From positions 620,001 to 684,000 of the forward strand of contig NC_020192.1 of the NCBI RefSeq assembly GCF_000315915.1: 64,000 nucleotides of DNA, read 5' to 3'. The notes under the pieces were generated by a model. The model was not told the origin of the DNA, ran no database searches, and saw only the letters and a list, made by a program, of their open reading frames with translations. Shown one piece after another: positions 1 to 64,000 of the stretch; position 1 is the first letter of the stretch, and each line of letters begins with the position of its first letter. The translations under genes and the position numbers were made by a program. This stretch comes from Henningerozyma blattae CBS 6284. Its lineage: Eukaryota > Ascomycota > Saccharomycetes > Saccharomycetales > Saccharomycetaceae.

Positions 1-1266
1 TAAACGAGTCTCTAGTTTCTCCAATCCTTGATCTATATTTGATATTTTCATTCTAGTATCATTCAATGTAGAATCAATGTTATTAAAACTTCCTACAATA
101 TGTTCATTGTATATATTAATTTCATTTGTTAAAAATTGACTCATTGAAAACCAGTCGTCAATTATTTGATCTTTAAAGGTGGTCAATTCTGGTAAAATTA
201 TTTCATTTATATTTTCCATTAGAGAACCTCTGATAGTAACGTCTAGCTCATTTACAAGTTCAGCATTATAACTTAGTTCATTAGCTACCATATTGGAAAA
301 AGCTGACACATTCTGTAACGCTTTATTCAATTTTTCAGTCATTTCTAAAAATAGGTCATTTTGATTCTCTCGTAATCCAAAAACGAACTCTTTTGAGATC
401 TGTCCCATATTTTTAATATCTGTATAATGATTTTGTTTAAGATATTGTATTTCTAAATCAAGATTATTATTAAACACTGCATTGACAATGGAATCAATAC
501 CAGCCTGAGCTATAGTTAAGGAGTCATTTATGAACATATCTTGTAATTTAACATTATTATTAATTTTCTCAGTTAGACTCTCCATAGAGCTCATTTCATT
601 TTTTAACTTGTTCAATTCCACAATTACTCCATTTCTTTCTACTTGTAATTCATTTTGAAAATTTTCTTTAGATTCTTCAAAATTTTGATTTAAGTCATTT
701 ATAAATTCGTCAGATGTATTCTTAACATTATTTAAAATATTATCTAATTGATGATTAATTTCACCATTAAATCTTTCATACATCTGTGTAACATTCAAAA
801 ATAAATCTAATATTTGTTCTTTTTCAAAAGTCAAGGAATTTTCAAAACAAACTGTGGGAAGGTTTTGATAATAACCACTATAGGTCGTCCACCATTGAGT
901 TGCAACATCCGATGCTAACATACATGAAACTATTGATTCCGGATCATTAGAACTTATTTTTAAACAACTTTCTATATGAGCTTCTAAGCCACTTATTTGA
1001 AATTCACAATATGTTAATTCTATTGCAGTTTTTGATTTCAACTCAGAAGGTATCTGATCAAAACCTTCCTTCACACATCTTGGTAAGAGCGTTGATAATG
1101 CATTTTTTGTACATGTACTTCGAAGTAAGGGAAAGTGATCTTCTAAATACTGTTGTGTTAAAATAGGTTCATTAGATGGTATTAGCTGAGCATTAATATA
1201 TGGAATCTCAAAGGAACATAATACCGAATTAATGCAAAAGAAATAAATAAACTTTTTATACGTCAT
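1..1266 (-). CDS. KAR5: Kar5 nuclear fusion protein, C-terminal part missing at window edge
   Basis: The reading frame is open from the ATG at 1266 to base 1 (about 422 residues), so the 3' end lies outside the window. Kar5 is a nuclear-envelope/ER protein needed for karyogamy after mating. What is seen: a hydrophobic N-terminal signal peptide (roughly residues 5-20), a cysteine-rich lumenal domain (roughly 55-170) containing a QWWTTYSGYYQ-like stretch that I recognise from Kar5, an FEKEQILDLFLN segment, then long Asn/Glu/Lys-rich coiled coil. The C-terminal membrane segments known in the family would be beyond the edge. Two pheromone-response-like elements lie about 150 bp upstream. Identification is from memory of the family and is fairly secure. 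Confidence 0.85.
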   Translation of the reverse strand, partial: MTYKKFIYFFCINSVLCSFEIPYINAQLIPSNEPILTQQYLEDHFPLLRSTCTKNALSTLLPRCVKEGFDQIPSELKSKTAIELTYCEFQISGLEAHIESCLKISSNDPESIVSCMLASDVATQWWTTYSGYYQNLPTVCFENSLTFEKEQILDLFLNVTQMYERFNGEINHQLDNILNNVKNTSDEFINDLNQNFEESKENFQNELQVERNGVIVELNKLKNEMSSMESLTEKINNNVKLQDMFINDSLTIAQAGIDSIVNAVFNNNLDLEIQYLKQNHYTDIKNMGQISKEFVFGLRENQNDLFLEMTEKLNKALQNVSAFSNMVANELSYNAELVNELDVTIRGSLMENINEIILPELTTFKDQIIDDWFSMSQFLTNEINIYNEHIVGSFNNIDSTLNDTRMKISNIDQGLEKLETRL

Positions 1267-2173
1267 TTCTCATTCGGATGGTCCAAGTTTTGCTTAAAGA
1301 ATTAACAATTTTAAGTTAAAGATTATTATATTATCTACTATATATATTTGGTTTTTTAAGTCTATTTTATGTCTAAATAATATGATGATATATCATTTAT
1401 TAGAAAGAGGTTTCAAGTTTGTTTCAGATATTTTCAAAATAAAGCATTAACAGCATTATAAATAATCTGTATCCTATTAAAAGTTTCTTAAAAATAAAAG
1501 ATTGCGAAAATAGTTAAAGGTTGTAAAGAACATATAAGTTGATTTATATTTTTCAAAATGTTTTTGCTTATTAGTATTTTATTTTTACCATATATTACCC
1601 GAAATATTTCGGAATAATTTTCATTTTAAGAAAATTATTCTAAAAACTGAAAAAAATGAGGCGGCTAGATAAAAAAAATAATCAAAAAAATTGATGCACA
1701 CTTTATAGTAATATATTGAACTTAAAAGGATACTAACATATCAGAATTATATATTTTTTACTCAATCTTATATTTTAAATGTACTTATTAAAATTATGTC
1801 CAAGTTAGCGTTAATTGATTAATGCAATTACAGTAAATTAATAAAAGTTAGTAACAAATATATAAAAATTGCTAAGCATAGATCAACCATTTAAAAAAAA
1901 TATAATCAAGCGTCTTAGACTACTGAATTATTTCAACAAGTGATAAGAATCTCATTTCTTTTAAAAACTGGCTTTGTGTTCATATAACAGAAAAGTCCGA
2001 AGTCCCTTTAAAATTAATATTGCCGCTCACAAAGAGTGGTAAAAAAGAGATAATCAGTACAATATAGTTCCAGCAAGCTATATTAATTACTTGATATTTT
2101 GAAAAAAAAAAAAAAAGATAAGATAATTGCCAAAAATTTTCAAAATAACAAATATCATTTGACAAGAATAAAT
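1267..2173. other. Divergent intergenic region KAR5 / unknown gene
   Basis: AT-rich spacer of about 0.9 kb holding the two pheromone-response-like elements near KAR5. A poly-A tract at 2102-2115 lies close to the start of the next gene. I see no other gene in it. Confidence 0.6.
1409..1426 (-). promoter_or_regulatory. Paired pheromone response elements upstream of KAR5
   Basis: On the minus strand TGAAACA (1420-1426) is followed by TGAAACC (1410-1416), in the same direction and about 145-160 bp before the KAR5 start. TGAAACA is the Ste12 pheromone-response consensus, and KAR5 is a pheromone-induced gene in S. cerevisiae. The match is seen; function is inferred. Confidence 0.5.
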
Positions 2174-2920
2174 ATGGTATATATTCAATTTTTTACGGAA
2201 GAATCTGAATTTCTAGAAAAATTGTATAATCCAGGAATTGGTGGTGAATTTGTATTTCATTTATTTGTCACAGGCAAGAACCTTGAAGAAGGTAACGACC
2301 ATTTTAAAATACCAGAAGATTTTCAAATAGTAAAATTACCGATTATTGAGGATGTTTATGTCCGTTACTTGTTTCTAATGTTTGGAACAATTGCAAATCG
2401 TCATGCAGGAGTAATAATTGATCCTATTTTCCAAAACAAGGCAGAAACAGAAGATTTCATTAATCTTATATCATCTGATATTAAGAATACAAATGATGAG
2501 TATATCTTACACTTTCTAAATCATTTCTTTTGGAAAATTAATCAAATAAAATTATACCATTTGTTAAAAGAAATGGAAGCTATAAATTATGAAATGACAA
2601 TGTTGCATAAGTTTGAAGCATCAAAAGTAGATAGATTTGTTAGCACTTATAGATTCGTCCAAAGTGTCTGTAAAACTCAAGAAATAATTATGCCATTGCC
2701 GTATACTAATTTTCTGGATAAATCTAAAATTGGGCCCTTTATTGATATGCCTGAAGATGATTCCAGAAGAACTATTTATGAAAATTTTTGTCAAACCAAT
2801 ACGATTAGGCAAACAGAGTTGTTGATAATTGAAGAAAATTTAAACCATTATAATATTTGGTTTGATAACAGTAGAATACTAGCATTTGATGGAAATTCTT
2901 CCATAACAAACAATCGTTAA
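2174..2920 (+). CDS. Unrecognised 248-residue protein
   Basis: The frame stays open upstream to a TTG at 2099, but that part is only a poly-Lys run coded by an A-tract. The first ATG, at 2174, gives MVYIQFF and is the likely start. The protein looks soluble: acidic, rich in Ile, Phe and Asn, with a probable helical middle (about residues 90-150) and no signal peptide or membrane segment. The amino-acid composition and long uninterrupted frame look like a real gene. I do not recognise the family. It lies between KAR5 and PRI2, which are on different chromosomes in S. cerevisiae, so synteny does not name it. It could be a fast-evolving homologue of a known yeast gene. Confidence 0.7.
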   Translation: MVYIQFFTEESEFLEKLYNPGIGGEFVFHLFVTGKNLEEGNDHFKIPEDFQIVKLPIIEDVYVRYLFLMFGTIANRHAGVIIDPIFQNKAETEDFINLISSDIKNTNDEYILHFLNHFFWKINQIKLYHLLKEMEAINYEMTMLHKFEASKVDRFVSTYRFVQSVCKTQEIIMPLPYTNFLDKSKIGPFIDMPEDDSRRTIYENFCQTNTIRQTELLIIEENLNHYNIWFDNSRILAFDGNSSITNNR

Positions 2921-3313
2921 TGAACCATGATCTATAGATACTTATCCTTCTATATTCTATAGTACTAGTTATACATATATATATATATATATAATAACCT
3001 GTTATTCCTACATATTCATAAAAAAAAGGTGGCTAGACGTTTTCTTAAAGAGGATTATGCTAAATCTATAATGTATTACTGAATCGTCATGAAGATCGAA
3101 CAATTACATTGTACGGGTAACTCATCGCCTTTAAAGTTTGGTAGATCTCTTATTGACGCGTTATTTTGAATTACTTCACAATACGCGTAAAAAAGTTCAT
3201 AGCTTAAAAAAAAAATTGAAAAATGAAGTAGTTGGGAAAAGGTAGTAAAATAAGAAGAGTAATAGCAAGAAAAGCGTTTGAATCATACAAATCATAAGAA
3301 ATAAAGCTCCCAA
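2921..3313. other. Intergenic region with PRI2 promoter
   Basis: Holds a (TA)n run at about 2972-2992 just after the upstream gene, the two MCB boxes, and a purine-rich leader before the PRI2 start. No other gene is seen. Confidence 0.6.
3156..3188 (+). promoter_or_regulatory. Two MCB boxes upstream of PRI2
   Basis: ACGCGT occurs at 3156-3161 and 3183-3188, 158 and 131 bp before the PRI2 ATG. ACGCGT is the MluI cell-cycle box bound by MBF (Mbp1/Swi6), which drives G1/S transcription of replication genes including primase subunits. Two copies within 33 bp in AT-rich DNA are unlikely by chance. Confidence 0.75.
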
Positions 3314-4801
3314 ATGTTCAGACAAAATAAAAGACGGTTAACTTCTCGTCGTAATTTTCAAGATCAGTATTCAAACAATTCAATCAAACATGAATTAACA
3401 AATGATTCTTCAATATCGAAACTTAATTTTTACAATATAGCCCCCACACAAGAAATAACCCTTGATAATTTTGAAATATGGGCCATTGACAGACTCAAAG
3501 TTTTAATCGAAATTGAAACGATGTTAAGTAGATCCAAAAATATCCGTGATATTGAAACTTCTGTCAAACCTATTCTAAATAAATATTTACCAATGAACAC
3601 GGCTGAAGATCAAGAAAAGGATTATTACTCACATTTTATCTTACGATTATGTTTCTGTAGATCCAAAGAATTGCGTGCTCGATTTATTAATACAGAAACA
3701 ATTTTATTTAAATTACGTTATAACATGCTAACATCCAGTGAACAGACTAAATTTGTGGAAGATTTACAATTAGATAGTTTGAAATATATTTCTGATGATG
3801 AGAAAAATGAATTTTCCACTGAATTATACTCTATGATCTCTCCACTTTTAACATTCCAATTGAATCTAACAGATGAAAATTCTAAAAGATTGTTTTTCCA
3901 AAACGAAAAATTCATTAAATTGCCATTTGAAAACGTTACAGAGTTATTGAGTAATCGACAAGTATTTTTGCATAAAGGTTGGGCATATATCGGACAATTT
4001 CAACAATTAAACCTATTGACTAATGAATTTTCTCAAAAATTAGAAACATCATTATTGAAGACATATTCTATTCTACCGAAACTGAATGAAGATGATAGAT
4101 TATTACCGATTATCCAACACCTGTCCTCTGGTTATAATTTAAGTGATCTAAGTATTGGCAGTTCATATTTATCCGGTAATGCTACTGGAGAAGGTGAAAT
4201 TACAAGTGACATGATTTATGATAAAGAAATGATGAAAAATTATCCACTCAGTGTTCTCAATCTATTGGAAGGACTTCGTGAAAATCATCATTTGCGTTAC
4301 AATGGTAGACAACAATTAGGCATGTTTCTTAAAGGTATTGGGTTATCCGTGGATGAGGCATTGAAATTTTGGGCCAATGAATTTGTTTATGCACCAGGAG
4401 CTCATATGACTTTGGACAAGTTTAATAAAGAATATAGATATAACATACGTCATACGTATGGTTTGGAAGGTAACCGAATCAATTATAAACCGTGGGATTT
4501 CCGTACTATACTAAGCAAACCTCGACCTGCAAGGGGTGAATATCATGGTTGCCCATATCGTGATTGGAGTCATGAAAAATTAACAAGTTATTTGAAAACC
4601 AAGATGGGATTGTCTTTAAGCCAAATAAATCAAGTAATGGAATCTGTAGAACAACAAGAATATGCAATGGCATCCACAAAAGTGTTTGAGATGACCATTG
4701 GCAAACTGCCAGAGGGAGTTACACACATCGTACATCCAAATCAATACTTTGATCTAGCTCGTGCTATCCATAAGAGGCAATCTAATGCTAATGATGCTTA
4801 A
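3314..4801 (+). CDS. PRI2: DNA primase large subunit Pri2, with Fe-S ligands lost
   Basis: A 495-residue homologue of Pri2 (PriL/p58), the regulatory subunit of the polymerase alpha-primase complex that starts Okazaki fragments. It begins MFRQNKRR like the S. cerevisiae protein, and blocks such as DYYSHFILRLCFCRSKELR, KFIKLPFENV, NHHLRYNGRQQL, LFLKGIGLS-like and YGLEGNRINYKPWD are conserved. Length is close to the family norm (about 528 in S. cerevisiae). Oddity: of the four cysteines that bind the 4Fe-4S cluster (family pattern YPLC, PWDC/PFSC, YHGC, ACTKVFEM), this protein has Ser313 (codon 4250-4252, AGT), Phe396 (4499-4501, TTC), Cys413 (4550-4552, TGC) and Ser454 (4673-4675, TCC). The frame is otherwise intact and two MCB boxes lie upstream, so it looks expressed. 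It may be a divergent paralogue with an intact copy elsewhere. Confidence 0.95.
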   Translation: MFRQNKRRLTSRRNFQDQYSNNSIKHELTNDSSISKLNFYNIAPTQEITLDNFEIWAIDRLKVLIEIETMLSRSKNIRDIETSVKPILNKYLPMNTAEDQEKDYYSHFILRLCFCRSKELRARFINTETILFKLRYNMLTSSEQTKFVEDLQLDSLKYISDDEKNEFSTELYSMISPLLTFQLNLTDENSKRLFFQNEKFIKLPFENVTELLSNRQVFLHKGWAYIGQFQQLNLLTNEFSQKLETSLLKTYSILPKLNEDDRLLPIIQHLSSGYNLSDLSIGSSYLSGNATGEGEITSDMIYDKEMMKNYPLSVLNLLEGLRENHHLRYNGRQQLGMFLKGIGLSVDEALKFWANEFVYAPGAHMTLDKFNKEYRYNIRHTYGLEGNRINYKPWDFRTILSKPRPARGEYHGCPYRDWSHEKLTSYLKTKMGLSLSQINQVMESVEQQEYAMASTKVFEMTIGKLPEGVTHIVHPNQYFDLARAIHKRQSNANDA

Positions 4802-5603
4802 GACTACTAATCTATAAATAAATCATATAACAATGTATATGTACATACATCCCTGTACAACTACTATCATGCACACGTGATAGAAATTGCCGTCATTTGC
4901 TTAACGACACTAATCCCCTCGTATACAGACCGGCATTCTCGGATAAAATATTTTTTTGTCCCGTTATTTTTCGTCAATCTCTTTAAGTATTACTGCCTTT
5001 TAATATGATCTACGTCCACTTCTTACTATTCATTGATTTGTTAAGGTTCTTAACCTTCATAAAATAAATTGAAAAAATTCCCATATTTCTTTATCTTTGT
5101 TGCCTTGTATGGCTCTTTTTCTCACCAACAATGGATATGTATAATGTATGTCCCTAAATATCCCTAGGGTGTTCAAAGCCCTAAAATTCTCACTCCACAA
5201 TCCTAGGTCTTCTACAATCAGTATAGGACTCTGTGCTATTTCCGCGGATTTAAAAATGATGCCCTCGTACAGCATCCTAACCCCGATAAAAAGATGAATC
5301 TCGTTCCTCGACACAATCTTGAGAATCAACAAAGTACCGAATGAGAATAATACCCGATTGGGCCTTGAAGATTAATGAAGATGAAATATCAATAATTAAG
5401 ACCATGGTATTTAAAGGGCGGAGATTTGATGTCAACATTACCTTGGAAAAAATAATGGAAGACTAAATTCTTCTATTTGTGTCGTTGGAAAACAGCAGTG
5501 CTTAATTTATTATTAATAATTTCTTTTATAACACATCGAGAAAATTTCAGCTGATTCGAGAGCTGTTTGCTATATAGATATCGATACGAATTGTTTTTGA
5601 AAA
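4802..5603. other. Intergenic region PRI2-ERG5
   Basis: Holds the ERG5 promoter. TCGTATA (4919-4925) matches the Upc2 sterol response element, and a weaker TCGTACA lies near 5263. A TATATAG at about 5572 lies close to the ERG5 start. A 91-codon minus-strand frame at 5057-5332 has no recognisable homology and is probably chance. Confidence 0.5.
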
Positions 5604-7187
5604 ATGGACACTTACAATTCTACTTTAGAACAGGTTGTTTCATCAACGGGTTCGTCTAACACTCTTTTACAAAAGGGTCTATTTTCCCTTTCGGAGTATT
5701 CCAAGCTACAATTATTAATCACCTTTCTAGTGGCTGTTTTTACCTATGATCAAATTGCTTATCAGCTTAGAAAAAGGAACTTAGCAGGTCCTGCTTTCAA
5801 ATGGTACCCAATCATCGGTCCATTTTTAGACTCTCTAGATCCTAAATTCGAACAATACGTGGAGAAATGGAATTCAGGGAAGTTGTCCTGTGTATCAATC
5901 TTTCATAAGTTTGTTATTATTGCGTCGGATAGAGATTTGGCAAGAAAAATCTTTCAAGCTCAAAAGTTCGTTAAACCATGTGTTGTTGATGTGGCTGTCA
6001 AGATCTTAAGACCCACAAATTGGGTCTTTTTAGATGGTAAAGCTCATTTGGATTATAGAAAATCATTAAACGGTCTTTTCACAAAGACTGCATTGGAACA
6101 ATATTTACCACATATTGAAGAAATTGTGGATAAATATATGGACAAGTTTGTTGAATTATCCAAGGAAAATAATTATGAGCCACAAGTGTTTTTCCATGAA
6201 ATGAGAGAAATTCTTTGTGCGATTTCTTTACGTTCATTCTGCGGTGATTATATTACAGAAGATCAGATTAGAAAAATCGCTGATGATTATTATTTAGTCA
6301 CTGCTGCATTGGAATTGGTGAATTTCCCCATCATTTTGCCATATACAAAGACTTGGTACGGTAAGAAGACAGCCGACAATGCCATGAAGATTTTCGAGAA
6401 TTGTGCTCAAATGGCTAAGGATCATGTTGCCAAAGGCGGTAAATCAATCTGTGTCATGGATGCTTGGTGTAAATTAATGTATGATTCTAAAAATAAAGAT
6501 GATGAAACTTCAAGATTGTACCATAGAGAATTCACCAATAGAGAAGTTTCAGAAGCTGTTTTCACATTTTTGTTTGCCTCTCAAGATGCTTCATCTTCTT
6601 TAGCTTGCTGGATTTTCCAAATCTTAGCTGATAGGCCTGATGTTTTGGAAAAGATTAGAACTGAACAATTGAAAGTCCGTGATAATAAACCAGATGAATC
6701 TGTTTCAATTAATATGATTGATAAGATGGAATATACAAATATGGTTATTAAAGAAACCTTACGTTATAGACCACCTGTTATTATGGTGCCATATGTGGTT
6801 AAAAAGAACTTCCCGGTTACTGAAACTTATACTGCACCAAAGGGATCCATGTTGATTCCATCATGTTATCCAGCTTTACATGATCCAGAAGTTTATGAAA
6901 ACCCTGATGAATTTATTCCTGAAAGATGGGTAGAAGGTGGTAAGGCAATGCAAAACAAGAAAAATTGGCTAGTATTCGGTTGTGGTCCACATGTCTGTTT
7001 GGGTCAAACTTATGTGATGATTACTTTTGCCACTTTGATTGGTAAATTCGCTTTGAATACAAATTGGGAACATAAAGTTACACCCCTAAGTGAAAAAATC
7101 AAAGTGTTTGCTACTATTTTCCCAAAGGATGATTTGTTATTGAATTTCAAAAAGAGAGACCCACTAACAGGTAAAATCATTGAATAA
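5604..7187 (+). CDS. ERG5: Sterol C-22 desaturase (CYP61) Erg5
   Basis: A 527-residue cytochrome P450 of the CYP61 family, which introduces the C22-23 double bond in the last steps of ergosterol synthesis in the ER membrane. Visible features: one N-terminal membrane anchor (about residues 35-53), the proline-rich hinge region AGPAFKWYPIIGPF, the I-helix region FLFASQDASSS, the ExxR motif (Glu384-Arg387, KETLRYRPP), and the heme loop FGCGPHVCLG with the axial ligand Cys465. Length matches the family. A possible Upc2 site lies about 680 bp upstream. In S. cerevisiae this gene is not beside PRI2, so the junction on its left marks a rearrangement relative to that genome. Confidence 0.97.
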   Translation: MDTYNSTLEQVVSSTGSSNTLLQKGLFSLSEYSKLQLLITFLVAVFTYDQIAYQLRKRNLAGPAFKWYPIIGPFLDSLDPKFEQYVEKWNSGKLSCVSIFHKFVIIASDRDLARKIFQAQKFVKPCVVDVAVKILRPTNWVFLDGKAHLDYRKSLNGLFTKTALEQYLPHIEEIVDKYMDKFVELSKENNYEPQVFFHEMREILCAISLRSFCGDYITEDQIRKIADDYYLVTAALELVNFPIILPYTKTWYGKKTADNAMKIFENCAQMAKDHVAKGGKSICVMDAWCKLMYDSKNKDDETSRLYHREFTNREVSEAVFTFLFASQDASSSLACWIFQILADRPDVLEKIRTEQLKVRDNKPDESVSINMIDKMEYTNMVIKETLRYRPPVIMVPYVVKKNFPVTETYTAPKGSMLIPSCYPALHDPEVYENPDEFIPERWVEGGKAMQNKKNWLVFGCGPHVCLGQTYVMITFATLIGKFALNTNWEHKVTPLSEKIKVFATIFPKDDLLLNFKKRDPLTGKIIE

Positions 7188-8493
7188 TTTAATTCAATTC
7201 TAAAAATATAAAGAAAATAAAAAAAAACTGAAAAATATGATATGATTGTATAATCAAATATTAGGAGTTAAAAAACTTGCATGTTAGGGATTCGGCTCGT
7301 CCAACTAATTTAAATTTTGTTACAAAATTTTTTTTGTCTTATTTCCTTGTTCTACCTTTTTTTCACTATTTATCCAAACTTTATCTCTCTTTATATATTT
7401 TTACAAGGATTTTGAGTTTATAATGTTTAATACCATTCTAGTTGAATATATATAGAGATATATAATTCTGACGTTTATTGTAATATATTATTACACTTGA
7501 AAATTTATCTTTGACTTACTTTTATTATTTAATAAACTTTTTACATTCGGGATTCTTTGCCATCATCTACCCTCTGTTAAGCATCAGCTTGGTAGGTTTA
7601 TATAATAATTTGTCACGAATGAAGAAAGCGTTCCTATAGGGCTTTCCATATATCTTGGTTGTGAAGATTCAAATCAAGAGCCCAATATAAAACTCCAAAA
7701 AAAAATTAATTCAACTATCTGTAAATTAGTTACTTATAAATAGATATTTTTTACTCTTTTTTATCTCAGATATGCTTAACACTAAGATATCACTAATTAA
7801 TAATGTCGCTTCTAAGATATCTTCAAAAAAAAAATTATGCATAAAGCATACAACCGTGTAACTATAAGTCTGTTTTATATATCATTGAAAAAATGTAATT
7901 TATGCTAATGATTAACTCTTTCCCTTTACAACGTATCTCGACTCATTCGAGATACTATGAAAGCAGTACTAATTAGTGATTGGTGGAAAATGTTATATTT
8001 TTATAAACGTATAAATAAGACATGTAATTAGTTTCTCTCTCAGCCGTCTTACAAATTTATGATTTTAGAAAACAAGCAATAAAAGTTAATTGAATTTATG
8101 TCTTTAGCTTTGAGTAAGAAGCTTCTTAGTAGTCATTTTTGCAAGCGTATTTTAATCCCAGAGTAATTCATAATAGACGTTATTTTGGAAAGCAATTTTT
8201 TGTCTATCCTAGTGACGAATGATATATCCAAAATCGATAATTGGTATAACAAATGGATTTATGCTTACGTGCTACCTTTGCCTTTAATTTTTATTTTCAA
8301 ATTTTAATATTACATTTGTTTTTCTGGACTTAATTCATATTTTTAATTTCATTCTTTTTTTTTATATTTTTTATTGATCCAACCAATAAGAGTATTTAAA
8401 CAATGGTATCTTTTTCCTCTACAAAAACGCTTAAATAAGAAACTGGCTACAACGAGGGAAAAAAAAGCTTTAATACTATCAATATATGTTTAA
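7188..8493. other. Long AT-rich intergenic region
   Basis: About 1.3 kb between ERG5 and the CSI1-like gene. It is very AT-rich with T tracts and short TATA runs. No open frame, RNA gene or repeat of note is seen. Confidence 0.5.
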
Positions 8494-9576
8494 ATGAGCA
8501 CACCTTTAGAAAATATAATCTATTTAAAGGTACATTCAAGAGCAATTTTAGAAGTGAATTATCAATATGCTGAAGTTTCAAGCCAGTATAATCAAGCTTT
8601 AACACCACAATGTTATTTGTTACTTGGCGAGAATATTAACATTGACACTGAAAATTGCCCTATAGATGAAAGTGATACTGACAAAACTGCTGAAGTTTTT
8701 TTGTCTGACTCGATACATTTGCCATTGCTATCTTATTTAAATGAACGAGAAAATATTTTAAATTTTTCTGTTAATAAAGAGCAGATATTTAAAAGATTGG
8801 AATTATTTAAAGTAACTCACCAAAGTTTACAACCAATGGCACTTCTGCTGCTCAATAAAAATATTTTTAATTATGATTCATTGATTCTACAATTGCTTGA
8901 AATATTCCCTTCAAAGTTACAATGGTTATTTGATTATAGTCCAAGCATTGAAAATATGGCATTAAAAGAAAAATTGAAATGTTGGAAAATAGCAGCTGAC
9001 TTTAATTTGAAGAATTACTACTTTGATATTATTGATATCCCAATTGAATTTTCTCTTACTTCAAATGCAAATTTAAATTCCAATTCCAATTCTTCATCAT
9101 CTACAATTATAGCAAGAAAATCATGTTCCATAATACCAGCCAGATCTATCTCAATGGATAATAATATGAACTCTCAAAATAATCACAATAGCTCGTCTTC
9201 ATCATTTGTCGATGAAGAGAGAGAAGTAAATCAAGATTTAAAAAAAATAATAAATGAAATAGATCGAATGTTAAATTATCTGCGTAACTTAGATAATGGA
9301 TTACATTCTCAGTATAATAAAACCTCAGAGATTATAACAAGAAAGATATCGATAGTAATTAGTCAATTAAGGAAGGGGCCTACTAATGATATTCAAAAAG
9401 AAATTGGAATTAGCGAAAAAGAAATTTATATTTTTAAAAAGGCTTGTGAACAATGGGAGCTCATTCAGAACTTACCAAATAATGGAAACATCAATAACAG
9501 TAACAATATGAATAGTTATAGTATGACTAGTAATGCCACAATTGATAATACTACCCTAAATATGAATATTAATTAA
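8494..9576 (+). CDS. CSI1: CSN6-like COP9 signalosome subunit (Csi1)
   Basis: A 360-residue soluble protein. The first 150 residues have the outline of a catalytically dead MPN domain: KVHSRAILEV at the start, a YLLLGEN strand, and a FKRLELFKVTHQSLQPMALLLL segment resembling the central MPN helix and strand. The middle (about 195-240) is an Asn/Ser-rich linker. A C-terminal helical segment (about 245-325) would correspond to the CSN6-like domain by which Csi1 holds the deneddylase subunit Rri1. The tail is Asn-rich. S. cerevisiae CSI1 (YMR025W) is next to PEX12 (YMR026C), as here. Sequence similarity to Csi1 could not be tested; the call rests on domain outline plus synteny. Confidence 0.55.
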   Translation: MSTPLENIIYLKVHSRAILEVNYQYAEVSSQYNQALTPQCYLLLGENINIDTENCPIDESDTDKTAEVFLSDSIHLPLLSYLNERENILNFSVNKEQIFKRLELFKVTHQSLQPMALLLLNKNIFNYDSLILQLLEIFPSKLQWLFDYSPSIENMALKEKLKCWKIAADFNLKNYYFDIIDIPIEFSLTSNANLNSNSNSSSSTIIARKSCSIIPARSISMDNNMNSQNNHNSSSSSFVDEEREVNQDLKKIINEIDRMLNYLRNLDNGLHSQYNKTSEIITRKISIVISQLRKGPTNDIQKEIGISEKEIYIFKKACEQWELIQNLPNNGNINNSNNMNSYSMTSNATIDNTTLNMNIN

Positions 9577-9699
9577 TTTCTAAAGGCGCACTACAATGCG
9601 TGTATCAGAAGTTTTCCAAAATTATCGAATTTAATTTCTATGATCTTATTGATTCAGATTAGCACAGATAACCGGAAGAGATATGGCAAAGCGCCCAGA

Positions 9700-10075
9700 A
9701 TTATATTTGGAAACATCAGCTATTGTATTTAATCGTACTTGAATAATTGACCTTCCTGTACAGATGAACTTAATTGCAAGGTGGGAACTGTACGACTAGC
9801 GTTCCTTAATAGAGGAAACATTGATATTTTAGAAGAATTATATTTTGAAGTTTCTATTGCGGCAATATGCATGGTAGATGGATTTGAATAAGAAATTGAT
9901 CAAAAATTTGGGAATAAGCGCAGAATTTTTTAAGCTGTCACTTGCATTATACAAAAAGGGTTTTTGCTATTGATTTTATCCGATAATCATGGGCTAGCTG
10001 CTACTGTAGCATGTGCTTTAAATACTGAAGATATTCCATTTACTTTGATTCATATAGAGACCTGAATCTATCAAA
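9700..10075 (+). pseudogene. Possible decayed coding relic
   Basis: Within the 1.1-kb gap between CSI1 and PEX12, two plus-strand stretches read like protein: about 9780-9890 (TVRLAFLNRGNIDILEELYF) and about 9960-10062 (SDNHGLAATVACALNTEDI and following). They are interrupted by stops and a change of frame. I cannot assign a family, and chance remains possible. The rest of 9577-10675 shows no gene. Confidence 0.3.
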
Positions 10076-10675
10076 TATAAAAAAATATTACAAAGAATAA
10101 CTATTTAGATATAATATCAATGCTAACTGATGAAACTTGGATGAGTCTTCTGGAGATAGTATTGAATTATAAGCTTTATCTACAAGGCATCTTTTTATAG
10201 TAACCTAAGAGACAATATTAATATGCACCAAGAGAGTGTCATAGGTTTTTGCTCGGGTATTATGTAGTGAGGTCCTATCAACAGTATGTTCTCTTGACGT
10301 AGCTGCTGGGTACAGAAACCTAACCGCTGATATCCCAATTATCCTTAATTTTTTTTTTAAAAGAAAACTCACTAAAGAAATCCATAAAATTCATTTACAG
10401 GTTTCTTAAATAAATTTTATAAGATTTTAATGATATGTTTATTAGCTAATGTATCAAAAAAATTTTTATTCCATTAACTATTTTGAAGACATTTTTAAAT
10501 GCTCCGAATAATTTCTTCTGAATGGCCTTCTTTATACCGAGCATTGATCAAAGAATTTAAGTTTAGAAAGCTAGTAGTAGTAATAAAAAAGGGACCTTCA
10601 AATAACCGAAACTAGGATAGAAAATGTCTTAACTAACATTTAAAAAACTTAAAATGAACATTGTGTGTATTAATT

Positions 10676-11914
10676 ATGAGTTATCTTTCTAATTTGCCTA
10701 TTAACCAAGTTACTTTAGCATCTATATATCCTACAATTTTTGAGATTGTCTCCACCCAAGAAGTTGATGACTTATTACCTTCATCCATTCGATATCTTCT
10801 TACAAATTATTGGATATCAAGATACCCATCAAGATTGTCAATAGGTATAAACAATTATTTTGAAGAATGGTTTAATTTGATTATAAAGGGTCTTGTGGAA
10901 TATTACCATATTAAATATTATAATACAACTTTTGTTGACAAGTTTTATGGTTTACAAAGGTTTAATTCAAAGAGTAACCCATTATTAAATGCGCATACGG
11001 CTGCAATAAATAATGTTGAATCTACTTCAGCATGGGCACAGAAATGGCCTTTGGGCCTCCAATTGACTAAAAAACAACGATTAGTGGTTTTTCTGCAGAA
11101 AATTATATTTCCATATCTCAAAAATAAACTAGATCAGCTGTATATTAAGCTAATTGCTAGAAACTCTTTTGGTTCTAGTTTACCTAGGAATGGTGATACT
11201 AGTCAAAATATAATTAATAATTTAAAAAAGAGATTATTCAAAATTTTCCAATTGATATATCCAATCTTAACCAAAATTTTTAATTCGGTGGATATTCTAC
11301 TAAAATTATCCTATTTAACAAAGAGAACGGGTTATTTTTCCTTGTTAGACTATCTATTTAGTATTGAATATACTAGATTGCAATTTCCCTTAGAAAAAGA
11401 AATTGATAGTTATACCTTAAACTTCGACAAGAGTCATAAGCTCAAGAATAGAATGGAGAACCAAAATTACTATAGTGCTTTAGATTATTGGAATTCAAAA
11501 TTGAGTGGTTTACTTGGTATAACTTCCTTCATAGGCTCCCAGATATTCCCATCCTTCATATTTTTGTTAAGGGTGTATCAATGGTGGACAACTGAAAATA
11601 TTTCAGTCAAGATAGAAAAAAGAATCAAGGGGTTTGATAAAGATATACCAAACCCTTCAAGAGTATCTGTAAGTATAAAAGATGAAGGAGAAAAGAGAAG
11701 GGATCGAAGTAAATGTCCAGTCTGTCAAGACACCATCCGGAATCCTTGTATTCTGGAAACTGGCTGTGTAATGTGTTATCCATGCGCAATTAAATATATT
11801 CCAGAACATGAAGGTAAATGTCCGGTAACTGACAGAAAATTATTAGGGTGTATATTTGATAAGCAATCTAGTGAATGGAAAATTGTGAGTGGTATTAGAA
11901 GATTAATGATCTGA
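10676..11914 (+). CDS. PEX12: Peroxin Pex12, RING-type E3 of the peroxisomal import machinery
   Basis: A 412-residue homologue of Pex12, which with Pex2 and Pex10 forms the membrane ubiquitin-ligase that recycles the import receptor Pex5. The N-terminus (SNLP, LYPTIFEI-like, LPSSIRYLL) and the central helical membrane region, including the FIFLLRVYQWWTT segment, match the family. The C-terminal RING-like domain runs from Cys347 (CPVCQDTIRNPC) to about Cys393 and, as is usual for Pex12, has fewer metal ligands than a full RING. The ATG at 10676 gives an N-terminus that aligns with S. cerevisiae; a TTG-led extension (10661) is not needed. A short out-of-frame ATG at 10654 could act as an upstream start. 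Confidence 0.95.
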   Translation: MSYLSNLPINQVTLASIYPTIFEIVSTQEVDDLLPSSIRYLLTNYWISRYPSRLSIGINNYFEEWFNLIIKGLVEYYHIKYYNTTFVDKFYGLQRFNSKSNPLLNAHTAAINNVESTSAWAQKWPLGLQLTKKQRLVVFLQKIIFPYLKNKLDQLYIKLIARNSFGSSLPRNGDTSQNIINNLKKRLFKIFQLIYPILTKIFNSVDILLKLSYLTKRTGYFSLLDYLFSIEYTRLQFPLEKEIDSYTLNFDKSHKLKNRMENQNYYSALDYWNSKLSGLLGITSFIGSQIFPSFIFLLRVYQWWTTENISVKIEKRIKGFDKDIPNPSRVSVSIKDEGEKRRDRSKCPVCQDTIRNPCILETGCVMCYPCAIKYIPEHEGKCPVTDRKLLGCIFDKQSSEWKIVSGIRRLMI

Positions 11915-12506
11915 ATGTTGTTGTTTTTTAAAATGCTCGGTATAAAAGCATCCCATAATACTGATTAATTTGTTAGGCATATTGCAGTTAACTACTCTCT
12001 CTCTAATACTGGTATAACTGGCATTAATTTGTTAATTAACTTATAATTATCATACTCTTCGTAATTTATTCTACAGTAATTTTTTTCAGCATTCTCCCTC
12101 TAAATAACAAAGAAATGTATTGACGAATTTTATTCACTATTGTAATAGATTATTATTTATATCAAAAAGCAGGGCCATTTTTTGAGTGCTGTGATATGTC
12201 TACACGCCTTAAGCGATCCCAGCCGCCTCAATACTGTTTCACTACAATAATTCTATGTTGCAGACTAGTCATAACATTCAAAATCTTTATATTCCAAAGC
12301 ATTAAGTAATATTTTAGCATTAAAATAGAATTCATGTATTTTAATATCAAAGCTAATCGCTCTCACAGAACAGCTTGCATGTAATATTAAAATATATGCA
12401 AATGAGTAAATTCAATATATTAAAATGTTATAATTTTACATAGTCATTAATGTTAGTTAAATAAATAAATATAAATTAATAGTGTAAACTAAAAATTTGG
12501 AAATAC
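11915..12506. other. Convergent intergenic region PEX12 / FBA1
   Basis: About 0.6 kb of AT-rich 3' flanking sequence for both genes. No gene or notable repeat is seen. Confidence 0.5.
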
Positions 12507-13592
12507 TTATAATTGGTTAACAGCGTTGTAAATGTTCAAAGCTTCAGTGATTCTGGCAGACATAGTCTTTTCACCTTCTCTAACCCAGACTCTTGGGTCG
12601 AAGAACTTCTTGTTTGGCTTGTCAGCACCTTCTGGGTTACCGACCATAGACATGATGTAGTCCTTCTTGTTTAAGACGTAGTCTCTGATACCAGTCAAGT
12701 AAGCGTATTGACAGTCAGTATCCAAATTGACCTTAACAACACCGTTGGAGATAGCAGTTTGGAATTCTTGCTTGGTAGAACCGGAACCACCGTGGAAGAC
12801 CAAGTAGACTGGTTTGGAACCAGCTGGTAAACCTAATTCCTTGGAAGCGTAAACTTGGTGTTTAGCCAAGATTTCTGGAGATAAGACAACGTTACCTGGC
12901 TTGTAAACACCGTGAACGTTACCGAAAGCAGCAGCAATGGAGAAGTTTGGAGAGATTGGAGCTAAAGCCTTGTGGACGGAGAAGACAGTTTCAGAGGAAG
13001 TGTACATCTTTTCCTTTTCGACGTGTTCGTTGTTAACACCATCTTCTTCACCACCGGTGATACCGATTTCCATTTCTAACCATTGTTCCATAGCGGCCAT
13101 TCTCTTGAAGTATTTGACACAGGTAGCAATGTTTTCATCATCGGTTTCTTCAGATAAATCCAACATGTGGGAGGAGAATAATGGTTCACCGTGAGCCTTG
13201 AAGTAAGCTTCATCAGCTTCTAACATACCATCAAACCATGGCAACAATTTCTTAGCACAGTGGTCAGAGTGTAAGATAACTGGGATACCGTAAGCTGGAG
13301 CAATGGATCTAATGTAGTGAGCGGCAGCAATGGAACCTTTGATGGAAGCGTTTTGACCTTCGTTAGAGACACCCTTACCAGCGAAGTAAGCGGCACCACC
13401 GTTGGAGGTTTGTAAAATAATTGGGGACTTGTTGTCTCTGGCAGCTTCTAAAGCAGCAACGACAGTAGAAGAAGAGGTGACGTTAATGGCTGGGATAGCA
13501 CACTTGTGTTCCTTACAGTAGTCGAACAAAGCTCTAACATCATCACCGACGATAACACCGGTTTTTCTCTTTAAGACAGCTTCAATACCCAT
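12507..13592 (-). CDS. FBA1: Class II fructose-bisphosphate aldolase
   Basis: A 361-residue class II, zinc-dependent aldolase that cleaves fructose 1,6-bisphosphate to dihydroxyacetone phosphate and glyceraldehyde 3-phosphate in glycolysis. Length is near the yeast protein (359). Seen: the LHSDHCAKK loop with zinc-binding and catalytic residues, the ITGGEEDGV segment, HGVYKPGN with a metal-binding His, and FHGGSGSTKQEF with a further His and the phosphate-binding loop. Codons are strongly biased (GGT, AAG, GCT, TTG, AGA), unlike most neighbours, as expected for one of the most expressed yeast genes. MPE1 lies upstream on the same strand, as in S. cerevisiae. Confidence 0.98.
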   Translation of the reverse strand: MGIEAVLKRKTGVIVGDDVRALFDYCKEHKCAIPAINVTSSSTVVAALEAARDNKSPIILQTSNGGAAYFAGKGVSNEGQNASIKGSIAAAHYIRSIAPAYGIPVILHSDHCAKKLLPWFDGMLEADEAYFKAHGEPLFSSHMLDLSEETDDENIATCVKYFKRMAAMEQWLEMEIGITGGEEDGVNNEHVEKEKMYTSSETVFSVHKALAPISPNFSIAAAFGNVHGVYKPGNVVLSPEILAKHQVYASKELGLPAGSKPVYLVFHGGSGSTKQEFQTAISNGVVKVNLDTDCQYAYLTGIRDYVLNKKDYIMSMVGNPEGADKPNKKFFDPRVWVREGEKTMSARITEALNIYNAVNQL

Positions 13593-15309
13593 TTTTAATA
13601 CAATTTTTTGTGTGTGGTTCTCTTACAAAAAAGAATTAGAAGAAAAAGAAGTTTAATTATTAATTTAAAATATTGAAATAAAACCTTCCACTTATATAAA
13701 AGTCATTACTGTAAAACACAGTGGGCAACATTCTATTGAAAAATTTTGCGACAAAGTGAATGTCTTATGTCAAAGCCAAAAGTGGAAATCTGATCCAGTT
13801 CATATGAACTACTACTCAGATGACAATTACTATTACTACCATCAAACATTGCTACTAGTGAAGGCGGAGTCCAACAATAGATAATCAACTGCTACGAGTA
13901 TCGTTACTGCACTTTTGAAACGCTTTGCAGGACATTGTCAAAGCATGATGCACACATATTACGACCACTGGGATAGATTTGTCTCATATTAACTTTCACT
14001 TTTTTCTTTTTGACTTGCAGGTATTCTTAGAAGTCACATAGTATGTAGGACAAATATGCACCATCTCTCGTATCAATATGTACCGTATGATAGAAATATA
14101 TTATTTCTAGATTATGGCAATAGCTGAAGCCCGTGGAACAATTTCTCGAATTTTTTCGAAGAATAAAGCGTAGGAAACAAGTTACAGTAGTTTTAGAAAT
14201 TCGAATATAGCCTGTTAGAAGGGCCCTGGATGGTCTGATACAATGTCCATAACAATGAATAATTCTAAAATGTAAAAATTAAGAGAAAAGAAAAGAGAAA
14301 AACAGAAATAGTTGAATGGCCTATAACTGAATACAGAAGCTCCACCAAAAAAATTTACTTCTTCTGAATTGCTAAATATTGGTGTTCGAGTTAATTATTT
14401 TCTGTATTAGATCTAAACTTTTCAAATCTCTACTGAGATATTTTTCAGCTTCGTGTCTTACCAAATACAGTAATCCCATTCTCTGCAATTATAAACGGAA
14501 AAACAGGAAGCGTAAATTTTCAGTCTCGTGGTAAATGATGTTGGACTGAAAATAATGGTTGTCATAGCATCCTGAATAAAAATAGTCGGGAATACCAAAT
14601 TATTTTTAGGGATAATCATCTCATTTGTAATTAACCCTTAATTAATACAAAGGTAAGCATAGTTGGACTTCAAGTTAGTCATGATTTCCATATGTACACT
14701 AACTTCTTAATACCTAATAATGGCCGGTTAAACGGCTAGTTTAAGGATTTATTATTCCAAATGTTCATTATGATATTAAGGGCTTATATATGCATTGATT
14801 TTTTTTTGAAGACTCAGGCAACCCCTTATTTCAACTTGCTGGGTATTAGTTTGATTATTGTAGAATAGAAACAAATAATAGGTTCATATACTGGCAGTTA
14901 GGTTCGCTATCTGTAACCAAGTATATATTTAGCAATAACTATATTGAATAGGAGATATGATCGTGATGTTATCTATTTACAAGAATAACTTATATCTTGG
15001 TAAATAAATTGAAATTTTTCTTGAATAGGTGAATCGAGGATATTGGATTAGACAAGATTAAAGTTTCTGATATTTTGTTTTTCGTATTGGGTAATATTTT
15101 ATAAAAATTGTACATTATTATTTTTTTATATCTCTAAAAGTCCATAGAAGACTAATAAATATAAATATTTTTCAAAAACTTGTTTTTAAAAAACATATTA
15201 CAAATACTAGTTTTCTTCCTCTATTAAAGTAACTACAATCATATGAAAAAGAAAATGCAAATTAAAAAACTATTTATTCATTTAAAACAACGAAATCTAT
15301 TGTTTAAAT
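13593..15309. other. FBA1 upstream / MPE1 downstream region
   Basis: A 1.7-kb spacer, long for a yeast. It holds the FBA1 TATA box and, near 14141-14162, paired TTC/GAA triplets resembling a heat-shock element. No open frame with coding character is seen. Confidence 0.5.
13692..13701 (-). promoter_or_regulatory. FBA1 TATA box
   Basis: TTTATATAAG on the minus strand, about 100 bp before the FBA1 start, a typical position for a strong yeast promoter. A GGAAG (Gcr1-type CTTCC) lies just downstream of it at 13685-13689. Confidence 0.6.
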
Positions 15310-16800
15310 TTAATCACTCTTAGGAGGATTTGATGGATGATTATTCATGATAGCGGGATTACTAGCATTCTGATTATTATTGTTGTTTAAATTTGGTGGC
15401 ATCATATGTGGCATGAAAGGCATGAAAGGCATTGGGAAAGGTGGCATGGCAAAGGGAGGTGGTATAGGCATAGGGGGTATCGGGAGATTGCTATTGCCTT
15501 TGTTAATATTAGTCATTGTATTTTCATCAGCACCACCGTCGCCTAACTTTCTTTTCTTAGTTGCTGGATCACTATTATCTCCATTTTCTGTTTTATTTAA
15601 TTCACCAGCAGTATTATTATCGGAACTTTGAACAACATTATTGGCCACGGTATTACCATTAATATTTTCACCATTACTTTTATCATTTTCGTGAGATTTG
15701 ATGAATTCTTTTACTTTTTCTTCAATTTCTTTATCTTCAATTAAGGAATCTAATAAAATATCTTCTGTTTTACATTCAGGACAAACAAAGTCTGTCTCCA
15801 GTAGTACATCCTCAATTGCATTTTTGGAAAATAACTTATTACAACATTTCGTTGTTCTAACTGGATTATTTAGTAACCCACCAGTTATAGGACACTTTAG
15901 TTCACCGGGCAAATCATTATAGTAGTTCTTGTTAAAGATATTATTATTACTAGTTATTAATCTATTTTGTTGTTTTCTTTGATAATCTTCCCAAGATTTT
16001 TCATCGGCAATTTGTACCACAAATTCACCATCTTCTGTTATCATAATTTTTCGTTGATTCATTTCCTCAGGAGTAATCTTATCAGGATCAATTTTGACAG
16101 TTTTTAAGAATTTTTTTGGGATACCCGTTGTTCTTCTAATTCTCTTACCTTCAAAAGTAGGATCTGTATTGGTAGGACAATTCTTGATCCAATGATCTCT
16201 GGCACCACATCTGTAGCACATATAACCTGGTGGGGGCGGACCTTCATTTTCTTGATGCTGGTTATTATGATTGCTTTTGAAAAATACAGGAGTAGCTTCC
16301 GCCATTTCTTGTTGAGTATGTTCCCATTGCGATTGCTGATTAGCAAACATATTAGCAATTCTCTCTTCTTCTGACATCTTCGTTGTATCTTTCATAGAAA
16401 GATTTCCTGATCCCATTGAAGTAGACATATCCAATGCATTCGTTTTTTTTTGGAATACTCTTGGCCTACCAGATACATATCTAGTAGCATTACCCACCGA
16501 AAGAGCGGTCGAATTTGGACCTAAAGAGCCTAATTTTTTACCATGAAGTGACATAGATTTAATAGCAGGTAATCTTTTAACTACTACACTAGAAGAACGA
16601 GGGATAACAAATGTGTCATCATCTAGTTCTTCTTCTGTATCTGGATGAAATAACCTCAGTTGAAAATCTGTACCATCTCCAAGCTTATTATCTTGAATAA
16701 TTTCTCGTTTTAAATCAAATACTGTAAGACCGGTCCCATCGAAGAGCACTCTAGAAGTATCCTTTTGTGATCTAAATCTATAGAAGATAGTACTACTCAT
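15310..16800 (-). CDS. MPE1: Mpe1, cleavage and polyadenylation factor subunit
   Basis: A 496-residue homologue of Mpe1, the RBBP6-like subunit of the cleavage and polyadenylation factor that acts in pre-mRNA 3' end formation in the nucleus. Domains in order: N-terminal ubiquitin-like DWNN domain (about residues 4-78), a CCHC zinc knuckle (CYRCGARDHWIKNC, around residue 195), a RING/U-box-like domain (CPITGGLLNNPV ... CPEC, about 300-345), an Asn/Ser-rich linker, and a proline-methionine-rich tail (about 440-480). This order is the family signature. It is divergent with TOA2, as in S. cerevisiae. Confidence 0.96.
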   Translation of the reverse strand: MSSTIFYRFRSQKDTSRVLFDGTGLTVFDLKREIIQDNKLGDGTDFQLRLFHPDTEEELDDDTFVIPRSSSVVVKRLPAIKSMSLHGKKLGSLGPNSTALSVGNATRYVSGRPRVFQKKTNALDMSTSMGSGNLSMKDTTKMSEEERIANMFANQQSQWEHTQQEMAEATPVFFKSNHNNQHQENEGPPPPGYMCYRCGARDHWIKNCPTNTDPTFEGKRIRRTTGIPKKFLKTVKIDPDKITPEEMNQRKIMITEDGEFVVQIADEKSWEDYQRKQQNRLITSNNNIFNKNYYNDLPGELKCPITGGLLNNPVRTTKCCNKLFSKNAIEDVLLETDFVCPECKTEDILLDSLIEDKEIEEKVKEFIKSHENDKSNGENINGNTVANNVVQSSDNNTAGELNKTENGDNSDPATKKRKLGDGGADENTMTNINKGNSNLPIPPMPIPPPFAMPPFPMPFMPFMPHMMPPNLNNNNNQNASNPAIMNNHPSNPPKSD

Positions 16801-17191
16801 GATATTCCAGTATTGTAGTTAACTAATACTAACAAACAGGGATACTGTAAGTTAAAGAAATTAACTTTATTCAATCTTTTTTTTTTATATATTTTTTATA
16901 ATGTAATTTTTCAATTTATTACTTTTATAATTTAAAGGAATTCCGAGAAATACTTATTTTTTAAAAAAAGCCTTTAAATTGATATTTTAAAAAACTAAAT
17001 ATTCGGTAAGATTATTATTAATCAGGATACAAGATATATCGAGAAAGATACAAGGAACTGATCATCTATTCAGCTCCTTATTAATATTTCCATTTTTACT
17101 AGAATAATTTGGAATTTTTATTCATTACTGACATTTCGTGTCTCATCAAATCACACGCACTTTATTATTAATATTAACAGAATTAACAGAA
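16801..17191. other. Divergent promoter region MPE1 / TOA2
   Basis: A 391-bp shared upstream region, AT-rich with T tracts. No specific factor site is called. Confidence 0.5.
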
Positions 17192-17536
17192 ATGGCAGCT
17201 CCTGGATATTATGAATTATATAGAAGAAGTACGTTGGGGAATTGTCTGGTAGATGCACTAGATACATTAATTAGCGATGGTAGAATGGAGGCATCACTAG
17301 CAATGAGAGTTTTAGAAGCCTTTGATCGTGTGGCTGCCGAATCTCTTCGAGACAGAGCCCAAGCTCGTCTTGCGGTCAAAGGTAATCTAGATACATATGG
17401 ATTTTGTGATGATGTCTGGACTTTTATTGTAAAAGACTGCCAGGTTACTGTCGATAATCCATCAGGAGATACACAACAAACTTTACCTGTTGATAAGTTA
17501 AGAATCGTTGCCTGTAATGCCAAGAAAAGTGAGTAA
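17192..17536 (+). CDS. TOA2: TFIIA small subunit Toa2
   Basis: A 114-residue homologue of the small (gamma) subunit of TFIIA, which stabilises TBP on the TATA box in RNA polymerase II initiation. The whole chain aligns: GYYELYRRSTLGN at the start (helical domain), SLAMRVLEAFD, then the beta-barrel part with GNLDTYGFCDDVWTFIVKDC and KLRIVACNAKKSE at the end. The ATG at 17192 gives MAAPGYYELYRR, matching the yeast MAVPGYYELYRR; a GTG-led extension to 17138 is rejected. In S. cerevisiae the gene likewise lies between MPE1 and NUP120. Confidence 0.97.
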   Translation: MAAPGYYELYRRSTLGNCLVDALDTLISDGRMEASLAMRVLEAFDRVAAESLRDRAQARLAVKGNLDTYGFCDDVWTFIVKDCQVTVDNPSGDTQQTLPVDKLRIVACNAKKSE

Positions 17537-17857
17537 GTTAATATATGTATCATTTATATTCTACATTATTTACAGTTGACACGTAGGGCTCTGAATGATG
17601 TTTTTCTTTTTTCATTAAACAGCCTTATTTATATATATCTAGTTATTCATATCAGTATACTTTTTCTCTTTTTTTTTTATTTTATTATTATAAGTTAAAT
17701 ATAAGAGTAGATGTTGAGGAACATGCATATTTTGACTGATAGTTATTTACTTTTACCTATCTGTTAATTTCTCCTTTCTATTTTTACTTTTATTTATTAA
17801 TTTTACCTTATTTTTTTTTTTTAATTTAATATACATAAGTTCATGACAAATATAGAA
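17537..17857. other. Convergent region TOA2 / NUP120
   Basis: About 320 bp of T-rich sequence with poly-T runs, presumably the two 3' untranslated regions. No gene is seen. Confidence 0.5.
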
Positions 17858-20800
17858 TTAAATCTTATTTATAGCCGAAGAAATATCTTGATATGTTATA
17901 ATTTCACCTTCTGAATTTAATAGCCATTTATCATCTTCATGATCAAATGTATTCAAGATATTGCTTACAATTAATAAACATTTCTTCTGTAACAAAATAT
18001 CATTGTTAAGCTGACTAGCAAACTCCATTAATATCTCAGCAGCACTTCTTTCTCTATTATTTACTATACGCAGACAGTATATTTTTTTATATTTAGACCA
18101 TAACTTCTCTACTGGGTAATGCTGTTGTAGAGAATTAGAGTCTATACTAGAAATTAAAATACTATCAACAATTTCATAATCTTCCAAAGGTAAATACAAC
18201 CCATCATTATTATGGCCCCTACACAGTTTTAGCAATGTGGAAAAAAAATCTGGGTAATTTAGTAACAAGGTCTTATAATAAGATGATCTTATTTCAGTAT
18301 TCAAATATTCCGAACTAGATTTTAGTACTTCAATAATTTCAACATTTAGATTGAACTTCATCAAAATATCCAAATATTGCTTATATTGTAATTGTTTAAA
18401 GTTCAATGGTTCATCAATTTCAATAGAAGTCATAGAAATTCCAATAGATTCCTTAATGCATTTTAGACCAAACTCAAATTGATTAACTTGTGTGAATAAA
18501 CAAGATAATTCATACATATATTTTGATTGATAATTTTCTTCACTAAATGATTCAATTAGAGGTTTCCAAGTGCTGGTAAATTCATTTTCTGATAAGTTCC
18601 TTAAACATTCAGGTAATATATCTTTTAATTTTCGAACATCTTTAAATTCAGTAAATTTAAAGAATGATTTTTCATATTTATCACCGCATTGGAATTCATT
18701 CATTCCAATTAATAAGTTGTCTACTAAATTATTATCATTGGAAAATGGGATGATTATAGTTTCTAATAACTCATTAATAATGATATAATCATTATGCTCA
18801 CTATTGGTACATAAGACATAGGCTTCAAAAAACTTCATTATGAATGGGTTAAACGTTTTTGGGTAGTTTATTATGCTATTATTAATGATCACTTCTAAAT
18901 AATAGAACAATTCACCATATGAACTAATTTTAATCCCCTTACCATATTTGCTGGTAATCTGGAATACTTCATCGATTAATAATCCCTTGTTTATTTCATA
19001 CAATCTCATAAAAATCTTTTGTTTACTATATATTTGGATCAATTTCTCAATTTGCTTTAATAAATATTCTTCAGAAAACTCTAGAAATGTGAAGGTAATT
19101 AATATTTGTAAAATAAATGCATTTTGAATATTAATCAATTGATTTAAGCTTTCCACGATAATACTTTTGCTGAAATCATCTGGAATTATGCTATCAATTA
19201 ACATATGATTTTCGGAATCAATACTTGAGGATAATTGCCTGTTCAATGGAATCAAATAATTACCAATTAAATTGTTTAAAACCTCTACGATATTATCAAA
19301 TGTTTCAAGCTCATTAAACAAAAGTTGTAAGTTACCAAGTTCGAATTTTCCTTCTAATTGTTCTTTAAATATTTTAGTCATTTCAGTTGTAACATCATTG
19401 GCGCTTGAATTTTGTTTGAATTTATTTTTAGAAGATAATTCTATGAACTCTTCTGATATTTTTGGTAAAATACCACTTGGTAAAGTTTTTACAAAACCAT
19501 TAATTACTCTTAGATATCGGCTAATTTCATTTTCATTACCAGTTTTATTGTAGATATTGTAGTACATATTTTCTAATGACACATTTATTTTATATATACC
19601 ATAGTTCCATTTTCTTGCAGTATTAATTAAAATAATGTCATCTTGGTAGATAGTCAATGAAGTACCTTCATCACAGCTTACTTTTAAATCCTTTAAAATT
19701 GTAGCCAAATTAGCGAAGTATTCTCTTTGTTTATCAAGGTTATTATCATCATTTGTAATATTATTTGCGCTTAGAAAATTTTCTGCATACTCCACAATTT
19801 CATCTGAATAATATTTTTTTAACTTTTCAACTGGGTTATAAATTTTTTCACTACTATTTCGTTTATTTGAATTTTGATTTGCGATAAAAGTTTCAATTTC
19901 TAGATCATTAATGGTTTTATTTATACTTTCAATCCATTCATAGTTTTTAAAATTAGTATTATTTATACTTAATATTTGCAATTTATTCAAATTACCACTC
20001 TTCCACAATATAACTAAGTTTAAAAAACTTTCATCCGAATCATGATTCAACTCTAATGTATTATTTAATTGAATATCAATTAATGACCAAATTGAAGTGG
20101 TCGATAATTTTGCCGGAATAATATTTTTAGATTCAAAAGTCAAGGAGAGTGGGGAATTTATCTCACTGTTTACCTCTAGTTTACCAATTTGAAAAACACC
20201 ATTCGCAAATGGCAAAAAGATGATTAAAATATCTTGGTAGTTAATTAAATATTTGCCAATATTTTCAAATGATCTTGTTGGAATTGAATCAGTTAAATTA
20301 TTGCCTTGTGAAAGATCATATTGATTAAGTAAAGTAAATTTTTCCAAATCCCATATCTTTAATTGGCAGCCTTTTGTTAGAATAAGTAAAATTTTGTCTT
20401 GATAAATTAAACAACTAACAGCTCTGTTCAATTCAGAATCAGTTTTCTTTCTTGAAAAATAATTTGTTAAGCTTTTAAGATAAGAGTTATCATTAAATAA
20501 AAAGCATTCCATTTCCAAGTTATTAGTCCATTTTAAATTTAAAAGACCACCATCTTCAAATACAATTAAAAATTGATTTCCCAATATGGAATGCATTAAA
20601 TTTGGAATACGAATTGTAAAGTCATAAGGCTTTAAAAGTTTAAAATAATTATTTAGATTTAATGAGTTGTCATTTTTGTTTAAGATATATTCAATTGGTA
20701 ATTCAATAAACAAGAATTGACCATTTTTTAAAATAATGCTCACTGTTAGCATGCTTGATGTAATGTCTTCTTTAAAGTTTATTGTATGCTGTCTATTAAT

Positions 20801-21184
20801 AGATTTGGATGGCAGGAATATATTGATTGTTTTCCCTAATCGAGGGTCTGATAATGGAGATATAGTTATTGTACTAAAATCATGAGATAACTGATATGAA
20901 ATATATTGACCATTGATTAAGCTAATTATGTTTGAATAATCACATAGATAATTTTCATTAAAGTCATGAGAAATTGTATTAGACGTACATTTACTAATCG
21001 GATTGGATATAGATTCCTCTAATTCTAAATCCAAATCTATATCATCTTCATTTTCAATGCCATCCGTATATGTAAAACTATTGTTATCTGAATTGTGATT
21101 TAAGTGAAGATTAATTATATTTTCCTCCTTGGATGGATAATGAAATTGATCTAAATTGACATCCAATTTAGACAATAATGACAT
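17858..21184 (-). CDS. NUP120: Nucleoporin Nup120 of the Y complex
   Basis: A 1108-residue homologue of Nup120 (1037 in S. cerevisiae), a scaffold subunit of the Nup84/Y complex in the nuclear pore. The N-terminal half is beta-strand-rich as in the Nup120/Nup160 beta-propeller (about residues 60-420); the rest is alpha-helical solenoid. I recognise it by size, fold outline and exact synteny (MPE1-TOA2-NUP120-TMA19, with FAR8 inserted). An acidic stretch (about 40-58) precedes the propeller. The protein is rich in Asn and Ile, in line with the AT-rich genome. Motif-level proof is weak because the family is poorly conserved. Confidence 0.88.
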   Translation of the reverse strand: MSLLSKLDVNLDQFHYPSKEENIINLHLNHNSDNNSFTYTDGIENEDDIDLDLELEESISNPISKCTSNTISHDFNENYLCDYSNIISLINGQYISYQLSHDFSTITISPLSDPRLGKTINIFLPSKSINRQHTINFKEDITSSMLTVSIILKNGQFLFIELPIEYILNKNDNSLNLNNYFKLLKPYDFTIRIPNLMHSILGNQFLIVFEDGGLLNLKWTNNLEMECFLFNDNSYLKSLTNYFSRKKTDSELNRAVSCLIYQDKILLILTKGCQLKIWDLEKFTLLNQYDLSQGNNLTDSIPTRSFENIGKYLINYQDILIIFLPFANGVFQIGKLEVNSEINSPLSLTFESKNIIPAKLSTTSIWSLIDIQLNNTLELNHDSDESFLNLVILWKSGNLNKLQILSINNTNFKNYEWIESINKTINDLEIETFIANQNSNKRNSSEKIYNPVEKLKKYYSDEIVEYAENFLSANNITNDDNNLDKQREYFANLATILKDLKVSCDEGTSLTIYQDDIILINTARKWNYGIYKINVSLENMYYNIYNKTGNENEISRYLRVINGFVKTLPSGILPKISEEFIELSSKNKFKQNSSANDVTTEMTKIFKEQLEGKFELGNLQLLFNELETFDNIVEVLNNLIGNYLIPLNRQLSSSIDSENHMLIDSIIPDDFSKSIIVESLNQLINIQNAFILQILITFTFLEFSEEYLLKQIEKLIQIYSKQKIFMRLYEINKGLLIDEVFQITSKYGKGIKISSYGELFYYLEVIINNSIINYPKTFNPFIMKFFEAYVLCTNSEHNDYIIINELLETIIIPFSNDNNLVDNLLIGMNEFQCGDKYEKSFFKFTEFKDVRKLKDILPECLRNLSENEFTSTWKPLIESFSEENYQSKYMYELSCLFTQVNQFEFGLKCIKESIGISMTSIEIDEPLNFKQLQYKQYLDILMKFNLNVEIIEVLKSSSEYLNTEIRSSYYKTLLLNYPDFFSTLLKLCRGHNNDGLYLPLEDYEIVDSILISSIDSNSLQQHYPVEKLWSKYKKIYCLRIVNNRERSAAEILMEFASQLNNDILLQKKCLLIVSNILNTFDHEDDKWLLNSEGEIITYQDISSAINKI

Positions 21185-21751
21185 TATAGATGCGTAATTT
21201 CACAGTATTATATTTAATTATGTATTCTAACTCTGTATGACAATGACGTTTTGTGAAAAGCTAGTCATTCTTCTCATCTGTATACATTTTTCTACTTTCG
21301 CTTCTTGTCTTTAAAATGCTAAAATCTGAATCTAAGAAAAAAAAAAAAAATAATTGAAACAGCTTCAAGAAAATATAAGGTTCACGTGACATAGGTCTCA
21401 ATTCCATAAGATATATTGTACAATTTTCTGATTTTATTAGCAAAATTTACAATAGGTTATACATACTTATTTAATAATTTTTAATATTAATTTTTCATTT
21501 TTGTAATTTTTTTCTTATTTCGTCTATTTTATATCATTTTACATATACATATTTTTAAAAAGAATTGAGACGCTAAAAATATGTTTGGTAAATTACAGAA
21601 TAATCTCGACTTTTTACTTTTTAATCCAAGTATATGTAGTTAATTATATCTTATATTAATATTATACATTTACATGATGCAGTAAAGGACTACTTGATAC
21701 AGAAAGAAAAAGAAAAAAAAAAGGAGAATTATAGAGAGAGAGCTAATATCC
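21185..21751. other. Intergenic region NUP120-FAR8
   Basis: Holds the NUP120 promoter side. A TCACGTGA E-box (about 21383-21390) lies about 200 bp upstream of NUP120 and could bind Cbf1-type factors. No gene is seen. Confidence 0.5.
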
Positions 21752-23857
21752 TTAAATATTTATCCTAGTAATTTTTATAATCCCATCCTGACCACCTGAA
21801 ATAATGAATGGGTCTGAGTCATATCTAAGAGCCTCTAATGCTAATAACTTACCCCTTACAGATTCTTTCCCCTCTGTTGAAGAACTATCCAAAGGTTCAA
21901 AATGATTGTATGATTTTAAAACCTCTTTCAAATTTTTGAGGTTTCTCAATTCAATGGATCCATCATTATATGATATAATAATATAGTCGATCATAGATTG
22001 AAATATAATTTGATTTGGAATTTTATCCAGTTTAAATTTCATAATTATTTTTTTTTGATCAAATGAATAAACTAATAATAATTGATTGAATTGAACTAAC
22101 AGTTTCGAACTTTCTTTATTCAAGCATAGTGTGAGTTTATTATCATGCTCACTAATTTCAGGCTCTGCATTATCATATGCACTAAAAGAGCTTTTAATTA
22201 ACTTATCAATACTGATGGTTTGAATAATTTTTCCATTAAATCCATATATGGCTAATTCGTAAGGACTGGAATGTAATGCAATGAATGATTTTTCTGTCAT
22301 ACCTAATATAGCATACAATAATGATTTTGTATTTTCAATTTTATATCTCTTATCAACAATGATTTTTGAAGTGCCATTTGATTCATGGATATTTATTCCT
22401 AAAACATAAGTCATTAATTCTGTGGTCATGAGTAACCATCTATTTTTCAATTTAATCGATTTGATTTCATTTACGGTTATTGGGATAAGTGATGGTGTAG
22501 AACTCTTTTCATTCGAATTACTTTTCTTTATGCCATTAAGATCATTATTAATTTCCTCATCATTTGAATCGCTCTCCATTTCATCCGGATTTTTAAATAT
22601 ATTTAATTTCGATAAAGGTGAAGAACTTTCTTTAACCCATAATTTCAAACCTTCATTATCTACTGTTAAAATTTTATCTAGATCTACTAAAGTAAAATCC
22701 AAAATTTTATTATTACCGGTTAAATTATTACAACTATCGTTTATGTTTGAAAATATAGATCTTAATTCCAAGTCATCCTTTTGTAAACTTGAAGTGAATG
22801 TCAACTCATTTAATGAGCCATTATCTGTATATATTAATATTTGATTTTGAAATCCTTTAATCATTGAAATTGAAGACATGCTATCATTTTCAGATTCATT
22901 TATATTCTCGAAAACTTTTGTCGATACAGTATCCTGAAATTTTTCTGTCAATTTATCATCTTCTAATAAATCATGAGTAGATTTATTGTCATTAGTATTT
23001 GGCTGAATAATATCGTTACCAAATATTTGTTTGAATCGGGTTTTCTCATAGTCTGGTAAATTATTTACAAAATCATCACCATGAGTTTCTAATAAGTTAT
23101 CTTCCATTGTGATAGTTGCTGTTTCTGATTGTAAATCCGTGTTAACACTATTATTATCATCTATTATATCATCTTTAGCGTTGTTATTAGAATGTATATG
23201 ATAATTCAAGGCGTCATCTAAAGCCGATTGTTGATGATCACTAACATTAGTAAATCCCTCATTTGAGTAATTAAACCCACCGTTGAGTGAAGGTTCTGAG
23301 TTTGTATTAATATTCATTTGTTTCATCTTATGAAGCTGTGGATCTCTATTGTTGACAGTTTCTAATTTTGAAGTTATATCGGCACTTTTCAGTAGATATA
23401 TAATTTCTTTAACATTCTCTTGAACTGCCATTCTTGCTCTAATTAATGGTGATGGATCATCTGCGTTTAATCTTGCACTTGAACTTGGAGCTAAGTTTAA
23501 ATGTGAAGCTAAATGTGAATTTGATTCGTCCAATTCAATATCATTATTAATCAATATATTACTCAATTGATATCGTAAGTCTCTATTTTCACCTTCTAAT
23601 TGAGCAATTCTTGCCTTCATCTCAGATCTTTCCAATTCCCAAGAGATTCGATCTCTCTCGTTTTTTGTAAATTGAGTTTGTAGGTAATGCATTACACCTG
23701 GTAAAGTATACTGTGGATGAACATGTTGCTGTTGTTGCTGATGTTGTTGCTGGTGCAATTGTTGCTGTTGTTGCTGTTGTTGCTGTTGTTGTTGTTGCTG
23801 TTGCTGTTGTTGCTGTTGTTGTTGTTGTAATTGATGCTGTTGTTGTGGATTATTCAT
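21752..23857 (-). CDS. FAR8: Striatin-like protein Far8
   Basis: A 701-residue homologue of Far8, the striatin-like subunit of the Far3-7-8-9-10-11 (STRIPAK-like) complex acting in pheromone arrest, TORC2 signalling and mitophagy control. The N-terminus is a long poly-Gln tract (about residues 4-46, CAG/CAA mixed) followed by the conserved striatin caveolin-binding/coiled-coil segment ([11 protein letters not shown] ... [22 protein letters not shown], about 54-100). After an acidic Asn-rich linker, the C-terminal part (about 320-701) shows WD-like strands, ending in [11 protein letters not shown]. It is longer than S. cerevisiae Far8 (523) because of low-complexity inserts. FAR8 is YMR029C, sitting here inside a run of chromosome XI-type genes. 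Confidence 0.88.
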
Positions 23858-24532
23858 TGTTTATATAAAAGAATGATGATGGACCAATTTAAAAAAAAAA
23901 TAAAAAAAAAAAATTTAACTATTAATGTTTAGCGTATTAATTAGAGGTAATTGTATTAAATTGAAAAGTTATGAATAATATGAAATATTAACATGTAAGT
24001 TCAATAGGAGGGGGAAAAAAAATATCAAGCTGTAATATAATTCTGATTAAATTAAGTCTAGATGATTAAGATTTTTTTTTCTGCCGTAGTTTTCTTATTA
24101 TGGAGTAGGAAAAAAAAAGATGATAATTACCGGAAAGTTCGGATTCTTAGAATTTTAAATGATGATATGAAATAGTATTTTATCAAATTCAATATGATAA
24201 AGTAATTGAATATTTTATTAGTGAGAGGAGTAATAATAGAATAATTTTTTTTTTTGCAATAAAGTTGATTTATGTTTGATTTTCAAAAATTAAAATAATT
24301 TTTGTTTCCTTAATTATGAGAACTAAAAACACCGAGCCATTCACGTGATGGGCTCTAAACTGTTTTCTTTAAAAAAAAAATCTATAAATACAAATGGGGT
24401 TATGGTCCCCTTACCCACATTTGTTAAATGCGTAGTTTAAAGGTGTACAGATATAATTCACATATATATAGACGATATAATATTATTGAAAAAGTTTACA
24501 AAAGTTTTGGCAAAAATAGGCAAAACAAATAC
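23858..24532. other. FAR8 upstream / TMA19 downstream region
   Basis: AT-rich with several A and T tracts. One CACGTGATGGGC (24342-24353) includes an E-box. No gene is seen. Confidence 0.5.
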
Positions 24533-25036
24533 TTAGATCTTTTCTTCAACAATACCGTGTTTCCAGATGGCAACGAATGGAGTAGTACCATCTTCACGGT
24601 AGTTCAACATGACGACCATAGCATCTGGGTCCATGGATTCACCAGTGTAGAATTCCCAGTCCTTGAAAGAACCAATAACCTTCTTGACGTAGGTTTGAGC
24701 ACCCTTTTCGAAAGCAGAGACTTGATCTGGGTTGGTTTCTTGCAATTTACCCTTGACAGCCTTCATGTAACCTTTGATGTAAGTCAAGAAAGATTTCTTG
24801 TCGAAAGCGGTTGGTTGTAATCTGAAAGAGTTGACAACGTTGTTGACAATTTCAGCACCGTCTTCTAAGTCTTCACCACCATCTTCAGCAGATGGGTTAG
24901 CACCAATATCAATGTTGTCACCACCGACCTTGATCATAGCACAGTCAGCTTCGTAGATGACACCATCGACTTCCTTGACATCGTAAGCGTCGGATAATAA
25001 TTCATCGTTGGAGAAAATATCTTTGTAAATAATCAT
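24533..25036 (-). CDS. TMA19: Translationally controlled tumour protein homologue Tma19
   Basis: A 167-residue TCTP-family protein, the same length as yeast Tma19, which associates with ribosomes and moves to mitochondria under stress. The chain starts MIIYKDIFSNDELLSDAYD and contains the family blocks DIGANPSAEDG, VVNSFRLQPTAFDKKSF, and VMLNYREDGTTPFVAIWKHG near the end. Codon choice is strongly biased (GGT, GTC, AAG), as in FBA1, indicating high expression. OAR1, its neighbour in S. cerevisiae, is absent here; DEF1 follows directly. Confidence 0.98.
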   Translation of the reverse strand: MIIYKDIFSNDELLSDAYDVKEVDGVIYEADCAMIKVGGDNIDIGANPSAEDGGEDLEDGAEIVNNVVNSFRLQPTAFDKKSFLTYIKGYMKAVKGKLQETNPDQVSAFEKGAQTYVKKVIGSFKDWEFYTGESMDPDAMVVMLNYREDGTTPFVAIWKHGIVEEKI

Positions 25037-25572
25037 TTTTGTATGTGCAGCGGTGAATGTGATTGGTTAAATAAAGAAGGAAGTTTTTAAACAAAAAACA
25101 AGAAAGAAAAATGAACGTATAACCTTGAACTTTTTATTAAATTTTTAAACGGTTTAAATAGTAGAATAGTTGAACAAAAATTTTCGAAAAAATTTCATAA
25201 TAAAAAAAAAAAATAAAAAAAAAAATAACAATTTCGGGAAACAAAAGGAAAAAAAAATAGACAATTAAAATAAATCTTTATTTCAACAATATTTTTCCCC
25301 ATACAGGAAACGATCGTTACGTACGGCTCATCTTTACACGATCTAATACAGTGAAATGAATCAAGCAAGATTCAAAGAAATCAGTAAATTAATAAATAAG
25401 GAGACATTACAATTATATCGTATCTATACGTATATATTATATACACATTTAAATTCAATCAGTTAATTAGGTAGTAGTAGTCGTCAGAAATATGCCCCTT
25501 GACGAGATTTTGTTTTGCTCAATAAAAGGGATGATATTGTTTCAACTAAAAGAATAAACAGATGAAAAAATG

Positions 25573-25604
<32 letters not shown>

Positions 25605-25863
25605 TTACAACAAATCACAGAGTGAAGTTCCCACTAGTTGTGTTGCTAAGAAAAAGATGGAAGAGAATCATGTTTGAAAGAACGAATATTCAATTGTAAT
25701 AGAAGCAAATCAAATATTTAGCGAATTAAAAGAAAAAAAAATAATAAAAAAACGATGCAATAAAAATGATGAATAGTGTTTCTTTTTCTTTTTTTTCTTC
25801 TCTTCCATTCTTTTTCTTTATTTTATAAAAAATATGTGTTTTTATTTTTTAACAATGCATAAT
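25037..25863. other. Intergenic region TMA19-DEF1 with AGT microsatellite
   Basis: About 0.8 kb covering the TMA19 promoter and the DEF1 3' flank. A (GTA)n trinucleotide run of about 32 bp lies at 25573-25604. Otherwise AT-rich; no gene is seen. Confidence 0.6.
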
Positions 25864-25931
25864 TTAGTAGAACCCTCTTGATGCTTGAGAAGCGTAATCG
25901 TAACCATTGAACCCGTATGGAACTCCTTGTT

Positions 25932-25962
<31 letters not shown>

Positions 25963-28446
25963 TTGTTGTTGTTGTTGTTGTTGCTGTTGTTGGAATTGAT
26001 AGTACTGTTGGAATTGGGCTTGTTGTGGGTTCATTGGTTGTTGATCATTTGTATGTTGAGATTGCTGAGCTTGTACTTGACCTTGTTGATCTTCATTAGT
26101 ATGTTGAGATGGAGATTGAGCTTGTTGGGATTGAGCTTGTTGAGATTGAGCTTGTTGCAATTGTTGGTTTGCTTGAGCTTGACCGTAACCTGCGTAACCT
26201 GCGTAACCACCTTTTGGTACTTGGTAAGGATATTGACCAGCCATACCATATTGTGGTTGAGCGTATGGGAAAGATTGTTGGTAGAAGTGACCGTAGTATG
26301 GCATGAAAGAACCGTTATATTGAGGTTGACCCAATTGACCAGCATTTTGAGTGGATTGTTGTTGTTGTTGTTGTTGAGTGGATTGTTGAGTAGATTGTTG
26401 TTGAGTTTGGATATGTGAAGGAGCAGGGGAGGAAGAAGTTAAATCGGTCTTTGCAGTGGAAGATTGATCATAACGTTGTTGTAATTTATAAGGATCAGAA
26501 GTCATGTTACCGGTTGCAGAGATGTTGGCGGCAGCAGCAGCCATGGATTGAGATGGTTGTTGATATTGTTGAGAGTAACCAAATGTTTGAGAATCATACA
26601 TACCTGGGTAAGAATAGCCTGGGAATTGGTTTTGATACATATAATATTGTTGTTGGGCCACTGCAGCAGCATTAGCAGGAGAGTTTGTAGAATTGATGGA
26701 GGAGTTGGCGACTTGTGGGGATTGAGAATATTGTTGAGCCAAGTATTGTTGTTGAGCTTGTTGAGCTTGGGCTTGAGCTTGAGCTTGAGCTTGAGCTTGA
26801 GCTTGAGCTTGTTGTTGAGCTTGGATTTGAGCTTGTTGTTGAGCTTGTAATTGAGCTTGTTGTTGGTTATAATATTGGGATTGAGTGGATTTTGCTTGAG
26901 CTTGTTGTTGTTGAACTTGTTGAACTTGTGGAATTTGTTCAATTTGTTCTGGGGCTACAGGAATATCAGTTTCCACTGGTTTTTGTTTAACAGTCTTTTC
27001 AGTTTCAGCAGGGGTAGCGACGGGGGAAGATTCTTGTTTTTCAGTCTTTTCTGGTTCAGCATCTTGTTCTTCTTCATCTTCTTCTGAGCTTTCTTCTTCA
27101 GAGGATTCCTCGGATGAGTCTTCTTCAGAACTTTCTTCTTCGGAGGATTCTTCTTCAGAGGATTCTTCATCTTCGTCTTCTTCAGAAGAGACTTCTTGTT
27201 TGAGTTCAGTTTCCTTTGCGGCGGCAGCAGCTGGAGTTTCAGTTTCTATTGGGACTTCAGTTTCTGGAGCAGCAACGGCAGCATTGGATTCTTCAGTTTC
27301 TTGTACAGACAACTTTTCTAGAGAAGATTTCAATTCATTAGTTTCAGTTGTTGTTGTAGAAGGTTTCTTTTTAACAATTTTTGGTTTTGGAGTCGCAATG
27401 GCGGCCCACGACATTTTCTTTGTAGTAGTAGTGGCAGAAGCAGAAGCAGAAGCAGAAGCAGAAGCAGAAGCAGAAGTAGTGGCAGAAGCAGTGGCAGCAG
27501 CAGCGGCTGGAGCGTTTGTGGATGCAGTGGGTAAAGATTCTGGAGTTTTTGTTGACAAAGAAGGTTGTTGAGACACAGAAGGTTGTTGGTGCTTGGCGGA
27601 AGGTAATGATTTTTCCACAGGTTTCTGTTGTGTGTGTTTAATTTCTTTAGAACCGATGACAGAAGCCCACGAAGTTGTGTGGGATACTATTTTGGAAGGG
27701 CCTGTGGAATGCTTCAAGTTTTCTGATTTGATGATATGTTTTGTGGAGGAATGAACGTTTGTTTTGTTGTTTGGAGTGGCGGTGCTGGTGCTGGTGATGG
27801 TGCTATTGCTCTTTAATTTTTCTTTATCCAGTAAATCATCAGCTTGAGGATCTTGAGGTTCTGCAGGCTGTAAAGCGGCAGAGGCGGGAGTATCTTGCGG
27901 ATCCCTTTGGGTATCCTGCTGCTGTGTATGCGAGGTAGTCTTGTGGTCCTTTTTGGCAGTGCGAGGTTGATGAGGATGGGCATGGTCCTGTTGTGGGTGA
28001 GTATTTGTACTGGTTGCTGTAGAATTATTATGCTGTGACGGAGATGAATTTGTATGAGTATTGCTATTAATGTGGATATGCTGTTTATTGTTGTTGGATG
28101 AGTCGTGTTTTGACGAATCGTGCTGTGACAAATGTTGTTGTTGTTCCAATTGTTGTTGTAATAACAGTTGTTCTTTTCTCTCTTGTCTTTCCTTCTTGGA
28201 AGGTTTTTTGACTTCGTCCCATTTGGTGACGGAACCTGAAGTGATCTTGTCGATTATCGTTTCCAAATCGTCATATTCTTGTACCAAATCAATCAAATCG
28301 TCGTTGGTCCAATCGGGGAACAGTTCGGTTAGTGTGTTTAGTTTTGATTTTATGGCAGGAGAGAGTTTTTTATTGCTGTTTGCCGACGATTGGGCTGTGT
28401 TACTGAATAGATTATGTGTGTTTGATCTCCTGAACTGTGAAGACAT
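25864..28446 (-). CDS. DEF1: RNA polymerase II degradation factor Def1
   Basis: An 860-residue homologue of Def1 (738 in S. cerevisiae), which recruits ubiquitin ligase to stalled RNA polymerase II after DNA damage. The CUE-like domain is near the N-terminus (about residues 27-70: [21 protein letters not shown], then [19 protein letters not shown]). The ATG at 28446 gives MSSQFRR and aligns with yeast; the longer upstream frame is Ser/Leu junk. Low-complexity blocks follow: Ser-Ala repeats, acidic Glu-Ser clusters (about 430-480), an (Ala-Gln)n minisatellite, and near the C-terminus a poly-Gln run joined to a run of 10 Ala. In S. cerevisiae the Gln-rich C-terminus is cut off by the proteasome to release the active form. 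Confidence 0.95.
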
Positions 28447-29128
28447 TGCGAGAGGGGGGGGGGAGAGAGATAGGGTGTAAGAATAGTTTTTTTTGTTTTT
28501 GAATTTGTTTAAAGTATTGTAGAGGGAGGGAAAGGAAGAAGCAGAGAGAGAAGAGAGGGAGAAAGAGAGAGAAGTTTTATAGTTAGTTAGTAAGTCTTTG
28601 CCTTTTGTAAATTCACTGGAGTGATTGAGAAGAGGGAAAGAAAGAGAGAGGAAGAGAAAAAAGAGCACGGAAGGGAATGAGAGTTGGGATAAGCGAATTG
28701 TAATGAGATCTTGATTAATATTTTTTTTTCTTCTTTATAGCAGCGAGAGATAAGAAAGAAGCGAAAAGTGAAAATGAAAGTGAAAATGAAAGTGAAAATG
28801 AAAGTGAAAAGCAAGAGAGAATAGGAAAGAATACGGAAGAGAATCTATTTTGTCTGCACTTAACAGGCCGTGGAAAAAGTAGCGAGAAAAGCAAGAGAAA
28901 AGCGGAAAACTGGCAGAGACAAAGAGAGAAAGAGAAAGATAGAGAAAGATAGAGAAAGAGACAGCAAAACAAATTTAGGCGCGGTGGCAAAGTGTTAGGG
29001 CAGATACAGACGTGGACGTATGTAGGTCGAATATATATAGGTGGGAGAGTATAAATGGATGCAAACTATACAAGTGACGGCGAGAGGGAGCAGGAGCAGG
29101 AGCAGGGGCAGGAGTGCCAGTACAAGCG
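28447..29128. other. DEF1 upstream region, strongly purine-biased
   Basis: From about 28505 to 28985 the plus strand is almost all A and G (GAGA, GAAAG runs). It includes three perfect tandem copies of a 12-bp unit (28768-28803, GTGAAAATGAAA). MDM35 downstream sequence follows. No gene is seen. Confidence 0.6.
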
Positions 29129-29392
29129 CTACTTCGACTCGGACTCTTGGATGATCCCGCCCGTTTCGAAAGGAGCCTCTTTACGGGCCTCGTCCAACGC
29201 AGGCTGGATACCTTGTTTGACAAGCGCAGTCTTTAAACACTCACTGTAGGCGTACCATTGCTTGGCACATTCGTTTTCAATAGATTTACCCTTGAGGAAC
29301 TTTTCCGAGTACCAGGTGTTGAAACAGTCGTCGTAGGTTTTCTTCAACTCTGTACACTCTGGAGCACAACTAGCAGACATTATGTTACCCAT
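29129..29392 (-). CDS. MDM35: Mdm35, intermembrane-space partner of Ups proteins
   Basis: An 87-residue twin CX9C protein of the TRIAP1/Mdm35 family. It binds Ups1 and Ups2 in the mitochondrial intermembrane space and so supports phosphatidic acid and phosphatidylserine transfer. Both CX9C motifs are visible ([11 protein letters not shown] and [11 protein letters not shown]), as are the conserved SEKFLKGKS and [14 protein letters not shown] blocks. The ATG at 29392 gives MGNIMSAS, identical to the yeast start; the longer upstream frame is rejected. It lies between DEF1 and ASK1 as in S. cerevisiae. Codons are GC-richer than in most genes of the window. Confidence 0.98.
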
Positions 29393-29562
29393 CGAGATTC
29401 GTGAGAGAAGGGTATTATATGTGGAGGAATCAGCAAAAAACAAACAAACACGAGGAGATAGAGGCCAATTTTTGTGGTGGTTGATTTGAGGGGTCCATTG
29501 AGGAGTAGAGTTTTTCAGCGAGGTTTCGGGCGAGAACTGGCACGTGTCTGTATGCACTGGAA

Positions 29563-30123
29563 TCACCCTCTACGAAGAGGAGAACTGGCATAGCTTGAAC
29601 TTGAGGCGTATTCTTGTTGTAGCAGCAAAGAGACCTTACGTTTGTTGGACCGTGCCAGCTGGCTTGTGCTGGGCTCGGCGGCTGGCGGCTGTTGGCCTGT
29701 GACGGTGAGATAGTCTTCGTCGTCGCTGGAGTCTGGGAGCATTAGAGATTGAAGGTGGGACACGGTTGGAGGGTCTTGCAAAGAGCTGTCTTGGTCTGGA
29801 GCCCGGACGGCTGCGGTAGCGGTAGCGGTTGCATTTGTGGTTGCATTTGTGGTTGCACTTGCGGTTGCATTTGCGGTTGCACTTGCCTCGCTTTGCTTTG
29901 CTTCACCGTCTGCCAGAGTGTTGAAATCGACGTTGCCGGATCTTTCGAAAAGAGTTGTTAGCCAAGAAAGAGAATCAAGGATATCCTCCGAGTGTTCACT
30001 AAACTGTTTAAGACTGGGGATGATGCTGCGAGTGACAGTGGTGAAGCAGTCGGTGAGGTTGCCGTCGATACGCTGCAACTGCAGGGTGATTTCTTGCTCG
30101 ATCTTTTCTATTTCGGCCTCCAT
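29563..30123 (-). CDS. ASK1: DASH/Dam1 complex subunit Ask1
   Basis: A 186-residue homologue of Ask1, a subunit of the kinetochore Dam1/DASH ring that couples chromosomes to microtubules. The conserved N-terminal helical region ([20 protein letters not shown], then [22 protein letters not shown]) covers about residues 1-65. After it comes an Ala/Thr/Asn-rich repeat coded by a degenerate minisatellite (about 29815-29880), then an acidic SDDEDY patch. The ATG at 30123 aligns with the yeast start; an in-frame ATG at 30279 would add a basic repeat-coded extension and is less likely. It is much shorter than S. cerevisiae Ask1 (292) in the unstructured C-terminal part. Confidence 0.88.
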
Positions 30124-30379
30124 GACGAGCTTGCTTGCTTGCTTGCTCTGGGCGTGTGTCTCGTACCGTTTTATAGCCTTGCTTTGTTTTCCTTGTTTTC
30201 CCTGGTCCTTGTTTTCCCTGGTCCTTGTTTTCCCTTCCGCCTTTTCTCCGCGGAACATTTGCCAATGCTGCTCCGCCATGCTCGATCGATCTGTCCGTAT
30301 ATAACAACAGGCATCATCGCATCGCCGTCTGGAATAAATAGAGTTCTGGGCCAGGCAAAGCAGAGCAGAGCAAAGCAAA

Positions 30380-31516
30380 ATGGCAAAGAAACCCGCTAAT
30401 CTGTTCTACTTGCTGCCGCTAGCAGGCCTCGTCCCGTGGACAGGTATGCTTATAGCAATGCTCGCATGCTGGGGCGCCCAAGGCCGTCCCATCTATTGGT
30501 TCATGCATAGCTACCAAAGTCCAGTCTATCTTTCAGATATCGGTGCTACTAATCTTCGACCGCTATTTATCTCCTGTGCCGGTGCACAAGGGTTGATATA
30601 TGTGATCTGTGTGGCTTGCGAGTATTACCAACGTGCAGGCCGTCGTTGGCCATGGCAAAAACACAAGGCGTATGTGGCTGAAAGCTCAGACTACAAGACA
30701 TATGCCTCGCAGTTGGCCTCCCAGCGCTATCTCATGCCGCCATGGTACACCCGCGACGAACGCAACCTGATCTGGGCGGCTACCGTGCTGGCCGCCATTG
30801 GCGAACTCGCACTGTTGTTCTGTTCTATTTTCTCGACCGCGTTATACCATCATGTCCATTTATCGATGGTGGGTGTTTTCATTGCATTCATGTTTCTATC
30901 CATCTGTTGCCAAGGTGCCGAATATTTCCTCATGGGCAAACACTACGCGCTGATCCATCCGTTGGCCTCTGCCGAAGATCACCAAATCACTTTCGAAGAG
31001 TTGAGTTGGAAACAATGGCGTGGCCACATATGGAACAAGTTCACACTAAGTGCCACTTGCAAAATGTCTTGGTTGACCCTTGCGTTTGTTTGGGCCATTT
31101 GTTTCGGCTGTTGTTCTTCGGACTCCACCAAGGCTGCCTTCGAATGGGTCTTGTGTTTTTGGTACTCCTTCTACTTCTTATTTTTCTCCATCGACTTCTA
31201 CTTGGGTGGCCGCTACAGAGATTCGAAATACTTCCACCAAATCCAACAACAATCGTTTGCCAGATACTACAAATACGATATCCGCGGCGATACCAAAGAA
31301 GAAGAAGAAGAAGAAGAAGCAGACGACACGTATTCTGATATCCACATCGACCAGTACTCTGCCATGCAAGTGCCGGACGGTAAGCAACTGGACAAGGCGA
31401 AATCGCAGTTGCAATACCGTGATGACAAGTCGCAATTCACCCTGATCGCCCCTTCGCGCTCGTATCACAAGAACAGTGACATACAGGTCATCTCAAACAA
31501 CAGCAACAATATCTAA
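30380..31516 (+). CDS. SFK1: Sfk1, plasma-membrane multi-span protein
   Basis: A 378-residue Frag1/DRAM/Sfk1-family protein. In yeast Sfk1 works with the phosphatidylinositol 4-kinase Stt4 and affects lipid asymmetry of the plasma membrane. About six hydrophobic segments are visible, starting at about residues 8-30, 63-80, 128-150, 160-185, 222-245 and 250-272. The cytosolic tail has an acidic run of 8 Glu (GAA/GAG repeat, about 31300-31320). Base composition is striking: the 60 bases at 30721-30780 contain 39 G or C, where the ARP9 gene 5 kb away has lines with 14. It is divergent with ASK1 across 256 bp, as in S. cerevisiae. Confidence 0.93.
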   Translation: MAKKPANLFYLLPLAGLVPWTGMLIAMLACWGAQGRPIYWFMHSYQSPVYLSDIGATNLRPLFISCAGAQGLIYVICVACEYYQRAGRRWPWQKHKAYVAESSDYKTYASQLASQRYLMPPWYTRDERNLIWAATVLAAIGELALLFCSIFSTALYHHVHLSMVGVFIAFMFLSICCQGAEYFLMGKHYALIHPLASAEDHQITFEELSWKQWRGHIWNKFTLSATCKMSWLTLAFVWAICFGCCSSDSTKAAFEWVLCFWYSFYFLFFSIDFYLGGRYRDSKYFHQIQQQSFARYYKYDIRGDTKEEEEEEEADDTYSDIHIDQYSAMQVPDGKQLDKAKSQLQYRDDKSQFTLIAPSRSYHKNSDIQVISNNSNNI

Positions 31517-31750
31517 TATCAAACATTTACTTATGCACGCTACATACTACAAATATATATATATATACACACTTATAAAGCTGCAACCCGCCATGCGCAG
31601 TTGCCCCTTCACAACCCGCCCATCAAGTATACAAAGTCCTGGGCCCGGATCGTCTTCTTCCTCTCTTTATCCTCCTCATACCAAAGCAGATTGTCAATGC
31701 TTTCTTGCGACATCACATGACTCCGCGGGTCGTGCCCCACCTGTTTCTTC

Positions 31751-32755
31751 CTACGACCCCCCATTCCTTCCTGCTCCTTCTCCCTCCTCGTCTTGCTTTG
31801 CAACTATATCCTCACGCTTGGGCAACCCCGCCATCTCTTGAATCTCCAACTCCATCAGCTCAATTAGCCGCCCAGTGTCGCCGTTTGCATTGCCATCGCC
31901 GTTTCCCTTGCCAGCGCCGTTTGCATTTTCGGCGGCACCGCCACTGCCCATCATTCTGCGGAACCGCGAATGACCCCACGGATCCATACTTTTCTGTCCA
32001 CGGATATATTCCTCCTCTTCCCATCTCATCTGTCTGACCAAATCTTTCCAATACCAATGCGGTTTTCCAGGGCCCAAGCGTAGATCATTTGACATTCCAT
32101 CTGCCGCCATTGTCATCTCCGCAGGCATTGGCATCGCCATCGCCATTGTCGTGTCCATGGGCATTGGCATCGTCTCGTATACACTCTCGTTTAACATCGT
32201 TCCGTCATTCACTCTTCCTCGTGCAGATTTCATCTGTTTTTCAATCTCTTCTTTACGTGCCAATTCTTTTTCCTTTTTCCACAGGTTCATCATGATTTCT
32301 CGACGACGGCCTTCGTCATGTGCGATATTCGTCGCTTGCAACATCCCATCATATCCAACACCCAGATGGCTATCTTTTTCCACTTGGATCGTGGGTGGCA
32401 AATTCATCCTATTCTGTCTACCATTGTTACCGCCTCTCCTTGTTCTTCTTTCAGTTTTCCCGGGACCCATGTTATCCCATACTATAGAATACGTCCTACC
32501 TTCCGGACGGATCTTGATACTGGATTCCGGATTATACTCTAACCCACCGCCATCGTTCGAGAAATCCGCCAATTGTGCTGCTGTGGATGAGGCACTACGG
32601 AAATCTTCAAACCCACTACCATCACCATTATCTTGATTAGAGGCTATAGGTTTGCCCACTAACCCATACTTCTTCCATGCTCGGTACAAAGCTTGTCCAC
32701 TCACAGGATCCCCTGGTTGGACGTACACCGAATCTGTTATGCTTTTTCTTGCCAT
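31751..32755 (-). CDS. EIS1: Short, divergent eisosome protein of the Eis1/YKL050C family
   Basis: A 334-residue protein. Near its N-terminus it has VYVQPGDPVSGQALYRAWKK and, about 30 residues on, SASSTAAQLA. These match the N-terminal block of Eis1 (VYQTTGEPLSREALYKAKLKYG, then AASDKAANLA), a protein of the plasma-membrane eisosome. Position agrees: in S. cerevisiae both YKL050C (beside SFK1) and EIS1 (beside HOF1) sit at this point. The long coiled-coil core of Eis1 (843 residues) is missing; instead there is a short charged helical stretch (about 150-180) and Met/Ala/Gly/Asn-rich simple repeats. It may be a truncated or quickly evolving copy. The link is from one motif block plus synteny. 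Confidence 0.65.
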   Translation of the reverse strand: MARKSITDSVYVQPGDPVSGQALYRAWKKYGLVGKPIASNQDNGDGSGFEDFRSASSTAAQLADFSNDGGGLEYNPESSIKIRPEGRTYSIVWDNMGPGKTERRTRRGGNNGRQNRMNLPPTIQVEKDSHLGVGYDGMLQATNIAHDEGRRREIMMNLWKKEKELARKEEIEKQMKSARGRVNDGTMLNESVYETMPMPMDTTMAMAMPMPAEMTMAADGMSNDLRLGPGKPHWYWKDLVRQMRWEEEEYIRGQKSMDPWGHSRFRRMMGSGGAAENANGAGKGNGDGNANGDTGRLIELMELEIQEMAGLPKREDIVAKQDEEGEGAGRNGGS

Positions 32756-33274
32756 TTTTTATGCTTTAAGACGATTGTGCTTTAACCAGATTATGCTCTA
32801 AAACTATTATGTTTTGGCTCTTTGGCTTATCGTTTCCCTAATTACACACATCTTTCCATCCACCACCCTTCGTTTATATATATTCACGCTTCCCTCCCCC
32901 ATAATTAGATTGCCTCTTCCGTATACATACTCCTGCTCCTTCCTTTAAGGAGACATATTCATCCAGGCGAAATTTTGGTCCAGATTTCCCGTTGCGTTTC
33001 CGTTTCCGTTGCGTTTCCGTTTCCGTTGCATTTCCCATTACGTTTCTCCGTCACGTGCCCTGCGCCGCGCCATTACCTCTTTCGGTAAAGTAAACAAACA
33101 ATCTTCAATACTCGATGCATTTAAACATACAAATAGATTGCAGATCTGTAAACAGATTTATTTTCCAGCTTTATCCTATAAAGATGTACAAAGGAGTAGT
33201 TTGCAAGAGAAGATAAGAAAAAAAGAAAATAGGCCCCCCTGCCCATACTTCCCTGCCCACTCCCCCAACACAAC
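32756..33274. other. Divergent region EIS1-like / HOF1 with 17-bp repeat
   Basis: Pyrimidine-rich on the plus strand. Two perfect copies and a partial third of a 17-bp unit (GTTGCGTTTCCGTTTCC) run from 32991 to about 33035. A CACGTG E-box lies at about 33052-33057. No gene is seen. Confidence 0.6.
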
Positions 33275-35026
33275 ATGAAATACGATTACACCCATTGTTT
33301 CTGGGATCCAAGAGATGAAGGTGCTACCATCCTTTTACAACACATAGCCAACGGGTTGAAATCCACTCAATCCATTGTAAACTTGTTCAAATGGCAATCA
33401 GAACTCGATAAAGATTTCACAAGACGAGCCAGTGCTGCTAATGACAAATTCATCAAAGATACTCAAGCAGCCCCGGAATACGGCAACTTGTCCTCCATTT
33501 ATAACAAACTCTCCACCTATCAATCGATGAAATCCAAATCCTATGCAAAACACTCCGAACTCCTACATAAACTATACATCGAATCCAAAGATTTCTTGTC
33601 CGATCTTACTGCACGTTATACCACTCTTACCGGTAAAGTAGAACGTATGAGAATAGATAAATTAAACAAGAAAAAACACAAGGATGAACTGTTGAAACAG
33701 TTGAAAGCGGCTCAAACAAAGGCAAGGGATTTGACTCTCAACATCGAAAACACAATTGCCTCCAAGAAAACCACACAGCATCATCAAAAGGAATTGAAAA
33801 AATGGCAGGATACAGAACATGAGTTAGACTCACAACTAGACGTCCTCATCCAAGAATATAAGGCTGCTCAGAAATATTGGTTACAAGAATGGGCCACGGT
33901 TTCGTCACAATTCCAAGCGTTGGAAGTTCAAAGAATTCAATTCGTTCAAGAGAAATTACAAGCTTTCTTACAAAGCTCATCAGATACCACTATCCTGGAA
34001 CAGACAAAACTCGATCAATTGACTCTTTCCTTAAGTTCGTTTAATGCAATGGATGATATCGAATCGTTTGCACGTTCATCAGGCACAGGAAGATTAAAGG
34101 AGAAAAAAGTGCGTACACATTCACATACCCATTCGCATTCGCATACACATCCTCAGGATCTGCCCCGTCTGGACCCTTCACACTCCCTCAACACTCGTGT
34201 TTCAAGTAGAGATCGGTTTAGAGAATCAATGCAATTCTGGCAATCCTCAGATTCAGAAACATCTTCCCCCGTATCTGCCACTGCTCCTGCTCCTACCCCT
34301 CAGTCATTCCGTCCTTCCCCTCCTCCAAGTAGGAAATACACTCCACCATCAATGGATTTACAACATTTTTCCAACACTGATAATTTGCAATTACCCAAAA
34401 GAGATTTTCTCAATTCTTCCAGCAACAGTGCCTCTTCCAATATAAACTCTCAAACTTCATCCCATGTCGATTCTCTGGCCACTTCAATCAGTTCTATGAA
34501 TAGTACCATTGTCGAACGGTTTTCGAAATCCTGGAATTCTAAACACAATGATCTACCTTTATCACCAGAAACTACTGGTTCGGACATTAAAAGGCAAACT
34601 TTACATCTACCCAAACATGATGCTCCTTTCACATCCTCTAGCGAACGAAGACGCAAATCAATGGTTTTCCCCGGATCAACTACCCCCATTGAAGATGCTC
34701 TTTATGAAATGAATAAAATGCAAAACTTGAATTTAACTGCCAAAGAAGATCATTCAGTAGGAAGAATTAGAGATAGTGGGATTACCGTGACATTACCCAT
34801 CGTGACAAGTGACGGTCATGGTGTCATTCAATATGCAAAGGCTCTATACCCTCTTGTAGATAACCCAGCAACAGAATTGGCTCATTTCCATAAAGGTGAT
34901 TATTTATTATTAACTCATATCATTGATAAAGATTGGTATAAAGGTGAAGTTTATGCAAATGATATGATTGATGCAACACATAAGTATGGGTTGATTCCAA
35001 GCAATTTTGTTCGTCTATTGAAATAA
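33275..35026 (+). CDS. HOF1: F-BAR protein Hof1 (cytokinesis)
   Basis: A 583-residue homologue of Hof1 (669 in S. cerevisiae), a bud-neck F-BAR protein that links membrane, formin and chitin synthase during cytokinesis. The N-terminal F-BAR domain covers about residues 1-270 (FWDP start, IANGLKSTQSIVNLFKWQSELDK, long helices). A His-Thr-Ser cluster (HTHSHSHTH, about 284-293) follows. The middle is Ser/Pro-rich with many SP/TP sites. The C-terminal SH3 domain (about 518-583) has ALYPLVDN, the DWYKGEV strand and GLIPSNFV. ARP9 and IMP2 follow in the same order as on S. cerevisiae chromosome XIII. Confidence 0.95.
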   Translation: MKYDYTHCFWDPRDEGATILLQHIANGLKSTQSIVNLFKWQSELDKDFTRRASAANDKFIKDTQAAPEYGNLSSIYNKLSTYQSMKSKSYAKHSELLHKLYIESKDFLSDLTARYTTLTGKVERMRIDKLNKKKHKDELLKQLKAAQTKARDLTLNIENTIASKKTTQHHQKELKKWQDTEHELDSQLDVLIQEYKAAQKYWLQEWATVSSQFQALEVQRIQFVQEKLQAFLQSSSDTTILEQTKLDQLTLSLSSFNAMDDIESFARSSGTGRLKEKKVRTHSHTHSHSHTHPQDLPRLDPSHSLNTRVSSRDRFRESMQFWQSSDSETSSPVSATAPAPTPQSFRPSPPPSRKYTPPSMDLQHFSNTDNLQLPKRDFLNSSSNSASSNINSQTSSHVDSLATSISSMNSTIVERFSKSWNSKHNDLPLSPETTGSDIKRQTLHLPKHDAPFTSSSERRRKSMVFPGSTTPIEDALYEMNKMQNLNLTAKEDHSVGRIRDSGITVTLPIVTSDGHGVIQYAKALYPLVDNPATELAHFHKGDYLLLTHIIDKDWYKGEVYANDMIDATHKYGLIPSNFVRLLK

Positions 35027-35234
35027 CGAGTGCCATTTTTAGTCGCAATCTTAAGCGCAATCTTCTTTGTAAATTATATATATATATATAGCATCTCATC
35101 CTATGTAATAATAAGACAATCTGACTTTTCTCACGTGACTCGTTTTTTTGCCTTGGCTTGCCATACATTGATTTCGCCGCCTCTAATTAGAAAAAAAAAA
35201 AAAAAAAAAGAAGACGACATTTAAAAACACACAT

Positions 35235-35318
35235 CTTAAGAAAGCATATCGAAGAAAGCACATCTAAGAAAGCATATCGAAGAAAGCACATCTAAGAAAG
35301 CACATTTGAAGAAAACAA
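35235..35318 (+). repeat. 28-bp tandem repeat before ARP9
   Basis: About three copies of a 28-29-bp purine-rich unit (beginning CTAAGAAAGCATATCGAAG): 35235-35263, 35264-35291 and a diverged copy at 35292-35318. Each unit is itself two similar 14-bp halves. It ends about 40 bp before the ARP9 ATG and may form part of the leader. Confidence 0.8.
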
Positions 35319-35356
35319 GCAAATCGTATCAAGACAATCGCAACACAACTCTACAG

Positions 35357-36811
35357 ATGGTGCACCATAGATTAGATAACATATTAATCATTTACCCAAG
35401 AAGTCAAACCACGCTTGTTCAATTTGGCTTACACAATGACACGTTTTATGTCCCAGAATTAGAAATCCCAACAATCATTTATAAAAGTACAAACGATAAA
35501 GGTGAATCCATTTATTATCCTACTGAAGGTCCCAATAGATTACCAATTTGCCCCATTGAAAATGGAATGATTATAAACCTCGAAGCATTTCAAGAATTCC
35601 TAAAATACATTTATATTTCATTATTAAAACAAAAACATGATGAAAATGCCGATAGTTTTGAATATTCTTTCACAAATATCCCTCTATTATTACTCAATAA
35701 TCATAAATGGTCTCAATTCCAAATGGAATCAATAACAAATTTTGTTTTTGAAAAATTGAAATTAAATGGGTTAATGCTTTTACCAATTTCCCTTGGGGCA
35801 TCTTATTCCATGGTTTCGTTACAAAATTGTTGTATCATTGATATTGGTTTAAACCATACAGATATTGTCCCCATTGTCGATTATACCACTATAAACCATC
35901 TAAGTAATACACTCAATTATGGTGGTAGTTATATTAATACTATCTTGCAAAAATTATTACCTGAATTAAATGATCAACAAATTGAAGATTTGAAAAAAAG
36001 TCCTATTTTCGAAGTATTAACTGAAGATGAAAAAAATGATTCTGCTTTTGATTTTAATAATCCAATAACTACATCTACAAAGAATAAAGATGATGACGAT
36101 GCAGATTTTGATGTGGCGTCTATCATTAATAGTGGTAAAGATACAAGAGAAATCTTGGCAGAAAGAGAAAAGAAAAATCAAAAAAAATCTTTACCTAATT
36201 CACAATTAGAATTTAATACTTTTAAAGATAATAATGGTAATCAAATCAAGATCGGGAAACAAAGATTCCAAGGTTGTGATGAATTGATTCAAAAGATTTC
36301 TACAAGAGTAGGTCATACAATTAATCAACTGGAAGATTTATCCAAGCAAAGAGCCATATGGGAAAATATAGTCATTGTAGGTAATACTTCATTGATCACA
36401 GGGTTCAAAGAAGCTCTTTTAAATCAATTGGTTATAGATCATTTGGTAGTAGAGCCTGCAGATGAAAAGAGACAAAGAGAAAAGGAAAATTTCGAAAAAA
36501 TACTTGCATCTCAAAATGAATCTAATACCTCCACTTCTTCAACAATAACAAATAAAAAAAATAATACAAAGGCTTATGGTGCTCCATTTTTACCAAGTTT
36601 AGAATACGTCCATGGTCCAAGTGTCATCAAATTAGCCAAGTACCCAGAATACTTCCCAGAATGGAAAAAACATGGGTATGGAGATATAGTATTTTTGGGT
36701 GGTCAAATCGTGGCTAAACAAATATTTACACATTCAAAAGATACTTTTTATACAACAAAACATAAATATGAACGCCATGGACCAAGTGCTATATGGAATG
36801 TGGAATTTTAG
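35357..36811 (+). CDS. ARP9: Actin-related protein Arp9
   Basis: A 484-residue homologue of Arp9 (467 in S. cerevisiae), which pairs with Arp7 in the SWI/SNF and RSC chromatin remodellers. The start block DNILIIYPRSQTTLVQFGL, VPELEIPT, SLQNCCIIDIGLNHTDIVPIVDY, GRDTRE-like GKDTREIL, KQRFQGCDELI and the end FLGGQIVAKQIFTHSKDTFY all match the family. The ATG at 35357 (MVHHRLDN) fits the yeast start; an earlier frame from 35306 begins inside the tandem repeat and is not supported. The S. cerevisiae gene RCH1, between ARP9 and IMP2, is absent here. Confidence 0.96.
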   Translation: MVHHRLDNILIIYPRSQTTLVQFGLHNDTFYVPELEIPTIIYKSTNDKGESIYYPTEGPNRLPICPIENGMIINLEAFQEFLKYIYISLLKQKHDENADSFEYSFTNIPLLLLNNHKWSQFQMESITNFVFEKLKLNGLMLLPISLGASYSMVSLQNCCIIDIGLNHTDIVPIVDYTTINHLSNTLNYGGSYINTILQKLLPELNDQQIEDLKKSPIFEVLTEDEKNDSAFDFNNPITTSTKNKDDDDADFDVASIINSGKDTREILAEREKKNQKKSLPNSQLEFNTFKDNNGNQIKIGKQRFQGCDELIQKISTRVGHTINQLEDLSKQRAIWENIVIVGNTSLITGFKEALLNQLVIDHLVVEPADEKRQREKENFEKILASQNESNTSTSSTITNKKNNTKAYGAPFLPSLEYVHGPSVIKLAKYPEYFPEWKKHGYGDIVFLGGQIVAKQIFTHSKDTFYTTKHKYERHGPSAIWNVEF

Positions 36812-37169
36812 AAATGTGTCGTTTTAAAGAATTGTGTCATAAGTTTTTTCCCCTTTTTTTCTGGTAATTTTTTTTTTTCTTTTTTTTTTTTGTTGGTCAT
36901 GAACCTTGATAATACAATAAATACTAATATAAATATACATATATATATATATCTATATTATTTCAAAAATAAAAAATAAAAAATTTTTGTAACCTTATAA
37001 TACATACTAAACTTCTTTTTTTCATCAAAATCGATATAATAAATGATATTTTCCTCTATGCCGAATTTAAAAAAAAAATTAATATGCATAAGTTAGATTC
37101 CGGATAACCTTATAAATTAAAAAACGTTTTAATTAAGATCACAATTAACAATAATGATAAGAATAAGTG
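36812..37169. other. Intergenic region ARP9-IMP2
   Basis: A 358-bp AT-rich spacer with T tracts and a (TA)n run near 36937-36957. No gene is seen. Confidence 0.5.
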
Positions 37170-37664
37170 ATGAATAAGGCTTCACTTAAATCTAAATATC
37201 CAATACTGAGAAACCTGTTTATTACTGCAACATGGATACCTGTAGTATTAACAATAACAACCAATGTAACTAATATTGCACAAATCGATGGGATTTCAAT
37301 GAGGCCAACTTTAAACCCAACAGATTTTTCAAAAGATTGGGTATTATTATGGAAATGGAAATGGTCTTTATATAAAAATTTGAAAAAAAATGATATTATA
37401 ATATTTAAATCACCTATGGATTATAGGAAAAAATTATGCAAGAGAATCACAGGAATTGAAAATGATTTAATTACTACAAAACACCCTTATCCTGTAGATA
37501 GAGTTGTCTTACCTAAATCACATTTATGGGTGAATGGAGATAATACATTCCATTCGATAGATAGTAATACATTTGGTGCAATTTCTAGTGGGTTAGTAAT
37601 TGGTAAAGTTGTTTGTGTTATATGGCCTCCAAGTAGATGGCAATTTTTTTCAAATGATGAATAG
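37170..37664 (+). CDS. IMP2: Mitochondrial inner-membrane protease subunit Imp2
   Basis: A 164-residue S26-family signal peptidase, homologous to Imp2 of the mitochondrial inner-membrane peptidase, which trims sorting signals such as that of cytochrome c1. One N-terminal membrane span (about residues 14-34) precedes the catalytic serine in GISMRPTL (Ser43). The catalytic lysine is Lys91 in LCKRITG, and the box NGDNTFHSIDSNTFGAI completes the fold. Ser and Lys spacing matches the S. cerevisiae protein. The ATG at 37170 is used; a GTG immediately before it is not a start. Slightly short C-terminus (177 in S. cerevisiae). Confidence 0.96.
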   Translation: MNKASLKSKYPILRNLFITATWIPVVLTITTNVTNIAQIDGISMRPTLNPTDFSKDWVLLWKWKWSLYKNLKKNDIIIFKSPMDYRKKLCKRITGIENDLITTKHPYPVDRVVLPKSHLWVNGDNTFHSIDSNTFGAISSGLVIGKVVCVIWPPSRWQFFSNDE

Positions 37665-38025
37665 GTTTAAAGAAATTAAATCTCTGTATATATATGTATA
37701 TATATTAGAAATTACGTGATATGGGATTGTAGCCTTTCTATTCGTTAACTCAATATAGATCATGATAAAACAAAATAATTTATGATTGGATTGGATTGTA
37801 ACTAAAAAGTATATTTATATGACGATAAATAAATAAATAAATAAATTATGATATATGAAATGCAAAATTATTTTATGTTCTTTTTTTTTTTTTTTAATCG
37901 TTTGTTGAGTTTAGTTGCAAAAGAATAAATTAAAATATGAAATATGTAGTAATTGCAGTAGTGATAATAGAAGGTTAAGAAAAAATGCTAATTGATACAT
38001 CTCTTATTTTTTTTTTCTTTTTGCA
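37665..38025. other. Convergent region IMP2 / MIH1
   Basis: AT-rich 3' flanks with a TAAA tetranucleotide run (about 37827-37845) and a long T tract (37880-37896). No gene is seen. Confidence 0.5.
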
Positions 38026-38862
38026 TTAAAAATTGTCTTGGAGTACGCGTTTTAATAATAAGGATGGGTCATGAGATTCTTTAGTAATCAGTTCATCAGC
38101 AAAGAGTTTTGATGAACAAGATTTTCTAAATGTGGGACGAATTTCATTAAAATCAGATTTGAAAGAGATGGCAGTGTTCGTTTTTCTAAGAGAACGTTTC
38201 TCCATAGTGTTTTGTTTATTTGTATGTGTAGGTGGATCCAATTTACTTGTACATAAATCTAATTTACAATTAGAAAAATCTTGTAAATATAATTCGTAAT
38301 TTTGATTCGAAACCATTGGAATATAATTTTGTGGAGAACATTTTAATGGATAGTAGCTAAACCAATCTTTATATCCTTCATTCAATATCAATAAATCAGG
38401 AAAGTTTAATAATGGATAATTATCAAGACAATTAAATCTATCTAATCTTCTTAATTGTTTTAATAAATAAAGACTTCTAAATTGACTAAATTCGCAATGG
38501 AAAATCAATAACTCTGGTTTCTTACTACATTTGCGTGTACTATCAAAATAAAAATTCTTTAAATGTTCTATTGAATTGATATTGATGGAATTTTCGATAT
38601 GACCCCCAATAAATTCATAATTAAACCTACAATCAATGATTTTCAAATCTGAATAATGATTTTTCCAAAGTTTCGTATCATTAATTAAATTGAATAAAGT
38701 GTTCGAAGATATTCTATTGAAAGTGTCGTAATCATTATTTAAATTATTTTCAAATTTAATCTGTAAGTTTTTCAGTTGAGAATCAAATAATTTACTGGAC
38801 TGTAAATTAGTTTCTGTCTTTGATGTTAGTTGAGAATCCTTATTTATCATGTCATCTTGCAT
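38026..38862 (-). CDS. MIH1: Short Cdc25-type phosphatase Mih1
   Basis: A 278-residue homologue of Mih1, the Cdc25 phosphatase that removes the inhibitory phosphate from Cdk1 at mitotic entry. The rhodanese-like catalytic domain is clear: IIDCRFNYEFIGGHIENS, the active-site loop HCEFSQFRS with Cys123 and Arg129, and ILNEGYKDWF. It is half the size of S. cerevisiae Mih1 (554): the N-terminal regulatory region is missing, and an in-frame TAG three codons before the ATG rules out an extension. The loop lacks the usual Arg-Gly-Pro after the catalytic arginine (here Arg-Ser-Leu). Position between IMP2 and MSN2 matches chromosome XIII. Confidence 0.9.
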   Translation of the reverse strand: MQDDMINKDSQLTSKTETNLQSSKLFDSQLKNLQIKFENNLNNDYDTFNRISSNTLFNLINDTKLWKNHYSDLKIIDCRFNYEFIGGHIENSININSIEHLKNFYFDSTRKCSKKPELLIFHCEFSQFRSLYLLKQLRRLDRFNCLDNYPLLNFPDLLILNEGYKDWFSYYPLKCSPQNYIPMVSNQNYELYLQDFSNCKLDLCTSKLDPPTHTNKQNTMEKRSLRKTNTAISFKSDFNEIRPTFRKSCSSKLFADELITKESHDPSLLLKRVLQDNF

Positions 38863-39050
38863 TGTGTTCTATAAATGCTACCTTTAAATCCTTTTATATT
38901 GAAATGACTCTAAATTTCTTTTATAAATATACATAAATATATATTTGTACCTTCTAAGATCAACAAACTATACTTACAGATTTAATTTTATTTTATTTTT
39001 TTAAGTTATTTTGTATTTTTAATATTTTATTTTTTTACAATTTTTATTAC

Positions 39051-39119
<69 letters not shown>

Positions 39120-39892
39120 GATGTTTTTGTTTTTTTTTTTCAATTGATTTGAAGTAAATAAAATCTATATTGCTATGTTTCCACTATTGATTTTATCAGA
39201 ATTCAAACAATAATAAATAAACCCAACAACTCCCGCAGAACCTTCGCATTAATAATAACAACATTGATGATTTCTTATTGAGGTTGAAAAATAAATAAAC
39301 CAGATGATCCCTTCCAAAACTGGAAAAAATTTATTCGCGATACGGAATTGATAGCGCCTTTTTGAAACGATTCCAACTGTGGTCATGTTACCCATTGTCC
39401 CTGAATTTCCTGTTTCAGCGGATTTTGAAAAACAAACGGGAAACATTCCTACCACATGTCACATTTGCTTGTAAAGTAATTTGCAGATTAATTAGGTTAA
39501 TTGATTATTAAGGATTAATATATATAAAATTATATAAAATATATAAATTATTAAAAAGTTCTAATGACTATAAGTAATATAAAAGGAAGAAGCAAAGAAA
39601 ATATATATTTATTATTAGGTACAAATAGTTCATTGTATTATATAGTAATGTGATTAGGAACACTTGTTAATGAATAAAAGAAGGAATGAAAATAGATAGA
39701 TGGAGATTAACAAAGGGGAAGGAAAACGTGGATGAGAAAACAAAGGGAGAAGAATAGTAACAAAGTTCAGAGAGGAGGAGAAAATAGGCATTGAGCGAGA
39801 TCAATTTTTTAACTTGTTGAATATAAAATTATGAAAAGTCATTATTAGATTACGATTAGATTAAAAAAAAAAATAAAGAAATTAAAGGATGA
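38863..39892. other. MIH1 upstream / MSN2 downstream region
   Basis: About 1 kb containing the ATT microsatellite and otherwise AT-rich sequence. A 68-codon minus-strand frame at 39249-39455 has no recognisable features and does not join to MIH1. Confidence 0.5.
39051..39119 (+). repeat. (ATT)n microsatellite
   Basis: An uninterrupted ATT trinucleotide run of about 69 bp (23 units), about 190 bp upstream of MIH1. It is the longest perfect microsatellite I see in the window. Confidence 0.95.
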
Positions 39893-42133
39893 TCAGATAT
39901 CTCCATGTTTTTTATGAGTCTTTAAATGTTGAGACAAATTATCAGATCTTGAGAATTTTTTCAAACAAATATCGCAACTGAAAGGCCTTTCCATTGAATG
40001 CACAGATCTGATATGTCTTTTCAAATGTTCAGATCTTCTGAAATTCTTACCACATGTATCACACTTGAAAGGCTTATTGATAGCACTTACGTTTGGAGTT
40101 GTGTTAGTAGTAGTAGATTGTACTGTACCTAGGTTTACGGGTACTGTTGTATTTAATTTCGAAGATATAGTTGTATTTAATTTTGAAGGAAGAGTACTTA
40201 AACTTGGAGTTGCACTTGGAGGTGCACTAGAATTTAAGCTTGATGGCATCGTTGTGGATGTTGAGCTTTCCAAGTTTGTTGGAGATACAGGAGTATTCAA
40301 ATAACTATAATTAAAACTATCTTGAGAAACAATACTTGTATTTTTATATGAGTTGAAAGTTGGATTTGCAGAGGAAAGTGGTGAGTTTTGCAAGACTAGC
40401 GAATTATTTGCCATATTGGTAGATTGAGTGATATTGAAAGTTATGGTGTTATTATTTTGAGTACCATTAGATGAGTTTATATTTGTGTTCGGTAACGATT
40501 TCCGTTTTCTATTTCTCTTTGGAGAAGAGCTTGCCATGATATTACTATTTGTTCCAGATGAATTATTATTAATGCTAAAAGAATCTTTAAAAGTAAAATT
40601 ATTTGGAATCGAAAGTGTTACAGGTGTAATTGATTTATTTTTACCTAATAAGTTTGAAGCAGTTGTTGCAGTAGAAGGAGAAGTTGGAGAAGAAGAATTC
40701 AAGACAAAATTTTGTTTGAGTCCCGGGGTTGTAGTTGCAGTTCCATTATTACTATTAGTAGTGGTAGTGGTGTTGTTGGAGGTGGTAGTGGTGTTGTTGG
40801 AGGTAGTAGTGGTAGGTGTGGTGGTATTAGCGTTGTTATTGTTGATGGTAGCTGGTTGGAATAGACTAGAAGGGTTTATGAAATCAAAATTTGTAGGGAA
40901 AATGTCCATATAATTTGAATTATTCATTTCAATAGCAGAAACTGATTTTCTCTTTGAATGAGCATAGGAACTAGACATTGAGAAAGAAGATTTTGGAGAA
41001 CCTATTAACATCGAGTTGCTGTTTGAATTTGTAGCGGAATTATTGGTTGTTGTATATAATTGATGAGAGATGGATTTTCTCTTTGTAATATGATTCAATG
41101 GATTATTATTAAACGTTGTGTTTGATAAAGTTCTATTAATGATTGCATTTGGGATGGAAAGAGTCGAGTTTCTTCTCGATGGTAAAGCTGTGCTATTAGT
41201 TGTATGTGTGTCTATCTCATGTGATAAGATGATTTGATTATCTAAATAATCTGATTCTAGAGGATAGTTTGCAGGTGCATGTGTGGTAGAATTGTTAGTG
41301 TTGTTGTTTGAATTCATGTTGAAGTTCATAGGATTCATAGTAAAATTGTTCATGTTGAAATTTAAATTCAAATCTGAAAATAAACTCATATCTACCAATG
41401 AAGTAGATGAAGTTGTTGTGTTTACACTATTAATTGGATTGGTTGAAGTGTTTATAGGTGGAGTGATATCTTGGAATAGGGAATTATCGTTTAAAGACAT
41501 ATGTGTATAATCTGCTATATTTGTTGTAGGCGTGGTATTAGAAATCAAAGTTGAATTATCATTATGATTACGAATGTTATTACTAGTATTAGTGTTTTGA
41601 GAATGTATTGGATGATGAATTGGTTGAGTGTTTGTAGAATTAGTGGAAGTGATGTCTAAGGGGATGTCCGATATGGGGGAGTTACCCAAAAAGTCCAAGA
41701 GGTTGCTTTCGATCTTTATATCGTCGAGCTTGTCCAAGCCGGATACATTGTCATGTTTCTCCGTAGCGTTGTGTGTGATCTTCTTATAGATCTGGTCATT
41801 AGCGGTATCGATACTCGGCGTAAACTCATCATCATCGTCATTGTCCAAAGTGAGAAAACTATCAATCATGGCTTCCTCTTTGATAGTATCGACGTTAGTA
41901 TACGAAGCTGTATGTGAGTGAGTATGAGAATGGTGAGGATGGTGAGGTTTGTGGTTATTCACAGTGTTTGAATTGATGATATTGTTATTAAGGAAATGGT
42001 TCGGGTCGAACATTGTTAGATCGTCCGCCAACAAGTCATTCATATCGATATTAATGTTTGTGTTTTGATTTGCAGAGGTGTTATTAGAACTAGTATTATT
42101 TGTATGGGGTTGTGGTTGAAGATGAGTAGTCAT
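39893..42133 (-). CDS. MSN2: Stress-response transcription factor Msn2/Msn4
   Basis: A 746-residue zinc-finger activator of the general stress response, which binds STRE (AGGGG). Two C2H2 fingers are at the extreme C-terminus (about residues 690-742: [22 protein letters not shown] and [20 protein letters not shown]), with the key residues as in Msn2/Msn4. The N-terminal half has acidic hydrophobic patches ([28 protein letters not shown]) typical of its activation domain. Several PKA-type sites are visible ([29 protein letters not shown]), matching known cAMP-controlled nuclear entry. Much of the rest is Asn/Thr-rich. It is orthologous to both MSN2 (YMR037C) and MSN4 (YKL062W); synteny cannot separate them here. 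Confidence 0.93.
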
Positions 42134-44281
42134 AATCTGATTTTAACGACTTTTTTTTTTTTAGTAGTTTTATTGGTTTCTTTGTTTTATGCTGTATTTT
42201 TTTTCCAAGTATACAAATAGAAGGAAATAAAAAAAAGAAATGAAACAAAAAAAAGAAAAGGGAAAATTTTAAAAAAAAAAAAAAAAAAAAAAAGTTTAAG
42301 TGAATTAAGTGAAGAATGTTTAGTTAGGCTGCTTGTGTTCTTTTCACTTTTGTTCGACTTAACGTTTGAATGTAATGACGAGTTAATATATATGAATTTA
42401 CAGTGGGGTATTTGAAATAAGTATCGATATCTATATTTATACTTATCTGAAGTTGGACAAGTTTGGATAGTTTCTGGACTTTAAAATACGATGATAATTC
42501 TAAAGAGAGTAAATGGAATTTTTGAAAAAGAAATAAAAATAAATAAAATGAAATAAAAAGAGGACAGAAAGAGGGAAAATAAATAATCTTGTGAATGTAA
42601 AAGTGGCTTCTTCTTTTTTTTTTATTCTAATATATTATTGTCTAGTTGGATTTTTTTTTTTTCAACTGTTTATTCTGTAACAAGAGAGTTTATAGTTCTA
42701 ATCAAACAAGTAATGTTGCGTCAAGTATATAAATAAATAAATGAAAATGGCAATCGAATAAAAATAAAGCCAAAAAAATGAATGAAAAAGCGTTGTGTCA
42801 TGAACGAATGAATGAGTATGTAAGAAACAGGATTTCACTTGTGGACAAATAAGTTTTAACAAGCAGTCACCAATGCAGCAATTAATAGTTGCACACAAAT
42901 ACAGGAATCAATATTTATCATCTTGCACAAACTTAAGATTAATTTATTGAACAAATACAGGAATTAACGTTAAACAAATATAGGAATCAATATTTTGACC
43001 AATATGGAATTGATATTTGAATTAGTATGTGGACTAATAAAAACCTAAAGATAACTAGCTATCTAAATTGAATGAAAAAAAAAAAACAAGAAAAAGAAAA
43101 TATAGTAATAAACAAGTATAAGAGAAAAATGCCCAGTCAAATGCCCAGTAGCAATCCACGGAATGTAAGAACAAGTATGTGTCCCAATAAGGAAAGCAGA
43201 CTTAGTGTGATTCCACTATCCCAATCGGGATATTCCGCCTGCAGCCGCTGACGGAGTGGCACATTCGTCTTTTCTTCTGACGTTCTGCGGCCGTGCCGTG
43301 GCAAAAGGGCACGGGCCAGAGCCCATAGGAACTGAGTCGCTGTGAGCCACCCGGACACATACATGGTGTCCGGCATGTCCGGGGTATCCGGAAACTACGC
43401 CGTGCAGTCTCGGCTCGGCCATTGCCCCTTTCCTTGCCTATTTGGGACATATCACAGAAAACAGTGCAGGATCGTTTGAGACACCGTAGAACTACTAACG
43501 CCCGGACACCCTATCGGCCACGCCGTCGGACATAGCTAGCTAAGCTGTTAAACACAGATTGTCCGACCAGCGTCCGGACACGCAGTCCTTTGCAGAGATA
43601 GATCCGTAGTGGAAGATGAAAGCCATAGTCACCATTTGGGTATTGACAAATCGGGCATCAAGTGCCCAAAACAGCTGGTCTTATTCATTTTCGGACACTC
43701 TCTAAAACAGGTCCAGCATCCAGCCGTACACCTTCCTTGTTTCAGAATTCACGTGATTTGCACGTGCAAATGAGAAAGAAGACACCAGAGGAAAAAAAGA
43801 AAGATGACCGGGTAATTAAAGTGCTAGTTTGTCTGGAAAGTGTTTCCTAATTGAGCCAAGAAATTAATATATTATACTTGTTTTTTATTTCTTATTCCCT
43901 ATTTCCTTTATTTATTTCGATCGTTTTTCCATTTTATAGGGAAGTATCCAAATTTTCTTTATAGAACATAGAACACGTACTTATACTTCATCGTTAATGT
44001 AATTAAAATATATATGATAATCAATCAATCATCATCGTCATCGTCATCGTCATTATTTTCTTGATTTTCCATCTATTATAAAAAAAAATTTTTTTTTTCG
44101 ATTTTTTGTTTTTTTTACCTTTATACAGTCGGATTAAACTTGAAAGATCAATCCATATCTATAAACAGATTTCACCATACATAGGGGATTCTTCATCAGC
44201 AATTGTTTAAAATCCAATATACATCACAACTACTTGTATGTTTAATAAACGCATCTGTGTAAGCATAAAAGGCATCTCAAC
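42134..44281. other. Divergent region MSN2 / lysine-rich protein gene
   Basis: Long upstream region (2.1 kb). It contains poly-A/T tracts next to MSN2 (42269-42293), the GC-rich island, and a (CATCGT)n run near 44028-44055. Three overlapping minus-strand frames of 68-82 codons in the island arise from its low stop-codon density and are not called as genes. Confidence 0.6.
43200..43740. other. GC-rich island with repeated CGGACA motifs
   Basis: About 0.5 kb of balanced or GC-rich sequence inside a very AT-rich 2.1-kb gap. CGGACA or its complement occurs eight times (43352, 43367, 43376, 43503, 43527, 43560, 43575 and 43692). CCGGACAC and GTGTCCGG form an 8-bp inverted repeat with a 7-bp spacer at 43351-43373. 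No coding gene or known structural RNA is recognised. Confidence 0.7.
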
Positions 44282-45151
44282 ATGACTAAAGATGATCTAT
44301 TACCAAGGTATGAGAAAACTTATAAGAAAAAGCATACGTATATAATCAAGAAAAATAAAAAACATTCAGGTATTAATTTAAATGGTAAGCATAATGGCAA
44401 ATTCTTTGATAAAACAGGAACCTATAACCCAGTTTTAACTACTCCAATGAAAAAATTGTTGGCTTATTGTTTCCTCTTATCAGTCATTGGATTGATTGGG
44501 TTTTGGATTTATACGGATTCTAAAAAGAAACTTTTATTTGAATTGGAACATTCAAACATCGATTATAACAATGCCCATCATCAGATGGTTGATGCTTCTC
44601 CAGAGATGGACCGTCAAATCCAAATCCAAGATGTTGATAATCAATTGGAGAATCAAGAAGAAAAACAACTGGAATCACATATGTTGAAAGAACAGAATCA
44701 AAATGAATTGGAAAATAAAGTAGATGAAGATGATTTAGTAATTAAAGATGAAAAGGAAGCATCTGAGACTGGTGTTGCATCTGATGCTGATGTTTCGTCT
44801 GATAATTCACAAGAAGATGATGATTCTAAACAACAAGAAAAGTCCAAATCAATGAACCGTGACAATAAAGAGTTGAAAAAATTGAAATTAAAGGAAAAAA
44901 TTAAGGCAAAGAAAGATGAACGGTTGAATGGTGGTGCATCGCTTTCTCAAGATCTAAATAATTTAAAAGATAAGCAATCTAATTTCGATAATAAAAAAAA
45001 CGAATTACACGAAAAGGAATTGCAATTACAAATGGAATTAGAAGAAATGGAGGAACAACAAAGAGAAAAAGATAAGAAGAAGAATAAAAAGAAGAAGAAA
45101 ATTGTCATGGGAGATAATGATTTGAATAAAGATAGCAATAAAAAGGGTAAG

Positions 45152-45187
<36 letters not shown>

Positions 45188-45604
45188 AATAATAATAAGG
45201 ATGCAAGAATGGTAGATAGTAAAAAGAAAAAGGAAAAGAAGAAATTTAATGATATAGCTAATGCAGATGAAATGAATGAGTTATCCATTCAAATGCATGA
45301 AAATGAATTGTTAAAGGATAATTCAAATAATAATGATATGGTTATTAATGCCAATGAAAATGTAGAAGATACTACTCTTCCAGTAGAAAATGTGGAGGAA
45401 GAGGAGGAACAACTCATTGTTGATAACACAGAACAAATCGTTAATGATGATTCTGAATATAAAGATCAGAAACTACAACAGAAAAAAGATGATCAAAAAA
45501 AGAAAGATGATAGTGTCAAAGATCTGGATTCAAAAAGGAAAAAAGTTTTTGGCAAAGATTTAGTAGATAAGAAAAGATTAGTAAATATCAATCAAATAGC
45601 TTAA
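44282..45604 (+). CDS. Lysine-rich single-pass membrane protein
   Basis: A 440-residue protein. The N-terminus is basic (LLPRYEKTYKKK), one membrane segment spans about residues 59-79 (LLAYCFLLSVIGLIGFWIY), and the rest is highly charged Lys/Glu/Asp sequence with likely coiled coil and a poly-Asn run (AAC/AAT repeats, about 45153-45197). This is the layout of a type II Golgi or ER membrane protein. S. cerevisiae YKL063C, a small Golgi-localised protein of unknown role, lies beside MSN4, so this may be its much longer counterpart; that link is synteny only. The low-complexity tail is AT-rich like the surroundings. Confidence 0.75.
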
Positions 45605-48600
45605 TGTGAATGATATATATATATATATAATACTACTAATGCTTATACAATTATAATAATACTTTAATACTATACATCATTTGAAAAATCCAATTCTTTT
45701 TTTTTTTTAATTCAAATATGCAGGATTTTCTCTGTAAATTAAGCATACACGAGGGTGTTGTGTTCTTATTTCGATTATCAAACAAACTCCGAAAACTGTT
45801 ATTAAAAGTTATATACATAATTTAATAAGGTAAGTTGAACGAAATAGTATATTTAAATATTCTATTCTTAAAAAAAACGACAAAAAATAAAAAAGCAATA
45901 TCAATTCGTCATTGGAATTTTTATAAGAAAACAATTCTTTGTAAGGTATTTTAATTAAAAAAAAATCAAGAATTTTAAAAAAGGGAAACTAATAACTTCT
46001 TATCCAAAGGGTTAGTGAGTTATTATTACTTCAATTTTAAATGTGAAGAATTATTTCAACGTGGTTGGTAAAAATTAAAAAAACCCGCTTATTTTACCTT
46101 TTTTGTAGAATTTCATTCATACTTGACTGTCATCGATGATGTTACCACATTTGGGCATCTATTGATAACGTGAGTGTACGTTAAATTTCTGTATTATACC
46201 GGAATAAGTATAGCCATTGATCTATGTTTAAAGTACAAAGCTCCAATACAAATACGAATACCTGAAATTCTTATCAACTTTTTATCGATTATTTTATTAT
46301 ATATTTTTTCCATAACGTTGTAACCTTCTTTTTTTTTTTTTTTACTTTCTTGGGAGATAGTCATATAATTGAATCATCCATCATTATGTAAAGATGTATC
46401 ATTGATTATTTCTCCAATTATTGATAAGTTTGTTTGTTTTCCAAAAAAGGATGTATATTCCTATTGCTCCATTCTTTAGTTTAGAGATACTACTGGTAGA
46501 TGTATTTACCTAACAACAAACCATTTGCTTAAGATAAATTCTTGTTTGTTTTCTCAAAGTGAGAAAAGTGCAGCATTTTCATGGTCTGCACACTTTATAT
46601 AAACCTCGAACTCATCTTTACTTGTTACGTTTCAAAAAAAAGGAAAAAGTCTCATTTTTAAGTCCTTCGATATATTTTTTAATTGTTGTTTGTTTGTTTG
46701 TTTGTTTTTATGTGTAAATTTATTTATGACCATCAATTTCGTCATTAATAAAATAACAATACTAATGTCTCTGAATGTTTTATTTCTGAAGAAAAAGTAT
46801 CTACACAAATATTATTAAATTATGTTTTAATTGCTTCTTGGAAGTGTCTTGTAAATTATTTTTTTTTAACCAATTTAAATTTTATTCTTGTCCTTATATT
46901 TTAATCTTATATTTTTCAAGCTCTATCCAAAGAGATTCTTACTCGTTGATTATTCGACTGTCTTTAAATGGATGTTTACAAATTGCAACTTCTGATATCG
47001 TAGCAATTACTTGAAGTTTTAATTATTTAGAAAAATAAATTATTTCTTTTTTGACGAATTTGGACTATGATAAAGTATGATTTTCTGTAAATAGCATTAG
47101 TTAGAAAGGAAATATAACTAGCATAACTGCATAAGAACTAAATACTTGAGTTAAATGAATACATTAACTTCTATCATTAAATATCATTCTACCAATATGA
47201 CTAAGAATTATAGTAATAAAATACTTTTCAAGCTTTATATATCCAAAAGAATACTGTAATGTTGTTGAATTTAGTTGAATCAAAGAAAAGCTTTCAATAT
47301 CACCAGCTCAGCTGTCTATTTAAAAACTATTTCTAGTAAAAATAATTGAAACGACTCAGAGTTATAACTCCTAGTTCTTGTGCTAAAATGCTAACAACTT
47401 CTCATTTCAAAACCCAAGTAGAAGAACACTCTTGAGAACTATACAAATAACAAAGTGTTTAAAGATACTAGCTTTACTATTTTTGTATAATTAGTTTATA
47501 GATAGATTATTGTGTTTTTGAAACTAAATTCAGAAATGTTTTAAGATTAAAATCAGACATACTTGTTTAAAGATGGAATGAAATTGCTAACAGCATCATA
47601 CTTCAAAGGTTTATAAAATAGTGAAATGTATTAATGGTAATTTATATAAGAAAAAATTGTTGATAAAATAAAGTATGGCTATCTCACGTTAGCGCATAAA
47701 CTTAATCCAAACGTAAAATATATCATCATTAATTAAAGAAGAAATTAACAAGAAGATAGTGGTATAATGTTATCGAGAACACAAATTTGTTGAATCCTAT
47801 ACTTCTTTGTCTAACCGTTCAATGTAAAATGTAGATAGATGATTTAGTGAAGTAACATGTGTTTTAGATGACGTGTATAAATATTAGAAGTTGAAAAAAG
47901 TGGCATCAGTTAATGATTCCTTGTAAAAAAAATTATTATATGTTTTTATGTGGTCTGCTAACTGAAATGTTTTACTCAGAATAAGTTAGCAGAATAGCAA
48001 TATGGAAGGAAAAAGTTTGCCATCGAAGTTATTTGTATTAGTATATCTCACAGAAGAGACTCTATACTTTGGGGTTTGAAGTGATCAGAAGTAAGAAACG
48101 CAACTTTGTTTAAACAGAAACCTTGTAAAATGATTAGCATTTTGACTTGCTATTTCTTTGGAATAATTTATTGAACCTCTAAAAGTAAATTTTCTAATGA
48201 TGCTAATAATAAATGAGTTTTATGCTTAAAAAATATTAAATTTATCTTGGGATAGTTTGAGTTGTAGTGTCAGAATAAATTTTGGTTTCAGAGAAGTAGC
48301 TAATGGATTAATAGAAAATAAAAATAAGAAGTCAAGAAAAAATTAAAAAATAAGCAATTAAAAGGTAAGTAGCATTTAATTGATTAGTTTCTAACTCCCA
48401 AGATTTTATCATGTAAGGTACTATATATTCGTATCTTACTCTCAATTTTCAGATGGCTGGTGAGAAATAATAATACCAAGTGATATTTATTTACCACTAA
48501 ATAAAAGAAGTAGGAGGGTATTACTTTATCACATTTCGGTATCCACCCCAGTAATACTTCAGCCACCAAGCTAGGATATTAGAGCTATATATTTCAGTAA

Positions 48601-48753
48601 ATCCTTTTATATATCCTTTTATTGTTGCATGGGCCAATATATCCTTATGCTAGGGAAAAAAAGTAATGCAAAATGCTATTAGCTCTATTAATATTCAGCA
48701 GTAATTATATTTCCGCTTTTCCTTTTACCTTTGTGTCTCAAGTTGAAGTTAAC
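45605..48753. other. Gene desert, left part
   Basis: About 3.1 kb of AT-rich sequence without a convincing frame. It holds homopolymer runs and a (TTTG)n stretch near 46684-46706. Earlier transposon parts may be present but are not recognisable. Confidence 0.5.
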
Positions 48754-51190
48754 GGTCTAATAATAGAGGAGACGATGAGAGACTTGGTAAATCGGAAGAT
48801 AATAGAAGAAGCAGCAAGCTGTTATTACTAGAAAGAAAGATTAGTAATAAAATATGCAGAAGTAAAACAATAATAAAGTCAGATGGCATACAGAGTGGTG
48901 ATAAAATTAGAAGGCCCCGTAAATTGAGGGATGTAAGATAGGTCAGACAGAATGGTAACAGAAGAGGGTGTAATAGCAGAGCAACCAAGTAGTAAAAGAG
49001 AAAATAAGATAAAATAAATAAAAGCGTAATAGAATATGTTTAGAAGAAATTCAACAGGAACACAAACCAAAGACAATAATAGAACTGGTAAATAGCTATA
49101 ATTATATTCTTATGCTTATTAAAATACATTTTATCATGTGACTGCATTTTCTGCACATTTTTCAGGTAAAGCCAATGATATTATTTAAGAATCCCATTTG
49201 AAAAAATAAGATATATTTGTATAGTTTAAAAAATAATCGACTTATTATCCTGAAAACTGTACCTTATAATATCTAGCTCTCTTATCTTAAAGTAAAAACT
49301 CGCAATAGCTTTTTGCCTTATATTTTGAGACGGTTATAACTCAACACTCGGAGAAAAAAATCCTATTACTTATACACACTAATATAAGCACCGGAACATG
49401 AAAACAAGATAACTGCATCTAAATTCATGGATGTGTTGATTGCAAATGGAATAGGATTCTCAGAAAAGAAGCTTCAATTCAATGAAGGAGTCAAATTTTT
49501 AAAGTTTAGGATTGCCGTAGAAGGAGTTAGAAGCTACTGGATTGAAGTTATTAGGGGCTTACTTATACCAAATACAAGTAAAAGTACCAAAATTTTATTT
49601 GGAATGGCGTATTTCTTACGTATCTTTTGTCCCTAGGCATAGTGGAAGTTTATTAAAGATATGAGAGACAGCTGCGAAATACACTAAAAAAAAGAAGAAA
49701 GGAAAGATCGATATTACAGAAGAGATAATAGAAGAATTTGAAAGCTTTAATGGTGTGTTGCAAATGGACTTATAGCTCTTAGTATATAATATCTATATGA
49801 ACATATTTTGAGTATATGGTTCTAGAGTAGAGAATACAATGGGTTGGTCCCTGGGCTATCCAGATATCAGATATATCAGCAGGAACATAGAGAAAAGGCA
49901 CCAATACAACTATATAAAAAAAGGGTTAAAATTACTGGTCACTGAATTAGATTTAAGGCCAGTAGTAGAAGTATGAATATCTAACTCTACAGAAGGCTAG
50001 ATTCGCCGTAATAGAAAAGTATGAAAGAATCCCTATTAATGTAGAAATACGGTTACTAAATGCAGTAAAAGAAGTGGATCTTTATAGAAGGGCACATTAA
50101 GCTACGACATATGAATTCAAAGAAAATAGATGGAAGCAGATTAACAAGGAATAGAGATTGATTAAGCAGCTCAGATAAAGATTATAAGCTCGTACTCTTG
50201 GTAATATGGTACGGATATACATGACCTCATTATCATGGAGGGATCAGCAAAAATATACAAACTGTGAGTGTTAGATATTGAAATTTTTTGCACATAGCAA
50301 AGCATGTTACCAAGGTCATAATTTCCCACCAAGTATGTCAAACAAATAAAGTGGAAAACTACCCCGAAGCATTATGTATTTATTTGTCTAAGCTGCATAT
50401 ACAGGTTTACGAAGAACCTATCACTGGTTTGATTAGCAGCCCTAAAGACTATAATGGTTGACAACTTATTTAGGAGACACAGATATTCAGTGGTAACAAA
50501 TACAGATTATTCACGATAGTACTAAGCGATCTAAGTTTAATATTCAAGGGTATATATAAGCATATTTTAAATTTTTGCACGATGAGCATATCACCGCCTC
50601 GGTTAGGCATGACCAATCCAATGAAGCAAATAAGAGAGCAAATATTTTAGCGTTAGTCAGGCATTTCTAAGTGTATAAGTAAATGGCCGACAATTATTCA
50701 CAGAATGTTTATATTTAGTAGAAAAGTTCCTCAAAAATAGATACAATAGTATGGTAAAAATGTCGTCACATTAGCTAAATTGGGCAAGATATGTAGACAA
50801 AATAGCCAGAGGATGGTGGATAAATCTAGAGTTTAAAGAAGGAATATTCACAGACGAGTGGTGTCAGTATCATCAATCGATATGCAGGCTACTACGAGAA
50901 AAAATAAATGATCAAAGTAATTTGACGGGGAAATATTCTATATAAATCATTGGTCTATACATGAATTTGAAACTGGTAGAATGGTGTTAGTCCTTAGGGA
51001 AGCATTCAAGAAGCATGGTTCCGCATTGTTGTGAGCATAATTACAGGAGTTAGGAATAGGCATGGGAAATTTCCACGAAACATCTTACCCAGTTAATTTA
51101 ATCATAGAAGATCTAAAACATTGAAATAAGTGACAGAACGTTGAAAAGAGTAATACCGCATATAAAAAGTGCTATAGACTTGAAAAAATT
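48754..51190 (+). mobile_element. Decayed Ty3/gypsy retrotransposon (pol relic)
   Basis: Broken plus-strand frames keep family landmarks of a Ty3/gypsy pol gene in the right order and spacing. Reverse transcriptase start at about 48775-48835 (LVNRKIIEEAAS, the ELLxKGIIEPS-like block). Reverse transcriptase end at about 49388-49636 (PEHENKITASKFMDVLI, then VKFLKFRIAVEGV and FGMAYFLRIFCP). Integrase zinc-binding region at about 50231-50380 (HYHGGISKN, then IAKHVTK and VCQTNKVENYP). Then PITGL at about 50421-50435, at the start of the core, and a degraded integrase core near 50610-50670. There are many stops and frameshifts and the YxDD site is destroyed, so it is dead. I do not find clear long terminal repeats. 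Confidence 0.75.
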
Positions 51191-54100
51191 AAATGAACAA
51201 AAAAAAAAAAAAAAAAAAATAAAGTTAATTAAAACAATCGAAGAGAATCGAAGAGAATCTTGTTACCAAATTGGATAAAATATTTTGTAGAGTGATAAAT
51301 GAATAGCGAATGAAAAAGAAAAGTTTATAAGGAAAAATGTTACTAATAGAAGATGATCAGTATTGTCTCTTTTTAATCAAGCTAGAAAATTTATCATATC
51401 ATAAAGTTTAGGTCATAGACACACACGTATTACTTACTTGATGTTTATTTTATACCCCTAAGGATTGTACCTCTGAGTTTTACTATGAGTTGGTCCGGTT
51501 TCTTGCACAGGTTGTAGTGTGTATTTTTACCTCATATTTGATTTTATATAGTTATGCTGAATACTTAAAAAGATTTTTAGCCAGTATATTCAAAATCATA
51601 TACATAGGTGGACTATATATGTAGGCCTTTTTAATATATGGATAGTACTATATTGTTAAAAAATGTGATACCCCGTTGTAGGAAGTTACATATTGTAGTC
51701 CACTAGTATCTTTTTGATGATAGTTACTTTTACTTATGCCTTTCAATACTTCCTATTTAGTGATATAAATGGCACATATTGTTTTATATTCTCTTGGATT
51801 GAAAATTTACAGCTAAGCAGAATAGCCTATTGTCTAACTTCACTTAAATATATAATAATAGTAGCATTTAATTCATTATTCGAGTTATCAATAGAAGCAT
51901 CATATATCAGTTTTCGATTCAAATTTTTCGTGAGAGTAATATAGTTTCCATGCTCTAAATACTACAAAAAAGAGTTAGTTTTTTTACTGCCAATTGTTAC
52001 ATACATCGTGTGTTTCATTCTAAGTTGTACCTTTCAATTCTCTTGCTAATAAAAATAGAGTTTGTAAAATAGAGTTGTGTTGATTTATTTGATAAAACAC
52101 GATTAATATTTTTAAACTATGAAAAAAATTGTTTATTAGCTTAGATTCTGAGTGGCGATAAAATTAATACTGCAGAAATACTTTACTAATATAATTGAAT
52201 AAAATGTTACTAAATTTGCATTTCAATACAGTTTTAATACAGCGCTTTCTGGACTATTCAAGAAGTCTCTTTGGCAAATAAGTAAGAAATGACAGTATCT
52301 ATAGAAAATATATAACAGAGGAAATATCTGCAAGAAAATATATAACAGAGGAAATATCTGCAAGAAAATATGGTATCAATGGGAACTTTACTATTTTTTT
52401 TATATTAAATTAGTATATCAAACGGAATTGGAATTCACTAGAGTTTCTAACAAGAAGGGAAATGAGGCCAAAATCAAACTAAGGATGTATTTACCAACTC
52501 TTTTTGGGGTATTTACTTGTATATACCCTAAGTCCCGATAAACTACTCTATATCTCAGAAGAGTATTTGAGCATTAATAAAAAAATTTAAAAATTTAAAT
52601 GGAATCCTAATTAAGATAATACGATAATGATAAACTACACAGCTAAAATATCACTGAAGATTAATTATGTTTCCCTTTTCACAACTCTAAAAGAATACTA
52701 ATATGGGTACATAAACTTGGGAAGGCTTAGCCTGTAAATTAGGGTCTTGAAAAAAATCACTCTTCTTGAGTCAGCAATAAAATATGAGATTAATCACAGT
52801 TGATAAAAATAATAATTATGATCCTGAAGTTCAGTGAATATGTACTTTTGAATTTAGAAATTGCTTTTAGAAAAGCATCCAAAAGCTCTAAATACTTATG
52901 AATTATGATAACCAATATATGAAATACTATGAGTAGAAATACTAAATCAAAAAAAATATAACGTCATCAATTATTTATAAATATGATACAAAACTAAAGT
53001 TAACAACATAAAAATATTAGTAAGTTTGAGAAAAGAACTGTTATATCAAACACAAAAGCTAATCGAGTAGAAATACTAGTAAAAATTGAATCTACTTTCA
53101 ATTTTTCTGTAAGCTCATGATATCTATTCATAGTGAAAGATATTCACAAATTTATCTGAGGCAATTTTAGAGACTCCATAATATTCAACTAATGATTTAT
53201 TATCGTAGCAATAATCAAAGCTTAGAAAATACAACTAACTTTTAGAACTAGCATATTATGATTTAACTGAAGCTTTATCGAATATTAAGAAAATAGAGTC
53301 CAAACTAGAAATAATCTAAACTAAAACCACAAGTCTTTCAAACTGCATTTAATAATACATACAAGTTCGAAACAAAAATATATTATCATAATTATATAGA
53401 TATGTTAGCTAAGCTAATGTTAATACAAAATAAACTTAATTTATATATTGGTCCCACTGACAGGGGAAAAAAAGAAAATTTATCTCAAAAATAATTCAGA
53501 TTCCAGAATTTCAACAATAGTCTTACTCTTATTTTAGAATTTTATATAAAGTTTACAAATATTAATCTTGTGCAAATAGCTTAGGGTAATTTTAGAGTAG
53601 TCTTTGTCATACGAAAAATAAAATAAATGCCACCAGGATAATGAGAAATTTTTTGAAAAGAAAAATATGAAATACTTCAGGTAATAGACACCTTAGAGAA
53701 GGCAAGAGAATGAATGAACAGATAATGGAAATTACTTGAATAATCCTATATAGAGACTTTATAATAAAAAGGTCAAAAGTGGCTTATTCCAAGAGGTACT
53801 GGAAGTGGAAAAAATATCTGTATACTCGAGTAGAGAGTTAATTTTAGATGAAGGTAATTCTCAAAAGATTTGTGGCGGTAAATTTTAAATTAGGTAACTA
53901 GTTTTATGTAAGAAAAGGCCATGAAAAATGAGATATAGTAATTAATGATAAAAGTAATTGACACTCTATTTACAAAAGGGGGAATGTAATAGTATGTATT
54001 TTGGCATTGAAAAGATGGGAATATAACGAAGTTGAGGCTAGTTATGTAGGGAGTACCAAAATAGGTTTGTTACTGTAAAAAATTTTGGAAGAAAGTATAT

Positions 54101-56059
54101 TTTGAATTCCTTAAAGAACATTTCTCTCCCCCACTAAAATATTTTATTTCTATCTGTTCATAATAGTATTCTGGAAATCTGTGCTGTATATTAAGTCTAT
54201 AAAGCTAATTATTGGGCTTTTTACGGCAAAATATAGAAACGATAATAAAAAACAGATCTGGCAAATATACAATGATTAGCTCTTTTACGCTCATTACTAA
54301 AGATCTTTAACTGATCATAGTTACAGATGTTTATAGATATCTGGTTGTTCTGATATTTTTATATACCCAACTTAAATGTACCACTTGAACTACTACTAAT
54401 TACTTTAACTTTTATTTTTTCTACACATAAAACTCTATATGACTGTATCACCTTCATTGACATATTTAAAACACTCTTTATTTTTATTTAATGTATTATT
54501 CTGTATATTTCATATCTCAGCATTTTTTTTTCCATTATCAACTACATTATTCATTGTTGAGCAGCTGCAACGTTTTGTTTCATTAATAATATCTTTAAAT
54601 AAACTCCTATGAAAACGTTATATTTTATGGCTAAAATAGAATAGCAAAGAATAAAATTATCCATGTTCAGGTATATAAAATATATTTTACTGGGATTTGA
54701 AAGTAAGTGTAGCAGCACGTTTTTTGGAATAATATATGCACATATATAGCTGAAATGTGTAAAAGCAAGCAATAATTATCGATACAAAATCACGATAGAT
54801 TGTAATTCAATAGCAGGTAGTAACACAAAATAACTATCTAGAAGATTTATATATTGTTGGCATTTAAATTTCAAGAAAGCAGAAGTAGTGGTGGTAGTGG
54901 TGGTAAAAGGAAGCAAAGAGGATATAATGTGGGAAACATTAAAATTACTTAAGAATAGTGGGAAATAATAGTTTTAGGAGTGGGGGTACCTCGAATAATA
55001 TATAAGTGAATACTAATAGTTCAAGTTAAATAGAAAAGAGATAAATATAGAAGGATAAAAAAGAGTAATTTGAGTCTCGTTTTGCGGTAGATCCTAGAAG
55101 AAACTGATTTTGATAGCTCATTAGAAAGTAAGTATAATTTTGATATATCTGCAAAAGAAGGATGCAGCATTTCTATACAAAACAAGTAGCCACATAGCAT
55201 TTTATATGTTTAGGAAATTTTCTTTAATCCTATTGTCTCGTAATAAAGACAAAAAAAGATGATATTTAATTAGTTCTTTCCCTTTTAATAAGTGTACGTT
55301 TTTGTAGATTCTGATCCTAATATTGTGTATCTCTCCAAGTAGTTAATCCTTATTTCAATGTATATAAATTTTTCTCACTTATTTTTGATAGAAAATAATA
55401 TAATAATTTTCTAATTATTTCGTAAAAAGAAATTTTTATTATTTAATTTTCACATGCCTGTTTTGTGGTTCATAATTAAGGTATTAGTTAAATAAGGGAA
55501 ATGTTCTTTAGAGTTAAAGAACATTTATCAATGGAGCTTGTTTTAGCTTACTATATAAAGAGCATATTTTGTAAATAAATATAGATGTTTATAGAGTATG
55601 TAAGAGAAGTAATCCAAAATTACATAAAAATTTACTGGGATTCAAGAGAGTTAGACATTGTTATACAGTGTTTAATATGTAAAGACGATTACTTTATTTA
55701 GAAATATATAGTAAATACTATAACTAAAGTGAATATATTTCTTAAATAATGTTTTTCGATATAAAAAGAAAAACACATTTTAAATAATAAGTCACGTGAT
55801 AAAAGTCTTCTACCATTTAATAGAAAATGATATAATCATATTCCAGCACATTCTTGCTAATAGATGTCCGAGATGAACCAGAAGTGGGTGCAGATCCAGT
55901 GGTTACAGTTGATGTTCCACGCCTGCTGAATAGTTGTTTCTCAGCTGTGGTCAGCTGATCTGTCCTCTCTCGAGGCTTCTCTTGTACTGATTTCTTGTAA
56001 GTGTTACGTGAAAGGCGACGGCGCTTAGACGGTTTTGCAACAAAAAACAACAATTTTGG
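51191..56059. other. Gene desert, middle part
   Basis: AT-rich decayed sequence. A long A tract is at 51200-51220. A possible retrotransposon end (polypurine AAAAGGGGGA followed by TGTAATAG) lies near 53977-53995. A more GC-balanced stretch at about 55850-56050, just before the tRNA, has an open minus-strand frame of about 75 basic codons that I cannot assign. Confidence 0.45.
52303..52370 (+). repeat. Perfect 30-bp tandem duplication
   Basis: A 30-bp unit starting AGAAAATATATAACAGAGG occurs twice without mismatch (52303-52332, 52333-52362), with 8 further bases of a third copy. Recent, since the DNA around it is decayed. Confidence 0.9.
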
Positions 56060-56133
56060 GGTTCCTTGGCCCAGTTGGTTAAGGCATCGTGCTAATAACG
56101 CGGGGATCAGCGGTTCGATCCCGCTAGGAACCA
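56060..56133 (+). tRNA. tRNA-Ile (anticodon AAU)
   Basis: A 74-nt tRNA gene without intron. The acceptor stem GGTTCCT pairs with AGGAACC (56126-56132) and the discriminator base is A133. The A box is TGGCCCAGTTGG and the B box GGTTCGATCCC. The anticodon AAT is at 56094-56096 in the loop CTAATAA. It is nearly identical to S. cerevisiae tRNA-Ile(AAU); the paired changes in the acceptor stem keep pairing. It is the only intact gene in the desert. Confidence 0.98.
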
Positions 56134-56134
56134 C

Positions 56135-56140
56135 TTTTTT
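56135..56140 (+). terminator. RNA polymerase III terminator of tRNA-Ile
   Basis: A run of six T two bases after the mature tRNA 3' end, the usual polymerase III stop signal. Confidence 0.9.
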
Positions 56141-56234
56141 AGTAATGTCATGTAGTGTGAGCTATTTTAGTCACGTGTATAAACCAAGATCACGTGATAA
56201 CGGAATGAACATGTAGATTAACAAGTAAGTGAAT

Positions 56235-56340
56235 CATGAACATAAATTCTATTTAAGAATCTAAAGCTAAAAGAATAAACTAGACAGTTAAGGTAGAACA
56301 AAGAGGTAAGAACCAGAAAACAAAAAGGACGAGATACAAA
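56235..56340 (+). repeat. Left arm of a perfect 106-bp inverted repeat
   Basis: The 106 bases here are exactly the reverse complement of 57052-57157. Imperfect similarity continues outward to about 56200 and inward to about 56389, so the arm is about 190 bp in all. The arms are about 0.7 kb apart and resemble solo long terminal repeats or the ends of a foldback element near a tRNA gene. Confidence 0.95.
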
Positions 56341-57051
56341 AAAGATAAAAATATATAGTGAACAAATCGGAACGTAATATAATAATATTTAACTTACATA
56401 GGCTCAGGTATATAGTTGTATAGTTTAATAAACCGTTGGTATTAAACTAGCAGCCAAAAAGATATACTACTGGGACTAGCAAAGCTTAAAATTGTTACAA
56501 GTAAAAATGTTGACATCACGTGATTAAATATTATATTATGTAGGGCTTACTACAGTGGATATTAGGTTTAGCGGGTATAAACTGTTACCCGGGGTGTCAC
56601 TTATTAGGATGTAATGATCAATAATTTCTTATTGATCCGGTATATAACTATTGCTCTATTTATTTCACTAGTTAATCAATTGTTCGTTGTCCCTCTTGAA
56701 CATCAAGAAGATCCTTCGTCGACCTATAGTCGCCTCTTATATACCTTTACTCATTGGTGGCCCAACCAATACATCCCGAACCGATTAGCTCCCAGTTACT
56801 CCTGGACTCACGTTTGCAACCGTTCGTCCACTACTAGGGTAAGTAGACACCTAGGTTATAGCCCCTTGTATTCTTTTAATAAAGACACGTAGCTAGTTAA
56901 TCTGTAACCACTGGTTGCAATGCGTCCCACTTGTGGCTGGCCGTTCAACAAGTCACGTGATTACCTCAAGCCCATGCGAAGACTTGGTAATCCCTCCAGG
57001 ATCCCTACATATTATTACATTCCGATTTGATCACTATATATTTTTATCTTG

Positions 57052-57157
57052 TTTGTATCTCGTCCTTTTTGTTTTCTGGTTCTTACCTCTTTGTTCTACC
57101 TTAACTGTCTAGTTTATTCTTTTAGCTTTAGATTCTTAAATAGAATTTATGTTCATG
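57052..57157 (-). repeat. Right arm of a perfect 106-bp inverted repeat
   Basis: Exact reverse complement of 56235-56340, with weaker similarity from about 57009 to 57195. Between the arms lies a stretch of higher GC content (about 56690-57000) holding a TATATAAG on the minus strand near 56740 and a perfect palindrome GATCAATAA/TTATTGATC at 56617-56638, but no recognisable gene. Confidence 0.95.
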
Positions 57158-57195
57158 AATCATTTACTTGTTGATTCACATGTTCATCTCGTTAT

Positions 57196-60100
57196 TACCT
57201 GACCTCTATATATACATGATATCCCATAGCTGAAATAATTCACTTATAAATTGTGATACATAGACTATAAATATGTAACAGTATTGGTGTAATACAGATC
57301 TTAATAGTCTAAATTTAAACAAAGAAAGATTTACAGATCAATAGGTAATATTAATTAGTTCTAACTAATTGCTACCTGCAATTGCCATGTAATACCTTTT
57401 TAGTTTTGAATCTCAGAGTGCCATAAAGTTAACATGGTAAGCCGAGTGATAACTACAAGCTTACTACAAACCAATTATTTCAAACAATAGTATTTTAGTA
57501 TCTAAGAGTTTTATAGAGGTAATTAAGGTATAAGAATTGTAGGTGATGTAACTGAATTAGTTTATCTGATATTTTTAGAATAACATAAGAGTATAATATG
57601 CATGCAATATAACTAATAAAACTCTCAGTTAGGTAATCCATGGATTATGAAATTCAAAATTAAAGTATTCTTATGGGTAATAAGCTTCTATGACTAATCA
57701 TACTCTTGTTAACAATCTGATCAGGCAAACTAAGTGTTGAATTACTAAGAGGTATCTATGATCTAATTTTACTATTAAAAACAATAATTATTCTCCAAAT
57801 ATGTCGAAATCTAACGATGCTACAACTTATAACTCCGATAGATATTGATAAAATATAAAGGAATGCTTCTAAAGGAATATTTCCCAACTTTCCATTTGCC
57901 GCTTAACGGTTGACCTAAGGAGCTTCCGAACTGTGTGGCAGCTCAGATGAAAATGAAAAGCTAGTTAAATATATAAGTAAAGACTACCGATAGACTCACT
58001 AATAATTTCTGTCAGAACTTAAAGTTGTAAGTTGTTTTTATAAATGGGTTCCTTTTATACTCCGAGGTTATTGAGTCCAGATTATTTACTAATTCTGATA
58101 CAACTAGAATTATATGAATCTCTAATACAAGCACGCTAAGTTAGCATTATGAAGATAAGTTAGTTATTAAGTTAACTGGTTAAAAATGGTGTTTGAATAA
58201 ATAAACCTATTATTTTCACAGCATGTTATTATTTATAAATGTGCGTTTTATTCCGGTTGTTCATTTTTAAATAACTATATTATATATTAATGCAAAAATG
58301 TTACAAAAAATTCTAATAAACTATGTGCTCGTCTTTTATACTCGGGCAATCTAACATAGTATATATAATCTTGGAGCTAGAATTGACTTTTTTACTATTT
58401 TTTGTTTGTATACAGACAAGTACCTCTCATAAAATCTTACAAGAATACCAATGGGGCTTTGTTCAGGTAGGATATGAGCTGGGATAGTAATCTGGTACCA
58501 ATTTTTATAAATGTTCCTATCTAATTTTTGTTGTACTAAATAAATATAATCATTTAAAAACAAGTCTACACAGGCTTGAAGTCGTAAAAAACAATATGAA
58601 TTATTTTTTTTTCTTGCAAGGTAGAGATCTCCATTTAACTATTAGTATTATCAATTAGTAAGTTAGGACCTATTATAGTTTGAAATGTAATTATAAAGAT
58701 GAAAACTAAGTTCTACTCCTTTTCATTTAGGGCCAATGAAGTTAGATTACTTCTGAGTTAGAATAAAAGGCATAAGTAGTAAAGCCGAATCAGTTTAATC
58801 TATCACCACCTTAAATTACGAGTTAATACTTTTATAATTGACATTTGTTACTTAATGTAAGAACATTTAATTGTTTATCTTTAATTGTTTATCAAAGTGG
58901 CTCCTATAAAATAAAAAATGCGTTAGTATTGATCAATAAGCTTTGACACTACAAACCATAAACTCCAGTTAATTAGAATATAACCAGCATTGTAATTAAT
59001 AATCCTACAAGTTGTGACCAACAATTGGTATATTAGGTAGAATTATGATATTTGAAACTTGTGTAACATAACCAACGAATTAGAATTTAATTATAAAAAT
59101 ATAGACTAATCATGTATGATTTATAAAGGTTCATTGTTACGTATTTTTAAAAGCTTAGAAGACTAGGTGAAGTTCAGTATGACTATTTGTAATGGTGAGT
59201 TGAAAGTTAACATTAAATTTCTTTTGGAAAATATTTTTCTAAATGAGAGAAATATTGTATTAAAGGTGTTTTTAGTTTGTATAGCCTACAGTGTGTAAAG
59301 CCCTAGTAAGAATTAAATGATAAGTAAACCCAAGTATTATTCTACTCTAATATATATTCTGTATTATACTTGATACCAGGATGGTGGGTACTTATAATGA
59401 ACTTTTATCATGAGAAATTTTAGAATTTCTTTGAAGCTCTGCTTACGGTTATCTGTACTAAAAGTAAATACAAAAAAATTCAACGTCCATGTTGAGAATC
59501 AACTAGTATTCTACTATAGTAATTAAATTCTAATAGGTATTATGCTAGGTTTGTCATTGAATATAAAACTCTATTTAACGTTAATAATTTCACCTATTTC
59601 TCATAAAAGATTTAAAAAATGTATACAAAATACTTCTTAAGTTACCTTTTAAGTCCAATATGTAATATTTTGCACCTTTTAGGATGTTTATAAAACCCCC
59701 TTAAATTGGTAAAATTAATATACTCTTTACCTATGGCATTGATATCAATACAAGAATACTTAACTTTGAAGATCATGACTTCAATAATGTCGTGGTATTA
59801 AGTAAAAGTTTTGTGCACAAGTGATGTTTTTTCTATTTAAAACGCCCTTAGGTTGACTATAAGCCTTCTACAGGGTCTTAATAAGTTTATATGCACCACG
59901 CTACACTACAATACAGAAAAATCGTCAGGTGTTTTATGCTAATAATAGCAACCCTAGAAAGTGTAAGAAATGAACTGCCTTGTTATTTAAGATGTAACTA
60001 CCCATCTTCCTATATTTTATATACAATATTCCATATCATAGTTTACACCTATCATCTGCAGCTCAGTTACTTTGAGCTTTTGGCATGATTTTCCAAGTTT

Positions 60101-62086
60101 AAATTTTATCTAAATGCTTATTTTAGATAATCCTCTTACTGTACGACATTAGAATTATTTGTATTGTCATTATTGTCAGTCATAATTTATAGAATAATTC
60201 TTTTTTTAGTGAACATTTTACAATATAGAAACCTCCTACTCTTTTGAGAAAGAAGTAAGAGGATATAAAATATATAAAATACATAAAATACAAGGATTAG
60301 GCGCCGAATAAGAGGTTGGAAATTTATACATGTTGTTCGGCATAGGAGAAGTCAATTCATTGTCGTCTATAGGTGGAACTTTTTTCACCTAGTTAACCTC
60401 ACAAGAGTCATATGTCTCTCATGCTTAATATATCTTGTAGTAGTTGGATGGTGTACTTCATTTGGTGGTAATGTGACCAGCGGTCGTACTATTCAAAATA
60501 TTGTTTGCTCATAGTTTAAATCTTAGTTAAGTAATCTGTTTGCATAATTATTATATTAATAGTATAAAAAAATCTCCTTACCTCTTTCGAAAGGGAATAT
60601 ATAACATATACAGGGTATACCATGAACAGTTATAAACTTTTGGGATATTCTCGTGGTAATTTATACTCCAAAAAATGGACAGATCCACCATCAACGAATT
60701 GATGGTCTGATATTAAAATAGAACCTATCACATCCTAATACCTTCTTAATATCACTGCTTGGGTATTTTTAGTAGTGACGCCACGTATGCTTAATGCATG
60801 TTGGATTATTTATTATATTAAGTTGTTATTAGTTGTTGTATAAACCTACAATTACGACTAAATTCATACTTTATTAGCTGTTAACACAAACCCACGACTT
60901 ATGACACATAATGCCACAGCTCTGACATAATGAATTATCCAATCGGGGTTTTTATTAGCACTGTTGCTTCGCATTTATTCTTTTTTGTCCTGGAACAGTA
61001 TATCTACTGCTTCATGTAGAAAGACCATAAATATCTAGCACTTGGTAGTTCTACCTACAAATAATTTTGATATTTGGTAATAACAATATTAAACACTTTT
61101 TTTCTAATCATATATTCGTATTTATTACACATAAATACTTCAAACTGCCTAAATCTCGATTTAAGATTATTTTTAGGTTAAAAACAAAGCATTTCGTTTC
61201 TAAGTAAAAAAATCTATAGGATTAAATAATATTAAATAATCAATTACAATAAAAGGGTTAAAACTAGTAGAGTTTTGCCAATTCTAAAAAAAGTTCTCTC
61301 ATAATTTTGAATATTACGTGATAGTAGTTTAGTTAGTTTCTTATAAATGTTCTCTTCCATAGTAAATGATTAAATTATAGGTAAAAAAACATTCTATTTC
61401 TACATAGAGCTGACATGGTCAGTTAATATTGTATATATCTCTCTTACTACATAGGATAGCTGATAGATATCAACCTAGCTCTAGTTCGATTAATAAATAC
61501 TACTATTACCAATTAGATTGGCTTTTTTATAATTAAAAACAAATATTACTGTAATGTGCTATGAAAACGTTAATAACTTCTATTAATAATATGTATTGCA
61601 TCAGAGTATTGGTTAAAACGCAATTTCATATAGAGAAAATGACAAGCACTAAAAGATATATTAATTATTATATGTTTGTATCAACATGATTTTTGATATA
61701 ATCGAATTCTACATATATTATTCATTAATAGATTAATCTATAACATTTTATGAAATACAAAGCTAGTTAACTAGAATTGTTATTTGTTAGTAATTATTAC
61801 CTTTCAATTTAATGCAATGTTTATTTTCAAACCCTAATTAACATACAGAGCACATAGGATAGAAGATCTGAAATATTTCATTACCTTAATTACGATAATG
61901 CTTCCCTTGGGTAAAAAAAAGTTGAGCAATATTCAGTTATTTGAAATCTATCACATATTTTTATTATAAGTTAATCATCTGAATCCATTTAGTAACGTCT
62001 TTCTTGCATTATGAAGTAGTTTATTCTACTTATATACCTTAGCCCAAATAATTTCACAAAATCTAGGTGTAAGGATGTGACTTTGT
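57196..62086. other. Gene desert, right part
   Basis: About 4.9 kb of AT-rich sequence. The longest frames are 65-70 codons and have no coding character. No RNA gene, long repeat or transposon relic is recognised. Confidence 0.5.
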
Positions 62087-62317
62087 GTCACATGGTGCTT
62101 AAATAATAGAATTTTCTAAATATATTAATATTTTAAAATATTACATTTTTAAACTAAAATAATAAAAATATTTAATATATATTTTAATAATATATTTATT
62201 ATATTGATTTTTACATTTATATAATATAAATTATGATATTCAAATTAATATAATATATCAATTAAAGGCGCACATTATAATATGATTTAAATTTATTAGT
62301 TCCGAACCAATTATATA
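62087..62317 (+). other. Point centromere (CDEI-CDEII-CDEIII), syntenic with CEN11
   Basis: CDEI: GTCACATG at 62087-62094, a full match to RTCACRTG (the Cbf1 site). CDEII: about 197 bp; 62101-62265 is about 95 percent A+T, followed by a short GGCGCAC interruption (62267-62273). CDEIII: TTTATTAGTTCCGAACCAA at about 62294-62312, which keeps the essential CCG and AA after it and agrees with the yeast consensus at 8 of the 12 positions before it. VPS1, the first gene beyond CEN11 in S. cerevisiae, ends about 0.9 kb to the right. CDEII is longer than in Saccharomyces (about 80 bp) and closer to Kluyveromyces (about 160). Sequence and synteny agree. Confidence 0.85.
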
Positions 62318-63185
62318 AGTTAAAAAAATAGATGTGAAAAATTAACAATTATTTGAATTGTGATTAAAATTGCAGGTAGTAAAGATATGGTATTCATTTC
62401 AAGCTTTATAGTGTTATTATTTTTAAATGGCTCATTTTTTTTACCGTGATAAATTTGTACTATGTTATAATACCGTGTAATATGCATTAACAGAAATATA
62501 TGGCAAAAATAAAATAATTACCGTATTCATTATGTATGTATATTCCAAATACTTCTTGTATCATTTTTCTTAGAAATAATAATAATAATAATCATTCAAT
62601 CTACAAAATTTGTCATGAAAGTTACTAAGGTTACAAAGGTAATCTGCCTACCAGCTATCTGCAACACATGTTATCTTCAATGTTTGAACTAAAATGTCCA
62701 GTATCATTTCCAATATTCTTTAATTCATATTTGCTGAAATATTCTCACAATTTATCTCATATATATAAGTATCTGTAAAATGTTTAAACAAAGAAAATAT
62801 TAGTTGAGCAGTTCAGTAGAAAAGCTTTAGATTAGAGGACTGGTAATTTTCTAGGCAATATGAGCGATTAATGTCACTTTCACCATAAAATATCTGAATA
62901 TCTGAATATCTGAAGACAGTTTCAAAAGCAAAGTTAGACGCCGAACGTATTGAATTATTTATTTCTAAATGTTATGCTAGAAACAGTTCTGGATAAAAAT
63001 TTGTAGATACAGAGGCTTTCTGTTACTAGAAGCATTAGTTATTGCTTGTGGTTATGACAATATTTCAAATAGTTTTCATGAAAACTGAGACATATGCAAA
63101 TATTTTTTTTGTTAATTCATTAAATCTGACTATATTCTAAATACATTTAAGAATGATGATATATACAGTTTTTAAATAAGAATAT
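62318..63185. other. Spacer between centromere and VPS1
   Basis: About 0.87 kb of AT-rich sequence. A short run of three ATCTGAAT-type repeats lies near 62890-62912. No gene is seen. Confidence 0.5.
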
Positions 63186-64000
63186 TTACATTATATTATT
63201 GATAATAGCTGATGCCTTTTTATAAGTCTCCAATAGATTCAAACATTTTTCTCTATCTTGTGCTATCAATTCATCTTCCACTAAAAGTTCATTAAACATA
63301 GATTCCTTATATAGTGTTGTAACCAATCTATTTTGTACAGTCTCCTTACAGAAGTTTACCATAAAACACATAATAGCCTTTGGAACTTGGTCTCGTATCA
63401 TTTGTCTAATAATGCTGAAGTATGAATCTATTAATCTTCTCATGAGTTCACATTCTAGTTCTTCCTTTTCAGTTAGAACAAATTCATTATCCGTATCAGA
63501 GTCAATGAAAGATCCAGAATTTAGTCCTTGAGAAAGTTGTTGAATATTAATGGAGTTTGAATGGGCATTCGAAAATGGTAAGTTGTTTTCATTAGCTGGT
63601 TGGAAGCCATCCTTACCATTTTTGGAATCTTTACCAAAGAAGTAGTTGAGGAATGAATCTTTTGATGTTTCAACCCCCCCTGTTGTACTATCAACTTCGT
63701 CTATAAATGATGCTTTGGAGATATCATCGCCGGGTTGGACTATTGAATTAGAAAACATACCTCCCGCGGCACCTTTGTTTCCATCCTTAATATCTGTATC
63801 ATTGATAGTTAAAGAAGTATCAGATAAAATTCTTTTACTGACATTCTTACGTGTCTTTATTATATCCGCCATTACATCAGCAGCATTAACAAAGTTTGGA
63901 TGATTTGTATTAATATAAGACTTATGGATGTTAATTAAACTTTCCACATAAGTACATGTGGGGCCTAATCTTTCTCTCAATAAGTCACAAACAACTTCTA
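63186..64000 (-). CDS. VPS1: Dynamin-related GTPase Vps1, C-terminal part
   Basis: The frame runs off the window edge, so only the last 271 residues are seen; the GTPase domain lies outside. Vps1 is the yeast dynamin for vacuolar sorting, endocytosis and peroxisome fission. The end of the middle domain (VCDLLRERLGPTCTYVESLI, then HPNFVNAADV) is followed by a variable insert (about 110 residues, with SFLNYFFGKD) and the GTPase effector domain (ELECELMRRLIDSYFSIIRQMIRDQVPKAIM, then RLVTTLYKESMFNELLVED), ending ASAIINNIM. In S. cerevisiae it is YKR001C, immediately beside CEN11. Confidence 0.96.
   Translation of the reverse strand, partial: EVVCDLLRERLGPTCTYVESLINIHKSYINTNHPNFVNAADVMADIIKTRKNVSKRILSDTSLTINDTDIKDGNKGAAGGMFSNSIVQPGDDISKASFIDEVDSTTGGVETSKDSFLNYFFGKDSKNGKDGFQPANENNLPFSNAHSNSINIQQLSQGLNSGSFIDSDTDNEFVLTEKEELECELMRRLIDSYFSIIRQMIRDQVPKAIMCFMVNFCKETVQNRLVTTLYKESMFNELLVEDELIAQDREKCLNLLETYKKASAIINNIM

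Follow-up and report, generated by a model that had tools for sequence, protein, structure and literature searches.

A DNA primase large subunit lacking three of four iron–sulfur cluster ligands in Henningerozyma blattae, and apparently repeated ligand loss in related yeasts

The PRI2 locus of Henningerozyma blattae

The window, a stretch of 64,000 nucleotides of the Henningerozyma blattae CBS 6284 genome, carries PRI2, the gene for the large subunit of DNA primase (Table 1). The frame, which the first-pass annotation called intact, is translated without interruption. Residues 34–491 of the protein align with Saccharomyces cerevisiae Pri2 (PDB 8b9a_A) with an E-value of 5.2e-181, and residues 199–479 match the family profile PF04104 (DNA_primase_lrg) with an E-value of 4.7e-80 and 269.2 bits against a curated cut-off of 22.4, which places the protein in the family. 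Both Pri2 domains are predicted to fold as in solved Pri2, although AlphaFold was trained on cluster-bearing structures, so that a good model is no proof that the apo protein folds.

A [4Fe-4S] primase domain is recognized by four cysteines, and H. blattae Pri2 keeps one of the four. The first-pass annotation had reported Ser313, Phe396 and Ser454 in the place of three ligands and Cys413 as the last one left; alignment and codons agree with it, down to the residue numbering. It had also described the surrounding blocks as conserved, and the alignment is indeed gapless next to all four sites, which rules out an alignment slip. Each of the non-cysteine codons is one base away from a cysteine codon, at three separate sites in one gene. 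Cys413 is the single cysteine of residues 293–489, that is, of the C-terminal domain, and with the other three ligands missing this excludes substitute thiolate ligands.

Table 1. Features of PRI2 and its upstream region, in window coordinates (Sc, S. cerevisiae numbering)
Feature	Position	Strand	Remarks
PRI2, DNA primase large subunit	3314..4801	+	495 aa, uninterrupted frame (translation); only copy found
Pri2 C-terminal domain, residues 294–487	4193..4774	+	Counterpart of the yeast Fe-S domain 3lgb
Ser313 (AGT), ligand site Sc Cys336	4250..4252	+	Alignment and codon
Phe396 (TTC), ligand site Sc Cys417	4499..4501	+	Alignment and codon
Cys413 (TGC), ligand site Sc Cys434	4550..4552	+	Sole ligand retained; alignment and codon
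Ser454 (TCC), ligand site Sc Cys474	4673..4675	+	Alignment and codon
Ala451, cluster-shell site Sc Thr471	4664..4666	+	Alignment; shell residues as listed in part of PMC2852410
Arg332, equivalent of human Arg306, conserved	4307..4309	+	Alignment; primer 5'-triphosphate role as described in part of PMC5333051
MCB-like box ACGCGT	3156..3161	+	Upstream of PRI2
MCB-like box ACGCGT	3183..3188	+	Upstream of PRI2

The two upstream copies of ACGCGT, a motif that we take to be the MCB box, are present as first annotated. The window holds three such hexamers in total, which is within chance (mean 1.57; three reached in 23 of 100 shuffles). Two copies with a spacing of 27 bases ahead of a replication gene are nevertheless worthy of note and fit a cell-cycle promoter.

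Two features elsewhere in the window deserve mention. Positions 45605–63185, about 17.6 kb, contain no ATG-started frame of more than 92 codons and look unusually gene-poor for a yeast chromosome; a tRNA-Ile at 56060–56134 is the sole Rfam match at gathering score in that interval. An open reading frame on the minus strand (25864–28446) is rich in short tandem repeats and matches the CUE domain marginally (21.4 bits, cut-off 21.1).

A second PRI2 was not found in the H. blattae assembly (14.04 Mb, ten contigs), where the protein search finds one place and the PF04104 profile, searched at E ≤ 1, also matches one place only. The cluster-free paralogue beside a normal copy that the first-pass annotation had offered as one alternative is thus absent from the assembly by either search. 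Pri1, the partner subunit, is present as one gene. A review credits Tetrapisispora blattae CBS 6284, the same strain, with a genome of 14.0 Mb on 10 chromosomes (PMC5499181, in part). As no other PRI2 is found, the ligand-poor Pri2 should be the working large subunit; in S. cerevisiae all four subunits of pol alpha-primase are reported to be essential (PMC4348247, in part).

Ligand Loss among Related Yeasts

The alignment of PRI2 from relatives, which the first-pass annotation had proposed, reveals a wider loss than it reported. Two overlapping searches, from which the best 120 of 1432 and the best 120 of 864 matches were taken, give 139 Pri2 rows. All four cysteines are present in 119 of these, and the remaining 20 are short of one ligand or more. 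With the residues at Sc336/Sc417/Sc434/Sc474 written as a four-letter code, H. blattae Pri2 reads SFCS. Two of the 139 rows listed, Nakaseomyces bracarensis (DYLL) and P0137 (EYLI), have none of the four ligands. If P0137 belongs to a yeast in which CUG encodes serine, its leucine at Sc434 could be a serine.

Two trees were built: a careful one of 64 rows with the ligand columns left out, and a quicker one of 83 rows that includes Ascoidea. The 64-row set comprises 46 rows with four cysteines, 3 with three, 11 with two, 3 with one and 1 with none; outside it, P0127 keeps one ligand cysteine and P0137 keeps none. In the 64-row tree, H. blattae groups with P0048 (CYSD), also three ligands short, at a support of 99/97. 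N. bracarensis groups with P0015 (SCCC) and Naumovozyma dairenensis (CCCL) stands beside Naumovozyma castellii (CCCC), each at 100/100. Twelve rows that include Kazachstania africana and Huiozyma naganishii, a group that we call Kazachstania s.l., cluster at 94/98, and all of them lack the fourth cysteine. P0047 (CYCL) is unplaced in the 64-row tree but joins Kazachstania s.l. in the 83-row tree, where Ascoidea rubescens P0127 (EYCI) and P0137 form a separate pair outside the Saccharomycetaceae with an SH-aLRT of 96. H. blattae, presumably a post-duplication yeast that descends from the whole-genome duplication, lies with P0048 near the base of the family in both trees, a position that may be an artefact because the branch of P0048 is flagged as long.

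A single clade of the 18 loss rows of the Saccharomycetaceae is rejected (p-AU 3.7e-5). Scored by parsimony as any loss, the character changes four times on the 64-row tree and five times on the 83-row tree with Ascoidea; parsimony counts changes and not their direction, which is read as loss because the other rows, outgroups included, keep all four cysteines. The ligands thus appear to have been lost several times independently, in about five lineages: Henningerozyma, Nakaseomyces, Naumovozyma, Kazachstania s.l. and Ascoidea. Within the open-licence literature, judged by titles and the openings of abstracts, no account was found of yeasts that have naturally lost the Pri2 cluster, although subscription journals may contain one.

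Replacements at the Ligand and Shell Sites

The replacements are restricted, and their similarity suggests convergence. Within the 20 loss rows among the 139 listed, Sc417 is replaced in 8, only by Tyr or Phe, and Sc336 in 14, by Ser, Asp or Glu. Sc474 is replaced in 19 (Asn 11, Leu 4, Ile 2, Ser 1, Asp 1) and Sc434 in 4, by Tyr, Ser or Leu. The near-identical sets DYLL and EYLI occur in distant clades, those of N. bracarensis and P0137. An acidic residue at 336 appears to go together with an aromatic one at 417 (4/4 versus 4/16, Fisher p 0.014, uncorrected for kinship). One of the rows, P0024, has Tyr at the Cys434 site (CCYN); the C434Y change in S. cerevisiae Pri2 is reported to be lethal at 37 °C (PMC4348247, in part).

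The ligand columns were also compared with others of similar conservation. Eighty-six columns are invariant in 41 other rows, and deviations at these were scored in 23 post-duplication rows, two of which (P0047 and P0048) are in the set on weak grounds. The two highest of the 86 are Sc474, which deviates in 17 of the 23 rows, and Sc336, with 12; Sc417 deviates in 6 and Sc434 in 3, against an average of 0.71 for the other 82 columns. On the tree, the four ligand columns change 19 times (6, 5, 3 and 5), whereas the other 82 change 0.39 times on average; a non-ligand column in the N-terminal part, Ser69, also changes 6 times. When four columns are drawn at random, not one of 200,000 draws reaches 19 changes, and 38 deviating rows come up at a rate of 2.5 per 100,000, a contrast that is partly conditioned on the losses themselves, as the 23-row set holds all 18 Saccharomycetaceae loss rows.

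Part of the description of the S. cerevisiae crystal structure lists nine residues around the cluster (PMC2852410). Among the 18 loss rows, seven of these sites either do not vary or vary in a single row, but Sc471 (Thr) is replaced by Ala, Ile or Leu in 7 of the 18, against none of 46 keepers. Two shifts seen in most post-duplication rows lie close to the ligands: Sc337, beside the first, goes from Ala to mostly Val, Ile or Met, and Sc436, near the third, from Tyr to Phe. Phe436 is found in 14 of the 18 loss rows against 2 of 46 keepers, and also in Pri2 of S. cerevisiae, which keeps its cluster. The two shifts are suggestive of permissive changes that preceded the ligand losses and can be considered candidates for that role.

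Constraint on the Rest of Pri2

The key residues around the initiating nucleotide and the template remain in place. Human His300, Arg302, Trp327, Tyr345 and Tyr347 are among the sites on this face. Roles for human Arg306, His303, Asn348 and His351 are described in part of PMC5333051, and for Lys314 in part of PMC8514734. The equivalents of human His300, Arg306, Lys314, Tyr345, Tyr347 and His351 are identical in 23/23 post-duplication rows, and in H. blattae, Arg332, Lys340 and His380 correspond to human Arg306, Lys314 and His351, as expected of a member of the family. Less fixed among the 23 rows are Trp327 (Phe in 4), Arg302 (Lys in 3) and Asn348 (Ser in 1).

The C-terminal domain (CTD) does not evolve faster relative to the N-terminal domain (NTD) in the loss rows. 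The median CTD/NTD distance ratio is 0.66 for the 18 loss rows, 0.71 for 29 others and 0.91 for the 5 post-duplication keepers, and no acceleration is seen by a Mann–Whitney test on these protein distances (p 0.13). The tip branch of H. blattae is shorter for the CTD (0.20) than for the NTD (0.59). Relaxed selection on the C-terminal domain was considered as an account and is unsupported by the protein rates.

Tyrosines 395 and 397 of S. cerevisiae, which we take to be those with a proposed part in charge transfer, are invariant in 23/23 rows. Structures of mutants at both positions exist, being named in PDB titles. As the two tyrosines are kept even in the ligand-free N. bracarensis, their conservation is independent of the cluster.

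Other Iron–Sulfur Proteins of H. blattae

Among the Fe-S proteins compared in H. blattae, the loss is specific to Pri2. The PF14260 profile matches two places in the genome, taken as Pol3 and Rev3, and PF06733 another two (Rad3 and Chl1). One place each is matched by PF08996 (Pol1), PF08696 (Dna2), PF08490 (Pol2), PF05093 (Dre2) and PF02906 (Nar1), and PF12460 has one match over its cut-off (Met18/MMS19) and two below. By eye, the cysteine motifs are intact in Pol1, Pol2, Pol3, Rev3, Dna2, Rad3, Chl1, Nar1 and Dre2; the motif positions and most of the gene assignments for these nine are presumed, while the identity of Pol3 (TBLA_0B07320) was confirmed by search. A general loss of Fe-S proteins or of the machinery that assembles them is rejected for H. 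blattae, given nine intact motifs and the presence of Met18/MMS19.

All eight CysA and CysB cysteines of Pol3 are present in 120/120 of the best Pol3 rows listed, a set that was not matched row by row to the Pri2 set and whose named members include K. africana, H. naganishii, N. castellii and Nakaseomyces glabratus but neither N. bracarensis nor N. dairenensis.

Comparison with Known Primases

The H. blattae domain is 61% identical to the [4Fe-4S] domain of S. cerevisiae Pri2 (3lgb_B), and the whole protein is 56% identical to S. cerevisiae Pri2 (P0018). It shares the predicted fold and the NTP and template residues with 3lgb and human p58C, but differs from them in that three of the four ligands are replaced and the shell residue Thr471 has become Ala. 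In the S. cerevisiae structure, the cluster sits at the seam of the two helical C-terminal lobes, which it joins, behind a mostly hydrophobic shield (PMC2852410, in part).

The closest experimental counterpart is the S. cerevisiae mutant pri2(C336A,C417A,C474A), in which the identical three ligands are missing and Cys434 is kept. According to PMC4348247, the single C336A, C417A and C474A changes have no apparent effect on growth, and 55Fe binding is down by 90% in the C417A,C474A protein. The triple mutant goes through S phase at a normal pace at 23 °C but with less Pri2 and poor origin loading; it is sick at 30–37 °C and arrests at 37 °C. This laboratory mutant is unstable and temperature sensitive (PMC4348247, in part). 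The H. blattae protein is unlike it in being natural and fixed, in having Ser, Phe and Ser in the place of Ala and in its changed shell residue.

Two other relatives of the domain are more remote. PriX of Sulfolobus solfataricus is related to the PriL C-terminal domain and supports primer initiation, and the Fe-S cluster was concluded to be dispensable there (PMC5700102, in part). However, PriX is a third subunit beside a cluster-bearing PriL, whereas in H. blattae the single PriL itself has lost the ligands; the PF04104 profile, with one match in the genome, finds no separate cluster-free subunit of the PriX type. PriCT-1 and PriCT-2 are related to the N-terminal lobe of the PriL Fe-S domain (PMC5862659, in part), but they are mostly fused to primases of bacterial and archaeal mobile elements, unlike H. 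blattae Pri2, which is a eukaryotic replicative primase.

Origin and Consequences of the Ligand Loss

The best reading is that the primase cluster is a structural staple for which H. blattae has substituted ordinary side chains. Judged from its sequence, H. blattae Pri2 is very probably a working protein, the only copy found, that has lost the [4Fe-4S] cluster, holds the seam together by side chains and primes in the usual way. Of the alternatives first put forward, a yeast primase that works without the cluster is therefore the one supported. The lobe seam would be held by Phe396, Ser313, Ser454 and the altered shell residue Ala451, and since the NTP and template face is retained, priming should use the usual chemistry and mechanism without the cluster.

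The ligands were probably lost one step at a time. As single ligand mutants of S. cerevisiae grow normally, a first ligand may go with little penalty; the others would then be free to change, and bulky or polar replacements would fill the hole left by the cluster. The sickness of the triple alanine mutant indicates that loss of the cluster is costly unless compensated. For H. blattae Pri2 we infer this compensation, along with the absence of metal, the packing of the seam, the order of the steps and the unchanged catalysis. A modified cluster may persist in loss rows that retain two or three cysteines.

Why the cluster was lost can be seen in more than one way. It is possible, though doubtful, that selection removed the cluster because it ties the start of replication to iron supply and oxidative state. 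Pri2 levels drop in low iron in S. cerevisiae, and the protein was proposed to be sensitive in a sod1 mutant (PMC4348247, in part); the repeated and site-specific nature of the loss would also fit. On the other hand, the retention of the Pol3 cysteines means that the iron dependence of replication was not removed as a whole.

Rather less likely is an uncompensated erosion, in which slightly harmful losses were fixed by drift and a weak large subunit is tolerated. The silent single mutants and the viability of the triple mutant at 23 °C in S. cerevisiae (PMC4348247, in part) speak for such tolerance, as does the divergence of Pri2 in H. blattae and P0048, but the domain is not accelerated, the initiation-site residues are fixed and the restricted, repeated and convergent replacements would be left unexplained.

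There is little chance that Cys413, together with residues other than cysteine (the two serines, for instance), still binds an altered cluster or another metal. Serine and other residues can, in rare cases, ligate Fe-S clusters (PMC11941123, in part), and the partial-loss rows with two or three cysteines may be intermediates with modified clusters. However, Phe396 is unable to ligate, the H. blattae domain has one cysteine in all, N. bracarensis has none of the four ligands and, in S. cerevisiae, losing two already abolishes most of the iron binding (PMC4348247, in part).

The last two explanations are very unlikely. That the gene is a second copy, either decaying or neofunctional, with a normal PRI2 elsewhere is conceivable in a lineage that we take to descend from a whole-genome duplication, but is highly improbable with one Pri2 by both protein and profile search of the assembly. 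An assembly or sequencing error is hardly credible, as it would have to produce one-base departures at three separate codons of one gene, while P0048 is also three ligands short and the same sites are changed in other lineages.

More widely, it is likely that budding yeasts discarded the primase [4Fe-4S] cluster about five times and converged on a similar substitute core, which, from the aligned residues, would consist of an acid or Ser at 336, an aromatic residue at 417 and Asn, Leu or Ile at 474. Such yeasts would prime without primase iron or a redox switch, and Tyr395 and Tyr397 would be conserved for another cause, most likely template binding.

The primase cluster has long been regarded as indispensable. 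A review presents it as conserved between archaea and eukaryotes and required for full activity, and also gives the proposal that it acts as a redox switch operated by DNA charge transport (PMC8514734, in part). A redox role was argued to be unlikely on the basis of the archaeal PriX, with the concession that eukaryotes may differ (PMC5700102, in part). Species whose sole primase cannot hold the cluster allow natural enzymes to be compared directly on this point, and the ligand-loss yeasts put to the test, in nature, whether the cluster serves as a switch or just as a structural staple. Their Pri2 proteins also show which side chains can replace a [4Fe-4S] cluster in the interior of a protein, and they lead one to ask why the cysteine motifs of Pol delta were retained when primase was released from iron. 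If the reading is true, a eukaryotic cell can prime its chromosomes without primase iron, and hence without a primase redox switch.
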